Below are positions 1-64,000 of a DNA stretch of 64,000 bases, one piece after another. The notes beneath the pieces are model-generated. The model worked only from the letters and a program-made list of their open reading frames with translations, was not told the DNA's origin and ran no database searches. How positions within the stretch are numbered: the first letter of the stretch is position 1; every line of letters begins with the position of its first letter. The DNA comes from Dyadobacter luticola (GTDB lineage: Bacteria > Bacteroidota > Bacteroidia > Cytophagales > Spirosomataceae). Both the position numbers and the translations under genes were made by a program. Location: positions 434,001-498,000 of the forward strand of contig NZ_VCEJ01000008.1 of NCBI RefSeq assembly GCF_005860805.1. Reading direction: 5' to 3'.

Positions 1-1
1 C

Positions 2-190
2 TATTTTATTGACAAAGAGCCGATTCCATTTGATCGACTGGAAGCTGAGCTGCAAAGTATCTTTGCCAATGTGGAGGAAAAAACGATTGTGCTGAGAGTG
101 GATAAAAACCTGGCTGTTCAGGACCTCGTGGATGTTCTGGAACTTGGTGCCAAAAATGATATTAAAATGGTGATGGCTACTGCCAAATAA
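2..190 (+). CDS. ExbD/TolR-type biopolymer transport protein, C-terminal part
   Basis: The window opens inside this gene, so only the last 62 residues are seen. The visible part has the periplasmic domain pattern of ExbD/TolR proteins: an alternating segment ending in TIVLRVDKN, followed by a helix reading VQDLVDVLELGAKNDI and a final strand KMVMATA. Members of this family work with ExbB and TonB in the inner membrane and pass proton-motive energy to outer-membrane receptors. The transmembrane helix with its key aspartate is outside the window. A strong hairpin terminator follows the stop codon by 19 bases, so this is the last gene of its unit. The family assignment from a fragment is fairly but not fully certain. 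Confidence 0.7.
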   Translation, partial: YFIDKEPIPFDRLEAELQSIFANVEEKTIVLRVDKNLAVQDLVDVLELGAKNDIKMVMATAK

Positions 191-209
191 TCCGGATAAG
201 CCCAAAAAA

Positions 210-248
210 CTCGGCCCTGAAAACGCAATTTTCAGGGCCGAGTTTTTT
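210..248. terminator. Bidirectional intrinsic terminator
   Basis: A perfect 14-bp stem (210-223 pairs with 229-242, starting CTCGGCCCTG) encloses a 5-base loop. It is flanked by an A run on the left and a T run on the right, so it can stop transcription from both sides. It separates the rightward ExbD-like gene from the leftward oxidoreductase gene that ends at 257. Confidence 0.9.
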
Positions 249-256
249 GTTAAATG

Positions 257-1282
257 CTATCGCTGGGCGCTTTGATAAATCTTTTCGACAATCGCCTGCA
301 AAACCGCACCTTGCTCGGCATTGCAAATGTTGCTCGGTTTCCCGGCGCAGGTGTCCAGAAATGCGGTGGTATTTTTTAATTGAATGTCTGTTTGTTCCAA
401 ATGTGGAAATTCCATGTCAGTCAGCTCGCCCGCGAATTCGGTATAAAGTGTAAAAGGGTTCAATAACGCACCTGCCTTACTCCCGAAAACTTCCAGATTT
501 ACATTCTTCTGCAATTTGGTATTCAAAGCAAAAGACGCGGAAAGTGAAATGCTGCTGTTGTTAGGGAATGATAAATGTGCGAAGCAGCCGTCTTCAACTT
601 CAAATGTTTCAGGATTCCAGTCGCCCATCAAACCTTTGCCACCTGCTTTTCCAATCAGATCATACGTGTTTGCCACAATGCGGTCGGGCATTTGATAATC
701 CAGCATACCGAGCGCCAGGTCAAGCACATGCACGCCCAAATCAATCAGCGCGCCGCCGCCCTGGATGGTTTTATTGGTAAAATTGCCCCAGCCCGGAATA
801 CCTCTCCGTCGAAGGAAATTGGCTTTGATATGATAAACTTTGCCCAGCTCTCCATTTTCCAGGCATTTTTTCAGCAAGCTGTATTCTTCGGTTTGTCTCA
901 GCTGAAAATTATAAGCCAGTACTTTTTCCTTGTTTTTTGCCAGCTCAGCCATGTCTGCCGCCTCCGCAGCATTCATAGCGGGCGGTTTTTCACAAAAAAC
1001 ATGACAATCATGTTGCAGTGCCTGAATGGTAAAGGGATAATGCAGATTGTTTGCTGTGCAGTTGACAATAATATCCGGCTTGCTTTCGCTTTCGTACATT
1101 TCAAGTGGATTGTCATAAGCAAAAGGAACACCGTGTTTGTCGGCCAATGTTCTGGCTTTCTGCTTATCGCGGCTGCATATCGCGATTACTTCAACCTGGT
1201 CGGGGAGGGCTTTGAGTGCCGGAATGTGGTTGTCATCGGCAATGTGGCCGCCGCCAATGATGGCGGCTTTTAGGATTGGCAT
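257..1282 (-). CDS. Gfo/Idh/MocA family oxidoreductase
   Basis: A predicted NAD(P)-dependent sugar or polyol dehydrogenase. The N-terminus has the Rossmann pattern AAIIGGGHIADD, followed near residue 95 by CEKPPA, the EKP motif whose lysine is catalytic in this family. The C-terminal half has GGGALIDLGVHVLDLAL, matching the conserved substrate-binding stretch with Asp and His. The ATG at 1282 is chosen because it begins just before the Rossmann strand. An in-frame start 45 bases further upstream would add an unlikely hydrophobic tail. The gene stands alone on the minus strand between a bidirectional terminator and the M56 operon. The substrate cannot be told from the sequence. Confidence 0.88.
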   Translation of the reverse strand: MPILKAAIIGGGHIADDNHIPALKALPDQVEVIAICSRDKQKARTLADKHGVPFAYDNPLEMYESESKPDIIVNCTANNLHYPFTIQALQHDCHVFCEKPPAMNAAEAADMAELAKNKEKVLAYNFQLRQTEEYSLLKKCLENGELGKVYHIKANFLRRRGIPGWGNFTNKTIQGGGALIDLGVHVLDLALGMLDYQMPDRIVANTYDLIGKAGGKGLMGDWNPETFEVEDGCFAHLSFPNNSSISLSASFALNTKLQKNVNLEVFGSKAGALLNPFTLYTEFAGELTDMEFPHLEQTDIQLKNTTAFLDTCAGKPSNICNAEQGAVLQAIVEKIYQSAQR

Positions 1283-1349
1283 TTTAGATAGCGGATAATG
1301 TTGGTTACTTGCTAAAATAAGGAACATTATCCAAATGGCATGCTCAATT

Positions 1350-3200
1350 TTAATCTGGTTTGACAGCAGGTCTACCTTGTCTCAAGGCCATTCCGCTTTT
1401 TTTCTGAAATTTATATGAGTAGGCAGGCATGGTTACGCCATAGTTGACATATCGGTAGTTCGCCGAATAGGTTGCTTGCTTGGTGCTATCCGATTTTGTA
1501 GCAGATGACTGATCTCGATTACTACCTGAAAAGTCAATGAATTTATTAAAGTACATACCTAGATCCGTCATTGTCGGCAGCAACGATGGTTTTTCAACTT
1601 CCAGAAACAATCCTTGTCTCGTTTTCAATTTTCCCTTCTCCAAATCAAATTTTATTTCGATCATCTGGCTCATTGCCAGAGGTTTGCCATTTTGAACACC
1701 AGGCTCCCACTTCGGCATGTTCTTTACCAGTCTGATGGATTCGTAGTCAATGCCAAAACCGACTCCTTTCATGATTACCACATCGCCAATTTCACCTTTT
1801 TCACTTACTGTAAATTTCAGAATCGTAATACCCCCCACATTGGCCGTCGCCGCCAGCTCCGGATATTTCAGATTTTGATCCAGATAAGCCGCCAGTGCCT
1901 CACTTCCGCCAGGAAATTGCGGCTGCTGCTCAACTACTGTGAAAGGATTTTTTACGGATTCAGGCAGTTGTCCGGCCTTATAATTTTCAAATTTTTCGGA
2001 AGATTTTTCTTTAATTGTGCTTGATGCAGTCACAATTTCAATACTTTTTGCAAGGCTAACTTTGTAAAAAGTCACGTTTTTCTGTATCTGAACAGCAGAA
2101 GTACTATACTGAACGTGACTGACCACCAGCCTTCCATTTACTGGTACTTCTTTCAATTCAAATTCCCCTTTTTTGTTCGTAGCAAACCCTCTGGTAGAGC
2201 CTTCCAGGATCACAATTGCATCGGTGATCGGCTCGCGGTTCATATTTGTCACCACCCCTTTGACATTCATCACCTCATCCTGAGATGCCAGCTTTTTTGG
2301 TAGTATCACATTATTTAAAACTGGCATCTGAACAGGAATCCTTTCTCGCGCCGCAGTCATGAAAATCATCAAACAAGTGATCGGGAGAACCAGCACATAC
2401 TTGCCTAAAAGCCAGTTAGATGTGCGATTTTTATAAATCATCTGAATTCTGCTTTTCAGTAGGGATGAGTTGTAAAAATGATTGGTAAGAATCCGCTGCG
2501 GGACATTTAAAGCATACGAAACCAGAAAGTTAGCATACCTGTCGCGATCAGGGATTTGCTGGTCCGCGAGGAATTCGTGGATTTCTTGTATTGCGCGTTT
2601 GTAAAACCAGATCACCGGATTAAACCAGAGAAAAACCTTTAAAAACTCAACGAAAATAACGTCGAGACTGTGAAGCTGGCGGATATGCACATGCTCATGC
2701 CGCAGGATCACGTCAGGGTTGTCTTCATAGTCTGTCTTGCTCACTACCAGCCATTTAAAAAATGAAAAGGAGCCGGTGTTGGCAGTTTTTGTCTGTTTGC
2801 CAAGCAGTACCAATGTATGGTCTTCGAGCGGCAGCCGCTCTCCGTTTTTGATTGTTTCAAATATTTTGTAAAAAGATAAAATCAGCCTTCCAAGCATAAT
2901 TGTTATCCCTATGCCATAGATCAGCGCAAAGAATGTAATCCAGTCAAATGTTTGGTCTTGAATGTGTTGTATAGGTGTTTGGGTTGGCACTGCCGCAAAA
3001 TCAGCAGGTGCGTCAGACATATTCACCTGGTAGGTTTCGGAAAATTTAATGAGCGGAAGGAGTAAGGAAGCGGCCAGGGAAGCCAGTAAATAGAAACGGT
3101 TCCAGGCAAAGAATGTGTGGTTGCGAAAGAGCAGCCAGTAGCAGCCGTAAAAGATCACGAGAAACAAGTTGATCTTCGCCAGATAAAGGAGGGTTTCCAT
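1350..3200 (-). CDS. M56 (BlaR1-type) metallopeptidase with carboxypeptidase-regulatory-like and TonB C-terminal domains
   Basis: The N-terminal about 300 residues form a BlaR1/MecR1-like membrane peptidase. There are hydrophobic helices near residues 5-25, 35-52, 85-110 and 265-285, and the zinc motif HEHVH lies at about 168-172. Instead of a penicillin-binding sensor domain, the outer part has a beta-sandwich of the CarboxypepD_reg type (around 315-390, with VKGVVTNMNREPITDAIV) and then a TonB C-terminal domain (around 425-530, with FPGGSEALAAYL and LKYPELA). In known BlaR1 systems the peptidase inactivates the BlaI repressor after a signal. The gene starts 2 bases after a paralogue and is third in an operon led by a BlaI-like gene. 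What it senses is unknown. Confidence 0.87.
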   Translation of the reverse strand: METLLYLAKINLFLVIFYGCYWLLFRNHTFFAWNRFYLLASLAASLLLPLIKFSETYQVNMSDAPADFAAVPTQTPIQHIQDQTFDWITFFALIYGIGITIMLGRLILSFYKIFETIKNGERLPLEDHTLVLLGKQTKTANTGSFSFFKWLVVSKTDYEDNPDVILRHEHVHIRQLHSLDVIFVEFLKVFLWFNPVIWFYKRAIQEIHEFLADQQIPDRDRYANFLVSYALNVPQRILTNHFYNSSLLKSRIQMIYKNRTSNWLLGKYVLVLPITCLMIFMTAARERIPVQMPVLNNVILPKKLASQDEVMNVKGVVTNMNREPITDAIVILEGSTRGFATNKKGEFELKEVPVNGRLVVSHVQYSTSAVQIQKNVTFYKVSLAKSIEIVTASSTIKEKSSEKFENYKAGQLPESVKNPFTVVEQQPQFPGGSEALAAYLDQNLKYPELAATANVGGITILKFTVSEKGEIGDVVIMKGVGFGIDYESIRLVKNMPKWEPGVQNGKPLAMSQMIEIKFDLEKGKLKTRQGLFLEVEKPSLLPTMTDLGMYFNKFIDFSGSNRDQSSATKSDSTKQATYSANYRYVNYGVTMPAYSYKFQKKSGMALRQGRPAVKPD

Positions 3201-3202
3201 GA

Positions 3203-4960
3203 CTATTTTTTTGTGGTGATGAGCACTACCCCGCTGCGACCTTCCTCTCCGTAAGCCGAAATCGCATTTTGATTTTTCAACACAGTAACTGCTTTAATAT
3301 CATCCGGATTCAGCTTTTCAAAGCCAGCTTTTCCGCGCTCCTCCTGTTTTTCCCCGTCAATAATCACGAGCGGCTCAGAAGACGAAAGCATATTACCGCG
3401 AAGCATTACCTGCGCGTTTGGAGCAAGACCGGGCTTTACCTCCGCCAATTTCGGCGCTTCTTGCTCCGGAGATGGATTGTTATCTGAAATGGTAATGGAT
3501 CCAGATTTTGCTAAATGTTTGTTGATGTCACGGGTACTGATTTCCAGCACACCGTTTTTGCCGTCCTGACCGTAAAGTTTTACCGCCGATTCATCTCTGA
3601 GCACATTAACACTTTTAATGTTGGCCGAAGCGATTTTTGAAGCATCTTCCTCGGGAGTCACTTTTCCGTCGATTACATACAGCGGCTTCGGTTTTTCCGA
3701 ATTGATCTTAACGCCCGTTTTCATCGCAGAATCATCGCTGTCGTCAAGCTGAAAGTTGATCGGAAGATTGTATCTCACATTCACAGGATGCCCATTTTGC
3801 TTGCCAGGTGTCCATTTCGGGAATTTGCTCAATACCCTGATCGCCTCTTCGTCGCAGTCGAACCCGATGCCTTTCAAAACCTTAATATCGCCTGTCTCAC
3901 CGGTTTCAGTTACGATAAACGAAAGAAACACGCGGCCGGAAACATTCGCTCTCGCGGCTTTTGCGGGGTACTTAATGTTCTTTGCCAAAAACTCGAACAT
4001 CGCGCTTTGACCACCCGGAAACTCGGGCTGTTCCTCTACCACAGTGAAAATCGGCTTGTTGGCCAACGCCTCTTTGCTGAGCGGTTTGGTATCCACAATG
4101 TCTTTCGTATCCGAATTTTCACAACCTGCCACCAGTATTGCAGCGGTTCCAATTAGCATTGCTGCAACCACGTATGTGCTGAGCATCCATTTCGAAGTTC
4201 TGTTTTTATAGATCATCTTGATTCGGCTTTTAATTTGAGATGGTTTGAAAAAATGATTGGTCAGTGACGCCACGGGCGCATTCAAGGCATAAGCCACCAG
4301 GAAGCGGGCGTAACTTTCGCGATTAGGCGCCTGCTCGTCGGCCAGAAATTCGTGGATTTCCTGGAAAGCGTTTTTGTAGAGTCGAAGGACCGGGTTGAAC
4401 CAGAAAACCACTTTCATGATTTCCGTGAAAAGAATGTCGAGGCTGTGCCACTGCTGGGTGTGCACCATTTCGTGCCTCAGGATCGCGTCAAAATGATTTT
4501 CGTAGTCATTTCTGTTAATCACAATCCACTTGAGAAAAGAAAATGAACCTATCTGGTTAGAATCTATCAGGACGACTTTACAATCTTCCAGCTCAATCAG
4601 CTCGCCTGCCCGGAGAAAATTTTTAAGCTGAATAAAATGCTTGATAAACTGCCCCGCCGTGATTGTAAAACCAATGCCATAAACAATCCAAAGTGCCTGC
4701 ACCCAAGTCAGCCAGGGTTTATCAACTGCTTCTGCCGGCGCGAGTGTGAATGTACTTGCCGTGATCTCGTAAGTCACCGGCAAAACGGGCGCTGTGGCAG
4801 GGTATATCACAAATGGTAATGTGAAGGCAATGCACAGAGAACCAAGCAAATAATAGCGGTTCCACCGAAAGAAGGTGTGGTTACGAAGCATCAGCCAGTA
4901 GCAGGCATACAGCATAACCCAGTAGAGATTGACCTTGGCAAAATAGATGATCGTGTCCAT
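3203..4960 (-). CDS. M56 (BlaR1-type) metallopeptidase with TonB C-terminal domain and plug-like repeats
   Basis: A paralogue of the next gene, with the same four-helix membrane peptidase and the zinc motif HEMVH at about 163-167. The fourth helix ends in LVAGCENSD, which looks like a lipobox but sits in mid-protein. A TonB C-terminal domain follows (about 305-415, FPGGQSAMFEFL). Two short repeats come after it, each with a VIDGK or IIDGE motif and a later S/NVLRDESAVKLYG or TVLKNQNAISAYG motif, like the start of TonB-receptor plug domains. The gene begins 11 bases after the BlaI-like gene. The combination suggests a sensor of the periplasm or outer membrane that inactivates the repressor. 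The signal is unknown. Confidence 0.87.
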   Translation of the reverse strand: MDTIIYFAKVNLYWVMLYACYWLMLRNHTFFRWNRYYLLGSLCIAFTLPFVIYPATAPVLPVTYEITASTFTLAPAEAVDKPWLTWVQALWIVYGIGFTITAGQFIKHFIQLKNFLRAGELIELEDCKVVLIDSNQIGSFSFLKWIVINRNDYENHFDAILRHEMVHTQQWHSLDILFTEIMKVVFWFNPVLRLYKNAFQEIHEFLADEQAPNRESYARFLVAYALNAPVASLTNHFFKPSQIKSRIKMIYKNRTSKWMLSTYVVAAMLIGTAAILVAGCENSDTKDIVDTKPLSKEALANKPIFTVVEEQPEFPGGQSAMFEFLAKNIKYPAKAARANVSGRVFLSFIVTETGETGDIKVLKGIGFDCDEEAIRVLSKFPKWTPGKQNGHPVNVRYNLPINFQLDDSDDSAMKTGVKINSEKPKPLYVIDGKVTPEEDASKIASANIKSVNVLRDESAVKLYGQDGKNGVLEISTRDINKHLAKSGSITISDNNPSPEQEAPKLAEVKPGLAPNAQVMLRGNMLSSSEPLVIIDGEKQEERGKAGFEKLNPDDIKAVTVLKNQNAISAYGEEGRSGVVLITTKK

Positions 4961-4971
4961 GGCTAACAGAT

Positions 4972-5352
4972 TTATTGGTCGCTTTTTTGTTCGTTGATAA
5001 GTTTCATAATCTCATCCAGATCTTTGGTTTTGAGATCATTGTCTTTGACGAAAAAGGATACAAGGTTGGGCAGAGAATTATCGAAGTAGTTGACCATCAG
5101 CTGCTTCATTTCATGGCGCTTGTATTCCTCCTCGCTGATCAGCGGAAAATATTCGTGCGTTTTTCCATATGCGGTATACCCCACAACTTCCTTCTTTTCG
5201 AGAATTCGGATGATGGTAGAAACGGTGTTATAGGCAGGTTTCGGTTCGGGCATTTCGGCCAGAATGTCCTTCACAAATGCCTTCTTGAGTTGCCAGAGAA
5301 TTCTCATAATTTCTTCCTCTGCGCGGGTAAGCGTGCGAATTTCCATATTCAT
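4972..5352 (-). CDS. BlaI/MecI/CopY family transcriptional repressor
   Basis: A 126-residue protein of the usual length for this family. The winged-helix DNA-binding domain covers residues 1-75, with the recognisable stretches LTRAEEEIMRILWQ and PAYNTVSTIIRILEKK. The C-terminal helices, which form the dimer, follow. Family members block transcription of their own operon until a partner M56 peptidase causes them to be cleaved. Here two such peptidases lie immediately downstream on the same transcript, which fits an autoregulated sensor operon. Tandem operator-like sites lie in the promoter just upstream (5399-5432). The signal is not evident; a beta-lactamase gene is not adjacent. Confidence 0.92.
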   Translation of the reverse strand: MNMEIRTLTRAEEEIMRILWQLKKAFVKDILAEMPEPKPAYNTVSTIIRILEKKEVVGYTAYGKTHEYFPLISEEEYKRHEMKQLMVNYFDNSLPNLVSFFVKDNDLKTKDLDEIMKLINEQKSDQ

Positions 5353-5388
5353 GTTACTTCTTTTAGTACTATTAAAAACCGGTTAGAT

Positions 5389-5417
5389 CAAAGTTAATAC
5401 TATTATATTAGTTTCAA
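5389..5417 (-). promoter_or_regulatory. Promoter of the BlaI/M56 operon
   Basis: Read on the minus strand there is a -33 TTG (5415-5417), an 18-base spacer and a perfect Bacteroidota -7 element TAACTTTG (5389-5396). Transcription would start near 5384, giving a leader of about 30 bases before the blaI-like start codon. The -33 box and the spacer overlap the operator-like repeats at 5399-5432. Confidence 0.65.
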
Positions 5418-5432
5418 AACTATTTTATTAGT
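5399..5432. promoter_or_regulatory. Tandem operator-like repeats for the BlaI-family repressor
   Basis: Two 14-base elements, ACTATTATATTAGT (5399-5412) and ACTATTTTATTAGT (5419-5432), differ at one base. Each has inverted ends ACTA/TAGT. They are exactly 20 bases apart, which is two helical turns. The first lies between the -33 and -7 elements and the second just upstream of -33, so bound repressor dimers would block the polymerase. An 8-bp perfect palindrome TAGTACTA at 5364-5371, within the leader, could be a further half-size site. Confidence 0.6.
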
Positions 5433-5447
5433 TATTGACGAAAAATA

Positions 5448-5475
5448 AAAAGCAGCGATGTGAGCCGCTGCTTTT
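5448..5475 (-). terminator. Intrinsic terminator after the Uma2-family gene
   Basis: A 10-bp stem AAAAGCAGCG / CGCTGCTTTT (5448-5457 with 5466-5475) encloses an 8-base loop. On the minus strand it is followed by a T-rich run. It sits 24 bases after the Uma2-family stop codon. Confidence 0.75.
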
Positions 5476-5498
5476 AAATGACCATAATAGATTGAAAG

Positions 5499-6134
5499 TC
5501 AGGCAAATTCCGAGCCTTTCTCTCTCAGATATTTACCAACATTACAGTGAATTCCATCCAAAATCTCCACATCCTTATCCCAATCTTTGATCTGCCAATC
5601 GGTATCGGACGTCGCAATCATGACTTTCTTTGGTTCAGTTAGAAACCAGATAACCTTCTCCGCTCCAAAGTCCAGAAGCTTCCTGGTTTTCAGGGTAATA
5701 TAGCTGCTTTCGGAGTATTCGCCAATTTCAATATTGGTGTCCACCTCGATGCAAATTTTCGGGTTAACCGACGTGTATTTTTTATTGATCAATCCTATCG
5801 GAAGCAGCGTATTTTCAAAAATCAGAATATCGCCGGCCAGATTATTCTTCTTGTCGAGATGCAGCCCCGCTTCATTCGTCAAAATGGTGTACTGCTCTTC
5901 ATCCAACTGTCTCGCAATTGTGATAATAAGATAGGTGATGATAAATGCCTGTAATGAGCTGGTTCCCAAAATATCCTCAACAGTTTTAGTTCCGGTTAAA
6001 ACGTCACGGTAACCCTTGCGATAATAAGGCTTACCGTCAATTATTTCATGAATCAGAACGTCGGGTATTTTTTTGAGAGAGGCTTTTGAGAAAGCATTTC
6101 CCGGATTTGGTGAAGCGATCATAGGATGCGTCAT
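5499..6134 (-). CDS. Uma2 family (DUF820) restriction-endonuclease-like protein
   Basis: A protein of about 211 residues with the layout of the Uma2/DUF820 family, whose fold is of the PD-(D/E)xK nuclease type. The probable active-site segment is AGDILIFEN followed by PKICIEVDTN, about 30 residues apart. The following TLKTRKLLDFGAEKVIWFL helix-strand unit is typical. Members occur widely in cyanobacteria and Bacteroidota; their cellular role is not settled. The start is placed at the ATG at 6134, because the longer form would need a TTG codon. The gene has its own terminator and no obvious functional link to its neighbours. Confidence 0.78.
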   Translation of the reverse strand: MTHPMIASPNPGNAFSKASLKKIPDVLIHEIIDGKPYYRKGYRDVLTGTKTVEDILGTSSLQAFIITYLIITIARQLDEEQYTILTNEAGLHLDKKNNLAGDILIFENTLLPIGLINKKYTSVNPKICIEVDTNIEIGEYSESSYITLKTRKLLDFGAEKVIWFLTEPKKVMIATSDTDWQIKDWDKDVEILDGIHCNVGKYLREKGSEFA

Positions 6135-6221
6135 TTTGCTTATTACCAAAAATAAGCATTTTCGGCTGTGCGCGCTGATTAATTTTCCACCGGTCGGAAT
6201 GAGTGAATGAAAGGTATTTAA

Positions 6222-6253
6222 AACAAAAAAGCAGCAAGGATATCCCTGCTGCT
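6222..6253 (-). terminator. Intrinsic terminator after pyk
   Basis: A hairpin with AGCAGC/GCTGCT arms (6230-6253) and a mostly paired inner stem. On the minus strand it is followed by TTTTTTGTTTT (6219-6229). It lies 23 bases beyond the pyruvate kinase stop codon. Confidence 0.75.
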
Positions 6254-6275
6254 CTAACCTTATAACTTAATGTTG

Positions 6276-7715
6276 TTATTCTACAACACTCAATTTAACT
6301 GTATTAGTCTTGCGCTGTCTCGAAACCGGCATGCTCAAAGTGTTGATAAACACATCGCCTTTTGTCAACTCGCCTTTTTCAACCAGGAACAGTTTAATGT
6401 CTTCGATCAAATCATCCGTAGAAACGCCCTGATCGCGGTCGTAATAGAAAACCTTTGTTCCCCAGTACAATGCTAATTGATTCATTAACACTTTGTTAGA
6501 CGTAAAAATCAGCAAGTTAGCTTTCGGGCGGTGGTGTGAAAGACGGAAAGAAGTATAGCCTGATCTCGTGATCCCGATAATCGCCGCCGCGTGGGTATCG
6601 CGCGCCAGACGGCATGCGCTCATCACCACATTGTCATTGAATTTGTATTGACCTGGATTTTCATTTACAAATGCATGGTGCTTAAAGTAAATGCTGTTTG
6701 TAGATGATTCCACTTTCTCAATCGTGCGGGTCATACTTTCAACTGCCAGGATCGGATACCTTCCCGAAGCAGTCTCAGCGCTCAGCATTACAGCATCTGC
6801 ACCATCCAAAACCGAATTCGCAACATCATTTAACTCGGCACGGGTAGCACGCGGACTTTCGATCATGCTTTCCAGCATTTGCGTCGCCACAATCACAGGC
6901 TTACCTGCCTTGTTACATTTATCTACGATCATTTTCTGGATCATCGGCACCTCTTCGGCAGGAAGTTCCACGCCCAAATCGCCGCGGGCAACCATGATGG
7001 CATCCGTCGCTTCAATGATCTCGTCGATATTCGCGATCGCCTCAGGTTTTTCGATCTTAGCGATCAGGCGAGCAGTGTTACCTTTTGTAGCAATATATTC
7101 CTTCACTTTCAGCACCTCCGCAGCGGTACGGACAAATGATAGTGCAACCCACTCCACATTATGTTCAAGACCAAAATCCAGATCTTCATAATCCTTCGCA
7201 GTTACCGAGGGCATAGAAACCTTCGTATTGGGCAGGTTAACGCCTTTTTTGGATTTCAGATAACCTCCGTAAATCACTTCGGTCACCACATCCGTACCAT
7301 CAAGTCCGGTTACCAGTACTTCCAGTTTACCATCATCCATCAAAATCCGGTCGCCGATTTTTACATCGTTGTACATACCGTCATAAGGCGTGCTTACTTT
7401 TTCTGATGTGCCAAGTACCTCTGTGTTAGATAAAATCAATTTATTGCCAGACTCGATCAGGACGCCGTCTTTATTTTCAACCAGACCAATCCTGATTTTT
7501 GGACCCTGTAAATCCTGCAAAATCGCCAGGTTCAGTCCATATTCTTCGTTGATTTCACGAATCGTGTTAAGTCTCTGAAGGTGATCCGCGTGCGTACCGT
7601 GTGAAAAGTTAAGTCTGAAAACGTTGACTCCGGCCTTAGCTAATGCGTATAATGTTTCTTTTGTCTCTGAGGCGGGGCCTACGGTTGCAACAATTCTGGT
7701 TTTTTTGGAAGACAT
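6276..7715 (-). CDS. pyk: Pyruvate kinase
   Basis: Converts phosphoenolpyruvate and ADP to pyruvate and ATP, the last step of glycolysis, in the cytoplasm. The 479-residue length is that of the standard enzyme without the extra C-terminal PEP-utilising domain. Visible signatures are RIVATVGPAS at the N-terminus, NVFRLNFSHG, LQDLQGPKIRIG, the active-site stretch AKIEKPEAI with its lysine, MVARGDLGVELP, and VIVATQMLESM with AVMLSAETASGRYP. It lies 27 bases downstream of priA on the same strand and may share its transcript. It ends at a clear terminator. Confidence 0.97.
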   Translation of the reverse strand: MSSKKTRIVATVGPASETKETLYALAKAGVNVFRLNFSHGTHADHLQRLNTIREINEEYGLNLAILQDLQGPKIRIGLVENKDGVLIESGNKLILSNTEVLGTSEKVSTPYDGMYNDVKIGDRILMDDGKLEVLVTGLDGTDVVTEVIYGGYLKSKKGVNLPNTKVSMPSVTAKDYEDLDFGLEHNVEWVALSFVRTAAEVLKVKEYIATKGNTARLIAKIEKPEAIANIDEIIEATDAIMVARGDLGVELPAEEVPMIQKMIVDKCNKAGKPVIVATQMLESMIESPRATRAELNDVANSVLDGADAVMLSAETASGRYPILAVESMTRTIEKVESSTNSIYFKHHAFVNENPGQYKFNDNVVMSACRLARDTHAAAIIGITRSGYTSFRLSHHRPKANLLIFTSNKVLMNQLALYWGTKVFYYDRDQGVSTDDLIEDIKLFLVEKGELTKGDVFINTLSMPVSRQRKTNTVKLSVVE

Positions 7716-7742
7716 AGATGAATATGCGGTAAAAAATGATTT

Positions 7743-10238
7743 TTATAAACAATCCACATCGATGACAACCTGGATGCTCTTTAAAGTCTTATCGGTTAAA
7801 GTGTCAATGACCTTTTCCTGAATAAATGACTTTGCCGCCTTAAAATTAATCTTTTCTCGTTCAAGTTTGATGAGAATATCGAACAAAAACTGATTTCTTA
7901 CTCTTTCAACAAGCGGTGGCTGAGGACCCAAAACCCGGCTCGCCCCGAGGTTTGCAGTCAACTTTTCTGCCAATATTTTAGCAGCTCTCTGCGAGGTTTG
8001 CTCGTCTATGTGTTTGACAGTCAGCTTAATTAGTCTTGTAAAAGGCGGATAGCTAAACTTTTCACGCTCCGCAATCTCCGACTCATACATTCCTTCATAA
8101 TCGTTGGTGACGATCCTTTCGAGCAATTTCTGTGATGGATTGGCGGTTTGAATCAAAACTTTTCCGCGCTTGTCCGCCCGTCGGCCAGCCCGTCCACTCA
8201 CCTGCGTCAGCATTTGAAATGCACGTTCCGACGCCCGGAACTCCGGAAAATGGATAATCCGGTCCGCGTCAAAAATCCCTACCATGCTAACATTATCAAA
8301 ATCAAGACCTTTACTCACCATTTGCGTCCCCACCAGAATGTCGATCCCGCCTTCTTCAAATTCCTGGATAATTTGTTGATAGGCATTCTTAGCCCGCGTA
8401 GTATCCAGGTCCATACGCTGCACCCGCGCTTCCGGAAACATTAAATGCAGCTCATCCTCGATTTTTTCAGTACCATAACCCATCGTTTTTACTTTGGTAG
8501 ACCCGCAGTTTGGGCACGTGCGCGGTACTTCTTCCTTATGTCCGCAATAATGACATCGTAACTCCTTCACCTTCATATGGTAAGTCAGGCTCACGTCGCA
8601 GTTGGGACATTCTGAAATCCAGGAACATTCCTCGCACTGCAAATAAGGCGAGTACCCACGGCGATTCTGAAAAAGGATCGTTTGTTCTTTGTGGGTAAGG
8701 TTATGTTCCAAATGCTGGATCAAAACAGATGAAAATTCATTTTTCATCTGGCGCTGTTTCTTCTCTTTTTTTGTATCAATCAGTTGAAAATCAGGTAAAA
8801 CAGCATTGCCATACCGTTCTTTCATTTCAACCAAACCATATCTTCCACTTTTTGCGTGAAAATAGCTTTCCAAGGAAGGCGTCGCCGATCCGAGCAGCGT
8901 TTTTCCTTTGTGCATGTAGGACATAATCACTGCCACATCACGCGCATTGTATCGGGGCGCCGGATCGTGCTGCTTGTAGGAAGTCTCATGCTCTTCGTCG
9001 ACGATAATAAGCCCCAGATTATCAAAAGGCAAAAAAATCGCCGACCGCACACCTACCACAAATTGGAATTTTCCATCCAGAATACCTTTCCAAACTTCTA
9101 CCCGCTCATTATCAGAGAATTTCGAATGATAGATTCCCATCGTATCGCCAAAAACTTTCCTTAATCTGACGACAATCTGGGTAGTCAGCGCAATCTCGGG
9201 CAGCAGAAAAAGTACCTGCGAGCCACCTTCCAGCACTTTTTTAATTAGATCGATATAAACCTCAGTCTTGCCGCTTCCTGTAATACCGTGCAGCAAAACC
9301 ACCTCTTTCTCCGCAAGCAGCTCCTCAATCTGTTGCGATGCTTCTTTTTGAGAATCGGACAAGGAAATGTTGGCCATGTTTCCAGAAGGAAGATCATCAA
9401 ATCGCGACACGAAAATCTCAAACTGCTCGAAAATACCCTTTTTAATTAATGTATTTAAAGAGGCGTCCGAAATCGAATCATCCTGCGAAAAGAATGATTT
9501 ATCCAGCCCTTTTTGATTCAGCTCAGCATGATTATAAACCGGAATATAGCTCAGGTATTTGAGCAAAATCTCCTGCTGTTTCTGATTTTTTTCGAGCGAA
9601 GTTGCCAGGGCAGAAAGCGCCGCATTGGACGTGTAAGCCGCTGCAAGTCTGACCTTTTTCAAAACTTTTGGCTTGTAACGCTCCTTCACTTCCTCATACA
9701 AAATAACGGCACGTTTGCCAACCAGCGACTTTATGATCGCGGTAATGTTGGATTTTTGCAGCAACCGCTCTACCTCCTCATAAGAAAGCGTCTGCTGCTT
9801 CCTGATTTCATCGACCACAATCCTTTCCTGATCGGTCAGGAGGTCTTCATACTCAAATTCCGGGTTTACCTGGATACGTGATTGGCTGGTAATTTTAAGC
9901 CCTGCAGGCAGCGCCACATTCAAAACCTCTCCAATGTTGCAGAGATAATATTCTGACACCCAATTAAAGAGTTCAAGCTGGTACTGGGTTACGATCGGCT
10001 GCTCGTCAAGCAGTTCGAGGATATATTTTGCCTGATATTTGACGGGCGGAGTGGAATGTATCCGGGCAATCACCGCCGTAATAACCCTTTTCTGCCCAAA
10101 CTGAACAATCACCCGCGCACCGACTTTTACCAGCCCGCTCATCTCCCGCGGCACCCGATACGTAAACAACGAAGGCACCGGAACCGGCAAAATCAAGTCA
10201 GCAAATAAAGTAGTTTCTTCCTCGAAAATGGAGGTCAT
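7743..10238 (-). CDS. priA: Primosomal protein N' (replication restart helicase PriA)
   Basis: A 3'-to-5' DNA helicase that recognises stalled forks and reloads the replisome. The N-terminal DNA-binding domain begins with LILPVPVPSLFTYRVP. The helicase core has Walker A GITGSGKTEVY near residue 325, DEEH further on, and GSATPSLES. The zinc-binding insert is complete, with pairs CEEC, CPNC, CHYC and CPNC. The C-terminal helicase half has ILVGTQMVSKGLDFDNV and QVSGRAGR. At 831 residues it is in the usual range for Bacteroidota. It lies upstream of pyk on the same strand with only 27 bases between, and starts at an ATG. Confidence 0.97.
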   Translation of the reverse strand: MTSIFEEETTLFADLILPVPVPSLFTYRVPREMSGLVKVGARVIVQFGQKRVITAVIARIHSTPPVKYQAKYILELLDEQPIVTQYQLELFNWVSEYYLCNIGEVLNVALPAGLKITSQSRIQVNPEFEYEDLLTDQERIVVDEIRKQQTLSYEEVERLLQKSNITAIIKSLVGKRAVILYEEVKERYKPKVLKKVRLAAAYTSNAALSALATSLEKNQKQQEILLKYLSYIPVYNHAELNQKGLDKSFFSQDDSISDASLNTLIKKGIFEQFEIFVSRFDDLPSGNMANISLSDSQKEASQQIEELLAEKEVVLLHGITGSGKTEVYIDLIKKVLEGGSQVLFLLPEIALTTQIVVRLRKVFGDTMGIYHSKFSDNERVEVWKGILDGKFQFVVGVRSAIFLPFDNLGLIIVDEEHETSYKQHDPAPRYNARDVAVIMSYMHKGKTLLGSATPSLESYFHAKSGRYGLVEMKERYGNAVLPDFQLIDTKKEKKQRQMKNEFSSVLIQHLEHNLTHKEQTILFQNRRGYSPYLQCEECSWISECPNCDVSLTYHMKVKELRCHYCGHKEEVPRTCPNCGSTKVKTMGYGTEKIEDELHLMFPEARVQRMDLDTTRAKNAYQQIIQEFEEGGIDILVGTQMVSKGLDFDNVSMVGIFDADRIIHFPEFRASERAFQMLTQVSGRAGRRADKRGKVLIQTANPSQKLLERIVTNDYEGMYESEIAEREKFSYPPFTRLIKLTVKHIDEQTSQRAAKILAEKLTANLGASRVLGPQPPLVERVRNQFLFDILIKLEREKINFKAAKSFIQEKVIDTLTDKTLKSIQVVIDVDCL

Positions 10239-10324
10239 TTATTTTAGAAGTCAGTCTGAACAATGAAGCAAGTTATGATTTTTGACCTTCATACACTTGC
10301 CTGAGCTTTCGATGCAAAAGGAAA

Positions 10325-10624
10325 TCAGTAGAATCCTTTCTTTTTAGGATGCTGTCGCGTGTCAAAAACCGCTAGCAACGCAATTTTTTCTTTATAGACT
10401 TTGTAGATAAGAAAATTGTGTTTTGTAATAACCGCCTCCCGGACCGGATTGCTTCTTGAAACTTGCCTGAACATATCCGGGTGGTCTGCAATGAGTTGAA
10501 GCACCTTTTCAGTTCTCTGAACAAAATCTCTCACAACTTGCTCTGTCCAATTAACTTCTAGATAAGCAATTACCTGATGGAAATTTTCGAGTGCGCGTGG
10601 TGACCAGATAATCTTTAAAGCCAT
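10325..10624 (-). CDS. Type II toxin of the RelE/ParE family
   Basis: A 99-residue basic protein with the RelE/ParE fold pattern: a leading strand KIIWSPRALENFHQVIAYL, a central helix ending in IADHPDMFRQV, then the strands REAVITKHNFLIYKV and KIALLAVFDTRQHPKK. RelE-like members cut mRNA on the ribosome, whereas ParE-like members poison gyrase. The conserved LIYKV...FDTRQ segment does not settle which applies. The gene overlaps the end of the antitoxin gene by 10 bases, which is typical of a coupled toxin-antitoxin pair. Confidence 0.88.
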   Translation of the reverse strand: MALKIIWSPRALENFHQVIAYLEVNWTEQVVRDFVQRTEKVLQLIADHPDMFRQVSRSNPVREAVITKHNFLIYKVYKEKIALLAVFDTRQHPKKKGFY

Positions 10625-10845
10625 TTTTTATAAGTTTCTCTGGCTTTCAAATGTGATATTTCTTTCCCTGCTTCGATTTGGCTCAAAGATTCTTCAATGT
10701 CCTTAATTACTTTTTCAGGCAAATCTGCCCACTCATTCGTATTATCAAAAGAATCCAAAACAGATTTTACGGCATTTATAATGCTTTCATTTTCCGTATC
10801 GAGGAGCCTTTTTGCAAGCTCTATTTTTTCAGATTGAATATCCAT
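10615..10845 (-). CDS. Antitoxin of the RelE/ParE pair
   Basis: A 76-residue acidic, largely helical protein directly upstream of the RelE/ParE toxin and overlapping it by 10 bases. It begins IQSEKIELAKRLLD and ends HLKARETYKKWL, a layout common in Bacteroidota addiction-module antitoxins. The N-terminal part would bind DNA or dimerise and the C-terminal helix would wrap the toxin. The ATG at 10845 is preferred because an AAATTTG-type -7 element lies only 6 bases upstream of it. A start at 10878 would lie upstream of the promoter. Confidence 0.82.
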   Translation of the reverse strand: MDIQSEKIELAKRLLDTENESIINAVKSVLDSFDNTNEWADLPEKVIKDIEESLSQIEAGKEISHLKARETYKKWL

Positions 10846-10851
10846 AGTAAT

Positions 10852-10883
10852 CAAATTTACTACTTTGAATGCTAACATGTCAA
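10852..10883 (-). promoter_or_regulatory. Promoter of the toxin-antitoxin pair
   Basis: On the minus strand there is a TTG (10881-10883), a 21-base spacer and a perfect -7 element TAAATTTG (10852-10859). The -7 box ends 6 bases before the antitoxin ATG, so the transcript would have almost no leader. Confidence 0.5.
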
Positions 10884-11492
10884 CTAATTAAGTTCGATCG
10901 CATCTATACTCAGCGTTGCCGCCCTCTCCCAGCCAACCATCGCATTAAACAACCTAATCTCCTGATACTTCCCAATATCCCCCTCCGAAATTTCGGCCTC
11001 TTCAATCACCCCGGCATCCAGTAAAAAAGCCCTCTGCGTGCCGGGAAGCAGGTAAGTTTTTGGCGTAAACCATTTTGAGCCGTCAGAAAACGCAACATTG
11101 CAGTAAAACGAATCTGTTACCATACCATTTTTAATGATCAGGATATCGTCGGCGTCGCCTCGCTGAGCGAATAATGTATTCAGCTCGTCGCGGTTGTTAT
11201 ATTTGTAGTTGTAGTCGATGGTGTCGTCGTGGACGATCTGGATTTTACGGATTGTCCGGAAGTTGTATGGCTCCCACTTAATGTTGTCGATCTCTTTTCC
11301 GTACGCGACGCGGCATTTATGTATTTCATTGTCAACACAATCCGGGAGGATCAGCATTTCTGATAAGTCCCAACGATCGGTATATCCCCAAAGCTCTTGG
11401 CGGGTTTTGTTCAGCCGGGCTTCGTGGTAAGACAGGTTTTTGAGCTGCCGGTTTTCGACACAGATCGTTTCAATACACAATGTGTGGGACAT
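10884..11492 (-). CDS. pabC: Aminotransferase class IV, probable 4-amino-4-deoxychorismate lyase (PabC)
   Basis: A PLP-dependent fold-type IV enzyme. The order pabB-pabC indicates the lyase that splits 4-amino-4-deoxychorismate into p-aminobenzoate and pyruvate for folate synthesis. Recognisable segments are NLSYHEARLNKTR near the N-terminus and the cofactor-binding VTDSFYCNVAFSDGSKWFTP followed by LLPGTQRAFLL. The last corresponds to the G-T/I-x-R stretch of the family. The ATG at 11492 overlaps the end of pabB by 23 bases. A start 45 bases further upstream is possible but adds no conserved sequence. The enzyme is short (202 residues), as is common in Bacteroidota. Class IV relatives with other substrates cannot be excluded. 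Confidence 0.82.
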   Translation of the reverse strand: MSHTLCIETICVENRQLKNLSYHEARLNKTRQELWGYTDRWDLSEMLILPDCVDNEIHKCRVAYGKEIDNIKWEPYNFRTIRKIQIVHDDTIDYNYKYNNRDELNTLFAQRGDADDILIIKNGMVTDSFYCNVAFSDGSKWFTPKTYLLPGTQRAFLLDAGVIEEAEISEGDIGKYQEIRLFNAMVGWERAATLSIDAIELN

Positions 11493-12474
11493 GGCTGAAA
11501 GGAAGGTAAACTTTATCGATAATCTCCTGATACTCACTTTTTGCGTCGCTCAGCGCCGTAATGCCGCCACCGCTTTTAAATACCAGGCTGCCATTTTTGT
11601 TTTCTATAAAACGGATCATCACGGCGCTTTCAAAGTTTTCACCATCAAAATAACCCATCACGCCGGTGTAAAAACCTCTCTCATAACCTTCTGCTTCCTC
11701 GATGATTTTCAATGTACTCGGCTTGGGTGCCCCTGTGACAGATCCGGCAGGCAATAATTTCAACAACAGATCGCCGAACTTTCCGTCAAAATCATCCGGC
11801 AAAATTCCAGCTACTTCCGAGCTCACCTGCAAAAGCGCCTTATCATGGGTTTCGATCTGGTCGATATACCGGTACTTTTCTACCCAAACTTTTTCCGCAA
11901 CCATACTCAGATCATTACGAATCAAATCCACAATCGTGGCGTGTTCGGCGGCTTCCTTGTGGTCCGACAAGATGGTTTTTTCAGCATTCGGCAGGGAAGC
12001 GTCGATGGTACCCTTCATCGGGAAACTGGAAATTTGGTTTCCTTTAACCCTGACAAAGATTTCCGGCGAAAAGCAGACAAATTCATCCCGATACCAAACC
12101 CGAAAACGCGCATCGCTATTGCGATAAATTTCCTGCAAACTCAAATTTGTATTAATCGGAGTTTCAATTGAAAGGTTGGTCAGAAAAGAATTACCGGCTT
12201 TCAGATTTTTCAGGACATGCTCAAATTTGTCCCGATATACTTCAAATGAAACAGGGTTTTTATAAAAATAAAAATCAGAAACCGGCTCTTCTTTTGACGA
12301 AATGTCCTGATTACTAAATCCTTGAAAGTGAAACTGCAATTCCTGGGAATCAACTTCCGCCAGTTTCCAGGCCACCGGATTTTGAATCCGATAATCCACA
12401 AGAAACACAAAAGGGGTTTTTGATTTTCCCCATGCATTTAATTTTTCAGCAAAATCTTGGACAGTATCTATCAA
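11470..12474 (-). CDS. pabB: Aminodeoxychorismate synthase component I
   Basis: Converts chorismate with ammonia to 4-amino-4-deoxychorismate for folate synthesis. The protein has the chorismate-binding fold of the TrpE/PabB family: FLTNLSIETPI, FSPEIFVRVKGNQISSFPMKG, the strong signature LLPAGSVTGAPKPS, and the end motif FKSGGGITALSDAKSEYQEI. At 334 residues it lacks most of the N-terminal domain of longer PabB proteins, which is usual in this phylum. The start codon is TTG; no in-frame ATG lies nearby. The overlap with pabC indicates translational coupling. No glutamine amidotransferase subunit (PabA) is adjacent. Confidence 0.92.
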   Translation of the reverse strand: MIDTVQDFAEKLNAWGKSKTPFVFLVDYRIQNPVAWKLAEVDSQELQFHFQGFSNQDISSKEEPVSDFYFYKNPVSFEVYRDKFEHVLKNLKAGNSFLTNLSIETPINTNLSLQEIYRNSDARFRVWYRDEFVCFSPEIFVRVKGNQISSFPMKGTIDASLPNAEKTILSDHKEAAEHATIVDLIRNDLSMVAEKVWVEKYRYIDQIETHDKALLQVSSEVAGILPDDFDGKFGDLLLKLLPAGSVTGAPKPSTLKIIEEAEGYERGFYTGVMGYFDGENFESAVMIRFIENKNGSLVFKSGGGITALSDAKSEYQEIIDKVYLPFSHVPHIVY

Positions 12475-12614
12475 ATCTTCGGGCGGTCGGATTGAACATT
12501 TTCAACAGCTAGCTAATTTACAAAGTTCAGAAACCAATATCTAAATTAGGGGGTTAAAAGAGAATAGAATTGCGCTTTCTGCGCTCGGCAGAGGGTTTTA
12601 GCCTTAAAAAAAGC

Positions 12615-13622
12615 ATGCATATTTACGACGTTATCGTGATTGGAGGAGGCCCTTGCGGACTGGCTATGGGCGTAGAGCTGGCCAAAAGCGGCCTCGATTA
12701 TCTGATCCTGGAAAAAGGAAACCTGACAGAATCGATTCGCCGGTATCCGAGACGGATGAAATTCTTTTCAACCGCCGAAAACATTGAAATCGGCGGCATT
12801 CCTTTCGCGATTTCAGATGTAAAAGCCAACCGTAACGAGGCACTGCAGTACTACCGGAAAGTAGCCGGATATTATCATTTGAATTTCAAATTGTTCATAG
12901 ATGTTGACCGCGCCGAGAAGCAGCCGGACGGTACTTTTCTGACGTACGCCAATGATGGTCAGGTATTTCAGTCCAAAAATGTGGTGCTGGCGACCGGCTA
13001 TTTTGATGTGCCAAGATTGCTGAATGTGCCGGGTGAGGACCTGCCGCACGTTTCACATTACTATGATGAACCTTTCAAATATTCCTACACCAATGTGGTT
13101 TTGGTGGGCGGCTCCAACTCTTCGGTAGAGGCGGCGCTGGAATTGTATCGTCACGATGCACACGTTACCATCGTGCACAAAGAGGCTGATTTCCGTACCA
13201 AAGTGAAATACTGGCTCGTACCCGATGTGAAAAACCGGGTAAAAGAAGGAAAGATCCACACGCGATTTAACTCGGTTACCGAAGCCATCGAGCCGGGAAG
13301 AATGTTGATCAGAAACCTGGAAACGGGTGAAACTGAATGGTTACCAGCAGATTTTGTCTTTTTACTCGTCGGTTACTTGCCCGACGAACATTTGCTGACG
13401 CGCTGCGGCGTGGTGCTGAATCCGGTGACCAAAGTGCCAACATTCAATTCTGAAACTTTTGAAACCAATGTGCCCGGACTGTACTTGTGCGGTACGGTGA
13501 TGGCGGGTGTTTTTACCGAAAAGGTATTTATCGAAAATGGCCGGGAGCATGCTGCGGCCATCGCGGATCATTTATCAGGGCGGGAAGTCCGGAAGGTGAA
13601 TGAGCTGATCGACAGGATTTAA
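12615..13622 (+). CDS. ypdA: YpdA-type bacillithiol disulfide reductase (FAD/NAD(P)-binding)
   Basis: A flavoprotein of the thioredoxin-reductase-like family. It has the FAD motif VIGGGPCGLAMGVELA at the N-terminus, FFSTAENIEIGGIPF near residue 50, the second dinucleotide motif LVGGSNSSVEAALEL near 155, and a final FAD-contact segment GLYLCGTVMAGVF. There is no CxxC redox pair, as expected for YpdA. In Bacillus and Staphylococcus this protein recycles oxidised bacillithiol with NADPH; the same role is inferred here. The ATG at 12615 is chosen because it is followed at once by the FAD strand. A start 45 bases upstream is also open. It converges with the next gene, with 4 bases between. Confidence 0.88.
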   Translation: MHIYDVIVIGGGPCGLAMGVELAKSGLDYLILEKGNLTESIRRYPRRMKFFSTAENIEIGGIPFAISDVKANRNEALQYYRKVAGYYHLNFKLFIDVDRAEKQPDGTFLTYANDGQVFQSKNVVLATGYFDVPRLLNVPGEDLPHVSHYYDEPFKYSYTNVVLVGGSNSSVEAALELYRHDAHVTIVHKEADFRTKVKYWLVPDVKNRVKEGKIHTRFNSVTEAIEPGRMLIRNLETGETEWLPADFVFLLVGYLPDEHLLTRCGVVLNPVTKVPTFNSETFETNVPGLYLCGTVMAGVFTEKVFIENGREHAAAIADHLSGREVRKVNELIDRI

Positions 13623-13626
13623 CGTG

Positions 13627-14778
13627 CTATTCTTCAATTAGTTGAAGTCGCCGCCTTTTCTTTTTCATCGATACTTTTTCAATTTTTCCAACTAAACCTT
13701 TCGCACCAACTGCGTAGCCAACATTAGCTGCAAAGCTTACGGCGTGAAAACCTTCTATACCGAGCTGCCGCCACGATTTTCCTTTATCAATACTATAACT
13801 GCTGCCCGACGGCCCGGTCGCAATCAGCGCATAATCGTCTGCGCGTAACTCCGTTTCGCCAGTCCAGATCGCATCGGTTTTGTGATAAAGCGCCACGCAT
13901 TCCTTCAATCCGGTCGGTTTTGTCATGGCGGTCAGCTTCCAGGTAATGCCACCGTCGGTTGTCATTAACACATTTTGGGTTGAGTCGGTTGTACGTTTAT
14001 AATCGCCACCCACAGCCATTCCATGTTTTTTTGTCCAAAACCTTAATCCAAAAATGCCGCTGGTTGGGCCTGCCGCCAGAGGCGTAGCCGATACCTCCCA
14101 GGAACGCCCATAATCCTCCGATCTGAAAACCCGCGCGAATTTGCTGCCGCCGGTTCCAATATAAACATTGCCTTTGCCGGTGGCCAGGATCGAGGTGCCG
14201 CTTGCAGCAAAAGAAGCTTCTCCGGGTTCGGCCACTGGACGTTTTTCCAGCGGTAATTCCTGCCAGCTTTTTCCACCATCCTCAGTAGTCAATATATACA
14301 GATGTCCGTCGATAGGGTCACCCAGGCAGATACCCTTATTTTTATCCCAAAAGTCGATTCCATCCAGAAAAACCCCATTTTGTGTAGTTTGGTACACAAG
14401 GTTCCAGCTTTTTCCGCCGTCTTCGGTCCGGTAAATTTTAGCTTTATCCGTCTCTGCAGTACCCGCGCTCATCGCCACGGCAACCTCTCTATTAAAGGCA
14501 TGAATATCCCGAAAATCCAGAGAATCGGCTCCCGGCACTTTGAATGTTGACCAGCGCTTTCCGCCGTTTGTTGTTTTCAGAATTGTACCTCCTGAGCCGC
14601 CAATCCAGCAAGTACTTGGGGTGAGGGTGTGTACCGCCCGCATATTCACGGCTGGCGTAATGTTATAAAGTTTCCACTGGGCTTTGCCAGGTAATGAAGT
14701 AGTAAGTGTAATAATTAGTAAGAGATAGTGAAAAGGCCCTGCAAACTTGCATTTGGGCAGTAAAAGGTAATTTGGCAC
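13627..14778 (-). CDS. Secreted BNR/YCF48-like beta-propeller protein
   Basis: An N-terminal hydrophobic stretch (LLLIITLTTSLPGKAQ) looks like a signal peptide. The rest consists of repeated blades of the BNR or photosystem II assembly factor (YCF48) type. The pattern TTNGGKRW, TEDGGKSW, TEDGGKSW, SEDYGRSW, TTDGGITW and SIDKGKSW recurs at fairly even intervals, giving six clear Asp/Asn-box copies. Such propellers are often carbohydrate-binding or protein-binding, and some are sialidase-like, but no catalytic residues were identified. The start codon is GTG at 14778. The protein is probably periplasmic or on the outer surface; its role is unknown. Confidence 0.82.
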   Translation of the reverse strand: MPNYLLLPKCKFAGPFHYLLLIITLTTSLPGKAQWKLYNITPAVNMRAVHTLTPSTCWIGGSGGTILKTTNGGKRWSTFKVPGADSLDFRDIHAFNREVAVAMSAGTAETDKAKIYRTEDGGKSWNLVYQTTQNGVFLDGIDFWDKNKGICLGDPIDGHLYILTTEDGGKSWQELPLEKRPVAEPGEASFAASGTSILATGKGNVYIGTGGSKFARVFRSEDYGRSWEVSATPLAAGPTSGIFGLRFWTKKHGMAVGGDYKRTTDSTQNVLMTTDGGITWKLTAMTKPTGLKECVALYHKTDAIWTGETELRADDYALIATGPSGSSYSIDKGKSWRQLGIEGFHAVSFAANVGYAVGAKGLVGKIEKVSMKKKRRRLQLIEE

Positions 14779-14835
14779 AGTATTTTTATCTGGTAAAGTT
14801 CTAAGTCATTAATAATCACAAAATAGGAAATTCAT

Positions 14836-15138
14836 ATGAACAAGAATGAAAAATTTTTGATCGGCGCGATAGGTGCTTTGTTATCTGGTATTGCTATCGG
14901 GCTTTTGGTTGCTCCTAAAAACGGAAAAGACACGCGCAAATTGATCAAGCACAAGGCAACTGACCTGAGCGGATCTGCGAAAGATACCTACGAAAAAAGC
15001 CTCGAAGAATTATCTGCACTGGCTGATAAACTGAAAGAAGGTTTTTTGAAAAACGTAAATACGGTGAAAGACAAGGCGACAAATGTTGCTGATAATGTGA
15101 ACGACAGAGTTCGCAATGTTGTCAACAACAACGCATAA
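14836..15138 (+). CDS. YtxH domain protein (small membrane-anchored stress-type protein)
   Basis: A 100-residue protein with one N-terminal hydrophobic helix (FLIGAIGALLSGIAIGLLVAP) followed by the YtxH signature PKNGKDTRKLIK. After this comes a long charged amphipathic helical tail (about 35-100) rich in Lys, Asp and Asn. YtxH proteins are found in many bacteria and are often induced by stress; their mechanism is unknown. The tail could bind DNA, membranes or other proteins. The gene is monocistronic and followed by a strong terminator. Confidence 0.85.
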   Translation: MNKNEKFLIGAIGALLSGIAIGLLVAPKNGKDTRKLIKHKATDLSGSAKDTYEKSLEELSALADKLKEGFLKNVNTVKDKATNVADNVNDRVRNVVNNNA

Positions 15139-15156
15139 GAATTAGATTAAGAATAC

Positions 15157-15192
15157 AAAAAGGGCCGGTTCTAAACGAATCGGCCCTTTTTT
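15157..15192 (+). terminator. Intrinsic terminator after the YtxH gene
   Basis: The arms AAAAAGGGCCG and CGGCCCTTTTTT (15157-15167 and 15181-15192) have further pairing inside. The run of T follows directly, 18 bases beyond the stop codon. It also separates the convergent DUF4136 lipoprotein gene. Confidence 0.88.
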
Positions 15193-15212
15193 GCGTGTTG
15201 TGAATGTATTTA

Positions 15213-15761
15213 TTACTTAGGTACGCCGGCAATAAGTTCCCTGACAAGATTGTCAATGTCTTCCTTGAAGTTTTTGCTCTTCTCCGGAATAATCCCGCTG
15301 CCGCCTCCCTGCCATACCATTTTATTACTCGCCGCGTCCACAAGATCGATCATCAATGTGCCCTCGCGGTATTTCCCAACCACCACTTCTTCACTTTTCC
15401 AGGAATACCGCCGCTGGCCCATATACCTCGGCAAACCTTCACTCCGAAAATCCGTTTGCCTGGTCTGAACCTGCTCTTTTACATTCAATGCAATGTTGAT
15501 TTTTAAATTGGCATCCCGCGCCTCATCGAGACCTCTCGATTGCAAATTCTCAGATATGGCCGTTTTAATGATGTCAACATTCCGCTGAAAATTTGCGGGA
15601 ATTGTATCGCCGGAGGCATCGATGTCGTAAAACCCGAAAGTGGCGTAGTTAGAAAGCCTGAAATCAGCCTCTTTTTTCGGTTTCAGCACTTTGTAAGAAG
15701 AACCGCAGTCCATTAAAAGCACCGCGGAAAACAAGAGAAGTAGTTGCAGACTTTTTTTCAT
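15213..15761 (-). CDS. DUF4136 lipoprotein
   Basis: The N-terminus MKKSLQLLLLFSAVLLMDCGSS is a lipoprotein signal with a cysteine at the lipobox, so the protein is probably anchored in a membrane facing the periplasm. The mature part matches the DUF4136 pattern: an early YATFGFYDID, a middle LKINIALNVKEQ, and the end GTLMIDLVDAASNKMVWQGGG followed by a final helix ending in LVRELIAGVP. The role of this family is unknown. The start at 15761 removes three codons before the signal peptide. It begins 12 bases after dnaG and is the last gene of a terC-dnaG unit. Confidence 0.85.
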   Translation of the reverse strand: MKKSLQLLLLFSAVLLMDCGSSYKVLKPKKEADFRLSNYATFGFYDIDASGDTIPANFQRNVDIIKTAISENLQSRGLDEARDANLKINIALNVKEQVQTRQTDFRSEGLPRYMGQRRYSWKSEEVVVGKYREGTLMIDLVDAASNKMVWQGGGSGIIPEKSKNFKEDIDNLVRELIAGVPK

Positions 15762-15773
15762 AACGATCAATTT

Positions 15774-17792
15774 TTAACCGATCACACTCCCCAATTCCTT
15801 TGCCGCAGCCATACTAATGTGCTTGAAATGCATAAATTCCGCCATAATAGCGAGTTGTTCCTCTTCCGAAGAGGCCTGGACGGCATGCTGCAGACATACC
15901 TTCATTCTTTCCTCAACAAATGCTTTTTTCAGCCTCAGAATGTTGTTAAAGGCTGTTTTGTCTAAAACGTCCGTCTCAAAAGGCACATATATCTCGAATT
16001 TCTCCGCCCAAAGTTCACTCAATGCATGTTTGGCAGTAAGCCACTCGATGGCAATACTACGGATCTCAGCCTCATGATGTTGCACGAAATAATCGGTCGG
16101 CAAGACGTGGTTCCGGCTGTAATTTTCACGGAAAAGTGTCAGCAAATGATGGAAAACCGGATCTTTGAAATCAATTCCCTCAATCTGGCTCAGCACATAC
16201 TGGCAAACCGTAATTGTCGGTTCCAGTTCTTTTGTACCATGCACCACCAGCAATTTCACGAATGCTTCTTCCTGGTAATGCAGTTTGGTCCGCTGCGGCG
16301 CCTCGGGGACATCTTCTTCCGGGAAAAACAAATCGGCAGGGATTTCCGAATCGTCCCGAAATTCCATTCCTGACAGAAAATCGAGGTCATTTGGACCGCC
16401 CGGCGCCGCATTATCAGGTCGACTTTTTCTTTCCTGTGGTTTCTGAGCATGCAGTTTCCGGAGCAATTTGTTGCCTTCCGTGATCAGCATTTGCTCGTCG
16501 ACCTTCATCATTTCCGACGTCCGCTGAAAAAATACCTGCCGCTTGATCACGTCCGGTATTTTCACAATGCTCTGCACAATTTCGCCGATCAGCGCCGCCT
16601 TTTTGAAAGGATCATTGCCCGCATCTTGCAGCAGGATTTCAGTTTTGAAAGAAATAAAATCTTTGGAAGCTTTCTTTAAATATGCCTTGAATGCCTCCGC
16701 ACCCACTTTTCTGACAAAGCTATCGGGGTCATCACCATCTGGAAAAAGGACAATGTTTACATTCAAACCTTCCTCCAAAACCAGGTCCAGCCCGCGCAAC
16801 GCAGCTTTAATCCCGGCAATGTCCCCATCATATAAAATAGTCACATTGGGTGTGAACCGACCGATCAGACGAATCTGCTCAACAGTCAGCGAAGTGCCGG
16901 ATGACGCTACAACATTCTCAATTCCAGCCTGATGCAGGGAAATTACATCCGTGTAGCCTTCTACCAGATAACAATGTTCCAGCTGGCGGATCGCGTTTTT
17001 GGCCTGATAAATTCCGTAGAGGACTTCACTTTTGTGATAAACATCCGTCTCGGGCGAGTTCAGATATTTAGGCTGATTGGCCTTTTGACCGGCATTCGAT
17101 TTAAGGATCCGCGCGCCAAATGCAATCACTTTCCCCGAAACATGGTGGATCGGAAATATCACGCGCCCCCTGAAACGGTCGTAGCCAGGAGAATTCCTGT
17201 CGCCCGGACGGCTTTCCTCCCGACGGATCAGTAACCCGGCTTTTTCTAAAATTTCAGCAGAATAACCTTTTTCAAGCGCTTCTTTGGAGAATGCATCCCA
17301 GGTATCGAGGCTATATCCGAGTTCAAATTTCTTGCGGATATCCCCTGAAAAACCTCTTTCCCGAAAATAGCTCAGCCCGATTGCCTGACCTTCCTCGCTG
17401 TCATTCAGCTGTTTCTGATAAAAATTCTTGGCGTAGTTGAGGATAATGTAGAGGCTTTCACGCTCATTTTGCCGGAGCGTTTCATCGTCCGTCAGCTCCT
17501 CCTCCTGGATCTCAATGTTGTATTTATTAGCAAGATAGCGCAATGCCTCGCCGTACCCGATGCCGTCAATATCCATCACAAATTTGATAGAATCGCCGGC
17601 CGCGCCACAGCCAAAACATTTATAAATCTGCCGCGACGGATTTACATTGAATGATGGGGTTTTCTCATTGTGAAAAGGGCAGCAGGCAGAATAGTTTGCG
17701 CCCTTTTTTTTGAGAGATACAAAATCCCCAACCACTTCCACGATATCTGCAGCGTGCTTGATACGGTCAACGGTTTCGGGATTAATGCGCAT
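15774..17792 (-). CDS. dnaG: DNA primase
   Basis: Makes the RNA primers for DNA replication. The N-terminal zinc domain has CCPFHNEKTPSF and YKCFGCGAAGD, giving the usual Cys/His ligands. The RNA polymerase core has GYSLDTWDAF and FRGRVIFPIHHVSGKVIAFGAR. The Toprim active site shows LVEGYTDVISLHQAG and LYDGDIAGIKAALRG. The C-terminal helicase-binding region (after about residue 430) is variable. The 672-residue length is normal for the phylum. It begins 7 bases after terC on the same strand, with the DUF4136 gene behind it. Confidence 0.97.
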   Translation of the reverse strand: MRINPETVDRIKHAADIVEVVGDFVSLKKKGANYSACCPFHNEKTPSFNVNPSRQIYKCFGCGAAGDSIKFVMDIDGIGYGEALRYLANKYNIEIQEEELTDDETLRQNERESLYIILNYAKNFYQKQLNDSEEGQAIGLSYFRERGFSGDIRKKFELGYSLDTWDAFSKEALEKGYSAEILEKAGLLIRREESRPGDRNSPGYDRFRGRVIFPIHHVSGKVIAFGARILKSNAGQKANQPKYLNSPETDVYHKSEVLYGIYQAKNAIRQLEHCYLVEGYTDVISLHQAGIENVVASSGTSLTVEQIRLIGRFTPNVTILYDGDIAGIKAALRGLDLVLEEGLNVNIVLFPDGDDPDSFVRKVGAEAFKAYLKKASKDFISFKTEILLQDAGNDPFKKAALIGEIVQSIVKIPDVIKRQVFFQRTSEMMKVDEQMLITEGNKLLRKLHAQKPQERKSRPDNAAPGGPNDLDFLSGMEFRDDSEIPADLFFPEEDVPEAPQRTKLHYQEEAFVKLLVVHGTKELEPTITVCQYVLSQIEGIDFKDPVFHHLLTLFRENYSRNHVLPTDYFVQHHEAEIRSIAIEWLTAKHALSELWAEKFEIYVPFETDVLDKTAFNNILRLKKAFVEERMKVCLQHAVQASSEEEQLAIMAEFMHFKHISMAAAKELGSVIG

Positions 17793-17799
17793 AAATCAG

Positions 17800-18555
17800 T
17801 TATTTAACGCGGTCGCGCAGTTTCACGGGGCCTTCTTTCGCATTTTTGTCAAGACGCATGTTCAGCAGCTCGACCACAAAAGAGAACGCCATCGCGAAGT
17901 AAGCATAACCTTTCGGAATCTCGTAGTGAAATGCTTCGGCGACCAGCAGGGTACCGATCATCAACAAAAAAGAGAGCGCTAAAATTTTAATCGACGGGTG
18001 ACTATTTACAAAATCGCCGATTTTAGCGGCAAAAGCGATCATAATAAATGTAGAAGCTACCACCGCAGCAATCATAATCGGGATTTCTTTCACCAGCCCG
18101 ACGGCGGTAAGCACAGAGTCAAAAGAAAAGATAATGTTGAGCAAAGCGATCTGGATCAGGGCGCTTCCGAAAGTCAATGAGCCTTTGCTGGCCGCGCCGG
18201 GAGTGGGTGCCTCCTCGGTCTCGCCTTCGAGCTTGTGGTGTATTTCTTTGGTGGTACTATAAAGCAGGAAAAGTCCGCCGCAGAGCAGGATCAGGTCGCG
18301 GCCGCTGAAACCATGGCCGAAAATCGTAAGCAAATCCTCTTTTAGACCGATCACCCATGAAATCGCAAAAAGTAAGGCTACGCGCAGTACCAGGGCAATA
18401 AGCAAACCATTATTTTGTGCCTTTTTCCGCTGATCAGCCGGAAGTTTGCCAGCTACAATCGTGATAAAAATGATATTATCTATCCCAAGAACAACTTCGA
18501 GCAAGGTCAGCGTAAGCATACTTATCAGAGCATCAACCGTAAAAAACGCTTCCAT
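17800..18555 (-). CDS. TerC family integral membrane protein
   Basis: A 251-residue protein with seven or eight hydrophobic helices. It has the two TerC hallmarks, TLLEVVLGIDNIIFI near residue 20 and NIIFSFDSVLTAVGL near residue 140, whose acidic residues lie within membrane helices. TerC proteins take part in metal handling: in other bacteria relatives export manganese or help load secreted enzymes with it, and some confer tellurite resistance. The exact role here is inferred. It is the first gene of a terC-dnaG-DUF4136 unit and has a promoter-like sequence upstream. Confidence 0.9.
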   Translation of the reverse strand: MEAFFTVDALISMLTLTLLEVVLGIDNIIFITIVAGKLPADQRKKAQNNGLLIALVLRVALLFAISWVIGLKEDLLTIFGHGFSGRDLILLCGGLFLLYSTTKEIHHKLEGETEEAPTPGAASKGSLTFGSALIQIALLNIIFSFDSVLTAVGLVKEIPIMIAAVVASTFIMIAFAAKIGDFVNSHPSIKILALSFLLMIGTLLVAEAFHYEIPKGYAYFAMAFSFVVELLNMRLDKNAKEGPVKLRDRVK

Positions 18556-18584
18556 GAAAAAAAATTAGGTGAGTATTGTTTGTA

Positions 18585-18615
18585 CGAAATTAATCAGGTG
18601 TGGTAGTTTGAACAA
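18585..18615 (-). promoter_or_regulatory. Probable terC-dnaG promoter
   Basis: On the minus strand there is a TTG (18613-18615), a 20-base spacer and TAATTTCG (18585-18592). The latter matches the TAnnTTTG -7 element except for one base. The leader would be about 25-30 bases. Confidence 0.5.
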
Positions 18616-18837
18616 TATTTAAATAATATTTCCGTAAATTTGATGCCCTAGCTAAGATCAATGAAGAAGTTTTGGAGAATTGTCCATTATTTTCTTATTA
18701 GAATTTAGAAAATCCCAAATGAAAGTTTTTTTCTAATTACTTTAGTTTGTTATTTTGCGGTATTGAAACTGAGTTAAGAAACTATCCGACGAGATATATA
18801 GATATTAAAAATATAGTGTGTGTATAGTGTGAAACAG

Positions 18838-18870
18838 GGCATGGAAATTTTTCTATGCCTTTGTTTTTTT
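18838..18870 (+). terminator. Orphan rightward intrinsic terminator
   Basis: A stem of 9 pairs including one G-T (18838-18846 with 18851-18859) has a 4-base loop. It is followed by TTTGTTTTTTT on the plus strand. No plus-strand gene lies upstream, because terC runs the other way. It could end a small RNA made from this gap, or serve weakly for the leftward glycosyltransferase gene, where the T run is poor. Confidence 0.5.
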
Positions 18871-18878
18871 CTAACCAA

Positions 18879-19865
18879 CTACATTCTTCTCTCGTCCGAT
18901 AGCATTGACGTATACAGATCCACTAAATTTTCCATCACATCTTTCCCCGCTTTCTCTGGATTTCCGCTTTTCAGCAATTTCTTTGCCCGATTGATAGACA
19001 TCTCAAAATCAATTTCTTGGATGTCCTTAAACACTTCGCAGAATGTTGGTCGCGGTACCGCCTCCGATGCGAGTACCGGCACATTCAGCTCCCAGGCTTC
19101 GTGGATGGATAGTGATACACCGTCGGTAGTGGTATTACGGATGAAGGCATCTGAGAATGTAAGAATGTGCCTGAAATCATACGGCTCGGTGATGAAAATG
19201 ACATTTTCGGGAATGCTGCCTGACTTTTCAATGATGAATTTCTGATAATTACGAGACGGATCTGAAATGATCAGGCCAATGTCGGCTTCGTTTTTTATGC
19301 GATTGATCAGATCGGAGATGCCGTATGTTTCTTTTCCATTTTTTTCAAAAGTGAGGTTCCAGGCATTGGAGCAGAGCACGAGATTATATTTTTTTCTAAA
19401 TTCTTTTAAAATTTTAGCCAGAAGCATATCCGGCTTTTTCAAAGGTGGGGACGGCAGGTGAGTTGAAATATTGACAGCGCGCCGGTTCCAGCAAAGCGCC
19501 TTTTTCAAACTAGCCTCATTTTGCACAACCGGAATGTACGCAAGCCAGGCTGAGAGGTTTACCAATAAATTTCCCAACCAATCGTATCGCCCCCAATTTC
19601 CGTGGTAGGTGATGATCAGACGTTTCCGGGACATTTTACAAAAAATCGCAAATAAACATTGCAGTCCGGGACGCGATATGTGCAGGTGAATGTTTTTGTG
19701 TTTTAAAATATTTGCAAGATTAATCTGCGCGTTAACTTTTCCTAAATCACAGAAAGTGAAATCGTGGAAACCGGATTTCGGGAGATTTTCGACTAGCCTT
19801 TTCACATGATTCGTGATTCCCCCGATGGGTGGAGGTGTCTTTCCTAAAATCAGAATCTTAGCCAT
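18879..19865 (-). CDS. Glycosyltransferase, family 4-like
   Basis: A 328-residue cytoplasmic or membrane-associated transferase with the two-domain GT-B layout. The N-terminus KILILGKTPPPIGGITNHVKRL has the glycine-rich acceptor loop. The C-terminal domain has ILTFSDAFIRNTTTDGVSLSIHEAWELNVPVLASE. This is the donor-binding region, in which the family motif E-x7-E is seen as SIHEAW. The donor sugar is unknown. It is the last gene of the polysaccharide operon and overlaps the O-antigen ligase-like gene by 8 bases. Its likely role is to add one sugar to the repeating unit or to a side branch. Confidence 0.82.
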   Translation of the reverse strand: MAKILILGKTPPPIGGITNHVKRLVENLPKSGFHDFTFCDLGKVNAQINLANILKHKNIHLHISRPGLQCLFAIFCKMSRKRLIITYHGNWGRYDWLGNLLVNLSAWLAYIPVVQNEASLKKALCWNRRAVNISTHLPSPPLKKPDMLLAKILKEFRKKYNLVLCSNAWNLTFEKNGKETYGISDLINRIKNEADIGLIISDPSRNYQKFIIEKSGSIPENVIFITEPYDFRHILTFSDAFIRNTTTDGVSLSIHEAWELNVPVLASEAVPRPTFCEVFKDIQEIDFEMSINRAKKLLKSGNPEKAGKDVMENLVDLYTSMLSDERRM

Positions 19866-21243
19866 TTTGGTCGGGAATATTGGCGGCGCTTCTTGAATAA
19901 AAGAAAAGACAAAGCAGCAGGATGGGAGCGATGCAATTAATGGTGATGCTTTTGCCAGGAATAATCACGAAAACGCTCCCGACGGTGTGGTTGAAAATGA
20001 GATAAAAGAGTAGTGAAATAGTTAGTAGCCAGTATCTTTTGTCCAATCGCGTCGCGTGAATTAATGTTAATGCGAGTATCGCGAGAAGAATGTAGAAGTA
20101 TAATGTTCCGATAAGTCCCTGCTCGGCCAGCAAAGTGAAAAGCAGTGAATGTGCCTCCCGGTAACCCGGCCCGAGCATCTCAAAACTTCCTGTCCCGTGA
20201 CCGAAAAGCGGGCTTTTCAGGAATAGATCGTAGGCGATCGCATGTATTTCTGCGCGTCCACTGCTGGCTTGTAGCTTTTGCACGGCAGCCAAAGGCGCCG
20301 CCGCGCCGCCAAATCGCAAACCCCAGGAGTAACCAAGTCCTTGATCCTCAAATGCATGGGTGATGTTTTTGAAAAAGAAGGAAATAACTAATAAAGCGCC
20401 TGCCAGCCAGACAATTTGCCTGCGTTGAAAAATGATCCCGGTTGTGATAAAAAGATAGGGTGCGACGATAAAAACAGCGCCTCGGGAAAATGAGAAAATA
20501 ACGATTCCGACGAAAATGCCGAGCAGCGTGATCAGGATGTAAGTAGGCAGCCGGTTTCGCTGAAAAAATAGCAATGCAAACGGCCAGAGCAGAATAAAAT
20601 AAGCCATCGTAACATTGGTATCGGAGATATTGCGGGTTACCAGCAGGTTGTCGGAACCTTTATACGCAGCCCCGGCGAAAATTAGTCCGAATGTGCCGAA
20701 ACCGAGAATGAAGTAAAGCAGGCACAAATACATTTCCATTTTTGACTGAAAATCAGTGGCTTCGCTCAATGTGTGGAGATATAAAAAGAAGAGTGGCAAT
20801 ATTGCGAGGTAGAAAAGTAGTCCACCGAAAACAGTGTTTGCGAGGTTGGGGGAAATCGTCAGAAAGCCGAGTTGTGTAGTGATCCAGGTCAAGAGAAAAA
20901 GCTTTTCATTTCTGGACAAATGCACATTGACTTTGAGAAAGAAGTTAAAAAAGTACATCAGCAGCATGATAAATGGTAGCAGCCGCCAACCCGAATTTGC
21001 GCCAGCAGTAAAGGCATATTTCTGAAACAGATGCAGGAATTGCGAGAAAACCGGGATGCTGAGGACGTGAAATAACCGATGCCTTGAAGGTCCGAAAAGC
21101 GCGAGCGCAACATATAAATAGCAGGTCAAGACGATAATCGTTTGAAATGTGCTTTCGCCGAATATTAGTAAGTCAGGAAAAATTTGGCTGACGATCAATA
21201 CAATCACCAAGGAAATCAATGCTTTCCGACCCGTTTCAAACAT
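19858..21243 (-). CDS. O-antigen ligase / Wzy-type polymerase family membrane protein
   Basis: A 461-residue protein with about eleven hydrophobic helices and a large polar loop between about 320 and 375. That loop contains SGRAEIHAIAYDLFLKSPLFGHGTG and REAHSLLFTLLAEQG. This is the Wzy_C/WaaL pattern, with a conserved Arg and His in the periplasmic loop. Such proteins either join repeat units into a chain or move the chain to lipid A-core; the sequence does not decide between them. The ATG at 21243 overlaps the upstream stop codon as TAATG, a coupling signal. A start 24 bases earlier is less likely. It is part of the nonulosonate/polysaccharide operon. Confidence 0.87.
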   Translation of the reverse strand: MFETGRKALISLVIVLIVSQIFPDLLIFGESTFQTIIVLTCYLYVALALFGPSRHRLFHVLSIPVFSQFLHLFQKYAFTAGANSGWRLLPFIMLLMYFFNFFLKVNVHLSRNEKLFLLTWITTQLGFLTISPNLANTVFGGLLFYLAILPLFFLYLHTLSEATDFQSKMEMYLCLLYFILGFGTFGLIFAGAAYKGSDNLLVTRNISDTNVTMAYFILLWPFALLFFQRNRLPTYILITLLGIFVGIVIFSFSRGAVFIVAPYLFITTGIIFQRRQIVWLAGALLVISFFFKNITHAFEDQGLGYSWGLRFGGAAAPLAAVQKLQASSGRAEIHAIAYDLFLKSPLFGHGTGSFEMLGPGYREAHSLLFTLLAEQGLIGTLYFYILLAILALTLIHATRLDKRYWLLTISLLFYLIFNHTVGSVFVIIPGKSITINCIAPILLLCLFFYSRSAANIPDQNG

Positions 21244-22673
21244 TATCTCAACCATTCCTGCACACAATCTAAAATGGTATCGACTGACTTCGCTTCATTA
21301 AAATGAATGAAAGGCAACACCTGCCTTACATAATCGTTTGGCTGGGGATCATTCAATGTCTGATCGAGGTGACGGAAAAGTTCTCGCCTACTATGCGCCA
21401 TCTTATCAATACCGAGCTTATTTAAAGGAATCTGATGTGAATAATCGTAAAGCCGCCGCACGGAAATCGGGTAGGGGAGTTGCTGGCGGCCGTCATAGGC
21501 AATGCTGATGACAGGCTTATTGCAAGCCGCGGCATCGAGGCGGATGGTAGAGGCGACCTGGATGCAGACGTCACAATTTTGAAGGGTCGTTTTCAGTGAA
21601 TTCAAAAAATCCGGATCGGGGAGCCAGCGGTAAAATTTGTTATCCAGCTCAGAATCAGTAGCGTCACAATACTGAATGTGTACATTATTCAAGTTTTCAA
21701 ATGCTTGATAATCCTTGGGACGATCTGCTGGATGACATCGGACGATCAGATCAATTCCGGGATGCAGCTGAATGTATGATATAAGATCAGCGGCGATATC
21801 GGACTGATAATGAAAATGCTTCCAGGCGCTGGTAGCGAAAAAAATGATTTTGTTGGCGGGAGGTATTGAAAGCCTTTTCCGAAATGCTGCACTACTTTCC
21901 GCTGAGCTATTTTGAAAATAAGTATCAAATCTTGCAATACCCGTCACGCACAATTTTTCGTCACCTTTAAAAATCGTGTAAAGCCGCTCAAATTCGCTGG
22001 CCATCACGGTATTCCAGGTCAGCACATAATTGTGTTTAGCATTCATAATGCCTTTTGAGGTCAAATTATCCCAGCTGATAATCATTGCAAGAGACCTTAT
22101 TTTCCTCTTTGCGAGCACATTGACCGTGCTATTTTCCCGAATGTCCAGCGGCGATGTGGAAATGACTCCGTCAAAATGATACGCTGAAAAATCGGCGGCG
22201 TTTAAGTGATGCGTAGAAATGTTAATGATCAGTTTTCGCAAAAAGCGAAGTGCAAATACCGTCACTGCGGGCGACAATCTGACCAGCCAGGCTGCGAAGC
22301 GAAAAACCGCTTGCATTTCCAACACCTTGATCTGATAGGTTTCAATGTTGAAATGGACAGAGAAAATCAATTTTTCAACTCTTCTGAGAAATCTTAAAGT
22401 CTTATTTTCGGGCGGCAGGTGCACATTTAAAAGACCAACTTCCATATCATAGCGCCGGTTAATTTCCGCCATTTCTTTTTCACCGATCATGGTCGAAAGA
22501 ATGTCGATTTGATATCGATCCGAAAGCTGTTTGAGCAATCCGCTATGAATCATATTGGTGGCTGCAAAGCTATTGGTGATCAGCAGCAGCACTTTCTTTT
22601 TTACAGATTCTCCTGACTTCTCTTTCTGCCAACTGCCAGTCATAGGGTGTGTCAATGTTAATATTGGGTTCAT
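21243..22673 (-). CDS. CDP-glycerol glycerophosphotransferase-like / GT-B transferase
   Basis: A 476-residue protein whose C-terminal half resembles CDP-glycerol glycerophosphotransferases and related GT-B enzymes. IIFFATSAWKHFHYQSD is followed by DLIVRCHPADRPKDYQAF with a His-Pro motif, and then CIQVASTIRLDAAACNKPVIS with a Ser/Thr motif. The N-terminal half has KVLLLITNSFAAT. The start is uncertain. The ATG at 22673 overlaps neuA by 104 bases and the ATG at 22643 by 74, and the conserved part begins only near residue 26. It follows neuA in the operon, so it may be the enzyme that uses the CMP-activated sugar, but this is inference. Confidence 0.68.
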   Translation of the reverse strand: MNPILTLTHPMTGSWQKEKSGESVKKKVLLLITNSFAATNMIHSGLLKQLSDRYQIDILSTMIGEKEMAEINRRYDMEVGLLNVHLPPENKTLRFLRRVEKLIFSVHFNIETYQIKVLEMQAVFRFAAWLVRLSPAVTVFALRFLRKLIINISTHHLNAADFSAYHFDGVISTSPLDIRENSTVNVLAKRKIRSLAMIISWDNLTSKGIMNAKHNYVLTWNTVMASEFERLYTIFKGDEKLCVTGIARFDTYFQNSSAESSAAFRKRLSIPPANKIIFFATSAWKHFHYQSDIAADLISYIQLHPGIDLIVRCHPADRPKDYQAFENLNNVHIQYCDATDSELDNKFYRWLPDPDFLNSLKTTLQNCDVCIQVASTIRLDAAACNKPVISIAYDGRQQLPYPISVRRLYDYSHQIPLNKLGIDKMAHSRRELFRHLDQTLNDPQPNDYVRQVLPFIHFNEAKSVDTILDCVQEWLR

Positions 22674-23304
22674 TTTCAGTTATAAAGCCTGCGATTTTAC
22701 CGCCCAGCATTTCGCCCTTTTCAATCAGCGACTTGTGGGTGATGTAGATTTTTCCATCCCGGTAAAATGTAGCCGGTAAGTCCTGGCGGCGGGTGATTAT
22801 TTTTTGATGCGAAAAAAATTGAAGACAGCAGTCGGCTTGCTGTTCAAGCGCCCAATGCGGATTATACCGATCCGGAATTTTCTGGATGGTGACCAGGCTG
22901 TCGGATTTGGTTTTGAGTAAATGTGTGATGCACCTATCAATCAAATCAGAGCCTCGAAATGGCGTAGTCGGCTGTAAGAGAACTACATAATCGAATGTGA
23001 CGCCAGCTTTTGCGTAATGTTCCAAAGCATGTTTTACTACCTCAGTCGTCGGAGACTGATCGCCGGAAAACTCGGCTGGCCGCAAGAATGGGACTTCAAT
23101 TCCTGCATATTGTCTTGCAAAATCCACCGTCTTTTCGCAGTCACTTGAAACAATGATCTTATCCAGCAACTTCGAACATTGTGCAGATTCCAGGGTATAG
23201 GCAATTAAAGGTTTACCGCCCAAAAGCTTCATATTTTTTCCAGGAATGCCTTTCGAGCCGGCCCGTGCCGGGATAAGTCCGAGAAATTGAGGTTTAGCAT
23301 TCAT
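22570..23304 (-). CDS. neuA: Acylneuraminate (nonulosonate) cytidylyltransferase
   Basis: Activates a nonulosonic acid such as N-acetylneuraminate with CTP to the CMP-sugar. The signature LIPARAGSKGIPGKNMKLL at the N-terminus is the CTP-binding loop. KIIVSSDCEKT and VVLLQPTTPFRGSDLIDRC match the rest of the nucleotide and sugar site, and NINIDTPYDWQLAE ends the fold. At 244 residues it is a single-domain enzyme. Its ATG overlaps the stop of neuC as ATGA. With neuB and neuC it forms a complete route from UDP-GlcNAc to an activated nonulosonate. Legionaminate-type products cannot be excluded. Confidence 0.93.
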   Translation of the reverse strand: MNAKPQFLGLIPARAGSKGIPGKNMKLLGGKPLIAYTLESAQCSKLLDKIIVSSDCEKTVDFARQYAGIEVPFLRPAEFSGDQSPTTEVVKHALEHYAKAGVTFDYVVLLQPTTPFRGSDLIDRCITHLLKTKSDSLVTIQKIPDRYNPHWALEQQADCCLQFFSHQKIITRRQDLPATFYRDGKIYITHKSLIEKGEMLGGKIAGFITENEPNINIDTPYDWQLAEREVRRICKKESAAADHQ

Positions 23305-24455
23305 CAGAATGTGATTTGCTTGTCAAATGTTAATGTTGCTTCTGCCAGTATTTGCGCTATCTGTCGCCCGGCGTCGCCTTTTCCGTAAAGAAAGTCGGGA
23401 GGGTAGGGGCCGTGGTTAAGTTGATGCCGTATCGCCTGTTCGATCAGATCCGTATTGGGCGTTACATCTACTACATTTTGGCCTCTTTCCCTTCCATTTT
23501 GTCTGTTTCCAATATTCACCACCGGCACGCCCAGGTAGGCAGCTTCACGGATTCCGGTGCTCGAATTCCCAATCAGGCAAGCTGAATTTTTGATCAGTTC
23601 AAGAAAATGCTCCGTCCGCATGCTCCGGAAAAAGTGGATCGGCAAGCCGTCATTTGCTTCCCGAAATGTTCGGATACCCTTAGAAATACCGCAAGTCCCC
23701 GGATCAGCATTTGGCCAGAACCAAAGTGTAGGTAAGTTGACCGTTTTAATCGCTTCCAGCGTACACGTAATGTCCGATTGGGCATTGCCCAGCTCCGTAG
23801 TAACAGGATGCTGTAAAACGACCAGGTAACGTTGAGCCAGATCGGGCTCCTCGCCCACACCGCCATATAATTTGTAAGGCTCAAAAGTCAAGGAGTTACG
23901 CTTAGAGATTCCCATTGCAATGTCAATCGAAGGGCAGCCGGTAAGATGAATCTTGTCCGGAGATTCACCCAATTTCAAAACGCGCTGCCTGGCAGCAGTG
24001 GTAGCTACAAAATGTAGATCGGCCAATTTAGTGACTGCATGCCGTACTTTCTCGTCAATGTTTCCAGTCACTTCGCCACCCTGAATGTGCGCGAGCGGAA
24101 TGTTCATGTAGCTGGCGGCGATCGCGGTTGCCATCGTTTCGTAGCGGTCGGCAATGGTCACGACGATGTCCGGCCGCAGGTTTTCGAAAATTGTTGAAAG
24201 TTCAATAATTCCTAAGCCGGTTGTTTTCGCGGCTGCTGTAACCTGGCCGGGTTCGAGCAGGGTGTTGACTTTTGCCGTGATCTCAAAACCGTCATCTTCT
24301 ATCCAGTTTACAGGAGATCCGAATTTGTCAAAAAGTGCGCTGCCGCATATTATCAGTTGTAAATCACAATCCTGTCGATTTTTAATCGCCAACAAAACTG
24401 TTTTTACACGCCCAAAACTGGCTCTTGCAGTGATGACTACGCAAATTTTCCTCAT
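23304..24455 (-). CDS. neuC: UDP-N-acetylglucosamine 2-epimerase (hydrolysing)
   Basis: Splits UDP-GlcNAc to free N-acetylmannosamine and UDP, the first step of nonulosonate synthesis. The GT-B-like fold is visible from VVITARASFGRVKTVL at the N-terminus through DRYETMATAIAASYMNIPLAHIQGGEVTGNIDEKVRHAVTKL in the middle (shown in two parts: DRYETMATAIAAS and HIQGGEVTG). GNSSTGIREAAYLGVPVVNIG lies near the C-terminus. The hydrolysing type is inferred from its place between neuB and neuA. The start codon follows the neuB stop by one base. A 6-deoxy substrate variant would be hard to distinguish. Confidence 0.92.
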   Translation of the reverse strand: MRKICVVITARASFGRVKTVLLAIKNRQDCDLQLIICGSALFDKFGSPVNWIEDDGFEITAKVNTLLEPGQVTAAAKTTGLGIIELSTIFENLRPDIVVTIADRYETMATAIAASYMNIPLAHIQGGEVTGNIDEKVRHAVTKLADLHFVATTAARQRVLKLGESPDKIHLTGCPSIDIAMGISKRNSLTFEPYKLYGGVGEEPDLAQRYLVVLQHPVTTELGNAQSDITCTLEAIKTVNLPTLWFWPNADPGTCGISKGIRTFREANDGLPIHFFRSMRTEHFLELIKNSACLIGNSSTGIREAAYLGVPVVNIGNRQNGRERGQNVVDVTPNTDLIEQAIRHQLNHGPYPPDFLYGKGDAGRQIAQILAEATLTFDKQITF

Positions 24456-24456
24456 A

Positions 24457-25458
24457 TTATAAATGGGCTTCGGTTAAAAAATCACACTTCTGAATGTCGC
24501 GGGTAAGTGCTTGGCATAGAACCGTCCCAAAATATTTGGGAGAAATGCCAAAACCCGCTGGCTTCTTGGCTTCCAGATCTTCAAATGTTAGCTTGTGTCC
24601 CTTTTTAAGCGATTTATTAACAGCCAGTGACTTGCCGAAAATGACTTTCAGGTTTTCGAATCCCGAACAATCCGACTTATCAACCGGATTACTTAAAGCC
24701 ATTTCGATTTGCCGCACGCCTCTAATCATTTCAGTGGCTTGTGCGATTGTCAGTGAAGAAGTGGCATCCGGTCCAGGCATTCTTTTATCGAAAACAATGT
24801 GAAATTCGAGCAGCCGGGCGCCCGAACTTGCAGCGGCAAGGCAGGCGAAAATATCCCCTGAATGATCAGAAAAGCCGATAGGTATCTGATATCGGTTATC
24901 TAGCTCGACTATCATATTGATACCCCACTGACGCGGCGCGGTGGGATACGCCGAAGTACATTGCAACAGCGAAATCCGGCAGTTTCGATTTTTGAGAAAT
25001 TCTACTGCATTGTCCAGTTCAGTCAGCGAACTCATTCCCGACGAAAGAATGATGTCTCTACCAGACTCCGCTATTCTTTCCAGCATGAGCGGATTATTAA
25101 CTTCTCCCGATCCAATCTTGAATGTCGTAACCCCGATCCTTTCCAGCAATTCCACAGCCTCGATCGAAAACGGACTTGCAACAAAGTCCAGCCCGCGCGA
25201 CTCGCAATGGTCCTTCAATGCAACCCACTGTTTTTCAGTAAACTCCATGCGCCGCCAGTATTCCATGCGGGTTTCATCACAGTATCGAAGAGGAACCCGA
25301 AATGGCTCGTGAATGCTGCTTTCCGCTTCGGCAATATGTATCTGGAACTTGACCGCGTCGACCCCACATTCGGCGAGGGCGTCAATGTATGCGTGTGCGA
25401 GGGCGATGTTTCCTTCATGCGCCTGCCCCACTTCCCCCATGATATAAATGCTTGTCAT
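24457..25458 (-). CDS. neuB: N-acetylneuraminate (nonulosonate) synthase
   Basis: Condenses N-acetylmannosamine (or a related sugar) with phosphoenolpyruvate to a nine-carbon acid. The TIM barrel has EVGQAHEGNIALAHAYIDAL, DAVKFQIH, LDFVASPFSIEAVELL and FKIGSGEVNN. It also has ILSSGMSSLTEL, LLQCTSAYPT and IGFSDHSGD, all typical of the NeuB family. The C-terminal SAF (antifreeze-like) domain is short, with GKSLAVNKSLKKGHKLTFEDL. At 333 residues it is near the family norm. It lies just after the tyrosine kinase gene and just before neuC, with spacings under 10 bases. The exact stereochemistry of the product cannot be read from the sequence. Confidence 0.92.
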   Translation of the reverse strand: MTSIYIMGEVGQAHEGNIALAHAYIDALAECGVDAVKFQIHIAEAESSIHEPFRVPLRYCDETRMEYWRRMEFTEKQWVALKDHCESRGLDFVASPFSIEAVELLERIGVTTFKIGSGEVNNPLMLERIAESGRDIILSSGMSSLTELDNAVEFLKNRNCRISLLQCTSAYPTAPRQWGINMIVELDNRYQIPIGFSDHSGDIFACLAAASSGARLLEFHIVFDKRMPGPDATSSLTIAQATEMIRGVRQIEMALSNPVDKSDCSGFENLKVIFGKSLAVNKSLKKGHKLTFEDLEAKKPAGFGISPKYFGTVLCQALTRDIQKCDFLTEAHL

Positions 25459-25466
25459 TGTGCTGG

Positions 25467-27797
25467 TTAAAATTTTAGTTTATTTAATAGTTTGTCAAAA
25501 AAGCTTCGGTTTTCGATTCCATAGCCGTAGTCATATTGATAGCGTGCATTGGGTTTGACGCCATTGAGAATGATGCGTAGTGCCGGAAACTGGTCATCTT
25601 CAAAAATTCGGTTAATGTCATTTAAATGGCTCTTGAATGTGAAATGCTGGCGAACAACATACAGTGACAGATCCGAAAACCGGCTCAGTAGTCGTGCGTC
25701 CGTCACAAGCCCAATCGGCGGCGTGTCGAAAATAATGTAGTCGTATCTGCCTCTCAGCGTGGAAACGATTTCCTCCAACTTGGGTAATGCCAGCATTTCA
25801 ACTGGGTTGGGTGGAGGTAAGCCCGAAGTAATCACGTCGAAGAAAAGTTCGCCGGGAGAGGGCTGGATAACTGCATCCAGGTTAGCCGCGGATGTCAGCA
25901 GCTCACGGAATCCAACCTTCCTCAATCTCAGGATGTTGCCGATCGTTGGTTTGCGCAAGTCCAGCTCTGCAAGAATTACTTTTTTTCCTGCCAGCGCCAG
26001 CGAGTGACTCAGGTTGATGGCCAGAAATGATTTTCCTTCACCTCCCGAACTCGACGTGATCAAAATGGTCTGGCAATCTTTATTTGCATTCAAAAATTGA
26101 ATGTTCGTCCGCAGCGCCCGGAACTGTTCGGCCAACATACCGCGCGCATTCAGGTCAAGCCGCTTCCCTAAAGGCATTTTCTCGTAGCTGATCTCAGCGA
26201 ATATCGGAGCACGGCAATTTTCTTCAATCTCTGTTTTACCGGTTATCCGATCATCCAGAATGTTCTTCAAATGCAAAAGGCCCAGCGGGATACCTATGGA
26301 AATCAATCCGGACATCAGCAGCACAAGCTGGTGGCTTGGATTAGTCGGTTTTGGGTTGGCTTTTGGTGGATCAATAATCCGTCCGGCCGCGATAGCTGAG
26401 GATTTTGAGATAGCGGTTTCGACCTTCTTTTTTAGCAGAAAAAGATATAAGTCCTGTTTGAGTTGCTGCTGCCGCGTAAAATCCAGCTGGGTTTTTTCCA
26501 GGATGGGGATTTTTGCAATTTCAATCTGAATGCTGTCATTGTATCTTCGCAAAGCCGCAATGCTGATTTGCAACTCAAACATTTGATCACCAATTCCTTC
26601 CAATAAGCTTTGCCGCAGCATTTCGATCTGACTTTCAAATTCTGCGATGCGCGGATGCGGCTCAGAAATAGTTAAAAGTGCCTTTCGTCGCAGAAGCTGT
26701 ACTTCATTGAATTTTGCAGCAATCTCAGCGAAGCCCGGCGCCTGCTGAAATAGTGAGGAAGGGACAATAAACCGTTCATCTTTTAGCAGATTGTTTTGAA
26801 GCTCCGTCAACACTTTAAATCTGACTAGCTGCCCATTTTCTTCCTGCGCATAACGATCTGCACTTTGCAGAAGTAACCGTCCGGTCTCCGTAAGGTTAAC
26901 CACCTTGTGATTCTTTCGAAAAAGGGCGATACCTTTTTCAATACCAGCAAGTTCCGCTGTGACTTCCAGAAGATTTTTGTCAAGAAAAGCGATGGTACTG
27001 TCTGCAATTCTGTTTTTATCCAGAATGCTCAACCTGAGGTAATTGGCCAGAAGAGTTCGTAGAATCGCCTCACCTTTTGCCGGTAAATTGTCGTGAATAG
27101 AAAGATCAACAAGGCTGGCCAGCTTGTTGGTCACAGAAACTGAAAGCGCCTCAGCATATTTTCGAAATGTCTCTTCGCGAGATGAAATAAGGATGGAATA
27201 AGTATCGTCTTTTGCTGGCTTGAAACGTGTTTTTGTCAGGATTGCTAAGCCATGAGGCAGCTTAATTGTTTCTCCAAACCGCCCTCTGAAATGCTGATCC
27301 TGCATAGATAGCTGGTAACAACATTGATCAGTAAGCGTAAGATTATATGTAGCAGGATCTGAGGAAGTGGGCGCCTTCAAAAATCTGAGATGGAAAGGAG
27401 ACTTATCATACAACTCCGCAGCTTTCACCCGGCCAGTTGCGAAATACCGTACCTGCAATTGTAGGTCATCCACCACACCCTCCATGAGGCTGCGGCTTTT
27501 CAGGATTTCTACCTCATTATCAATGCTGTTTTTAAAGGAAGATACACCCAGCTCTTCCAGCACAGTACCATCACCCAGATCACCGCCACGCGATTCGTCA
27601 CGAATCAAAAGTGAGCCTGTGACTGTGTAGCGAGGCGTGGCGTAACGCAGATAGAGTAGCGAAATGGTCGTGCAGAGAATAAAGGAGACTACAAACCAGT
27701 ACCAATGTGCACGGATTTCAGGGAGCAGGTAAAACTGCTGCTGGCTGGAATTTCTACTTTTAAAGTTGGTAAGTGCTGCTAGATCTTTTCCGCTCAT
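25467..27797 (-). CDS. Polysaccharide co-polymerase with tyrosine autokinase (Wzc type)
   Basis: An inner-membrane protein that controls chain length and export of surface polysaccharide. The N-terminal Wzz domain starts after a polar lead and has a helix near residue 40-60. A long periplasmic coiled region follows (about 200-480), and a second helix lies near 490-510. The cytoplasmic kinase has Walker A TSSSGGEGKSFLAINLS, Walker A' ELDLRKPTIGN and Walker B DYIIFDTPPIG. The tyrosine-rich tail is YQYDYGYG. The ATG at 27797 is preferred to a TTG three codons earlier. It is the first gene of the nonulosonate operon. The usual outer-membrane partner (Wza) is not in the window. Confidence 0.93.
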   Translation of the reverse strand: MSGKDLAALTNFKSRNSSQQQFYLLPEIRAHWYWFVVSFILCTTISLLYLRYATPRYTVTGSLLIRDESRGGDLGDGTVLEELGVSSFKNSIDNEVEILKSRSLMEGVVDDLQLQVRYFATGRVKAAELYDKSPFHLRFLKAPTSSDPATYNLTLTDQCCYQLSMQDQHFRGRFGETIKLPHGLAILTKTRFKPAKDDTYSILISSREETFRKYAEALSVSVTNKLASLVDLSIHDNLPAKGEAILRTLLANYLRLSILDKNRIADSTIAFLDKNLLEVTAELAGIEKGIALFRKNHKVVNLTETGRLLLQSADRYAQEENGQLVRFKVLTELQNNLLKDERFIVPSSLFQQAPGFAEIAAKFNEVQLLRRKALLTISEPHPRIAEFESQIEMLRQSLLEGIGDQMFELQISIAALRRYNDSIQIEIAKIPILEKTQLDFTRQQQLKQDLYLFLLKKKVETAISKSSAIAAGRIIDPPKANPKPTNPSHQLVLLMSGLISIGIPLGLLHLKNILDDRITGKTEIEENCRAPIFAEISYEKMPLGKRLDLNARGMLAEQFRALRTNIQFLNANKDCQTILITSSSGGEGKSFLAINLSHSLALAGKKVILAELDLRKPTIGNILRLRKVGFRELLTSAANLDAVIQPSPGELFFDVITSGLPPPNPVEMLALPKLEEIVSTLRGRYDYIIFDTPPIGLVTDARLLSRFSDLSLYVVRQHFTFKSHLNDINRIFEDDQFPALRIILNGVKPNARYQYDYGYGIENRSFFDKLLNKLKF

Positions 27798-27880
27798 TGT
27801 TTTCAAAAAGAGGGTGGTATGATTTAGACGCGCACTTGTAAATTAGGTAACGCACTTTTTGCAAATATTTTTTTCAAATA

Positions 27881-27919
27881 AAAAACCCTGTCCATTTCCG
27901 TAGAATGAACAGGGTTTTT
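27881..27919 (-). terminator. Intrinsic terminator after glf
   Basis: An AAAAACCCTGT / ACAGGGTTTTT stem (27881-27891 and 27909-27919) has additional inner pairing. On the minus strand it is followed by a T run. It closes the glf transcript and keeps it apart from the polysaccharide operon that starts at 27797. Confidence 0.85.
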
Positions 27920-27940
27920 GAATGCTATTCGGCAAAGGAA

Positions 27941-29044
27941 TTAGTCGAAATGCACCTTTACTTTTTTCAATGCTGACGCGACAACCTGGTGCATATCATA
28001 GTACCGGTACTCGGCCAGCCGTCCTCCAAAAATTACATTTTCTTCCTGTGCAGAGAGCGCTTTATATTGGTTAAAAACCGCCGTGTTTTTGTCATCATTC
28101 ACAGGATAATAAGGCTCAGCACCCTTCACCCACTCCTCCGGGAATTCGTGCGTGATCACCGTTTTGGGCTGTGTGCCAAACTCAAAATGCTTGTGCTCAA
28201 TGATACGCGTAAATGGCGTTTCACCATCCGTATAGTTGACTACCGCATTTCCCTGATAGTTTTCCTGGTCAAGAAGCTGATTTTCAAACCGTAAGCCCCG
28301 GTACTCCAGCTGCCCGAATTGGAAATTAAAATACTCGTCGATCGGACCAGTAAACACAACGGTTTCAGCAAGAGCGGAAAGGGACGCTCTATCCTGCATA
28401 AAATCGATTCCCAGCCTCACTTCAACACCCGCCAGAAGCCCCTCGGTCAGCTTGTTGTAGCCACCGATAGGGATGCCCTGATATTTGTCGTTAAAATAAT
28501 TATTGTCAAATGTAAACCTTACAGGCAGGCGCTTGATGATAAATGCGGGAAGTTCAGTGGCTTTGCGTCCCCACTGTTTTTCTGTGTAAGCTTTGATCAG
28601 CTTTTCGTAAATATCTGTCCCAACCAATGAAATCGCTTGTTCTTCCAGGTTTTTCGGATCGGTGATACCTGCTTCTTCTACTTGCTGCTGAATTTTTGCC
28701 TTCGCCTCTTCCGGAGTTTTCACTTTCCACAGCTGGTAGAAAGTGTTCATATTAAATGGCAAATTATACAGCTCACCGTTAAAGTTCGCTACGGGAGAAT
28801 TGGTGTACCGGTTGAACTCAACAAATGAATTCACATAATCCCAAATGTCCTTATCATTGGTATGGAAGATGTGCGCACCATATTTGTGAACATTGATTCC
28901 CTCCACATTTTCGCAGTAAATGTTACCGCCGGTGTGCTGCCTGCGGTCTACTACCAAACATTTCTTCCCTCTTTTTGTTGCCTCGTGTGCAAAAACTGAA
29001 CCCCACAAACCTGCGCCTACTATCAGATAGTCGTATTGTTTCAT
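27941..29044 (-). CDS. glf: UDP-galactopyranose mutase
   Basis: A flavoenzyme that turns UDP-galactopyranose into UDP-galactofuranose for surface glycans. The N-terminal FAD motif is YLIVGAGLWGSVFAHEATKRG, given here as IVGAGLWGSVFA, with CLVVDRRQHTGGNIYCE. Then comes HKYGAHIFHTNDKDIWDYV, the mutase signature. Later segments VFTGPIDEYFNFQFGQLEYR and NVIFGGRLAEYRYYDMHQ complete the flavin and substrate site. At 367 residues it is the usual length. It lies upstream of the nonulosonate operon but has its own terminator. The polymer may therefore contain galactofuranose. Confidence 0.96.
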   Translation of the reverse strand: MKQYDYLIVGAGLWGSVFAHEATKRGKKCLVVDRRQHTGGNIYCENVEGINVHKYGAHIFHTNDKDIWDYVNSFVEFNRYTNSPVANFNGELYNLPFNMNTFYQLWKVKTPEEAKAKIQQQVEEAGITDPKNLEEQAISLVGTDIYEKLIKAYTEKQWGRKATELPAFIIKRLPVRFTFDNNYFNDKYQGIPIGGYNKLTEGLLAGVEVRLGIDFMQDRASLSALAETVVFTGPIDEYFNFQFGQLEYRGLRFENQLLDQENYQGNAVVNYTDGETPFTRIIEHKHFEFGTQPKTVITHEFPEEWVKGAEPYYPVNDDKNTAVFNQYKALSAQEENVIFGGRLAEYRYYDMHQVVASALKKVKVHFD

Positions 29045-29121
29045 TAAGTGTTTGAATTAAAGTGATAGGTATAATGTGTTACATAACTCGAATTTTAGTT
29101 TATAGCATGAAGTGGCAAAAA

Positions 29122-29147
29122 GAAAGGCTCCTGTTGGGGAGCCTTTC
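29122..29147 (-). terminator. Intrinsic terminator after the OmpA-family gene
   Basis: A perfect 10-bp stem GAAAGGCTCC / GGAGCCTTTC (29122-29131 with 29138-29147) has a 6-base loop. It is followed on the minus strand by CTTTTTGCC. It lies 21 bases from the stop codon at 29169. Confidence 0.85.
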
Positions 29148-29168
29148 TTCGGATATCATTTCCAAAAA

Positions 29169-30623
29169 TTATGGAAGCAGTTTCAGTTCTACACGGCGGT
29201 TTTTCTGTAAACCTTCACGTTTTGCGCTATCAGCGATTGGTTTGAATGAACCGAAGTAGTCAACAATCACTTTGCTAGGATCAGTCAAACCCGCTTCGTT
29301 GATCAGGTAGTTTTTCACTGCATCCACGCGGCGTTTCGAAAGTGCTACATTGTAGCGGTCAGAAGCACGACGGTCAGTGTGTCCAGCCAATTGCAGGCGG
29401 CAACCGTTCAGGTTCATCAACTTAGCTACGTTTTTCAGCATTTCCTGAGCCTCAGGAGTAATGGTGTTTTTATCTGTTTCGAACATTACGTTTGCGAAGA
29501 TCTCGCTGCAAGCCGCACCATTTTTAAGTGCATTTTTAACGTAAGCGTCAAAGTCAAGTACGCGACCACCACCGTCAACAATGCTACCAGCTGGTGAATT
29601 AGGCTCTTTATCGAAGAAGTCAGAAACACCGTCACCATCTGTATCAAGCAACAAACGTGGGTCGATATCTTTTGGACGGTTGGCTTTTGCCACTGAGTCC
29701 ATCTCTTCAAGCGTAAGAATTTTTGGTGGCTTGATCAGCACTTTTGGATCTGTGTAACGTAGGTGGTAATATCCGCCTTCGTCTGGCTTGTAATCCCATT
29801 TGCCATCCACTTTCTGAACTTTCAAAGGATTTTTACCCAGTTTGTAAGTTACCTGGATAGATCCGTAGCCGTAGCCGTCCAGTTCTGAATTTCCTTTGTG
29901 AGAAGTTTTTTGATCACCGATGATGAAGCTGTTTGGCGTTCTGTCATAGTCACCACCGTAAGTTGCATCCAGGTAGTCAGAGTTGGTATGGTTGTAACGG
30001 AAGTCAAGACCGATATCAATTCTTTTAGTTACTTCGTAGTTAATGTTCAAGCCGGTAGGAATGATCCAGTCATTTTTGCTGCCGGTTTCACGAAGATTCA
30101 CGCCACCCGTCAGATCGTAAGCAGTTGAGTTGTAGAAAACCTGACCTACACCCACATACGCATCGATTTTCCAGCGTTTCATTTTATTAGGTCCCATTAA
30201 AAGCCCTTTCAGGTTAACAGTTCCCGCAACAGATGCATCAAAATAGTTGCCTTCAAAATAACGGTTGTACATCCGGCGTTTCATACCTCTCAGGTTACCA
30301 ATAGAAAGGTCAAGACGTGATCCGAACCAGTATGAAAGCTGTTTGTTTAAAGTTAAACCGCCCTGGATTGTTCCGGATTCTTTGTGGCTGTCGGAATTTG
30401 TTTTGGTAACAGGCCAAAAATCATATTCTCTCAAATCGCCAAAAAACATGGATGGGCCGATGTGTGCTGAAATTGACCAGGTGTTCAATTTGTAAGGGCC
30501 ATCATAGGTTGCTTTGGGATTGTAATCCGGAGAATTCGGTTGCTCTAGTGGTTGCGCCAATGAAGGCAGCGCCATCATTGCCCCCAAGGCAAACGAACAA
30601 ATCAACTGGGATACTTTTTTCAT
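29169..30623 (-). CDS. OmpA family outer-membrane protein with calcium-loop linker
   Basis: The signal peptide (KKVSQLICSFALGAMMALPSLAQ) supports the ATG at 30623 rather than a start 51 bases earlier. The middle section (about 40-290) is rich in alternating aromatic strands, as in a small beta-barrel. A thrombospondin type 3 loop, DTDGDGVSDFFDKEP, lies near residue 330 and binds calcium in relatives. The C-terminal OmpA domain has LQLAGHTDRRASDRYNVALS and KNYLINEAGL, the peptidoglycan-binding site with conserved Asp and Arg. The protein probably links the outer membrane to the cell wall. It is a single-gene unit with a promoter-like sequence at 30682-30709. Confidence 0.92.
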   Translation of the reverse strand: MKKVSQLICSFALGAMMALPSLAQPLEQPNSPDYNPKATYDGPYKLNTWSISAHIGPSMFFGDLREYDFWPVTKTNSDSHKESGTIQGGLTLNKQLSYWFGSRLDLSIGNLRGMKRRMYNRYFEGNYFDASVAGTVNLKGLLMGPNKMKRWKIDAYVGVGQVFYNSTAYDLTGGVNLRETGSKNDWIIPTGLNINYEVTKRIDIGLDFRYNHTNSDYLDATYGGDYDRTPNSFIIGDQKTSHKGNSELDGYGYGSIQVTYKLGKNPLKVQKVDGKWDYKPDEGGYYHLRYTDPKVLIKPPKILTLEEMDSVAKANRPKDIDPRLLLDTDGDGVSDFFDKEPNSPAGSIVDGGGRVLDFDAYVKNALKNGAACSEIFANVMFETDKNTITPEAQEMLKNVAKLMNLNGCRLQLAGHTDRRASDRYNVALSKRRVDAVKNYLINEAGLTDPSKVIVDYFGSFKPIADSAKREGLQKNRRVELKLLP

Positions 30624-30681
30624 ACTATTCAAGTTAGCGTTATTAAGATTAACTAGGAATTGATCTATAGTCAATTATGAG

Positions 30682-30709
30682 TAAAGTTATATATTTAATT
30701 CATGGCCAA
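30682..30709 (-). promoter_or_regulatory. Probable promoter of the OmpA-family gene
   Basis: On the minus strand there is a TTG (30707-30709), a 17-base spacer and TAACTTTA (30682-30689). The latter has one mismatch to TAnnTTTG. The leader is about 50 bases. Confidence 0.45.
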
Positions 30710-30845
30710 TCGTGCATTAACCAAATGCCTAGTGCGACAAAAATAGGTTAACAATATCATTTAATCAACCGAACATGATCGAAATGGAAAAGTTTCCTGA
30801 TAATAAATTTAAAATTTATTCGAAGAAACGCCCTTTTCTGAACTT

Positions 30846-31979
30846 TCAAAGCCGTTGATTTAATTTTTTTTCCACTTCCCGCTTCCAGGAAAGGAAATTT
30901 CCCTCTATTATTTTCTCTCTCGCCGTATTCACCAGCCAAAGGTAAAAAGTGAGGTTATGAACACTTGCAATCTGCGCACCCAGCATTTCATTGGATTTTA
31001 CCAAATGTCTCAGATATGCCTTACTGTAAAAAGTACTAACATACCCGCCCAGGCCAGCATCGATTGGTGAGAAGTCATCCTTCCACTTTTCGTTGCGAAT
31101 GTTCACGATACCCTCAGTAGTAAAAATCATGCCATTACGCGCATTGCGGGTTGGCATTACACAGTCGAACATATCTACGCCCAGCGCAATGCATTCGAGG
31201 ATATTGGAAGGCGTACCCACACCCATCAGGTAGCGGGGTTTGTCTTTTGGCAGGATATCGCAAACCACTTCGGTAAGTTCATACATGATTTCCGCGGGTT
31301 CTCCCACCGACAGGCCGCCGATCGCATTTCCCTCTCTTTCGCAGGACGCAATAAATTCCGCAGATTGAACCCTAAGATCTTTATAAACACTGCCCTGCAC
31401 AATCGGGAAAAGTGTCTGACTATGTCCGTAGCGGGGTTGCGTACTATCAAATCTTGCGCAGCAGCGTGTCAGCCAGCGGTGCGTCATTTCCATGGATTTC
31501 CGGGCGTAGGTGAAATCGCAGGGGTAGGGGGTGCACTCGTCAAAAGCCATGATAATGTCAGCCCCGATCGTCCGTTGAATGTCCATCACATTTTCTGGGG
31601 TGAAGGTGTGAACCCCACCGTCAATGTGTGACTTAAATACCACACCTTCCTCGTTGATCTTTCGGCCCGTCCCTGCCAGGGAATACACCTGGTATCCGCC
31701 ACTGTCGGTCAGTATTGGCCTGTCCCAGCCGTTAAAGGCATGTAACCCTCCGGCTCTTTCCATAATGTCGAGCCCAGGCCGGAGATATAAATGATAGGTA
31801 TTTCCAAGAATGATCTGCGCTTTAATATCTTCTTTTAACTCGCGCTGGTGAACTGCTTTTACCGTCCCGGCCGTACCCACAGGCATGAATATCGGCGTCT
31901 GAATTACCCCGTGATCCGTTTCAATAAACCCCGCTCTCGCCTTCGACCCGGGGTCCTCAGCTTGTAGTGTAAACTTCAT
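30846..31979 (-). CDS. tgt: tRNA-guanine transglycosylase (queuine tRNA-ribosyltransferase)
   Basis: Swaps guanine 34 of certain tRNAs for the queuosine precursor. The TIM barrel has TPIFMPVGTAGTVKAV, GNTYHLYLRPG, LTDSGGYQVYSLAGTGRK, the recognition loop IGGLSVGEP, and FDCVMPTRNARNG with the catalytic Asp. Unlike the well-studied enzyme, the stretch at about 307-326 (DAGLGGYVSTFYSKAYLRHL) has no cysteines where the three zinc-binding Cys are expected. The structural zinc is therefore probably absent. The remaining His is present. Length (377) is normal. A -7 element at 32003-32010 lies just upstream. Confidence 0.95.
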   Translation of the reverse strand: MKFTLQAEDPGSKARAGFIETDHGVIQTPIFMPVGTAGTVKAVHQRELKEDIKAQIILGNTYHLYLRPGLDIMERAGGLHAFNGWDRPILTDSGGYQVYSLAGTGRKINEEGVVFKSHIDGGVHTFTPENVMDIQRTIGADIIMAFDECTPYPCDFTYARKSMEMTHRWLTRCCARFDSTQPRYGHSQTLFPIVQGSVYKDLRVQSAEFIASCEREGNAIGGLSVGEPAEIMYELTEVVCDILPKDKPRYLMGVGTPSNILECIALGVDMFDCVMPTRNARNGMIFTTEGIVNIRNEKWKDDFSPIDAGLGGYVSTFYSKAYLRHLVKSNEMLGAQIASVHNLTFYLWLVNTAREKIIEGNFLSWKREVEKKLNQRL

Positions 31980-32002
31980 TAAATGTTTTGATTTCTAAGC
32001 CG

Positions 32003-32052
32003 CAAAAATAGGTTGAAGGTCTCGAACATTGCTGCCAATGACTGTATATTTG
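32003..32052. promoter_or_regulatory. Divergent -7 elements for tgt and the GT2 gene
   Basis: Leftward, TATTTTTG (32003-32010 on the minus strand) fits the -7 consensus and would start the tgt transcript about 20 bases before its ATG. Rightward, TATATTTG (32045-32052) also fits exactly and would start the GT2 transcript about 30 bases before its GTG codon. Good -33 TTG boxes are not seen at the right distance for either. Confidence 0.5.
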
Positions 32053-32088
32053 TAAGAATATGATAAAATTTTACTTCTCTCTTCTATT

Positions 32089-33219
32089 GTGGCCGATTAT
32101 CTATTATATGCGCTGGGAGCGTTTGTAGCTGTTCAGCTATTCTATTATCTCTTCTTTTTTACACGACTGGCATTTTACGGAAAAGGCGCAAATTATGGCA
32201 ACACCATGCCCGGCGTAACAGTGCTCGTTTGTGCCTGGAACGAGCGGGATAACCTGACGGAACTGCTCCCACTACTCGACGCCCAGGAGTACCCGGAGTT
32301 TGAAGTGATCCTGCTCGACGACCGCTCCGACGATGGCAGTGAAGATTTTATCAGAGGCAACATTCAGCAGTGGAGACATATAAGATATATCCGCATCAAC
32401 GATCAGTTTGACCATGTAACACCCAAAAAATATGCATTGACCGTCGGTATGAAGCAGGCCAAATATCCGATCGCTTTGATGACCGACGCCGATTGCAGGC
32501 CTTCCTCCAATCACTGGATCACCGCCATGACTTCGCGGGTGGCCGAGGATAAGGATATTGTGCTCGGATTTTCACCTTATATAAAGAAGGCCGGCATACT
32601 CAACTGGTTTATACGCTGCGAGACATTTTATACAGCCGTCCAATATCTTTCTTTCGCGCTCGCCGGAATGACCTATATGGGTGTAGGTCGCAACATATTA
32701 TATAAGCGCTCGGTGTTTTTTGCCAACAAAGGATTTTACACGCATAAACACGTTTTCGGGGGAGACGATGATATTTTTCTGAACGAAGTCTCCACAAGCT
32801 CCAACACCACCATTTCAATAGAAGAAGATTCCTTCGTGTACTCCGAGCCCAAACTGACCTGGAAAGATTGGTTCAGGCAAAAGCAGCGGCACATTTCGGT
32901 GAGCCGGTATTACAAAATGCGGAACAAGATCTTGCTGGGAATGCTTTCCGGAACGCACGTGGCAATCTGGGCTGCCGGAATTGTAGCTCTTTTTTATGGG
33001 CTAATAATGCGAGACATTCTATTTTTACAATATCTGGGTATTTTAATCGGTGTTCGGTGGATCATTCAGTGGTTTTTACTGGTGATCATTAATGTCAAGC
33101 TCGACAAAACTGTGGAGTGGTTTACCTTTTTATTTATGGACTTCGCGTTGTTCTTGTACTACCTCATTTTCGGGGTTAGGACAATGACCAGGAGAAGGCC
33201 CCGCAAAACATGGAATTAA
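32089..33219 (+). CDS. Family 2 glycosyltransferase, membrane-bound
   Basis: A 376-residue transferase with an N-terminal membrane helix (LYALGAFVAVQLFYYLFFF), a GT-A domain and two or three C-terminal helices. Motifs are VTVLVCAWNERDNL, EVILLDDRSDDGSEDF with the nucleotide-binding Asp, and LMTDADCRPSSNHWI with the DxD-type metal site. FGGDDDIFLNEV lies near the acceptor site and RQKQRHISVSRYYK matches the Q/RxxRH-type segment. The start codon is GTG. It probably moves a sugar to a lipid or surface glycan; the substrate is unknown. It overlaps rsmG by 10 bases. Confidence 0.87.
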   Translation: MADYLLYALGAFVAVQLFYYLFFFTRLAFYGKGANYGNTMPGVTVLVCAWNERDNLTELLPLLDAQEYPEFEVILLDDRSDDGSEDFIRGNIQQWRHIRYIRINDQFDHVTPKKYALTVGMKQAKYPIALMTDADCRPSSNHWITAMTSRVAEDKDIVLGFSPYIKKAGILNWFIRCETFYTAVQYLSFALAGMTYMGVGRNILYKRSVFFANKGFYTHKHVFGGDDDIFLNEVSTSSNTTISIEEDSFVYSEPKLTWKDWFRQKQRHISVSRYYKMRNKILLGMLSGTHVAIWAAGIVALFYGLIMRDILFLQYLGILIGVRWIIQWFLLVIINVKLDKTVEWFTFLFMDFALFLYYLIFGVRTMTRRRPRKTWN

Positions 33220-33830
33220 TTAAAAGATATTTTCTGGATCTGACAGAAAATCAGCTCGCTAAATTTGGGGAGATGGGCGAACTGTACCAGTTTTGGAATG
33301 CGCGCGTCAATGTGATTTCCCGCCAGGACATTGATACATTATATGAGAGACATATCCTGCATTCTCTGGGTATTGCCAAGGTGCAGACGTTCAAAGCCGG
33401 TACAAATATACTCGACGTGGGTACCGGGGGAGGTTTTCCGGGGATCCCGCTGGCGATCATGTTCCCGGAGGCGCAGTTTCATTTGGTGGATAGTATCGGA
33501 AAAAAAATCCGGGTCGTGCAGGAAATCGCGGTAGCGCTTAAACTGGATAATGTGAGGGCGGAGCAGATCAGGGCCGAAAAATTGGAAGACAGCTACGAGT
33601 TTGTGGTGAGCCGGGCGGTGACGCGTATGGCGCCCTTCGTTGGCTGGGTGAAAAAAAATATCAGCCGTAACTCTTTTCACGATCTCAGGAACGGGATTTT
33701 ATATCTGAAAGGAGGCGACCTGTCCGAAGAACTATCCGAGTTGAACCAAAAGTCGCGTATTTACGAGCTTTCCGACTATTTTGACGAAGAATTCTTTGAG
33801 ACAAAAAAGGTCGTATACGTACCATTGTGA
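33210..33830 (+). CDS. rsmG: 16S rRNA (guanine-527-N7)-methyltransferase
   Basis: Methylates guanine 527 of 16S rRNA using S-adenosylmethionine. The Rossmann-like methyltransferase has the motif ILDVGTGGGFPGIPLAI, the downstream FHLVDSIGKKIRVVQEIA and ALKLDNVRAEQIRAEKL, and the VSRAVTRMAPFVGWVKK region typical of RsmG. ERHILHSLGIAKV precedes the motif. At 206 residues it is the usual length. Its ATG overlaps the end of the GT2 gene, so the two may be translated together although they are unrelated in function. Confidence 0.95.
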   Translation: MELIKRYFLDLTENQLAKFGEMGELYQFWNARVNVISRQDIDTLYERHILHSLGIAKVQTFKAGTNILDVGTGGGFPGIPLAIMFPEAQFHLVDSIGKKIRVVQEIAVALKLDNVRAEQIRAEKLEDSYEFVVSRAVTRMAPFVGWVKKNISRNSFHDLRNGILYLKGGDLSEELSELNQKSRIYELSDYFDEEFFETKKVVYVPL

Positions 33831-33853
33831 ACATTTTAAAATAACCTATTCTT

Positions 33854-34135
33854 ATGAACGAGCGTTTTAGCGCCAGTGGATTGATGAATCCATTTTTTCC
33901 TGATGAAGTCACTTTCGGAGAAAAAGGCGTAACCTTCAAAGTCAGCAAGCTTTTCAAGAGTACCGACAACTTTGTTTTTTACTCCGATATTTCCGGTGTA
34001 GAAGTGGATAGTGGAATGTTCTTTTCCACAGTGAGGATCATTCCACGCATGCGTCCTGAAATTATTATCAACAATTTTACAAAAGGAGATGCTAAGAAAG
34101 TCAAGGAGTTAATCTTGCAAAAGGTGCAGAGCTGA
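33854..34135 (+). CDS. Conserved-looking small hypothetical protein
   Basis: A 93-residue protein with alternating hydrophobic strands (VTFKVSKLF, NFVFYSDISGVEV, MFFSTVRIIPRM, EIIINNF) ending in a helix (AKKVKELILQKV). This strand pattern plus final helix resembles a small PH-like fold, but I do not recognise the family with certainty. It lacks a signal peptide or membrane helix and is probably cytoplasmic. It lies 23 bases after rsmG and just before tRNA-Asn, so it likely shares the GT2-rsmG transcript. Confidence 0.7.
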   Translation: MNERFSASGLMNPFFPDEVTFGEKGVTFKVSKLFKSTDNFVFYSDISGVEVDSGMFFSTVRIIPRMRPEIIINNFTKGDAKKVKELILQKVQS

Positions 34136-34221
34136 CATTTTTTTAAGGCATAATGTTGCGCTGTATATCCACTTTACTTACATTTGCACCCACAATTCGA
34201 GTAAACAAACCGGATTAAGAT

Positions 34222-34295
34222 TCCTGAATAGCTCAGCCGGTTAGAGCATCTGACTGTTAATCAGAGGGTCGTTGGTTCGAGCCCAACTTCGGGAG
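34222..34295 (+). tRNA. tRNA-Asn (anticodon GTT)
   Basis: All four arms pair: acceptor TCCTGAA with TTCGGGA, D arm GCTC/GAGC, anticodon stem TCTGA/TCAGA around the loop CTGTTAA, and T arm GTTGG/CCAAC with loop TTCGAGC. The anticodon GTT reads Asn codons. The discriminator base is G, and the terminal CCA is not encoded. It follows the 93-residue small protein gene by about 85 bases. Confidence 0.97.
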
Positions 34296-34320
34296 CCTTC
34301 AAACGCGGTCCGCCGCTTCG

Positions 34321-34356
34321 AAAACACTTAGTGAGAAATCGCTAAGTGTTTTTTTG
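34321..34356 (+). terminator. Intrinsic terminator after tRNA-Asn
   Basis: An AAAACACTTAG / CTAAGTGTTTT stem (34321-34331 with 34342-34352) encloses a 10-base loop. It is followed by a T run, 26 bases after the tRNA. Confidence 0.85.
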
Positions 34357-34374
34357 TTTATCAACACGTCAGAT

Positions 34375-35010
34375 TCAGAGCCAGATAATGTGGCTTCGGA
34401 AAAGCTGTATCTTTTTATTTTGCTCCATCTTTTTCAGCAACCGGGAAACCACCTCGCGGGACGTGTTGAGATCATTCGCTATTTCAGAATGGGTCATTGA
34501 AAGCTCCTTTGTACCACGGTTTTTCACCTGATTTTTTAGGTAAAATTCCAGCCGCTCGTCCATTCCTTTGAAAACAACACTGTCCAAAACGGTTAACAGC
34601 TCTTCAAACCGGGACCGGTAATTGTCGATCACGAAGTAATACCAGCTTTTGTATTGCTGCATCAGATTGTCCATCAGCTGAATAGGCACCATGATCGCGA
34701 CGGTGTCTTCCAGGGTCACTGCCGTGATCTCGCTCGTTTGCTGACGGGTGTTACAGATCATGGAAAGCGCACAGGCATTCCCGGCCTGCAATGTGTAAAT
34801 GTAAGCTTCTTCCCCATCATCACCTTCGCGATATAGCTTCACTTTTCCGCTGGCTATCAACAATGTATACTTAAAATACTGACCCGTTCGCATGATCACT
34901 TCGCCCGCTGGAATTTGCTTCAATGACGATTCTGCTGCAAGCCTTACTTTAAGTTCCGGTTCAAAATCCGGGAAAACGGTGTCCAGGTAATGTGCTGTAT
35001 CTGCGTTCAT
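34375..35010 (-). CDS. Crp/Fnr family transcriptional regulator
   Basis: A 211-residue protein with an N-terminal cyclic-nucleotide-type beta-roll (about 25-120, with IPAGEVIMRTGQYF and LLIASGKVKLYRE) and a C-terminal helix-turn-helix. Residues LSMTHSEIANDLNTSREVVSRLLKK form the recognition helix. The only two cysteines, C80 and C86, lie together in the effector domain, which would suit thiol or persulfide sensing. The ATG at 35010 has a good ribosome site (AAGGAG) 7 bases ahead, unusual in this region. It diverges from the TauE gene. A dyad between them lies 29.5 bases from both -7 elements, so the protein likely activates both. Confidence 0.9.
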   Translation of the reverse strand: MNADTAHYLDTVFPDFEPELKVRLAAESSLKQIPAGEVIMRTGQYFKYTLLIASGKVKLYREGDDGEEAYIYTLQAGNACALSMICNTRQQTSEITAVTLEDTVAIMVPIQLMDNLMQQYKSWYYFVIDNYRSRFEELLTVLDSVVFKGMDERLEFYLKNQVKNRGTKELSMTHSEIANDLNTSREVVSRLLKKMEQNKKIQLFRSHIIWL

Positions 35011-35031
35011 ATATACTCCTTGTTTGTATTC

Positions 35032-35060
35032 CAAAGTTAGCCGCAATTCATTTCCTGCAA
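35032..35060 (-). promoter_or_regulatory. Promoter of the crp/fnr gene
   Basis: On the minus strand there is a TTG (35058-35060), an 18-base spacer and a perfect -7 TAACTTTG (35032-35039). The -33 box is one base from the dyad at 35062-35075, the arrangement of a class II activator site. Confidence 0.68.
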
Positions 35061-35061
35061 T

Positions 35062-35075
35062 GTGACAATTATCAC
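35062..35075. promoter_or_regulatory. Crp/Fnr-like operator between crp and tauE
   Basis: GTGACAATTATCAC is a 14-base dyad with one mismatched pair and is close to the classic TGTGA-N6-TCAC form. Its centre is 29.5 bases from the near edge of the -7 element of both the leftward (35039) and the rightward (35098) promoter. One dimer could thus activate both genes. A separate 10-bp palindrome ACTGGCCAGT lies at 35078-35087. Confidence 0.65.
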
Positions 35076-35097
35076 TGACTGGCCAGTTTCAGGTTTC

Positions 35098-35105
35098 GAA
35101 TTTTG
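35098..35105 (+). promoter_or_regulatory. -7 element of the tauE promoter (activator-dependent type)
   Basis: GAATTTTG matches TAnnTTTG except for the first base. At the -33 place there is GAC, not TTG. The weak core fits dependence on the Crp/Fnr site 29.5 bases upstream. The leader would be about 18 bases. Confidence 0.5.
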
Positions 35106-35126
35106 TGCCTGATAAAACACATTCAC

Positions 35127-35936
35127 ATGGAAACATTTGCTTACCTGGCCTCTATCTTCATCGGCATTTCGCTGGGGCTTATTGGCGGCGGCGGTTCGAT
35201 CCTGACGGTTCCGGTGCTGGTATATCTGTTTGGGATAAGCCCGCTGGTCTCCACATCTTACTCCCTCTTCATCGTCGGCTCAACCAGTCTGATGGGCGCA
35301 TTCACCTATTATCGTAATGGACAGATCAACCTAAGAACAGCGGCGTTATTCGGAACGATTTCCATCACGACGGTTTACCTGACGAGAAAATTTCTGATGC
35401 CGATTGTGCCGGATAACCTTTTTCAGATCGGCACATTTACCATGACGGAGGCATTGCTGACCATGATCCTTTTTGCGCTATTAATGGTGGCGGCGTCCAT
35501 GGGCATGATCAGGGAAACCGAGAAAAAGCCGGGTTGCCTGAACTGCAATTTAAAGAGCAATGTGATCCGGCTGGTGCTGAGCAGCATCGGGATCGGGCTA
35601 ACGACCGGACTGCTTGGGGCGGGAGGCGGTTTTCTGTTGATCCCGACATTGGTCCTGATTATGGGAATGCCCATGCGCGAAGCAGTCGGAACTTCCCTGC
35701 TCATCATCGCGCTTAATTCGCTTATCGGTTTCCTGGGCGACCTCGGGCATTTCGAGATGGATTGGCCATTTCTTTTCAAAGTAACAACTATTGCCCTGAG
35801 TGGGATCATCGTCGGCACCTGGCTTAGCAAACGTTTGGCATCGAGTCAGTTGAAGAAAGGATTTGGGTGGTTTGTGCTGGTTATGGGTTTATTTATTATT
35901 ACAAAAGAGCTGGTCTGGCCATTGCTGGCGGGCTAA
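35127..35936 (+). CDS. TauE/SafE family anion (sulfite) exporter
   Basis: A membrane protein of 269 residues with about eight helices in two similar halves. Each half opens with a glycine-rich motif: GISLGLIGGGGSILTVPVLV near residue 12 and GLTTGLLGAGGGFLLIPTLV near 155. Family members export sulfite or other sulfur-containing anions. The loop in the middle has CLNCNLKS, a Cys pair that may be redox-active. The ATG at 35127 follows the predicted transcript start closely; a start eight codons earlier would place it at the -7 element. Divergent from the Crp/Fnr gene and upstream of the MBL-rhodanese gene. Confidence 0.88.
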   Translation: METFAYLASIFIGISLGLIGGGGSILTVPVLVYLFGISPLVSTSYSLFIVGSTSLMGAFTYYRNGQINLRTAALFGTISITTVYLTRKFLMPIVPDNLFQIGTFTMTEALLTMILFALLMVAASMGMIRETEKKPGCLNCNLKSNVIRLVLSSIGIGLTTGLLGAGGGFLLIPTLVLIMGMPMREAVGTSLLIIALNSLIGFLGDLGHFEMDWPFLFKVTTIALSGIIVGTWLSKRLASSQLKKGFGWFVLVMGLFIITKELVWPLLAG

Positions 35937-35965
35937 AATGCTTTTAAACAAAAAATTTCAGGCAG

Positions 35966-35979
35966 GTAACAAATGTCAC
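35966..35979. promoter_or_regulatory. Second Crp/Fnr-like operator, before the MBL-rhodanese gene
   Basis: GTAACAAATGTCAC resembles the dyad at 35062-35075: over a 19-base window that includes flanking bases, 15 positions agree, and both are followed by TGAC. Its centre is 29.5 bases from the -7 element at 36002, the same distance as in the tauE promoter. Confidence 0.6.
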
Positions 35980-36001
35980 TGACCCGGGAAGCCGGACTTC
36001 T

Positions 36002-36009
36002 GAAATTTG
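36002..36009 (+). promoter_or_regulatory. -7 element of the MBL-rhodanese promoter
   Basis: GAAATTTG differs from TAnnTTTG at the first base, exactly as in the tauE promoter. GAC again replaces the -33 TTG. The spacing to the upstream dyad is also the same. Confidence 0.5.
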
Positions 36010-36037
36010 CATCAATAACAAATCAAAAAATCGGATT

Positions 36038-37459
36038 ATGAAAATCGAACAGATCTATACCGGGTGTCTTGCACAGGGCGCTTATTATATTGAAAGCAAT
36101 GGCGAAGCGGTGGTGATTGACCCGCTCAGAGAAGTGGAGCCTTACATCAGTCGCGCGGAAAAAAGCGGGGCGAACATTAAATATGTGCTGGAAACGCATT
36201 TTCATGCGGATTTTGTCTCCGGTCATCTGGATCTGGCAGAGAAAACAGGCGCACAAATTGTATTTGGACCAACGGCCCGGCCAGAATTTGAAGCGCATAT
36301 CGCAACCGATGGTGAGTTGCTGCAAGTTGGTGATGTCACCATTAAGGTCCTGCATACGCCCGGCCACACGATGGAAAGCACTTGCTATCTGCTACGTGAT
36401 GCAACGGGTAAAGACATGGCCATTTTCACCGGAGACACCTTGTTTATCGGAGATGTAGGCCGCCCGGACCTGGCGCAAAAAACAGCAGCTGATCTCACGC
36501 AGGAAAAGCTCGCCAGTCATTTATTTAAGTCATTAAGAACAAAAATCAGGCCGCTGGCGGACGACATTGTGGTATATCCCGCGCACGGAGCCGGCAGTGC
36601 CTGCGGTAAAAATATGAGCAAGGAAACGATCGACACATTAGGCAATCAAAAGCGCACAAACTACGCGCTGCGCCTGGATATGACGGAAGATGAATTTGTA
36701 AAAGAAGTTACCAAAGGACTCGCGCCTCCCCCGGCCTATTTCCCCGAAAATGTGATGATGAACATGCAGGGATACGATCGCATTGACACGGTTATGCAGC
36801 GCGGAAATCGCGCACTCGATCCGGATGCGTTCGAAGCGGCCGCCAATGAAACCGACGCCATCCTGCTCGACACGCGTGAAGCGTCGGTTTTTGCAGAAGG
36901 CTTTATTCCAAATGCAATCAACATTGGCATTGACGGAAGCTTTGCGCCGTGGGTAGGCGCAATGATGCCCGACATCAAACAAAATATCCTTATTATTTCG
37001 GACGCAGGACGGGAAGAAGAAGTCATCACCCGGCTCGCCCGCGTCGGCTATGATCATACGATCGGTTATCTGAATGGCGGTTTTGAAGCCTGGCAAAGGG
37101 CAGGCAAAGAAATAGATCAGATCGAATCTGTTACCGCGAGCGAAATGGCGCAGCGACTACATGACGATCCCACATTGACCGTGCTGGATGTAAGAAAACC
37201 GGGCGAACATTTCTCAGAGCATTTCATCGGATCGGAGAACATTCCGCTGGAAGATTTGAATGAACATTTTTCTCAAATCAATAAAAACAAGATCTATCTC
37301 GTGCATTGCGCTTCCGGTTACCGGTCCATGATTTTCAACTCCATTTTGAAATCAAGAGGATATGATCGTGTGGTGAATGTAACCGGCGGATTCAAGGCGA
37401 TCAAGGAATCGGGTCTTTTTCAGATCAGCCATTATGTTTGTCCAAGCACTATTTTGTAA
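36038..37459 (+). CDS. MBL-fold hydrolase fused to two rhodanese domains (persulfide dioxygenase type)
   Basis: The N-terminal metallo-beta-lactamase domain (about 1-225) has LETHFHADFVSGHLDLAEK (metal ligands), HTPGHTMES, FTGDTLFIGDVGRPDL and VYPAHGAGS, the pattern of persulfide dioxygenases. Two rhodanese domains follow. The first (about 255-360) has DTREASVFAEGFIPNAINI but at the active loop reads ISDAGREEE, without the cysteine. The second (about 365-465) has LDVRKPGEHF and the active loop VHCASGYRS. Relatives oxidise glutathione or other persulfides to sulfite and pass sulfur between domains. The TauE exporter upstream and the YeeE transporters downstream fit a sulfide-handling set. A probable Crp/Fnr-activated promoter precedes it. 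Confidence 0.9.
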   Translation: MKIEQIYTGCLAQGAYYIESNGEAVVIDPLREVEPYISRAEKSGANIKYVLETHFHADFVSGHLDLAEKTGAQIVFGPTARPEFEAHIATDGELLQVGDVTIKVLHTPGHTMESTCYLLRDATGKDMAIFTGDTLFIGDVGRPDLAQKTAADLTQEKLASHLFKSLRTKIRPLADDIVVYPAHGAGSACGKNMSKETIDTLGNQKRTNYALRLDMTEDEFVKEVTKGLAPPPAYFPENVMMNMQGYDRIDTVMQRGNRALDPDAFEAAANETDAILLDTREASVFAEGFIPNAINIGIDGSFAPWVGAMMPDIKQNILIISDAGREEEVITRLARVGYDHTIGYLNGGFEAWQRAGKEIDQIESVTASEMAQRLHDDPTLTVLDVRKPGEHFSEHFIGSENIPLEDLNEHFSQINKNKIYLVHCASGYRSMIFNSILKSRGYDRVVNVTGGFKAIKESGLFQISHYVCPSTIL

Positions 37460-37542
37460 GCCGGCTTTCCCATTTTTCGAATCAAAGTTTCTCAAGCATT
37501 GTTTCTACATTCAAAGGAGATTTTAAACATAAAAGCACATTC

Positions 37543-38106
37543 ATGCTGGAATTAATCAAACAGCCGTGGCCCTGGTACATTGCGGGTCCCCTGATCGGGC
37601 TCACCTTGCCGGCCCTGCTGATATTAGGAAATAAATCGTTCGGGATTTCGTCATCGCTGCGTCATGTGTGCGCCGCTTGTTTTCCCGCCAAGATTCCCTT
37701 TTTTGAATACAATTGGAAAAAAGAAACTTGGAATCTGTTGTTCGTACTGGGCATTTTCTTCGGAGGGGTGATTGCCGCCAACTTCCTGGCAAACCCAAAT
37801 CCAGTCCAGGTTACAGCAAACCTGACAAAAGAGCTGGCCCGCTACGGCATCACCGACTTTTCGTCCCTGGTGCCCGTCGATATTGTGAGCTGGAAAAGCT
37901 TGTTGACCCTTCCGGGGTTGATCATGCTGGTCGGCGGCGGATTTCTGGTGGGTTTCGGGACGCGTTATGCGGGTGGCTGCACGAGCGGTCACGCTATTAT
38001 GGGACTGTCCACATTGCAATGGCCATCGCTGGTCGCCACGATCTGCTTTATGATCGGAGGGTTTGTGATGGCCAACTGGATTTTGCCCGCGATTTTGAAT
38101 TTATAG
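37543..38106 (+). CDS. YeeE/YedE family sulfur transporter, first subunit-like protein
   Basis: A membrane protein of about 187 residues with four or five helices. The YeeE signature GFGTRYAGGCTSGHAIMGLS includes the conserved cysteine that takes part in thiosulfate or sulfur transfer in the structure-solved relative. Near the N-terminus is VCAACFPAKIPFF. The ATG at 37543 is chosen because it begins just before the first helix; an earlier start (37438) would overlap the MBL gene. With the next gene it makes a two-part YeeE/PmpAB-like importer. The probable cargo is thiosulfate or another reduced sulfur species. Confidence 0.88.
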   Translation: MLELIKQPWPWYIAGPLIGLTLPALLILGNKSFGISSSLRHVCAACFPAKIPFFEYNWKKETWNLLFVLGIFFGGVIAANFLANPNPVQVTANLTKELARYGITDFSSLVPVDIVSWKSLLTLPGLIMLVGGGFLVGFGTRYAGGCTSGHAIMGLSTLQWPSLVATICFMIGGFVMANWILPAILNL

Positions 38107-38124
38107 CATTAAAAAGAATTTGAT

Positions 38125-38625
38125 ATGCAGCACATTGCAAAAGAAACGAGCGAACACGCCATCCGCGCCACGGACGCCATTTGTATCAATGAGAGTGAAG
38201 AAAATACGCCCTGGTACGGCAACATTAAATATCTGATCGTCGGCATTCTTTTTGGGATTGTCTTCGTCAAATCAGAAGTTATCAGCTGGTTTAGGATACA
38301 GGAAATGTTCCGGCTGGAATCGTTTCACATGTATGGGGTGATCGGGAGCGCCGTCGCTGTTGGTATGCTGTCTGTGTGGCTGATCAAAAAGTTCAACATT
38401 AAAACTGTGCACGGCGAGCAGATCACTTTCACCAAAAAGCAGTTTAACAAAGGGCAGATTTATGGCGGGTTGTTATTCGGGTTAGGCTGGGCACTGACGG
38501 GCGCTTGTCCGGGGCCCTTGTTTGCACAGATCGGATTTGGCGCAACCGTTGTGATTGTGCCGCTGCTCAGCGCAATTGCCGGCACGTGGGTTTACGGTTA
38601 TTTCCGGGATCGGCTGCCGCACTAA
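38125..38625 (+). CDS. YeeE/YedE family sulfur transporter, second subunit-like protein (DUF6691 type)
   Basis: A 166-residue membrane protein that starts 18 bases after its partner. Four helices are visible (ILFGIVFVKSEVISWF, GVIGSAVAVGMLSVWL, GLLFGLGWALTGACPGPLFA and VIVPLLSAIAGTWVYG). The ALTGACPGPLFAQIG segment holds the conserved cysteine of this half. A soluble, charged stretch opens the protein. Its place next to the first YeeE protein and the persulfide enzyme supports a joint role in moving sulfur compounds across the inner membrane. Confidence 0.87.
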   Translation: MQHIAKETSEHAIRATDAICINESEENTPWYGNIKYLIVGILFGIVFVKSEVISWFRIQEMFRLESFHMYGVIGSAVAVGMLSVWLIKKFNIKTVHGEQITFTKKQFNKGQIYGGLLFGLGWALTGACPGPLFAQIGFGATVVIVPLLSAIAGTWVYGYFRDRLPH

Positions 38626-38655
38626 TAAGACATTCTTAAAAGCAGGATCTTAGGA

Positions 38656-39342
38656 TTAATTAAGCAAAGCTTTCAGCGCAGCTTCGTCCTGAAAGCCAAG
38701 CTTCCTGTCGGTCAGTTTACCATTGCGGAAGATCAGGATTGTGGGTAGTTCTTCAATCTGGTAAGCCTTCATGAGCGGTTTTTCGGTATCGGCATTCAGT
38801 TTTACAATCGTCGCTTTTCCCGCGATTTGCTGAGAAACCTGATCAATGATCGGCGCCATTTTTTTGCAGGGGGCACACCAACTTGCATACACATCCACCA
38901 TTACCAGTTTTTGGGACCTGATCAGGCTGTCGAAACGGGCAGCATTCCACTCGGGCTTTGCGGTCGACTTTTTCACACCAGCCACAGGCATCATGCGGGC
39001 AGACCATTTCAGGTAACCGCCTTTCATCTCATGGACATCATTAAAACCCATTTTATGCAGTTTTTCGGCAGCCATTTTGCTGCGTCCGCCCGATAAGCAA
39101 TACACAAAAACGGGCTTATCCTTGTCCAGTTTAGCTAGCGACTGATCAAACGACGCACTTTGAGCATCAATATTCACCGCGTCCGGCAAGTGGCCGTCGG
39201 CAAATTCACCCGGTGTCCTCACGTCGATCAGCTGCGGTTGACGGGCTTCTTTAAGTTGCAAAGCAAACGTATCCGGGGCTACACTTTGCGCCAGCAGGAC
39301 CTGGCTAAAAAGCAAAAATGAAAAGAGCAATTTATACTTCAT
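38656..39342 (-). CDS. Secreted rhodanese-thioredoxin fusion
   Basis: The signal peptide KYKLLFSFLLFSQVLLAQ sends the protein to the periplasm. The rhodanese domain (about 25-115) has LIDVRTPGEFADGHLPDAVNI and active site FVYCLSGGRSKMAA with its cysteine. The thioredoxin domain (about 130-228) has the active site ASWCAPCKKMAP. In combination it could take sulfane sulfur on the first cysteine and reduce it on the second. It lies on the opposite strand to the transporters and converges with them. Its upstream region has no clear copy of the Crp/Fnr dyad. Confidence 0.9.
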   Translation of the reverse strand: MKYKLLFSFLLFSQVLLAQSVAPDTFALQLKEARQPQLIDVRTPGEFADGHLPDAVNIDAQSASFDQSLAKLDKDKPVFVYCLSGGRSKMAAEKLHKMGFNDVHEMKGGYLKWSARMMPVAGVKKSTAKPEWNAARFDSLIRSQKLVMVDVYASWCAPCKKMAPIIDQVSQQIAGKATIVKLNADTEKPLMKAYQIEELPTILIFRNGKLTDRKLGFQDEAALKALLN

Positions 39343-39508
39343 AAGGTATTTGTTTTGACTGAAACGACACAGAAAGCCTTTTGGTCTGCCAATCAGTTTG
39401 AACTCTCGGTAGAAAACGTCAATTCAATACTTAATCCGGCAACCGGGACGCACATATAAAGATCCGCCCTCCGGGGCTCAAATTTGGCTAAACTATCCTG
39501 AAAATCCC

Positions 39509-41188
39509 ATGCGGCGCAGAGCGATTATTGTAATAGGTATCCTGCTCGTCGCGGGAGCGGCATTTTTTTTAATCAGGAAAAAAGTTGGCTTTTCGGGATT
39601 TGGTGGCAGTTCGGTCGAAATTCCATTTCATGAGCCGGTATTGGCGGTGTATAATCGTTTTTCCAATTCAAAAAACCTCCCTGACACTTCCACAGAACAC
39701 ATTTCGATACTGCTAGACAAGGCGGCTACCGCTGGTTTTTTCAGCGAACTCGGGCAGCAGCTGTCTTCAAAGAAAACTGTCATCGTCACCGTGAAACTCA
39801 CAGGACCATCGGACGGGAGTTTGTTGCCGGCAGTTGTTGGAGGGTCTTATGACAAAGCTTTTGCGCAGCTTTTTGAAACATTCAAAAAACATACTTCGGC
39901 TGTTTTTGTCAGGTTAAATCCTGAAATGGAAGTGCCGGTGAAAACCTATCCCTGGCAGTACCAGTCGTCGCAGGCTTATGCGGATGCCTTCCGACATTTT
40001 GCCAAGTTATGTAAAGTGGCTGCGCCAAATGTCCAACTAGTCTGGTCGCCAGCGGGTTACCCTGGCACCGAAGAATATTATCCCGGCGATGAATTTACGG
40101 ACCTGATCAGCATTACCCTTAAAAGCGACCTGGAAAAGTGGCTGGAAGCTTACCCGCCTTATCCCGATTTGCAGACCGAGGTCAAAAGAAAAATCCATCG
40201 GGTCAGGTTTATGCCAAAGCCGGTGATCATCCTGGGTAAAGAAGCGTTGAAAACAGATTCCGCGAAGGCAGCCATTGAAGAAGGGCTTGCGCAGGTCAGA
40301 AGAGAGGCGTCCATCATTTATTCGACGGCAGTTTTTAAAAATATAAACAAAAATCCGGCAAGAGCGAACACCCCGATAGTCGGTGTTTATGATCCGAAAT
40401 TGTTGCTGACCGGCTCGGCTTCGGTAAATGCTGAACATATCTTCATTGATCTGGCGCACATTCAAACCGGCAGTTTTCAAAAGGAATTAAGCGCGATCCT
40501 TAAAAGGAAGCACGTGCCTATCATCAGCTTCGAACCCTGGCGCGACCAAAAGGTGAGGAAGGATACCAATGTGCTCCGAAACACGATCAACGGGGTTTAT
40601 GATGAGGAGTTTAAAAAGCTTTACGGGATACTAAAAGCGTCGGGAAGTGTGGTTTATCTGCGTTTTGCACACGAAATGGAAATCCCGATCCACCGCTACG
40701 CCTGGCAGATCCAGGATCCGGTTTTATACATCAAGGCATTCCGGTACTTTATGGAACTGGGTGGGCGCGACGAGAAAATCAAGCGCGTCTGGGGACCGGC
40801 GGGCGACCGCGGCTCGATGGAATGGTGGCCGGGCGAAGATGTTGTGGATTTCGTGAGCATTGCCATTTACGGCTTGCCCGACAAAAACATTACCGACCCC
40901 AAAATGCAGGAATCGTTCAGTACCATTTATGAACGGAAGTTTCACCGGGTTGGTTTTTCAGGAAAACCCATTTTTGTGACAGAATTTGGGGTAAAAGGCC
41001 CGGAAGATTACAAGCAAAAGTGGATCGAAGATGCGGCAGAGTTGATCAAAAAACATAAGGAAATTGCCGGGATCAGCTATTTTAACCTGGCCGATAACCC
41101 CGAAGCCTGGGGCGACATTCCAGCCCCTGATTGGAGCATTCAGCGAAGCACATTTGAAACATTCATCCAGAAACTCTCCGCTCCATAA
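39509..41188 (+). CDS. Membrane-anchored tandem GH26-like protein
   Basis: After an N-terminal helix (IIVIGILLVAGAAFFLIRK), two GH26-like TIM barrels follow at about 35-285 and 290-559. They align well with each other. The second has YLRFAHEMEIPIHRYAW with the acid/base Glu, RVWGPAGDRGSMEWWPG, and IFVTEFGVKG with the nucleophile Glu. The first keeps PEMEVPVKTYPW but has no Glu at the nucleophile position (ILGKEALK aligned to VTEFGVKG) and lost the His. GH26 enzymes cut beta-mannan, beta-xylan or mixed-linkage glucan. Only the second barrel is likely active. The protein is placed next to a GT2 synthase on the opposite strand. Substrate unknown. Confidence 0.78.
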   Translation: MRRRAIIVIGILLVAGAAFFLIRKKVGFSGFGGSSVEIPFHEPVLAVYNRFSNSKNLPDTSTEHISILLDKAATAGFFSELGQQLSSKKTVIVTVKLTGPSDGSLLPAVVGGSYDKAFAQLFETFKKHTSAVFVRLNPEMEVPVKTYPWQYQSSQAYADAFRHFAKLCKVAAPNVQLVWSPAGYPGTEEYYPGDEFTDLISITLKSDLEKWLEAYPPYPDLQTEVKRKIHRVRFMPKPVIILGKEALKTDSAKAAIEEGLAQVRREASIIYSTAVFKNINKNPARANTPIVGVYDPKLLLTGSASVNAEHIFIDLAHIQTGSFQKELSAILKRKHVPIISFEPWRDQKVRKDTNVLRNTINGVYDEEFKKLYGILKASGSVVYLRFAHEMEIPIHRYAWQIQDPVLYIKAFRYFMELGGRDEKIKRVWGPAGDRGSMEWWPGEDVVDFVSIAIYGLPDKNITDPKMQESFSTIYERKFHRVGFSGKPIFVTEFGVKGPEDYKQKWIEDAAELIKKHKEIAGISYFNLADNPEAWGDIPAPDWSIQRSTFETFIQKLSAP

Positions 41189-41200
41189 ATGTTTAATGCG

Positions 41201-44080
41201 CTATTTTGCAGTGACTTGCAAAGGTGTGTTAAGCGTTGAGCTGACGATCGATTTTACAACATTGCCTTCCACCACGTACAGATACAACCGATATTCAGAC
41301 GGATTTGGCGGGATCTGCAACATTAACCGCGGCCCCGCGCCTACGTCGCTGACCGCAGTCGGGTTATCCAGATCGTCGGTCTTCACCAGTTTCCATTCAT
41401 AATGCAGGTTTCCCGCGCCGGGTTTTGGTAGCGTCCATTTTTTGTTTTCCCTGACAATCACGTGATAGGCCAGCACCACACCTGGAAATGTTCCGGCAGC
41501 AGGTTTCAGAATTTTGACCGGAGCCGCCAGCGTATCCGCCTTATATCTGCCCGTAAAATCCTTCATCCCATCAAAACGCACTTTATCCGCCCACTCTTCA
41601 TCCTGCCAATTGGAAACAAAAGCCGCTTTTTTGCCGGGTAAGTACCGCTGGTTTTTTGGAGAAACATAGCTGATAAAGTAGGGTGCAGGCAATGCGTCCA
41701 GCTGCTTTTTTAAAGGCATTTTATCATCAATGATCAATCCAAAAGCATCAATTTCCGGGATAGCATGAAGGATTTTCCCTGTAACGAAATTCAATTCGTC
41801 CGAGACTTCCACATCCATCGTGACTGGTCTGCGGCGATCAATTTTCTTGATTTCTATTACAATTTGCTGCAACCAGATCAAAGCCGCCTGCTCCTGCTGC
41901 TGCAAATCCGCGGGATTGTACAACCCTTCCATTTTTTGCAAAACATCGTTTCCAATGTTCCAGGAAACAATTTCAGCATGGTCTTTCAGCTCCCGGACGG
42001 TCTGTGAAATTTCGTCTTGAAGCTCGTCGAGCTGCTTTTTGTCTTTTTTAAAATCAATATTTTCGGGAATCCAAAAACCGTAATGTACCTGAAAACCCTG
42101 CTGGCGAGCCTCCCGGAGCACATTCCGGTCGTACATGTTCGGCCCGTACCTTTTGATCGCATTGAAATGTATTCTCCGCATTTCCGCGAAGTCATTTTCC
42201 AATTCTTTTTTGGTAAAAACATGCAGTTTCTTCGACCAATCCTGCCCCTTGGAATAGTTGACACCCTGTGTGCCGGCAAATGCAACCCGCTGTGGTTTAG
42301 TATTTTGTGCAAATGTTTCAGCAAATGTTGAGTCAGCATTCTTGGAACGAACATGACCGGTTGGAGAGAATTTACCAATCTGCGAATTTCTTTTAATCGT
42401 GCGCGCTGGTTTTGATTGAAAATCTTCCAGCCCGCCTGTTTTGAAATAGACCAGCGCTGCCACAAAAATCGTAGTAATAACCAGCGCAGCATTCCGGATC
42501 CCGTTATAAATGCGCCGTCTCAGGAGCCAGAAGCTGCCTTTGGCTTTTCCCAGAATAAAACTCAGCTTGTTCAGCCAGGCATAGCCGCTTCTCCACCGCC
42601 TGAAATGCTGCTCCCGGCTCGCGCCGATCACAAAAATCATGATCAGGCAATTCATCCAGGCAAAACCAGCCATCGCCAGATTGTACGGGTTCCAGTCGTT
42701 GGACAAGCCATAAACGATCGCTGCAAGTGAAACCAGCAGGATAATAATGTTGGGCACATTGAGCAGCCAGTTTCCGTCCTCGTGGCCTTCCTTCGGCGTA
42801 GGCACATACGGTACTTTTTTTCTTAAAATGGTGTAGATCAATCCCGTAAGAAATACCCACCAGGTCCCGATCGTGAGCAAGCCGCCGACCATGTGGAAGC
42901 CGCGCTCATCGTCTTCCATCACCCACCACTGCACAAAATGCCTGATCAGGATAATTGCGACAAGGAGGGGAAAGACGGTTAACCCAAAGTTTTCCAGACC
43001 GATATAAACCGGACTTTTATTAAAAAAAAGCGCAATGAGCGGGATCAGGAAGTTGGCCAGGAAAATCAGTCCCGAGGCATAATGCAGCGGAATAGCGGCG
43101 TAGTGGAGTTTTTGTTTCCAGGTAAACTGGGAAAAAAGCTTTGGATAAGCGATCACCAGCAGATCGAAAACGCCGCGCGACCATTTCAGCTGCTGCTGGT
43201 AGTAAGCCGAAAGCGTGGACGGGACCAAACCCCTGGCAAGTACCGAAGGGACATATACCGATTTCCAGCCTTTGGCATGCAGCTGCATGGAAGTGTGCAT
43301 ATCTTCCGCCAGCCCGGCCGCATGTCCGCCGATGGATTCCAGCGCACTCCGCCTGAATGTACAGTTCGCGCCGATCGCCTGCACCGTCCCATATTTGTTC
43401 ATGGTCATCATCATTGGCCCGTAAAACTGGTAAGTCTGCTGGGCCGCACCTTTCGCAATCAGGCTTTCGCGGTGGTTTTTATAAGCCTGCACGATCTGCA
43501 CAAAACCGATCTCGGGGTTGTCGAAATGTGAGACAATCGGGTTCAGGAATTCGGGAAAAGGGACGTGGTCCGGGTCTAGCACCACGCAAAGTTCGCCACT
43601 GGATTGAGCCAATGCATTGTTGATATTTCCGGCTTTTGCATCCTTTTTAACCGTCCTCGTAACGTGGTGCACGCCCAGTTTTTCGCAAAACGCTTTGAGG
43701 CGCGGATCATTTGCCTCGTCGCACAGGTAGGTCTGGTGCGGATAAGTTACCGCTTGCAGCGCCGTGAGCGTTTCCTCGATCATGCCGTAAGGCTCGCCGG
43801 CAACGAATGTCGTGAAAATGTCAACGGTGTAAGTCCTCGTTGCCGGAGGTGTTACCGGCACGGTAATGTAAAAGTAATGCAGCCACTCGTGCAGGATTTT
43901 CAGACAAGTGAAAACGAATGTGATCATTAAAAGACCATAAAGCGGCCCGCTGCCACGTATCTCCGGCGAAAACATGGTTTTCAGGAAAAACCACATAGCC
44001 GCCAGCCCCAGCAAGATCATCAGGCGCAGCGTGAGAAGTTCCAGTCGCGTCGGCGATTTTACAGTGATCACTTCCTTCAT
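41201..44080 (-). CDS. Processive GT2 (cellulose-synthase-like) fused to a degenerate GH2/GH5-like barrel
   Basis: The first about 540 residues form a BcsA/Hyaluronan-synthase-type membrane transferase. Two helices come first, then GEPYGMIEETLTALQAV, VVLDPDHVPFPEFL, LAEDMHTSMQLHAKGW and QQQLKWSRGVFDLL; the last is QxxRW with Lys for Arg. Several helices follow, and no PilZ domain is visible. After a last helix (about 540), a soluble part (about 600-850) resembles a GH TIM barrel, with GVNYSKGQDWS and WNIGNDVLQKM, the acid/base motif with Asp in place of Glu. The nucleophile is not found. A final beta-sandwich follows. It overlaps the next gene upstream by 4 bases (ATGA). It is probably an exopolysaccharide synthase with a carbohydrate-binding rather than hydrolytic tail. 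Confidence 0.8.
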   Translation of the reverse strand: MKEVITVKSPTRLELLTLRLMILLGLAAMWFFLKTMFSPEIRGSGPLYGLLMITFVFTCLKILHEWLHYFYITVPVTPPATRTYTVDIFTTFVAGEPYGMIEETLTALQAVTYPHQTYLCDEANDPRLKAFCEKLGVHHVTRTVKKDAKAGNINNALAQSSGELCVVLDPDHVPFPEFLNPIVSHFDNPEIGFVQIVQAYKNHRESLIAKGAAQQTYQFYGPMMMTMNKYGTVQAIGANCTFRRSALESIGGHAAGLAEDMHTSMQLHAKGWKSVYVPSVLARGLVPSTLSAYYQQQLKWSRGVFDLLVIAYPKLFSQFTWKQKLHYAAIPLHYASGLIFLANFLIPLIALFFNKSPVYIGLENFGLTVFPLLVAIILIRHFVQWWVMEDDERGFHMVGGLLTIGTWWVFLTGLIYTILRKKVPYVPTPKEGHEDGNWLLNVPNIIILLVSLAAIVYGLSNDWNPYNLAMAGFAWMNCLIMIFVIGASREQHFRRWRSGYAWLNKLSFILGKAKGSFWLLRRRIYNGIRNAALVITTIFVAALVYFKTGGLEDFQSKPARTIKRNSQIGKFSPTGHVRSKNADSTFAETFAQNTKPQRVAFAGTQGVNYSKGQDWSKKLHVFTKKELENDFAEMRRIHFNAIKRYGPNMYDRNVLREARQQGFQVHYGFWIPENIDFKKDKKQLDELQDEISQTVRELKDHAEIVSWNIGNDVLQKMEGLYNPADLQQQEQAALIWLQQIVIEIKKIDRRRPVTMDVEVSDELNFVTGKILHAIPEIDAFGLIIDDKMPLKKQLDALPAPYFISYVSPKNQRYLPGKKAAFVSNWQDEEWADKVRFDGMKDFTGRYKADTLAAPVKILKPAAGTFPGVVLAYHVIVRENKKWTLPKPGAGNLHYEWKLVKTDDLDNPTAVSDVGAGPRLMLQIPPNPSEYRLYLYVVEGNVVKSIVSSTLNTPLQVTAK

Positions 44081-45390
44081 TTCCCGACCACGTAAAAAGG
44101 CGTGTTGCAGGTGGCATACGTGCCATTATCTGCATAAACTGTGGCGAACAACCGGTAAGGTCCTTCTTCCGCGGGAGCGGTAACGGTAGCCTGTAAACCT
44201 TCCTCACTTACGACCACATTCGGCAGGGCCGGCAGCCGCCTGGTACTGTTCTCGTTGTTTTGTTTGTACCAGTCTTCCTTGCAAACTTTCCACTGGATTT
44301 TGTCAAAATCACCGCTGCTTTCGGGCATAACGATCCGCGCACTGACTACCTCCCTGGGGTCGAGCATAATGTTATCGCTGCCGCCTTTTTCGTCGAGCAG
44401 CATAAAACTGATGTCCGGATAATGTGTTGCGGGCATTTTGCCTTTCCAGAGATATTCCATCGTTCCAACTACCTCGGAAGCCGCGCCGTTTTCGTCAAAA
44501 AGGCTAAACCAGGTGTCTGTCGTCTCTTGTTTGTTTCCCCAGAAAAACACCGATGCACCCAGAAAACGCGGATCTTTCAGCGGCATATCCCTTTGATAGC
44601 GCTCCCGGTAAATCTCCGCCTTTTTCCAGCTGGTATCTTCCAGGTAAGCCGACCAGGCCGTTTGCTCCGTACCCGGCCAGGGACCATTAATGCCCCATTC
44701 CAGCAACATATAAGGCCCGTCCCAGAACCAAGAGAAATCTTCGAGGTCTTGACGGAGCTGTGGCAGCTTGCCGAAAATGTTGAAGGAAATCAGGTCGATA
44801 TCGCACCGCAGCATCATGTTCGCAATGTATTTTTGATTGAAATTGAGGATGGTGGTAGTGACGGGATGATTCGGGTCGTCACGATGGATCATATCCGTTA
44901 AGTTGTTGAATGCCTGGTAAAAAGGCTGGTAAGAGAATTTAACCGGGAATGTCAGTTCGTTCCCGACGCACCACATCAGGATCGCCGGATTGTGTTTGTG
45001 CCGATTTATCAACCGGCTGAATGCCAGGTATTGTTTTTTGACTTTTTCGGGATCATTATAAAACGCCAGGTCTTCGCTGTGGCGGACGGGCAAACCTACC
45101 ACTACCGCAATGTCATTAGCAACCGCACTGTCCAGTATCGTTTGAAGCCCGGTTGTATCCCAGATGCGGACTGTATTTCCGCCGCAGTTTTTTAAGGTTT
45201 TAAAATGCGAATAACCGCTGGCGCCCCGGATTTCAAACGGTTTGCCATTTCGGTACAGCGTAAATTTTTTATCTTTTTTCTCGATTCTCACTTTCTGCGT
45301 ATGGGCAGAATCGGTGCGGCTTTTACAACCCGGCAGGACAGCAATGATAAGCAAAGCCAAAAAGCAGAATCCGCGATTAACAATAATCAC
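44077..45390 (-). CDS. Lipoprotein with GH2-type TIM barrel
   Basis: The N-terminus ends in LALLIIAVLPGCKSR, a lipobox, so the protein is probably anchored in the outer or inner membrane on the periplasmic side. The barrel (about 40-330) begins with KDKKFTLYRNGKPFEIRGAS. It has the acid/base motif MWCVGNELTFP with an intact Glu and a likely nucleophile in LLEWGINGPW. A C-terminal sandwich domain ends the protein. Start codon is GTG. It is co-transcribed with the GT2 fusion protein through an ATGA overlap, so it likely trims or releases the polymer made by that enzyme. The substrate is unknown. Confidence 0.8.
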   Translation of the reverse strand: MIIVNRGFCFLALLIIAVLPGCKSRTDSAHTQKVRIEKKDKKFTLYRNGKPFEIRGASGYSHFKTLKNCGGNTVRIWDTTGLQTILDSAVANDIAVVVGLPVRHSEDLAFYNDPEKVKKQYLAFSRLINRHKHNPAILMWCVGNELTFPVKFSYQPFYQAFNNLTDMIHRDDPNHPVTTTILNFNQKYIANMMLRCDIDLISFNIFGKLPQLRQDLEDFSWFWDGPYMLLEWGINGPWPGTEQTAWSAYLEDTSWKKAEIYRERYQRDMPLKDPRFLGASVFFWGNKQETTDTWFSLFDENGAASEVVGTMEYLWKGKMPATHYPDISFMLLDEKGGSDNIMLDPREVVSARIVMPESSGDFDKIQWKVCKEDWYKQNNENSTRRLPALPNVVVSEEGLQATVTAPAEEGPYRLFATVYADNGTYATCNTPFYVVGK

Positions 45391-45511
45391 TGGCAGGAGC
45401 TTTGTATAAAGGACGATTGGAGCCTAAAAATAGCCAGAAAAATCGTTTCCAGGCCTATGAAATGTTTCTACAACGTTTATAGGTCTGGGTATTGCCTGTT
45501 TTACAGTTGGT

Positions 45512-46099
45512 TCAGCCTTTCGAAAAATGGTACCACGTCACCGCCTCTTTCAGCTGAGAAGGTTCGACAGATTGCTGTTCGTCCAGATCTTCGTGAACAG
45601 ATATCAGGTATTTTGTGTCTTCCACGGCTATGATGTGGCTGTTTTCGTTTTCCCGGCCGAGCTCGTAGATGAACTTTGGGAAATGCGTCCGGAAAATAAA
45701 AATGCGCCCGGACAAGCTGTTGTAGGGATCATCGAGGAGGAGAAATTTGGGTAACACTTTTTTCATTCCAACATACACAATAGGGTGGAAGCTGACTACA
45801 AATCCTTTGGAAACTACTTCTGCAAACAAATTCTTCCCGATTTCAAGCAACTCAGCCTCTGAAAACGCTTTTCCATTCACCAGGTCTTTTTGCGTAATCG
45901 TAATGTCGCTCACCAACTCGCCGTCGGGATCCACCGAGTGACTTATCAAAAATTTAATGCGAAAAGCCCGCCAAAACTCATGCGAATATATCTCGATCAT
46001 AATCGAGTCTTCGGCAGAAAAAGGAAGGTCGTCGGCATTTAACATGCTTGTAAAAGGGTGTTTGTTGTAATGTTTACCGTAAGTTAAAATGAAGATCAT
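45512..46099 (-). CDS. Hypothetical protein
   Basis: A 195-residue protein with a mixed alpha/beta pattern and no recognisable domain. It is moderately acidic and has no signal peptide or membrane helix. Segments such as VSFHPIVYVGMKKVLPKFLLL and FIYELGRENENSHIIAVED show strand-helix alternation. The start may be at 46099 or at an internal ATG (46045). It is transcribed away from the two small genes at 46148 and 46428, and the GTTTGG-type dyad at 46112-46128 lies 13 bases ahead of its first ATG, so it may share their control. Confidence 0.6.
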   Translation of the reverse strand: MIFILTYGKHYNKHPFTSMLNADDLPFSAEDSIMIEIYSHEFWRAFRIKFLISHSVDPDGELVSDITITQKDLVNGKAFSEAELLEIGKNLFAEVVSKGFVVSFHPIVYVGMKKVLPKFLLLDDPYNSLSGRIFIFRTHFPKFIYELGRENENSHIIAVEDTKYLISVHEDLDEQQSVEPSQLKEAVTWYHFSKG

Positions 46100-46111
46100 T
46101 TTTTAAAATTT

Positions 46112-46128
46112 GTTTGGGTTTTCCAAAC
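46112..46128. promoter_or_regulatory. GTTTGG-N5-CCAAAC dyad, copy 1
   Basis: GTTTGGGTTTTCCAAAC is a 17-base element with perfect 6-bp inverted arms. It lies 19 bases before the 46148 start codon and 13 bases before the divergent start at 46099. The arms overlap a TTTG that is 20 bases from a CATATTTG -7-like element (46137-46144). A second copy with the same layout is at 46379-46395. Confidence 0.6.
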
Positions 46129-46147
46129 TATTATCTCATATTTGAAC

Positions 46148-46360
46148 ATGCAAACTTTTGGTTCGGTTGAGGACGCATTCAAATGGTTCTTGACGAATAT
46201 TTATCCGTCGCTGTCACCAGACAGAAAGAAAGGACGATTGAAAACTGCATGGAGAGATTACACTTACGGACTTGGTATTTCAGAAAAAAGGATGCGCGAT
46301 ATTCTTTCTGAATTTGGTAAAGTTGACGTCAAGATTTTAGTAACATTCACTCCGGACTAA
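46148..46360 (+). CDS. Small hypothetical protein, possibly DNA-binding
   Basis: A 70-residue protein with no family that I recognise. It is basic in the middle (PDRKKGRLKTAWRDY) and has a helix-turn-helix-like stretch at about 42-58 (GLGISEKRMRDILSEFG). It starts at the ATG at 46148, after an in-frame TTG. The GTTTGG-type dyad lies just upstream. A second dyad lies 18 bases past the stop codon, before the next small gene. An autoregulated DNA-binding role is a guess. Confidence 0.6.
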   Translation: MQTFGSVEDAFKWFLTNIYPSLSPDRKKGRLKTAWRDYTYGLGISEKRMRDILSEFGKVDVKILVTFTPD

Positions 46361-46378
46361 ATTTTTTTGCCTCAATTT

Positions 46379-46395
46379 GTTTGGAAAATCCAAAC
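46379..46395. promoter_or_regulatory. GTTTGG-N5-CCAAAC dyad, copy 2
   Basis: GTTTGGAAAATCCAAAC has 7-bp inverted arms around AAA. It is preceded by AATTT, as is copy 1. It is located 18 bases after the first small gene and 32 bases before the second, so it likely belongs to the promoter of the gene at 46428. Confidence 0.6.
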
Positions 46396-46427
46396 CACAA
46401 AATTTAAAAACTATAAACATACCAATC

Positions 46428-46706
46428 ATGAAAAATCAGCAAACTATTGTGGAAAACCAGATCGCAGCATTAACAGCCCAGCAGAAACAGGCCCTGATCC
46501 AGCAAGAAACGCTGATCCGCGAGTTTTTCCAGCAAGATTCTGCTACGGAGATGATCAGTTCTTTGAATGCTATGACAGAAACCGTTTTGTTCAGCAGCGA
46601 TGTCCAGAATGTAACCACAGAAATTCGGACAAACATTGTGAATAATCTACGTCTGGTGACTTTTCTGAGCCGATTAGATGTGAATTATCGAAATATGAAA
46701 AGATAG
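46428..46706 (+). CDS. Small hypothetical protein, helical
   Basis: A 92-residue, mostly helical protein rich in Gln, Thr and Asn (QQTIVENQIAALTAQQKQAL, EMISSLNAMTETVLF, NNLRLVTFLSRLDVNYRNM). I do not recognise the family. The start at the ATG at 46428 follows the second GTTTGG-type dyad. The helices could form a bundle or coiled coil. Nothing indicates export or membrane insertion. Confidence 0.6.
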   Translation: MKNQQTIVENQIAALTAQQKQALIQQETLIREFFQQDSATEMISSLNAMTETVLFSSDVQNVTTEIRTNIVNNLRLVTFLSRLDVNYRNMKR

Positions 46707-46825
46707 TTAGCAATGCATAGATAAACTAGATGTACGAATTAGATCTACAAAATCTTGCCGGAGTGCTCTAACATGCTTAGTTTTACGTAAAGTGAGACCA
46801 GGCAGATGTAGATTTACCCTGAACA

Positions 46826-49543
46826 ATGATTGGAAAGAATTACTCTTTTCGGCCTTCGGAATACACAAAGGAAGGTGACGGAGAAAGAGATGAAGAGGAA
46901 GTGAAAAATATCGGCCGGGGATCTCAGGGCATGTTTTTACACCAGACCGTATTAGGTGATGACTCCGACAGTTTACTCAAACGAACCGTTCAGGAGTTAT
47001 CTGCTTATAAATATGCGCTAGACGAATCTGCGGTAGTTTTTATCACAGACGGGACCGGCAAAATCACGCACGTCAACAAAAATTTCTGCATCATATCCCA
47101 ATATTCCCGTGATGAGCTGATCGGCAGCGATCAGGGGATTGTCAATTATTCCTGGCACGCCCCGGCATTTGTCCGAAACTTGTGGCTCACGATTGCCGGC
47201 GGCAACATTTGGAAAGGCGAGATCAGGAACCGCGCCAAAGACGGCAGCTTTTACTGGATCGATACCACCATCATTCCTTTCCTCGACGAATCCGGGAAAC
47301 CTTATCAGTACGTCGCCACAGCCTCCGACATTACGGCCAAACGTGTGACCGACGAGCGTATCCGGTCTCTGAATGAGCGCTTTACGCTGATTACCAAGAC
47401 CATTAACGACGCATTATTTGAGTGGAATTTTTTCACCGGTGAAATGTGGTGGAGTGAAAGTCACTACACCATGTTTGGATTTGACCCCTCGCAGCCTATC
47501 CCTACCCAGGAAAAGTGGCTCGAAAAGATCCATCCCGACGACCGGGAAACTTTCACAAAAAGCATAGAAGATATCCGCGATACCGGCGAATCGTACTGGC
47601 AAAATGAGATCAGGTACCTGCGCCAGGACGGGACTTACGGGACGCTTTTGTCCAGGGCTTTCATCATTTTCGACGAGGAGCACAGGGCGCAAAAAATGCT
47701 CGGCTCGTATATCGATATTACGGACCGAAAAAATGAGGAACTGGAAAAAACAATCCTTTCCAATATCAGCCTGATTTTCAACAAGGGTGGTGATTTGACT
47801 GCCATGCTGAACGAGGTGCTGACATTACTGATCACATTTGCTGATTTCCAGCTGGCCGAAGCCTGGCTCATCGGTTCGGATCAGAAGGTGATCAGTCTGA
47901 AAGCGCAATGCAGGCCATCTTCGGAAATTTCCCTGCCGGGCCGGGATGAGCAAAAAATGCATTTTGAGAAAGGCGAAGGCCTGCCCGGTCTGACCTGGGA
48001 AAGACAGAACTTTCAGCATTGGAGCTGCCTGGACGAGCATCCCGATTTTATCAGGAAACCTTTGGCGGTACACGGCGGGCTCAAATCGGCATACGGGGTA
48101 CCTTTATTTCATAACCACCAGATTATCGGCGTTTTGGTGCTTGGATTGAGCACTGAACAAAAGCCCGAAAATATATTTTCGTCCGTGCTGAAAAGCCTCG
48201 GCTCGCACATTGGCGCGGAGGTAAAGCGGAAGCAGCTGGAAGAAGAACTGAACCAGATCTTCAATTCTGCGCCGGATATCATTTGTATTGTCGGTTTTGA
48301 CAGGTATCTGAAAAAAATTAACCCGGCAATGTGCCGCCTGATGGAATATTCCGATCAGGAGCTTTTGTCCAAACCGATCGATGCCCTGATCCATCCCGAC
48401 GACCTGGCCGAAAGCGTGATCCGGATGCAGGGTTTTCAAGACGGAATGCAGACCATGTATTTTGAAAACCGCTATCTGACCAAGTCGGGCAAGATCAAGT
48501 GGTTTGCCTGGACAGCCACGAGGTCTTCGGAAGAAGGTTTTATGTTTTGCGTGGCCAAGGATATTTCGGAAAAGAAACACCTGGAACATTTACTCGAAAA
48601 AACCAATAAGCTGGCCCTTATCGGCGGGTGGGAGGTGGATGTGGCAAACCGGACGGTGTACTGGTCGAAAATCACGCGGTCAATTCACGAAGCGGAGGAC
48701 GGTTTTAATCCGGATTTTGACAGCGCTACGTCGTTTTTCAAAGCGGGGATCGACCGGGACACACTTCTGCAAAGGTTTATCGACTGCATGGGATCGGGTA
48801 TTTCCATGGACGAAGAATTGCGGCTGATCACTTTCAAAGGCAAGGAAAAATGGGTGCGGGTGATCGGAGAGGCCGAAATGGTTAATGGTGCTTGTCAGCG
48901 AATTTACGGTAGTTTCCAGGATATTGATCAGCAGAAAAGAAATTCGATCGAGCTCGAAGAGTCGGAGCAGCGTTACAGCAATCTTTTCCATCTGAGTCCG
49001 CAGCCCATGTGGGTTTTTGATAAGGAAACACTTTGTTTTCTCGATGTAAATGATTCGGCAATAAGACATTACGGATTTTCAAGAGAAGAGTTTCTGAGCA
49101 TGACGATCCGGGACATTCGTTTGGAAGCGGATATTCCTGTATTAAAAGAAGCCATCAATATGGCGCGAAACGGCGGTTATACGTCCTATCATCACACATT
49201 CAGGCACCGCACGAAAAGGGGCGAAATCATCATCGTCGACATTCAGAGCACCCCGATTTTATATAAAGATAAACCGGCAAAAGTCGTCCTGGCGACGGAT
49301 GTGACGGAGCGTTTCCAGTACATTGCGGAAATTGAAAATCAGAACAAAAAGCTCCGGGAAATTTCCTGGTTGCAGTCGCACGTGGTGCGCGCGCCGGTGG
49401 CGAGGCTGATGGCTTTTGTGGATTTGATGAAGAATTTTGAAAATTCGGAGTCCGAAAGGGAGGAAATGTTAAAAGGCATTCTCAATTCGGCACGCGAGTT
49501 GGACAACATTATCAAGGAAATTTCGGAAAAAGCAAAAGTGTGA
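46826..49543 (+). CDS. Multi-PAS/GAF sensor protein with HisKA-like end but no ATPase domain
   Basis: A soluble 905-residue signalling protein. Order: short N-terminal part, PAS domains at about 55-170 and 180-300, a GAF-like domain at about 305-465, and PAS domains at about 470-590, 595-710 and 715-835. The last 60 residues (840-905) form a helical hairpin starting with a histidine in LQSHVVRAPVARLMAFVDL, where classical kinases have SHELRTPL. The protein stops before any HATPase domain. No transmembrane helix is seen. The His could receive a phosphate from another kinase, or the segment may only dimerise. The signal and partner are unknown. Confidence 0.85.
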   Translation: MIGKNYSFRPSEYTKEGDGERDEEEVKNIGRGSQGMFLHQTVLGDDSDSLLKRTVQELSAYKYALDESAVVFITDGTGKITHVNKNFCIISQYSRDELIGSDQGIVNYSWHAPAFVRNLWLTIAGGNIWKGEIRNRAKDGSFYWIDTTIIPFLDESGKPYQYVATASDITAKRVTDERIRSLNERFTLITKTINDALFEWNFFTGEMWWSESHYTMFGFDPSQPIPTQEKWLEKIHPDDRETFTKSIEDIRDTGESYWQNEIRYLRQDGTYGTLLSRAFIIFDEEHRAQKMLGSYIDITDRKNEELEKTILSNISLIFNKGGDLTAMLNEVLTLLITFADFQLAEAWLIGSDQKVISLKAQCRPSSEISLPGRDEQKMHFEKGEGLPGLTWERQNFQHWSCLDEHPDFIRKPLAVHGGLKSAYGVPLFHNHQIIGVLVLGLSTEQKPENIFSSVLKSLGSHIGAEVKRKQLEEELNQIFNSAPDIICIVGFDRYLKKINPAMCRLMEYSDQELLSKPIDALIHPDDLAESVIRMQGFQDGMQTMYFENRYLTKSGKIKWFAWTATRSSEEGFMFCVAKDISEKKHLEHLLEKTNKLALIGGWEVDVANRTVYWSKITRSIHEAEDGFNPDFDSATSFFKAGIDRDTLLQRFIDCMGSGISMDEELRLITFKGKEKWVRVIGEAEMVNGACQRIYGSFQDIDQQKRNSIELEESEQRYSNLFHLSPQPMWVFDKETLCFLDVNDSAIRHYGFSREEFLSMTIRDIRLEADIPVLKEAINMARNGGYTSYHHTFRHRTKRGEIIIVDIQSTPILYKDKPAKVVLATDVTERFQYIAEIENQNKKLREISWLQSHVVRAPVARLMAFVDLMKNFENSESEREEMLKGILNSARELDNIIKEISEKAKV

Positions 49544-49562
49544 AAGGGTAAAGTTTTCCTTT

Positions 49563-50204
49563 TCAACAAACCGAAAAAACCTTCGTTTCCGTGGTAATGT
49601 AAATCTTCCGGTTCTTCGCAATATCCATCTGATATCCACCCGTAAAAACCCCGAAACTAGGCAAAATCGCCTGGTGGTTGTCGATGACAAAACAAGGAAG
49701 CTTCACACTCTGCCGCCCACGGCCATAGGTGGTAAAAACCGGGTGCACGTGCCCTGCGAAAATGAATTTTCCTTCGGCTTCATCGACTTTTGGATGGTGG
49801 GTGAAAATGAAGTTATCTTCCTCGAAATCATTCAAATGCACTTCCAGGTTACATTCCAGAAAGAGGCTTACCGGCAGAATGTCGTGATTCCCGATGGCGA
49901 TCAGCATTTCAATATAATGATGCTCGGTACGCCAGTTCCGGAACAATTCCCACTCTGAATTGTACTCGCTGTGAAAAAGGTCGCCGAGAAAAATGATGCG
50001 AGTAGCGCCGGTGCTCTGTACCAGCTCATTAAGTCTTTTGAAGTTGTTGTCGATGGCATTGGGCGGAACTGCAATGCCCTCTTTCCGGAAATGGGTAATC
50101 TTGCCTAAATGCAGGTCCCCGATCAATAATGTCTGCTTTTCTTCCCAAAAAATGGCCCTTTGTGTGAGTAAGATGAAGTGGTTTCCTTTAATTTCAATCT
50201 GCAT
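49563..50204 (-). CDS. pdeM: Ligase-associated DNA damage response metallophosphatase/endonuclease PdeM
   Basis: A calcineurin-like phosphoesterase of 213 residues with the full metal-ligand set: LLIGDLHLGKITHFR, FLGDLFHSEY, AIGNHD, FTHHPK and FAGHVHP. The family is found with a dedicated ATP-dependent ligase, helicase and exonuclease in a DNA repair gene set. The exact substrate is not established from the sequence alone. Its start overlaps the helicase stop codon by 11 bases, so the two are probably co-translated. It converges with the PAS protein gene. Confidence 0.9.
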   Translation of the reverse strand: MQIEIKGNHFILLTQRAIFWEEKQTLLIGDLHLGKITHFRKEGIAVPPNAIDNNFKRLNELVQSTGATRIIFLGDLFHSEYNSEWELFRNWRTEHHYIEMLIAIGNHDILPVSLFLECNLEVHLNDFEEDNFIFTHHPKVDEAEGKFIFAGHVHPVFTTYGRGRQSVKLPCFVIDNHQAILPSFGVFTGGYQMDIAKNRKIYITTETKVFSVC

Positions 50205-52659
50205 TACTATACTGTTTGATCATTTTCTGGACACGGTCGTCGAGCTTTTCAGAAGTAAGCTGCTCGCGCAACCGGTCCACCATAATAGGGAACGAGAAAG
50301 GCGTCGGCTTAATGGTATGCCTAACAATAATTTTCTGATTTGCGATCCTGTCCAGCGCCATCCGCATCCGCACTTCCTCCAACTGATAAGTCAAAACTTC
50401 CTGATATGCCTGATTTACAAGGAGATTGTTATTGTCTTCATATTTACTCATCACATTAAAAAGCAGCGAGCTCGACGCCTGCAAATGTCGGGTCTTCACA
50501 TTCTTGCCTGGATACCCCTGGAACATTAACCCTGAAATCGCCGCAATTTCCCTGAATTTCCGCTTCGCCATTTCCGTCGCATTCACACTTTGGTAAATGT
50601 CGTCCACCAGATGTTTTGTGGAAAACAGGTCGACTTCATTCATAATTTTTTCAAAATCAACATATTGGTCGCTGAGCAGCTCGAAACCATAATCATTCAT
50701 CGCCACCGAAAAAGTGATCGGTGACAACTTGCTAATCCGGTAAGCCAGAATGATCGACATACCTTCATGCACCAGCCGGCCTTCAAAAGGAAAAATAAAA
50801 ATGTGATGCCCCTCGCGCGTCTCGCATTGTTCGATTAGCAGTTCATCGGTTTTTGGAATGATGGACCTGTCCTGCTGCAATTGCAGGAGCGGGTGCATTT
50901 TGGCCAGTTCTTTTTCTTTAAACGGATTTTCCAGCGCATCGGCCAGACGCTCGCGAATAAATGCCGAAAGCTGCGAAGAGAGCGGCATCCGCCCGCCGGC
51001 CCAGCGTACCAGAAAGCCTTTTTTACCCTCCGCTTTTTTCACAGAAAGCGTCATTTCATGCATTCTCACAAACTCGACGGTCATCCCCGCGAAGGTAAAA
51101 ACATCCCCCGCCTTCATCCAGGTTACAAAGGATTCTTCTACCGTACCAAGATATTTCCCCGACTGTAATTTGACCTTAATCCCTGTCTCAGAAACAATTG
51201 TACCCATACTCAGCCGGTGCCGCAATGCTACCCGCCGGCTCGTGACAACATAACGCCCATCCACCCGCTCCACTTTTTTATACTCATCATAAACCAGCAG
51301 TGACGAACTTCCGGTGGTAATGTATCCCAAAAGCCACTCCCATTCCTGCCGGTTCAGATATTGATAACCATAAGCATCACAAACCTCCTCAAACAGCTGC
51401 GCTTCGTCAAAACCTTCACCCACAGCCAGCGTCATCATCCACTGCGCGAGTACGTCGAATGCATGCGCCACCGGCGGCCGGTCTTCCAGAATATTTTTGG
51501 CGACACCTTCACGCAGCGATACCGCCTCGATCAACTCCAAAGCATTGGTGGGACAAAAATAAACCTTGCTATCCACCCCAGGCCGGTGCCCGCTCCGCCC
51601 CGCGCGCTGGATAAATCGTGCAATACTTTTAGGACTGCCTACTTGAATCACCGTATCGACAGGACGAAAATCCACGCCCAAATCGAGACTCGCGGTGCAG
51701 ATTACCAGCTTCAAACGTTCGTCGTGCAGAGCCTCCTCCACCCAATCACGGATTTCCCGGTCGAGGGAGGCGTGGTGCAATGCCATGATCCCGGCGAATT
51801 CGGGGTATTTGTCAATGATGGTCCGGTACCAGATTTCCGTTCCGGAGCGGGTATTGGTAAAAAGCAAGGTCGTCTTGCTCTGGTTCACAATTTCCACCAC
51901 CTGATCCACCAGCCGCGTACCCATATACCCCGACCACGGCAATGTTTCGACCCGGGGCGGGATAATGCTTTCGACAATGATTTTTTTATCGGAATTTGCC
52001 TTGATGATCACCGAATTAGCCGTCGGAAATTTCATGCCGAGCAGCACGTGTTTGGCTTCATCAAGGTTACCGATGGTTGCCGAAATCCCCCAGGTTTGCA
52101 GCTCCGGTCGCATACTTCTCAGCCGGGCTAGCGCCAGTTCTGTCTGCGTGCCGCGCTTGCTGCCCATCAACTCATGCCATTCATCGACGACGACGGTATG
52201 CAGGTGTTTGAATGTTTCAGAAGCGTTTTTTTGAGCAAATAAAATATGCAGACTTTCGGGCGTAATGATCAGCGCGTCAGGCATTTGCTTCTTCTGATCA
52301 TTCTTGTCTTTGGTATTGGTATCCCCGGTCCTGATACCGACCCGCCAGGTCAGGTTCATTTCCAAAGCAGCGGTTTCCATGTTGCGGAATAAATCTTTGG
52401 ACAATGCCCTAAGCGGCGTAATCCAAAGCACCTGCAAGCCCCTTTTGGCTTTAATTTCCTTATTGGCCTTCTCATTAATATGCCGGATGAGGATCGGCAC
52501 CCAGAGCGAATAAGTTTTCCCGCTCCCGGTCGGCGCATTCACCAACCCGCTTTTCCCCGCCAGATAAGCCCCCGCGGCCTCCTGCTGAAAATCCGCCCAC
52601 TTCCACTTCTTGGCCTTAAACCACTGTTCAGCAATAATATGTCCGCGGGATTTGGCCAA
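50194..52659 (-). CDS. Ligase-associated DNA damage response DExH-box helicase (Lhr type)
   Basis: An 821-residue superfamily 2 helicase of the Lhr-Core kind. It has Walker A NAPTGSGKTYSLWVPI near residue 45, VVDEWHELMGSKRGTQTELAL with DEWH, ISATIGNL, TTLLFTNTRSGTEIWYR and CTASLDLGVDFRPVD, with IQRAGRSGHRPG as motif VI. The C-terminal 350 residues hold the winged-helix and Lhr-specific parts. The start is a TTG codon at 52659. Belongs to the ligase-associated set with pdeM. It diverges from an acyltransferase gene that separates it from the ligase and exonuclease. Confidence 0.93.
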   Translation of the reverse strand: MAKSRGHIIAEQWFKAKKWKWADFQQEAAGAYLAGKSGLVNAPTGSGKTYSLWVPILIRHINEKANKEIKAKRGLQVLWITPLRALSKDLFRNMETAALEMNLTWRVGIRTGDTNTKDKNDQKKQMPDALIITPESLHILFAQKNASETFKHLHTVVVDEWHELMGSKRGTQTELALARLRSMRPELQTWGISATIGNLDEAKHVLLGMKFPTANSVIIKANSDKKIIVESIIPPRVETLPWSGYMGTRLVDQVVEIVNQSKTTLLFTNTRSGTEIWYRTIIDKYPEFAGIMALHHASLDREIRDWVEEALHDERLKLVICTASLDLGVDFRPVDTVIQVGSPKSIARFIQRAGRSGHRPGVDSKVYFCPTNALELIEAVSLREGVAKNILEDRPPVAHAFDVLAQWMMTLAVGEGFDEAQLFEEVCDAYGYQYLNRQEWEWLLGYITTGSSSLLVYDEYKKVERVDGRYVVTSRRVALRHRLSMGTIVSETGIKVKLQSGKYLGTVEESFVTWMKAGDVFTFAGMTVEFVRMHEMTLSVKKAEGKKGFLVRWAGGRMPLSSQLSAFIRERLADALENPFKEKELAKMHPLLQLQQDRSIIPKTDELLIEQCETREGHHIFIFPFEGRLVHEGMSIILAYRISKLSPITFSVAMNDYGFELLSDQYVDFEKIMNEVDLFSTKHLVDDIYQSVNATEMAKRKFREIAAISGLMFQGYPGKNVKTRHLQASSSLLFNVMSKYEDNNNLLVNQAYQEVLTYQLEEVRMRMALDRIANQKIIVRHTIKPTPFSFPIMVDRLREQLTSEKLDDRVQKMIKQYSNAD

Positions 52660-52749
52660 GGGGGGTTGAGATTATTTATTTTTGATTTGAATTAAGAAAC
52701 AAGTATACAATTACTGTTCCTTGAAGGAGTTTTGGGTAATCAAAATACC

Positions 52750-52757
52750 TACTTTTG
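52750..52757 (+). promoter_or_regulatory. -7 element of the acyltransferase promoter
   Basis: TACTTTTG fits TAnnTTTG exactly. A TTTG 15 bases upstream is a weak -33 candidate. A transcript start near 52762 leaves a leader of about 47 bases and excludes the TTG codon at 52755 as a start. Confidence 0.45.
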
Positions 52758-52808
52758 TCCAAAACAGCAATAACCCGTAGCACACTTAAAAATTTCACCC
52801 ACATCACT

Positions 52809-53825
52809 ATGCTGAACAGTATCCAAATCCTTCGCGCTATCGCTGCCTTACTTGTTGTTTTTGCTCATTTTGAGTTTGTGGAGCCGGCGGTCGGTGGTTT
52901 TGGGGTGGACATCTTTTTTGTGATCAGCGGGTTTATCATGGCGTATATCGTGAACAAAAATGCCGATGCGTTTTTGTATCGCCGCATTGTCCGCATTATG
53001 CCGCTTTATTATAGTATGACGGCTTTCGTCATCGCGCTTTTCCTTCTGAAACCCAGCTGGTTCCGAAATGTCATCGTGACGCCCGGGGCAATTATCAAAT
53101 CCCTGCTTTTCATCCCCTACCGCATCAAAGGCAGCGGCCCGATACTCTCACTCGGCTGGACGCTCAATTACGAAATGTTCTTCTACGTGAGCATTGCCAT
53201 TTGCCTCGCAGTTTTTGGCCGGAAAAAAGGTATGCTGGCTTGTTTGGTCACATTGACACTTTTTTCAATCCTGGTCATGCTGCTTCCACTCACTAACAGC
53301 CTCATTTTATTTTGGGGAAACAGCATTATTCTTGAATTCGTGGCGGGAAGTCTGCTTTATTATGCTTGGACCAAGTGGCTCAGAAACCCAGGAGGAATGT
53401 TGCGCAGTGTGCTGATCTTTTTGGGATTGATTTCCTTCTTAACCCTTGTTTTGATGGATCATTACTACGATCCCAAACCCTATCGATTCCTGATTTTTGG
53501 TGTGCCTTCAGTCTTTCTAGCTGCCGGATTTTTGGCGATGGAGCCCTATATCAACCCCAAAAACAAGATTCACGCTACAATGGTGTTACTCGGCGACGCC
53601 AGTTACGCCATGTATCTGGTACATCCGTTTGTGATTTATGCCATGATACGCCTGGTTTTTGTGAGGTTTAAGTTGGAAGGATTTGGCTTCGAGCTGGCAG
53701 AACTTATTTTGTCGATGATCATCGTTTGCCTGGTCAGCATTGCGCTGCACAAATGGTTTGAAAAGCCGGTTTTAAAAAGGTTAAAGTTATCCCTCGACAA
53801 ACGTTTCGACGCCAAAAAAATCTAA
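52809..53825 (+). CDS. Acyltransferase family 3 membrane protein
   Basis: A 338-residue integral membrane protein with about ten helices. The N-terminus has QILRAIAALLVVFAHFEF, where the His following the helix is the catalytic residue of family 3. Then come GFGVDIFFVISGFIMAYI and YRRIVRIMPLYY, the next two conserved blocks. The end has LGDASYAMYLVHPFVIYAMI. Members add acetyl or other acyl groups to surface sugars or lipids. The target here is unknown. It lies inside the ligase-associated repair set on the other strand, with only 8 bases to the convergent ligase gene. Confidence 0.9.
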   Translation: MLNSIQILRAIAALLVVFAHFEFVEPAVGGFGVDIFFVISGFIMAYIVNKNADAFLYRRIVRIMPLYYSMTAFVIALFLLKPSWFRNVIVTPGAIIKSLLFIPYRIKGSGPILSLGWTLNYEMFFYVSIAICLAVFGRKKGMLACLVTLTLFSILVMLLPLTNSLILFWGNSIILEFVAGSLLYYAWTKWLRNPGGMLRSVLIFLGLISFLTLVLMDHYYDPKPYRFLIFGVPSVFLAAGFLAMEPYINPKNKIHATMVLLGDASYAMYLVHPFVIYAMIRLVFVRFKLEGFGFELAELILSMIIVCLVSIALHKWFEKPVLKRLKLSLDKRFDAKKI

Positions 53826-53833
53826 AAACTACC

Positions 53834-55432
53834 TTATTTATACACTTCCAGAATGCCTTTCAAAGCATCCAGCGTATCTGCTTCCTCGGCTTTTTTATCT
53901 TTTCTCCACCTTAAAATCCGCGGAAAACGTACGGCGATGCCCGATTTGTGCCGCGAGGATTCGTTGATGCCTTCAAAACCAATTTCAAAAACCAGCTCAG
54001 GTTTTACAGTTCTTACCGGGCCGAATTTTTCAACTACATTTCTTTTGATAAAATAATCCACCTGACCGATTTCAACGTCCGTCAAGCCGGAGTAAGCCTT
54101 TGCAAAAGGTACTAGCTTTCCATCTTCGCCCCACACCGCAAATGTATAATCTGTAAAAAGCTCGGCCCGGCGACCCGAGCCTTTTTGTGCATATATCAGC
54201 ACGGCATCTATGCTTAGCGGGTTGATTTTCCATTTCCACCAATCGCCCTTTTTACGACCGACCTGGTAAGTCGCGCTTTTTCGCTTGATCATGAAACCCT
54301 CCGCAATGTTCTGGCGCGAAAGTCCATGCAGCTCGTGCAGCACCTCCCATTTCTGAAAATCAATGAGCGGCGAAAGGTTGAATGTATATTGTTCAGGCAC
54401 ATTCTGGTGGACCAGTTCCAGCTCGGCGCGGCGCTGTTCCTGCGTAAGTCCCCGGAGATCCACGCCATTTGTCTCCAAAATATCATAGGCCAAAAATGCT
54501 ACCGGCGCTTCCTGCAACACTTTTTTAGACAGATTTTTCCGTCCGATGCGTGTTTGCAGCACATTAAAAGGCATCGGTTTGTCATCCATATAACTCACAA
54601 TTTCCCCATCGAGTACCGTACCATTTGGCAAAACATCGGCCAGGAAATGCAGCTCAGGAAATTTTTCAGTTGACAATTCTTCGCCCCGCGTCCAGATAAA
54701 AAGCTCGTTATTTCTATAAATGATCTGCGAGCGGATGCCGTCCCATTTCCACTCCGCGAACCAATCGGCGGGGTCGCCCAGATCCGAAACGTCGCCTTCA
54801 ATCGGGTACGCCAGGAAAAACGGGTAGGGGCGGGACGCGTTGTCATTTTCGCCTTTGTCGAGGATCAGTTGTTCAAATGTCGTATCCTTCGGGTCCCACT
54901 GGCCCATGACGCGGTGGGCGATCACGTTCGGATCAGTCTCGGTTGCTTCGGCTAAGGCCCGCACTACCAATGTTTGTGAGACGCCGATCCGGAAACTGCC
55001 CATCAAAAGCTTGTTGAAAACAAATGTCTCATGCTGCGACAATTGCATCCAGGCTTGCAGAATGTGGTCGCGCTTTTCCTCGTCGGTCATACCTGGCAAA
55101 AGTCCGAGATAGTAGAACCAGTCCGTCAATGTTTTGTCGGAATCGAATGTTCCGCTCCTTGGCAAAATTAGTGAAATGGTTTCGCCCAGGTCGCCGACGC
55201 TGTGGTAGCTTTCCTGAAAAAGCCACATCGGAATGTCCGCCTCCTGCGCTGCCCACTCTTTCACCTGCGTACGATTGACCTTAAATGAAGGCCGCCGACC
55301 AGTGAAAAGCGTAAGCGCCCAAAGTTTGTCCTCGTCGCTCGCCGACAAAAAGTATTGCTTCATCAACTCCACCTTTGCATTGGTTTTGTTGGTGCGGTCG
55401 AGGTTCATAAAAAGCTCCGCGAATTGTTTCAT
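53834..55432 (-). CDS. Ligase-associated ATP-dependent DNA ligase
   Basis: Seals breaks in duplex DNA with ATP. The adenylation site is EWKWDGIRSQIIYRN, with the lysine in motif I near residue 227. Then come FIWTRGEELSTEKFPEL (motif III area), GTVLDGEIVSY, FLAYDILETNG, EGFMIKRKSATYQVGRKKGDWWKWK (motifs IV-V split: EGFMIKRKS and GDWWKWK), and the OB-fold end with RFPRILRWRKDK. At 532 residues it is the bacterial long form with an N-terminal domain. The ATG overlaps the exonuclease stop as ATGA. With helicase, exonuclease and pdeM it forms the repair set known from many Gram-negative bacteria. Confidence 0.94.
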   Translation of the reverse strand: MKQFAELFMNLDRTNKTNAKVELMKQYFLSASDEDKLWALTLFTGRRPSFKVNRTQVKEWAAQEADIPMWLFQESYHSVGDLGETISLILPRSGTFDSDKTLTDWFYYLGLLPGMTDEEKRDHILQAWMQLSQHETFVFNKLLMGSFRIGVSQTLVVRALAEATETDPNVIAHRVMGQWDPKDTTFEQLILDKGENDNASRPYPFFLAYPIEGDVSDLGDPADWFAEWKWDGIRSQIIYRNNELFIWTRGEELSTEKFPELHFLADVLPNGTVLDGEIVSYMDDKPMPFNVLQTRIGRKNLSKKVLQEAPVAFLAYDILETNGVDLRGLTQEQRRAELELVHQNVPEQYTFNLSPLIDFQKWEVLHELHGLSRQNIAEGFMIKRKSATYQVGRKKGDWWKWKINPLSIDAVLIYAQKGSGRRAELFTDYTFAVWGEDGKLVPFAKAYSGLTDVEIGQVDYFIKRNVVEKFGPVRTVKPELVFEIGFEGINESSRHKSGIAVRFPRILRWRKDKKAEEADTLDALKGILEVYK

Positions 55433-56538
55433 AGCGCCCGGTCAGTTGAATGTGAAACTGTATCTTCATCCAGCGATTCCTTGTGCTCTTCGTAAGATTC
55501 CTGACCAGCCGAAATATCCTGCACGGCTTCCTCCTCCTCACTTTCATCCTCATTGCCGTACATGGTATGCACCTCGCCGGCCTCTATTCCATTTTCATTC
55601 AGCCAGCGGGAAAAAATGCTGGTGTATCCGTGCGTGACATACACTTTTTCAGCCTCCGATTCTTTCACGGCCCGGTTCAGATCCGGCCAGTCTACATGAT
55701 CGCTCAGTACAAATCCCTGATCGACGGCACGACGGTTTTTTGCGCCGCGCAAAGCCATCCAGCCTGAGCAATAGCCCAGTGAATAAGGATTGAATTTCCG
55801 GATCCAGGTGCTGCTATCGACTGAGGGTGGTGCCAGAATCAATGATCCTTTGAACAATTTCCGGTCGGTTTCACGGGTAACCAATGTGAGTTCCGGCAGG
55901 TCAAATCCTGCTGCCCGGAGTCTTTCATTTAAGGTAAAAATGGCGCCGTGGGCGTAGATAATGTCGTCCTGTAATTGTATGTTTTTCAAAATCCGCTGCA
56001 TTTTGCCGAGGGAGTAACCCATGAGCACGCTCGCTTTCCCTTCCGATTTATTCTGCGCCCACCAGTTATCGATTTCAGAAAATATTTCCTGCTGCGGCTG
56101 CCACTTATAAATCGGCAATCCGAATGTTGATTCCGTGATAAAAACATTGCATTTGACCGGCTCAAAAGGTACTGCAACGTGATCATCTTCCAATTTATAA
56201 TCGCCGCTGGCTACCCACACTTCACCTTTGTATTCCACCCTAACCTGCGCAGAACCAATGATATGGCCAGCCGGATGCAAAGAAAAAGTTACGCCGTTGA
56301 TGACAAATTTCTCGCCATACTCTACCGTTTGCAGGGAAATATCCGGGCCTAACCGCAGCCTTAAAATCGGCTCGCTATCCTTGTGCGCCAGGTAATGTTT
56401 ACTGCCCCAGCGCGCGTGGTCGCTGTGGGCATGCGTGATGATCGCCTTGTCCACCGGAATCCAGGGATCAATGTGTGCGTCGGCAACGGTGCAGTATATA
56501 CTTTTGCCCGTAAATTGGAGTAGCGGTTGTGCTGGCAT
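55429..56538 (-). CDS. Ligase-associated DNA exonuclease (SNM1/beta-CASP type)
   Basis: A metallo-beta-lactamase/beta-CASP nuclease. The metal site ITHAHSDHARWGS lies near residue 40. HPAGHIIGSAQV and YKGEVWVASGDYKLE complete the first part. Further on are VFITESTFG and RRAVDQGFVLSDHVDWPDL, and the end motif VYVTHGYTSIFSRWLNENG. A charged acidic tail rich in Glu and Asp follows (EDESEEEEA). Three starts are possible (56586, 56553, 56538). The last is chosen because the conserved part begins just after it. It is the first gene of the exonuclease-ligase pair. The 5'-exonuclease role is inferred from the family. Confidence 0.9.
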   Translation of the reverse strand: MPAQPLLQFTGKSIYCTVADAHIDPWIPVDKAIITHAHSDHARWGSKHYLAHKDSEPILRLRLGPDISLQTVEYGEKFVINGVTFSLHPAGHIIGSAQVRVEYKGEVWVASGDYKLEDDHVAVPFEPVKCNVFITESTFGLPIYKWQPQQEIFSEIDNWWAQNKSEGKASVLMGYSLGKMQRILKNIQLQDDIIYAHGAIFTLNERLRAAGFDLPELTLVTRETDRKLFKGSLILAPPSVDSSTWIRKFNPYSLGYCSGWMALRGAKNRRAVDQGFVLSDHVDWPDLNRAVKESEAEKVYVTHGYTSIFSRWLNENGIEAGEVHTMYGNEDESEEEEAVQDISAGQESYEEHKESLDEDTVSHSTDRAL

Positions 56539-56673
56539 AACCCTGTCAAACATTAAAATTGTGCCATCCGCCAAATCCCGCCACAAAGCGCCTTGAAAAA
56601 ATAAGTGCTATTTTTGAGTTACTAATGTTGCGTTCCTGCGTCTAAACAGGAAAAGCTAATTTAATCACACGTC

Positions 56674-57069
56674 ATGACAAAGAAGAAACACGAGCCAGCA
56701 TTGCCGCCAGCCGAAGAAGCAGCAAGGTATCTGGACAATGCCAGACAGATTTTGTCGGAAAAAGCAAAAAAAGAGGACGGCCTTTATTACGATGTCAAGT
56801 ATGTAAAAATGGCATCGGGGACAGCTTACTCCGCTGCATTGCTGATATTGGACGAATATCTCAAACAGAGAGAAGGAATTAAGTTTGAAAAACCGACAAG
56901 CATCGAGGATTACACGAACAGAGTCAGAAAGTATAACAAAAAACTTCTCGTTCTTCTGCATGCAGTTTACGGTGAACTGCACATCAGCGGTTATTACCAC
57001 GGCACGAGGTCGGTAGAAATCATACAAGCTGGATTGGCTAATGTCAGACAGATGTTGACGTACATTTAA
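56674..57069 (+). CDS. DUF5618 family protein
   Basis: A 131-residue helical protein matching the DUF5618 pattern: EEAARYLDNARQIL, then YYDVKYVKMASGTAYSAAL with YLKQREG, then YNKKLLVLLHAVYGELHISGYYHG and a final helix ending in QMLTYI. The layout suggests a HEPN-like four-helix bundle, though the RxxxxH motif is not clear. The role is unknown. It is a single gene between the repair set and the ABC transporter, 22 bases before the latter's first gene, so co-transcription is possible. Confidence 0.78.
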   Translation: MTKKKHEPALPPAEEAARYLDNARQILSEKAKKEDGLYYDVKYVKMASGTAYSAALLILDEYLKQREGIKFEKPTSIEDYTNRVRKYNKKLLVLLHAVYGELHISGYYHGTRSVEIIQAGLANVRQMLTYI

Positions 57070-57091
57070 ATTTCCAGTCAAATTCTATTCA

Positions 57092-58249
57092 ATGCTTACC
57101 AGACACCTACTACTTCCTCTTTTACTCACCCTCACCTTCTCCTGCAACCGAGAAAAAGCAGCACACACCACCGAAAAATCACAAGCCAGCGACAGCAACT
57201 ATCAAGACAAAGTTGAAATCAAACACGCTCAGGGTTTTTCTATTCAATATTTTAAAGACTACAAAATTGCCAGCATTGTATCTTCCGGGACGGATACATT
57301 GAAATATATCCTGCTTGAAAAGGGCGCGCCGCGGCCGGCAGGTTACGAAAATGCGCAGATTATTAATATTCCTCTCAAAAGTGCAGTAGCGATGTCTTCC
57401 ATGCATATCGGGCTTTTTGAAATGCTGGGGGCGGAGAATGTGCTGACCGGGCTCGGGAATCTGCAATATGTGTATTCGCCGAAAGTCATTGCGCGCATCA
57501 AAGTCGGTAAGATTTCGGAAGTGGGGCGCGACCAGGGATTGAATGAGGAAAAACTGGTTGAAATGAATCCCGGCGTGGTGATGACCGTGGGTAGTCCGGG
57601 TAGCAAAACGGATCACTATCAGACACTCAAACAGGCAAACATTCCCGTACTTGTTAACTCCGAGTGGATTGAAAAAACACCACTCGCGCGGGCTGAGTGG
57701 GTGAAACTGGTGGCGGCGCTGCTCAATCAGGAGAAACTGGTAAATGAAAAGTTTGGGGAAATCGAGCGGGAGTACGACCGGCTTGCCAAACTGGCGGCGG
57801 CGAGTGCGAAAAAGCCTACCGTACTTTCGGGATTGAATACCAAGGACGCCTGGTTTTTGCCCAGCGGCGATAGTTATATGGCCAAATTCTTCGCCGATGC
57901 CGGCGCGGATTATCATTGGAAAAACAACAAAGCCGCCGGAAGCCTGCCGATGAACTTCGAGGCGGTGTACCCTTTTGCCTTGGAGGCCGACAGCTGGGTC
58001 AATGTGGGTTTTGATAAAAATGACACCCGCCAAAGCATTTTGGCGCAGGATTCCCGATATTCCGATTTTAAAGCATTCAAATCGGGCAACATTTTCAGCT
58101 ACAATAACAAAGTGAACGAGCAGGGCTCCAACGATTTTTTCGAGTCGGGGACTGTTAATCCGCATATTGTCCTGGCCGATCTGATCAAAATATTCCATCC
58201 CGAAATACTGCCTGAGCATCAGCTGGTATATTACAAAAAGCTCCAATAA
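57092..58249 (+). CDS. ABC transporter substrate-binding lipoprotein (iron/siderophore type)
   Basis: A 385-residue lipoprotein. The signal LLPLLLTLTFSCNREK ends at the lipobox cysteine. The periplasmic part has the two-lobe layout of FecB/BtuF-like proteins, with IINIPLKSAVAMSSMHIG, EMLGAENVLTGLGNL, VVMTVGSPGSK and a helix linking the lobes. It is followed by a permease gene starting in the TAATG overlap and an ATPase gene. Substrate class is inferred from FecCD-type permease similarity. The actual ligand (ferric chelate, haem or cobalamin) is not known. Confidence 0.88.
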   Translation: MLTRHLLLPLLLTLTFSCNREKAAHTTEKSQASDSNYQDKVEIKHAQGFSIQYFKDYKIASIVSSGTDTLKYILLEKGAPRPAGYENAQIINIPLKSAVAMSSMHIGLFEMLGAENVLTGLGNLQYVYSPKVIARIKVGKISEVGRDQGLNEEKLVEMNPGVVMTVGSPGSKTDHYQTLKQANIPVLVNSEWIEKTPLARAEWVKLVAALLNQEKLVNEKFGEIEREYDRLAKLAAASAKKPTVLSGLNTKDAWFLPSGDSYMAKFFADAGADYHWKNNKAAGSLPMNFEAVYPFALEADSWVNVGFDKNDTRQSILAQDSRYSDFKAFKSGNIFSYNNKVNEQGSNDFFESGTVNPHIVLADLIKIFHPEILPEHQLVYYKKLQ

Positions 58250-59301
58250 TGGCCGAACAGGAAAATAGCAAAAGCCGCATTCTGGTTGGTCTCGCCATTT
58301 TCGCCGTCTTTTTCTTTGTGCTGGACATTATGCTGGGCTCGGTCCGGATCCCTATCCGCGAAGTTTTCAACATTCTGTTTTTTCAAAAATCAGAAAATAC
58401 CGCCTGGCTTTTTATCATTGAAAAAATCAGGTTACCCAAGGCATTCACTGCTATTCTCGCAGGTTGCGGACTGTCCGTCAGCGGTTTGCTCATGCAGACA
58501 TTATTCCGTAACCCGTTGGCCGGGCCTTCGGAGCTGGGTATCACGGCAGGCGCAGGACTCGGCGTAGCGGCGGTGATGCTGGCAGGCGGAAGCAGCGCCA
58601 GTATGTACGCAATCAGCCAGTTAGGAATTTCGGGAAGCTGGCTGATCGTCGGAATGTCGTCGCTCGGGTCGGCGCTCGTGATGGTTTTGATTCTGGCCAT
58701 CGCCGGGCGGATCAGGGACAATGTTATTCTGCTGATCGTAGGTGTCATGATCGGGACCATCACACTTTCCGTGATCAGTATCTGGCAATATTTCAGTGCG
58801 CCCGAGCAGTTGCAGGAGTACATCATGTGGACATTCGGCTCGCTGAGTGGCGTCACCAATTATCATTTGTACGTTTTGTCCGGCGTTGTTTTGTTTGGAT
58901 TAACATTGGCTTTTGCTGCTTCCAAGTCGCTGAATGCAATGCTTTTGGGCGAAAATTACGCCCGGAGCATGGGGTTATCCGTCGGCAAAGCGCGACTGAT
59001 TATCATGGCCAGCACCAGCATCCTCACCGGCAGTATCACCGCATTTTGCGGCCCGATCGGTTTTGTCGGCATCGCCATCCCGCACATTACCCGCTCGCTG
59101 CTCGGCACCGCCAACCACCGCATACTCGTCCCGGCTACGTGTCTCACAGGCGCCGTATTAATGCTGGCGTGCGATATCATTGCCCAGCTTCCCGGCGCGC
59201 AAACCGTCGTACCCATCAATGTGGTGACTTCCCTGCTCGGCGCGCCGATTGTCATCTGGGTGATTATCAGCCGCAACAACATTCGCTCGTCCTTTTCATG
59301 A
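58249..59301 (+). CDS. FecCD family iron/siderophore ABC transporter permease
   Basis: A 350-residue inner-membrane permease with about ten helices. Typical motifs are RLPKAFTAILAGCGLSVSGLLMQTLFRNPLAGPSELGITAG (parts: RLPKAFTAILAG and QTLFRNPLAGPSELGIT), MWTFGSLSGVTNYH, GENYARSMGLSVGKARL and FCGPIGFVGIAIPHITRSLLG. It forms the channel of the importer with the neighbouring ATPase. The start overlaps the upstream stop as TAATG and its own stop overlaps the ATPase start as ATGA, so all three proteins are probably made in step. Confidence 0.94.
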   Translation: MAEQENSKSRILVGLAIFAVFFFVLDIMLGSVRIPIREVFNILFFQKSENTAWLFIIEKIRLPKAFTAILAGCGLSVSGLLMQTLFRNPLAGPSELGITAGAGLGVAAVMLAGGSSASMYAISQLGISGSWLIVGMSSLGSALVMVLILAIAGRIRDNVILLIVGVMIGTITLSVISIWQYFSAPEQLQEYIMWTFGSLSGVTNYHLYVLSGVVLFGLTLAFAASKSLNAMLLGENYARSMGLSVGKARLIIMASTSILTGSITAFCGPIGFVGIAIPHITRSLLGTANHRILVPATCLTGAVLMLACDIIAQLPGAQTVVPINVVTSLLGAPIVIWVIISRNNIRSSFS

Positions 59302-60314
59302 CCGGAGTCCAGCCATATCTCGCTACCGAGCAGCTAACCATCGGTTATCGTTCAAAAGGACTCACCAAAGTTATTTCCAGTAACTTAAATCTTGCATTGC
59401 ACCCGGGGAACCTCGTTTGTCTGCTGGGTTCAAACGGTTCCGGGAAATCTACGTTAATGCGCACTTTGGCCGGTTTGCAGCCTGCATTGGATGGTAACAT
59501 TAAGATTGGACAGAAATTGCTGGCTGAACTTCCACCCGAAGAATTAGCCAGAAAACTAAGTCTTGTTTTAACTGAAAGAATCGAAGTCGGAAACCTGACC
59601 GCAAGGGAAATTATCACCTTGGGAAGAACTCCCTACACCGGCTGGCTGGGCATTTTAAATGTCCAGGACCGTGAAAAAATCGATGAGGCGGTGTCGCTGA
59701 CCCACGTGGAAGACTTGCTGGAAAAACGTGCACATCAGCTTAGTGACGGCGAGAGGCAAAAAGTAATGGTAGCCCGCGCCCTGGCCCAGGATACGGACCT
59801 GATCCTGCTCGATGAACCCACCGCCCACCTCGACCTGCCCAACCGCATCGAAATGATGAACTTGCTGCATGACTTGGCGAGAACAACCGGAAAGGCGATT
59901 TTACTGAGCACGCACGAACTCGATCTGGCCCTCCAAACCGCGGATTATCTATGGCTTTTGAAACATGACGGTGAAGTTTCCGCCGGTGTGCCAGAAGATC
60001 TGGTGCTCAATGGTTCTTTCGAATCGGCATTTTTGAAGGCTGGTTTTTCCTTTGACAAAATGTCGGGGACGTTTCATGTGAACAAACAATCGGGACCGCT
60101 GACCGTATACCTGGAAGGCGACGAGCTGCTGGTTTCCTGGACAAAAAGGGCTTTGAAAAGGGCGGGTTTTACATTAGCGATCATAGCAAACAGCCATTTG
60201 AAAATAAGGGCGATGAGTGAGAATGCGGTGCTGTCGTGGGAAATTGAGGGTTTTGACAAAACACAAACGGTGAATTCCATCGAAGATCTGCTACATACGC
60301 TGAGGCAATTTTAA
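59298..60314 (+). CDS. ABC transporter ATP-binding protein with extra C-terminal domain
   Basis: A 338-residue ATPase of the FepC/BtuD kind. Walker A LLGSNGSGKSTLM, Q-loop region VLTERIEVGNLTAREII, signature HQLSDGERQKVMVARALA, Walker B ILLDEPTAHLDLPNR and the switch histidine in LSTHELDLAL are all present. The ATG at 59298 overlaps the permease stop as ATGA. After the normal ATPase core (about residue 255) there is an additional 80-residue domain (PLTVYLEGDELLVSWTKRAL and onward) with strand-helix alternation. It may be regulatory. It forms the third part of the importer. Confidence 0.93.
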   Translation: MTGVQPYLATEQLTIGYRSKGLTKVISSNLNLALHPGNLVCLLGSNGSGKSTLMRTLAGLQPALDGNIKIGQKLLAELPPEELARKLSLVLTERIEVGNLTAREIITLGRTPYTGWLGILNVQDREKIDEAVSLTHVEDLLEKRAHQLSDGERQKVMVARALAQDTDLILLDEPTAHLDLPNRIEMMNLLHDLARTTGKAILLSTHELDLALQTADYLWLLKHDGEVSAGVPEDLVLNGSFESAFLKAGFSFDKMSGTFHVNKQSGPLTVYLEGDELLVSWTKRALKRAGFTLAIIANSHLKIRAMSENAVLSWEIEGFDKTQTVNSIEDLLHTLRQF

Positions 60315-60369
60315 GTATATGATTGTCGCCTTCCGGTGAATTAAAGCCTCGCGTTTCGTCCGAATTGGT

Positions 60370-60377
60370 TAGTTTTG
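60370..60377 (+). promoter_or_regulatory. -7 element of the GT-C-like gene promoter
   Basis: TAGTTTTG fits the -7 consensus. The -33 box is not clear. A transcript start near 60383 would leave a leader of about 27 bases before the ATG at 60410 and rule out the upstream start at 60323. Confidence 0.45.
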
Positions 60378-60409
60378 GACATATAAAAATTAGCCAACAG
60401 TTACCCTTC

Positions 60410-62386
60410 ATGATTTTTTTGATTCCGATAGCAATGTGGCTGAGCACCGCCATTTGCTACTTAACAATCTTTAAAGGCACCCGGCAAACCTTCCGCCGCT
60501 CGCTGTTGACGGCGGCGATCGCTAACTTTTTCTTTATCGCCGCAAGTACAGAACTGCTCGGCGCGCTGGATCTGATCACCGACTGGGCTGTCCAGGGAAG
60601 CTGGTTTTTACTGGACCTGGCATTAGCAGCAACCTATTTTCGAATTACAAAACGTGTCGGCAGCAACTTCCGCAAAATCGTTTCATACTGGTTAATTTCG
60701 TCAAAAACTTTCTTCAAAGAGCTGGGCGCGTTCACGACGATCCTGCTTCTAATACTTTCCTGCATTACATTGACGGTCGCCGTCATGACTACGCCGAACA
60801 ACCTTGATTCACTGAGTTATCACCTTAGCCGGCTAGGTTACTGGGTGCAGAATAAGAATGTTGCACATTATGCCACGCACATCGAGCGGTCAATTTCTTT
60901 CAGCCCGTTTTCGGAATATGTGCATTTGCATACTTTTTTGCTCGCCGGCAGCTGGCGATTTTTTCAGCTTTTGCAGTGGCTTTGCCTGGTCGGTATTCTT
61001 GGGTTTGTTTCCATGCTTGTGCAGCTTTTTTCCAATTCCAGGTCCGCATTACGCATCGCCCTCCTCTTTGCAGGTACTTTACCAATCGCGATTTTGGAAT
61101 CCATGACCACGCAGAATGACATTGTGGTGAGCTTTTTTATCCTCGCCACAGCTTTTTTTGTTTTTGATTATATAAAAAAACAGGATCCGGTTTCACTCTT
61201 TTTGCTGGTTCCCACCGTAGGTCTAGGGATGATGACCAAAGGTACCTTCGCATTTTTCGTACTTCCTTTCGGGCTTTTTCTGCTCATTTTCATGGTTTCA
61301 AAAGGCCTGTGGAAACCTTTGGGTGGGGCTGCGGTGGCGGCTGTTTTTGTGATGATTTTACTCAACGGACCGTTTTGGTACCGAACTTATCAGGTGTTCG
61401 GGACGCCGATCGGGCGGATGAGCCAGGGGAACAAGACGCATTTTTCAGGCGGTGGCAGCTATCTGTCGTCCGTTTCGAAACACGTTTTCCTGCATTTGGG
61501 CTTTATTTCGCCGGGAGATCGCTACAACCATTTCCTCGAAACACAGCTTGACCATTTCCATCACCTGATCGGCGCGCCGCTGAATGATCCGGGCACCGGG
61601 ATGGCGTTCAAGATGAACCGGTTGAATTTCAACGAGGATTTCGCACATAACTTCCTCTCTGCCTGGCTGGTGATTTTCAGTATACCTCTGCTTTTTGTCG
61701 CCCGTATATCGCGTGCTATCAAAATCTACCTGGCACTCACACTGCTCGCTTTTCTGACATTCTGTTTTTTTATCGCCTATCAAACCTACGGCTCCCGGCT
61801 GCACATTCCGTTTTTTCTGTTGTATTCGCCGGTGATCGGCGTGGTCTATGGCGCACTTTTTTCTACTCTTTTTTCCAAAGTACTGATACTGATTTTGTGG
61901 CTGGCAGCATTGCCTTTTGCGCTGCTCAGTGCCAGTCATCCTTTGCTTTCTACCAAATGGTTTTTTGAAGAAGTTTTTCCACCGATCAACTCCGCATTAA
62001 ACCTGCATATTAACATTGAAGGGAATGTAAACCTGAAACAACGAAGTGCGCTGATGATCAGTCCACTGGAAGCTTTTTGGGGTGAATACTGGCGGGATGC
62101 AGAGAAAGTAAGAGCAGAAGTAAATGCGCTGCATCCGCAAAAAATCGGGTTTGATTTTGAAGAACATAGCTACGATTATGCGTATCAGTATTTACTCCAA
62201 AAGCCCGGACGAACATTCGGGCACGTGGCGGTCAGAAACCCGTCTAAAATTTTGGAAAAATCCAATTTCCAGCCCGACATCATTCTGGCTGAACATTATG
62301 AAGGAGAAAAATTCAGTTACCACCGTAAAGTCTATTTTGCACGGCGCATTGTGGATGGAAAGTGGCTGTATATACCCCTGCAATAA
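60410..62386 (+). CDS. GT-C-like integral membrane protein
   Basis: A 658-residue protein with eleven or more helices in its first two thirds and a soluble C-terminal end. The first periplasmic loop has TTPNNLDSLSYHLSRLGYW, similar to the Asp-containing loop of GT-C sugar transferases (ArnT/GT39/GT83 type). Such enzymes move sugars from lipid carriers onto proteins, lipids or glycans on the periplasmic side. The family assignment is not firm. The ATG at 60410 is preferred because a -7 element lies between it and the other possible start. It follows the ABC transporter genes by 95 bases but probably has its own promoter. Confidence 0.7.
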   Translation: MIFLIPIAMWLSTAICYLTIFKGTRQTFRRSLLTAAIANFFFIAASTELLGALDLITDWAVQGSWFLLDLALAATYFRITKRVGSNFRKIVSYWLISSKTFFKELGAFTTILLLILSCITLTVAVMTTPNNLDSLSYHLSRLGYWVQNKNVAHYATHIERSISFSPFSEYVHLHTFLLAGSWRFFQLLQWLCLVGILGFVSMLVQLFSNSRSALRIALLFAGTLPIAILESMTTQNDIVVSFFILATAFFVFDYIKKQDPVSLFLLVPTVGLGMMTKGTFAFFVLPFGLFLLIFMVSKGLWKPLGGAAVAAVFVMILLNGPFWYRTYQVFGTPIGRMSQGNKTHFSGGGSYLSSVSKHVFLHLGFISPGDRYNHFLETQLDHFHHLIGAPLNDPGTGMAFKMNRLNFNEDFAHNFLSAWLVIFSIPLLFVARISRAIKIYLALTLLAFLTFCFFIAYQTYGSRLHIPFFLLYSPVIGVVYGALFSTLFSKVLILILWLAALPFALLSASHPLLSTKWFFEEVFPPINSALNLHINIEGNVNLKQRSALMISPLEAFWGEYWRDAEKVRAEVNALHPQKIGFDFEEHSYDYAYQYLLQKPGRTFGHVAVRNPSKILEKSNFQPDIILAEHYEGEKFSYHRKVYFARRIVDGKWLYIPLQ

Positions 62387-62410
62387 ATTTTTAACCTAAA
62401 ATTCACCGTC

Positions 62411-62818
62411 ATGACAGCATTAGAAACTGTACGACTTTATTATCAATGCTTTAACCAAAGAAACTGGAAGGGAATGCTCACGCTGCTCGACCCGGAAGTG
62501 CGCCACGAGGCCAACCAGGGAGATGTACGTATCGGCGCCGACAAATTCACGGAGTTTTTACAAAAAATGGATGAATCCTACGAGGAACATCTGACCGATA
62601 TGGTGCTTTTTTCCGAACCTTCGGGCAAGCGGGTAGCTGCGGAGTTTGTTGTAAATGGTGTTTATAAAAAAGGCGAACCAGGTATGCCGGAAGCGCACGG
62701 ACAACCTTATGTACTCCCGGCCGGGGCATTTCTGGAAGTGAAAGAGGGGCGGATCAGCCGCGTGACCACTTACTATAACCTCCCGCTATGGATCGACCTG
62801 GTTTCAAAGACAAAATAA
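62411..62818 (+). CDS. NTF2-like (SnoaL-type) protein
   Basis: A 135-residue protein with the cone-shaped NTF2-like fold: helices ALETVRLYYQCFNQRNWKGML, then LLDPEVRHEANQGDVRIGADKF with an Asp, followed by KRVAAEFVVNGVYKKG and the final strand GRISRVTTYYNLPLWI. Family members range from steroid isomerases to binding proteins, so the role is open. It lies directly before a GNAT gene with TAATG overlap and is part of an NTF2-GNAT-hydrolase unit. Confidence 0.85.
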   Translation: MTALETVRLYYQCFNQRNWKGMLTLLDPEVRHEANQGDVRIGADKFTEFLQKMDESYEEHLTDMVLFSEPSGKRVAAEFVVNGVYKKGEPGMPEAHGQPYVLPAGAFLEVKEGRISRVTTYYNLPLWIDLVSKTK

Positions 62819-63417
62819 TGGCTGAACTCCGATTTTTGTGGGCGCGCGGGGAGGAGATAGGTGCGGTTGTAAATGATCTGGCTGGGCTGCGTATCGCCGT
62901 TTTTCGTGATTATCCCTATTTATACGAAGGCTCGGTTGCGTATGAAAAGGAATACCTGACGGTTTACACGGCATCTTCAAAATCGCTGCTGTTTTCGGTA
63001 TATGATGGCGACAGGATGGTGGGCGCAACTACCTGTCTGCCGCTGGCGGACGAATCTGCGGAGGTCCGCCGGCCTTTCGAAGACGCTGGGTATGATATCA
63101 GTACCGTTTTTTACTTTGGAGAAAGCATTTTGCTGCGGGAATACCGTGGTTTAGGGCTGGGACACCGTTTTTTTGATGAACGCGAGGCACATGCCCGCAC
63201 TTTCGGGAATTTTGAGACCTCTTGTTTCTGTTCTGTTGATCGGGGGGAGAATCATCCGCTAAAACCTGCGGATTATCGGTCAAACAATGCCTTTTGGACA
63301 AAGAGGGGTTATCATGAAGAACCGGAATTACAGACTTATATGTCCTGGCCCGATGTCGGCGACAAAGTATCTACCGCCAAAAAGATGATTTTCTGGATTA
63401 AAAAATTACGAGAATAA
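62818..63417 (+). CDS. GNAT family N-acetyltransferase
   Basis: A 199-residue acetyl-CoA-dependent transferase. The strand-helix pattern SLLFSVYDGDRMVGATTCLPL, then FYFGESILLREYRGLGLGHRFFDEREAHA, contains the acetyl-CoA binding segment RGLGLGHRFF near residue 105. The ATG at 62818 overlaps the NTF2 gene stop as TAATG. A gene for a carbon-nitrogen hydrolase begins 25 bases later. In other bacteria these two activities are sometimes fused into one protein, so here they probably act together. The substrate is unknown. Confidence 0.87.
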   Translation: MAELRFLWARGEEIGAVVNDLAGLRIAVFRDYPYLYEGSVAYEKEYLTVYTASSKSLLFSVYDGDRMVGATTCLPLADESAEVRRPFEDAGYDISTVFYFGESILLREYRGLGLGHRFFDEREAHARTFGNFETSCFCSVDRGENHPLKPADYRSNNAFWTKRGYHEEPELQTYMSWPDVGDKVSTAKKMIFWIKKLRE

Positions 63418-63442
63418 ACCCACTTTCGAGCATTAACCCACA

Positions 63443-64000
63443 ATGATTTTAACCATTGCGTCAGCACAGTACCCGATTACCGAACACGTCGGCTTTTCTG
63501 CCTGGAAACAACATACCGAGCGCTGGGTGGCCGATGCCGTAGAAAAGGGGGCAAAACTGCTGCTCTTCCCGGAATACGGTTCTATGGAACTTGTCAGCAT
63601 CTTTTCGGAAGAAATCCGGGGCGATCTTCAAAACCAGATTTTTTCACTGGATTCGATCAAATCGGAATTTTGCATGGTCTTCGAGATTTTTGCAAAAAAA
63701 TATGAGGTAGTGATCGTGGCGCCCACCATTCCGATTGTCGAAAACGGCGAAAAGCTGAACAGGGCCTATGTTTTTTCTCCAAATGGGCTGATGGGTTACC
63801 AGGATAAATTCTTCATGACCCGGTTTGAAAACGAAGAATGGGGCATCCAGAGCGGCCGGAAAGCGTTGACTATTTTCGAAACGTACTGGGGAAAATTCGG
63901 GATCCAGATCTGCTATGATGTGGAATTCGGTATCGGCTCGCAGCTTTTATGCGAGGCCGGCGCCACATTGATCCTCGTCCCCAGCTGCACTGAAACCATT
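63443..64000 (+). CDS. Carbon-nitrogen hydrolase (nitrilase superfamily), N-terminal part
   Basis: The gene runs off the window; 186 residues are visible. The catalytic triad of the superfamily can be seen: Glu in LLLFPEYGSME, Lys in MGYQDKFFMTRFE, and Cys in FGIQICYDVEFG. These enzymes split amides or nitriles, or transfer acyl groups. It follows the GNAT gene by 25 bases. The start is the first ATG, directly before SAQYPITEHVGF. The specific substrate cannot be told. Confidence 0.9.
   Translation, partial: MILTIASAQYPITEHVGFSAWKQHTERWVADAVEKGAKLLLFPEYGSMELVSIFSEEIRGDLQNQIFSLDSIKSEFCMVFEIFAKKYEVVIVAPTIPIVENGEKLNRAYVFSPNGLMGYQDKFFMTRFENEEWGIQSGRKALTIFETYWGKFGIQICYDVEFGIGSQLLCEAGATLILVPSCTETI

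Follow-up and report, generated by a model that had tools for sequence, protein, structure and literature searches.

The Dyadobacter luticola genes crp and tauE diverge from an intergenic region in which a single dyad lies equally far from the -7 box of either promoter, and a related dyad lies just as far from the -7 box of a gene for a metallo-beta-lactamase (MBL)-rhodanese protein. This arrangement raises the question of whether the geometry reflects regulation and, if so, which protein reads the dyads, whether it activates or represses, and what signal it senses. The original prediction held that the Crp/Fnr-family protein encoded beside the shared dyad activates the sulfur island and itself. 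We analyzed the window, by which we mean the whole stretch of 64,000 nucleotides at positions 434001–498000 of contig C6 in the 6.4 Mb genome, together with the remainder of this genome and relatives across Bacteroidota.

Table 1. Features of the sulfur island in the window (coordinates are window positions).
Feature	Position	Strand	Remarks
crp, Crp/Fnr-family regulator, 211 aa	34375-35010	-	cNMP_binding and HTH_Crp_2
TauE/SafE-family membrane protein, putative sulfite exporter	35127-35936	+	
Metallo-beta-lactamase-fold protein with two rhodanese stretches	36038-37459	+	putatively persulfide-dioxygenase-like
YeeE/TsuA-like sulfur transporter, first half	37543-38106	+	
YeeE/TsuA-like sulfur transporter, second half	38125-38625	+	
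Shared dyad GTGACAATTATCAC	35062-35075		between crp and tauE; centre 35068.5
Dyad GTAACAAATGTCAC	35966-35979		5' of the MBL-rhodanese gene; centre 35972.5
crp -7 box TAACTTTG	35032-35039	-	putative transcript start ~35027
tauE -7 box GAATTTTG	35098-35105	+	putative transcript start ~35110
MBL-rhodanese -7 box GAAATTTG	36002-36009	+	putative transcript start ~36014

The island consists of crp, the shared dyad, tauE, the second dyad, the MBL-rhodanese gene and the two YeeE/TsuA halves, in this order (Table 1); transcription from the MBL promoter probably continues into the first of these halves. Every base position that the original prediction gave for the dyads and boxes was reproduced, and the coordinates bear out its central point that the dyad centre lies 29.5 bases from the near edge of the -7 box at the crp, tauE and MBL promoters alike, which corresponds to a gap of 22 nt between dyad and box. 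At the -33 register the tauE and MBL promoters carry GAC in place of TTG, as had been noted, while TTG is present at the crp promoter. A flavobacterial transcript-start map places the TAnnTTTG -7 box at -12 to -5 (PMC9723704), and starts assigned from that placement would fall 17, 17 and 24 nt 5' of the crp, tauE and MBL start codons, respectively. The crp end of the island is abutted by a tRNA-Asn gene (34222–34297, plus strand) that may mark an integration point. A rhodanese-thioredoxin gene on the minus strand (38656–39342) converges with yeeE, and no dyad match with up to three mismatches is found near its start.

Three promoters in a single window, one of them with a dyad carrying three mismatches, might share a spacing by coincidence, and the dyad alone is indeed near chance there: the window holds 8 matches with up to three mismatches against 4.75 expected, and 17 of 100 shuffles reach 8. 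The wider comparison leaves this explanation virtually no probability. In a whole-genome search of 79 genomes, including that of D. luticola itself, the dyad followed by 22 nt and NANNTTTG gave 109 matches and its reversed control 2. When any gap from 7 to 37 nt was allowed, we obtained 132 matches versus 31 reversed, and 88 of the 132 fell at 22 nt, 10 at 23 nt and at most 4 at any other length; this gap spectrum and the reversed-pattern controls rule out chance. The D. luticola genome itself contains four strict dyad-plus-box matches and no reversed control, as well as a crp-facing match under the GTGAT variant. Three of the four strict matches lie in sulfur islands; the match at C5:719241 resembles coding sequence, as judged by eye.

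The same peak appears in loci retrieved through the Crp protein. Among the best 80 of 581 confirmed relatives, from Dyadobacter, Chitinophaga, Pedobacter, Mucilaginibacter, Flavobacterium and other genera, the gap is 22 nt in 98 cases, 23 nt in 7, and any other length in at most 2; a gap-22 site is present at 65 of these 80 named loci and absent from 15. We counted distinct regions of up to 260 bp upstream of the island genes, dropping duplicates and matches that start after query residue 9. The full dyad occurs in 31 of 33 tauE regions and in 35 of 37 MBL regions; 29 and 32 of these, respectively, also have the -7 box at the 22-nt distance. A class-wide scan of 198 genomes recovered sites of the same spacing in two forms, GTGAC (36 rows against 0 reversed controls) and GTAAC (57 rows against 6). 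By gap spectra and reversed controls, the dyad and its spacing are thus kept across Bacteroidota, which was the test that the original prediction had set.

Two side observations concern other sites of this kind. The 10 of 132 matches at 23 nt, several with boxes ending in ACCTTTG (G062:C8:15257, G028:C11:96121, G039:C14:121578 and G026:C37:25311 are examples), form a minor second spacing class that perhaps belongs to another Crp regulon. The palindrome GTGAYN4RTCAC occurs 33 times in the D. luticola genome versus 10 times reversed, more often than the sulfur sites can account for, and several occurrences are GTGATCNNGATCAC-like.

The spacing also bears on the class of these promoters. A centre-to-edge distance of 29.5 nt and a box beginning at -12 (PMC9723704) place the dyad centre at -41.5, where CAP is centred at class II promoters (PMC7192510), so that the predicted class II position near -41 is supported. 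We surveyed the core elements of 98 sites, which reduce to 96 distinct ones and 69 clusters. At the -33 register, with an 18-nt spacer, TTG is absent from the eight commonest triplets in these clusters; the -7 box opens with G in 30 of them, with T in 19, with C in 16 and with A in 4. The crp box fits TAnnTTTG; the tauE and MBL boxes differ from it at the first base, as do those of 50 of the 69 clusters. The defects that the original prediction had seen in the two outward promoters, a -7 box starting with G and no -33 TTG, are therefore widespread, as would be expected where an activator stands in for a contact at -33. Its description of the crp promoter as intact stands for the box and the TTG in register; the four nearest relatives lack the TTG and read ATAG, ATTT, ATTT and AGTC after the dyad, and we attach no meaning to it.

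The overlap of the dyad with the -33 region would also suit a repressor that keeps RNA polymerase off the promoter until sulfur species release it. Several regulators of the ArsR and MarR families are known to respond to sulfane sulfur in this manner, and the sensors in the literature that we searched are often repressors, for example those described in PMC11211675 and PMC10451225. We consider this reading of Crp highly improbable, since a repressor site needs no invariant 22-nt phase, and since sulfur promoters that lack the -33 element and often deviate from TAnnTTTG at -7 would probably be poor without an activator. From these features we infer activation rather than repression.

Which protein reads the dyads can be approached through its distribution. 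Of the 33 genus genomes that encode this Crp, 31 have a site, as does 1 of the 15 that lack it (Fisher p 3.5e-9; G038, which has only a distant Crp at E 1e-32, was entered among the latter), an association confounded by joint gain of the island. The sole Crp-negative genome with matches, G037, has two of them, one coding-like and one beside a different Crp-type gene. As a paralogue control we took a core MBL homologue, 65–70% identical, from 15 Crp-negative and 5 Crp-positive genus genomes; none of the 20 upstream regions contains the dyad, the best agreeing at 8 of 10 consensus positions. This Crp is absent from 15 of 48 genus genomes. One Dyadobacter relative has truncated or frame-broken extra crp copies (L014 1202–1417; G009:C14:64632–65224). 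In G037, a box stands 22 nt from GTGATGTATATCAC, which lies behind the different Crp-type gene (L279 789–1391), and the 22-nt geometry may thus serve other Crp proteins of the genus.

A link between regulator and dyad that reaches beyond shared presence comes from the recognition helix. It reads TSREVVSR in the window Crp, with S-R-E-V where many distant relatives have R-V-V. We assembled 238 loci picked by protein similarity, excluding against bias any that had been fetched by DNA pattern, and left the third half-site base free; 10 loci lacked a scored Crp, and the set comprised 206 distinct Crps. A gap-22 site lies within 1.5 kb of 94 of the 140 E-type and 29 of the 66 V-type Crps; the 83 Crps without such a site in that range were not entered. 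The third half-site base varies together with residue 186, which is E or V: the nearest sites are GG in 57, AG in 34 and AA in 3 cases for the E type, and GG in 0, AA in 13, AT in 10, AC in 4 and AG in 2 for the V type (GG/AA versus E/V, Fisher p 6e-12, uncorrected for relatedness). The discordant rows, E-type Crps without G in their sites (L058, L307, L361) and V-type Crps with G (L192, L284), leave 118 of 123 rows concordant. In a quick tree, for which the helix positions were masked and which is subject to long-branch warnings, each trait changed at least seven times, and E rows with GTGAC sites (L342, L347, L350; SH-aLRT 97) are nested in a V/GTAAC group (SH-aLRT 95). A sign test on the 4 well-supported independent E/V pairs of the quick tree was non-significant (median p 0.5). 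The matching residue in CRP is E181, changes of which alter specificity at the very base that varies here.

The dyads of the window might instead be read mainly by another GTGA-reading Crp paralogue. The genome encodes two further members of the Crp family, 73% and 68% identical to that of the window; all three have E186 helices, and cross-binding among them is likely. Yet this genome has only four HTH_Crp_2 proteins above the cut-off, three of which are the family members, each of them standing beside dyads, and the sites track the presence of the Crp family, so that we judge a principal role for a paralogue rather improbable. The second island, at C1:530382, repeats the divergent arrangement, dyads preceding both tauE and MBL, and its MBL box reads GAAATTTA; in the third (C3:1802274), a dyad separates crp from tauE, with no strict box at 22 nt. 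This third island (L040) looks nearly identical to that of G005 (L278), which suggests recent transfer.

Taken with the position of the dyads, these comparisons make it very probable, as far as sequence can tell, that the dyads are operators of the neighbouring Crp, which would act from -41.5 as a class II activator of a sulfur regulon. The proposal that the Crp/Fnr protein regulates the island has gained from the presence association and from the covariation of helix and half-site. Self-activation is its weaker part: the dyad is found upstream of crp, within 260 bp, in 25 of 42 distinct regions, but a strict box at 22 nt in just 5, all of them in the window's own 88–100% clade. Other islands have either a degenerate box facing crp or a dyad situated behind that gene. 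As a separate observation, dyads in distant relatives overlap or abut the 3' end of crp and face the genes behind it (L140 3241–3254, L147 3267–3280, L271 2127–2140, L276 3309–3344).

To survey the regulon, we chose 20 stretches among the matches of the 79-genome search, preferring sites outside plain crp-tauE-MBL islands, with 31 distinct gap-22 sites; downstream families were assigned with Pfam/NCBIfam for the genes scanned and by sequence resemblance for the remainder. At 24 of the 31 sites, the first downstream gene is a recognized sulfur or thiol gene: MBL-rhodanese (6), TauE type (5), YgaP-like membrane protein (4), rhodanese (3), thioredoxin (2), peroxiredoxin (2), SoxA/TsdA-type cytochrome c (1) and YeeE (1, at 446 bp from its site). 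One YgaP-like gene is followed by an SQR type III-like gene, whose match is below the curated cut-off. In this survey, 7 sites lack such a gene directly downstream: either there is no gene at all for 450 bp, or they face two DUF6132 proteins, a heavy-metal-associated protein with a rhodanese after it, an OprD-like porin, a methyltransferase-like membrane protein or a 60-aa frame. A cytochrome bd gene (L149) was rejected as a regulon member, its site pointing away from it. Sites that seemed to face no gene under a 90-aa minimum (L138, L139, L149 and L132 9682) face shorter ORFs that are YgaP-like or DUF6132.

The remaining question is the signal. The protein falls within the Crp/Fnr superfamily, with PF00027, PF13545 and PF00325 above their cut-offs and a predicted fold that matches Crp/Fnr structures. 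CRP contacts cAMP through E72, R82 and S83 of its phosphate-binding cassette. These contacts are not kept here, where E72 aligns with Ala and R82 with Gln/Glu, and the NCBIfam CRP equivalog scores 31.1 bits against a cut-off of 266; a cAMP-responsive CRP is thus not indicated. The FNR oxygen sensor holds its Fe-S cluster with an N-terminal cysteine cluster plus a fourth cysteine. The window Crp has just two cysteines, Cys80 and Cys86, and scores 31.7 bits in NCBIfam Fnr against a cut-off of 228. By sequence alignment, the two cysteines occupy the stretch that binds cAMP in CRP. Both are invariant in an alignment of 63 sequences with a mean column identity of 65%, made of the window protein and 62 of the 80 named loci (18 were omitted, one for an internal stop). 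In the larger set, Cys86 is present in 172 of 206 distinct Crps, and Cys80, the conserved cysteine that a thiol-based sulfane-sulfur sensor would need, in 206 of 206. Because 34 Crps lack Cys86, the case for a Cys80–Cys86 disulfide as a sensing step common to all of them is weakened. Structure prediction with AlphaFold says little about the sensor, its confidence being low over residues 81–90 (mean pLDDT 54). Conserved cysteines in the cAMP stretch and a sulfur regulon together suggest that this Crp is a thiol sensor of sulfane sulfur, with Cys80 as the likely key residue.

A serious rival, if an unlikely one, is that the architecture is as described and the signal is heme or the general redox state, as has been proposed for PgRsp of Porphyromonas gingivalis. 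The best sequence (E 1.1e-28) and fold match of the window Crp in the PDB is 3DV8, a Crp/Fnr protein of Eubacterium rectale with cysteines aligned to Cys80 and Cys86; it is 25% identical to the window Crp in the fold alignment, and we came across no account of what it regulates or senses. PgRsp, a Bacteroidota Crp/Fnr protein like that of the window, was modelled on 3DV8 and has Cys76 in the stretch studied there (PMC6955866). According to that report it binds heme, its own promoter fragment and the hmu and bcp promoters, and affects oxidative-stress genes; section 3.1 describes neither a dyad nor a spacing. By eye, the spacing of its Cys76 and Met78 is similar to that of C-A-M in distant Crps, and two peroxiredoxin genes lie downstream of our sites. 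Against a heme or redox signal, a member of the sulfur query set is nearby for 113 of the 140 Crps of the E type and for 43 of the 66 of the V type, and single changes of Cys76, Met78 or His85 in PgRsp left the heme spectra unaltered (PMC6955866).

With sulfane sulfur as the favoured signal, we propose the following mechanism. Cys80 would be the sensing residue, together with Cys86 in those Crps that have it, within the part of the protein that corresponds to the cAMP-binding stretch of CRP. A Crp dimer would bind the dyad at -41.5 as a class II activator, replace the missing -33 contact and bring RNA polymerase, carrying its housekeeping sigma factor, to the weak -7 boxes of tauE and the MBL-rhodanese-yeeE unit and, from the shared dyad, to the promoter of crp itself. 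The regulon would handle sulfide and sulfane sulfur, through export by TauE, persulfide dioxygenase and rhodanese activity of the MBL protein and transport by YeeE, and in relatives it may add SQR-like enzymes, peroxiredoxins and thioredoxins.

This system resembles E. coli CRP/CAP in its Crp fold, GTGA half-sites, R-E---R helix and a -41.5 dyad over the -33/-35 region. It differs in using a Bacteroidota -7 box (TAnnTTTG-like, often GAnnTTTG), in a regulator that lacks the cAMP contacts and has two cysteines in their place, and in a regulon that would handle sulfur. Regulators of the ArsR type (SoxR/sHdrR), MarR types and YrkD also control sulfur-oxidation genes by sulfane sulfur; they belong to other protein families and are described as repressors, whereas the window would represent a Crp-type class II activator. 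Class II activation by Crp/Fnr proteins is known. What appears new is a cysteine-bearing Crp lineage without cAMP contacts that would govern a sulfur regulon across Bacteroidota, and the apparent natural switching of specificity within it. We tentatively put forward, as a real but far from assured possibility, a phylum-wide reading in which this lineage turned the cAMP pocket into a cysteine sensor of sulfane sulfur that drives regulons from a fixed -41.5 position, with repeated E/V swaps re-tuning protein and operators between GTGAC and GTAAC; the swaps would then be the natural counterpart of the E181 specificity change in CRP.

For sulfide and persulfide handling in Bacteroidota, the open-access literature that we searched yielded no Crp regulator of this gene set, or any other regulator, and the present Crp is proposed for that role. 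The sites define, by sequence, a large collection of putative class II promoters that bear the unusual Bacteroidota -33 and -7 elements, in which the activator site, the spacing and the altered core elements are directly testable. The covariation of residue 186 with the operators, in turn, offers a natural experiment on the evolution of DNA-binding specificity.
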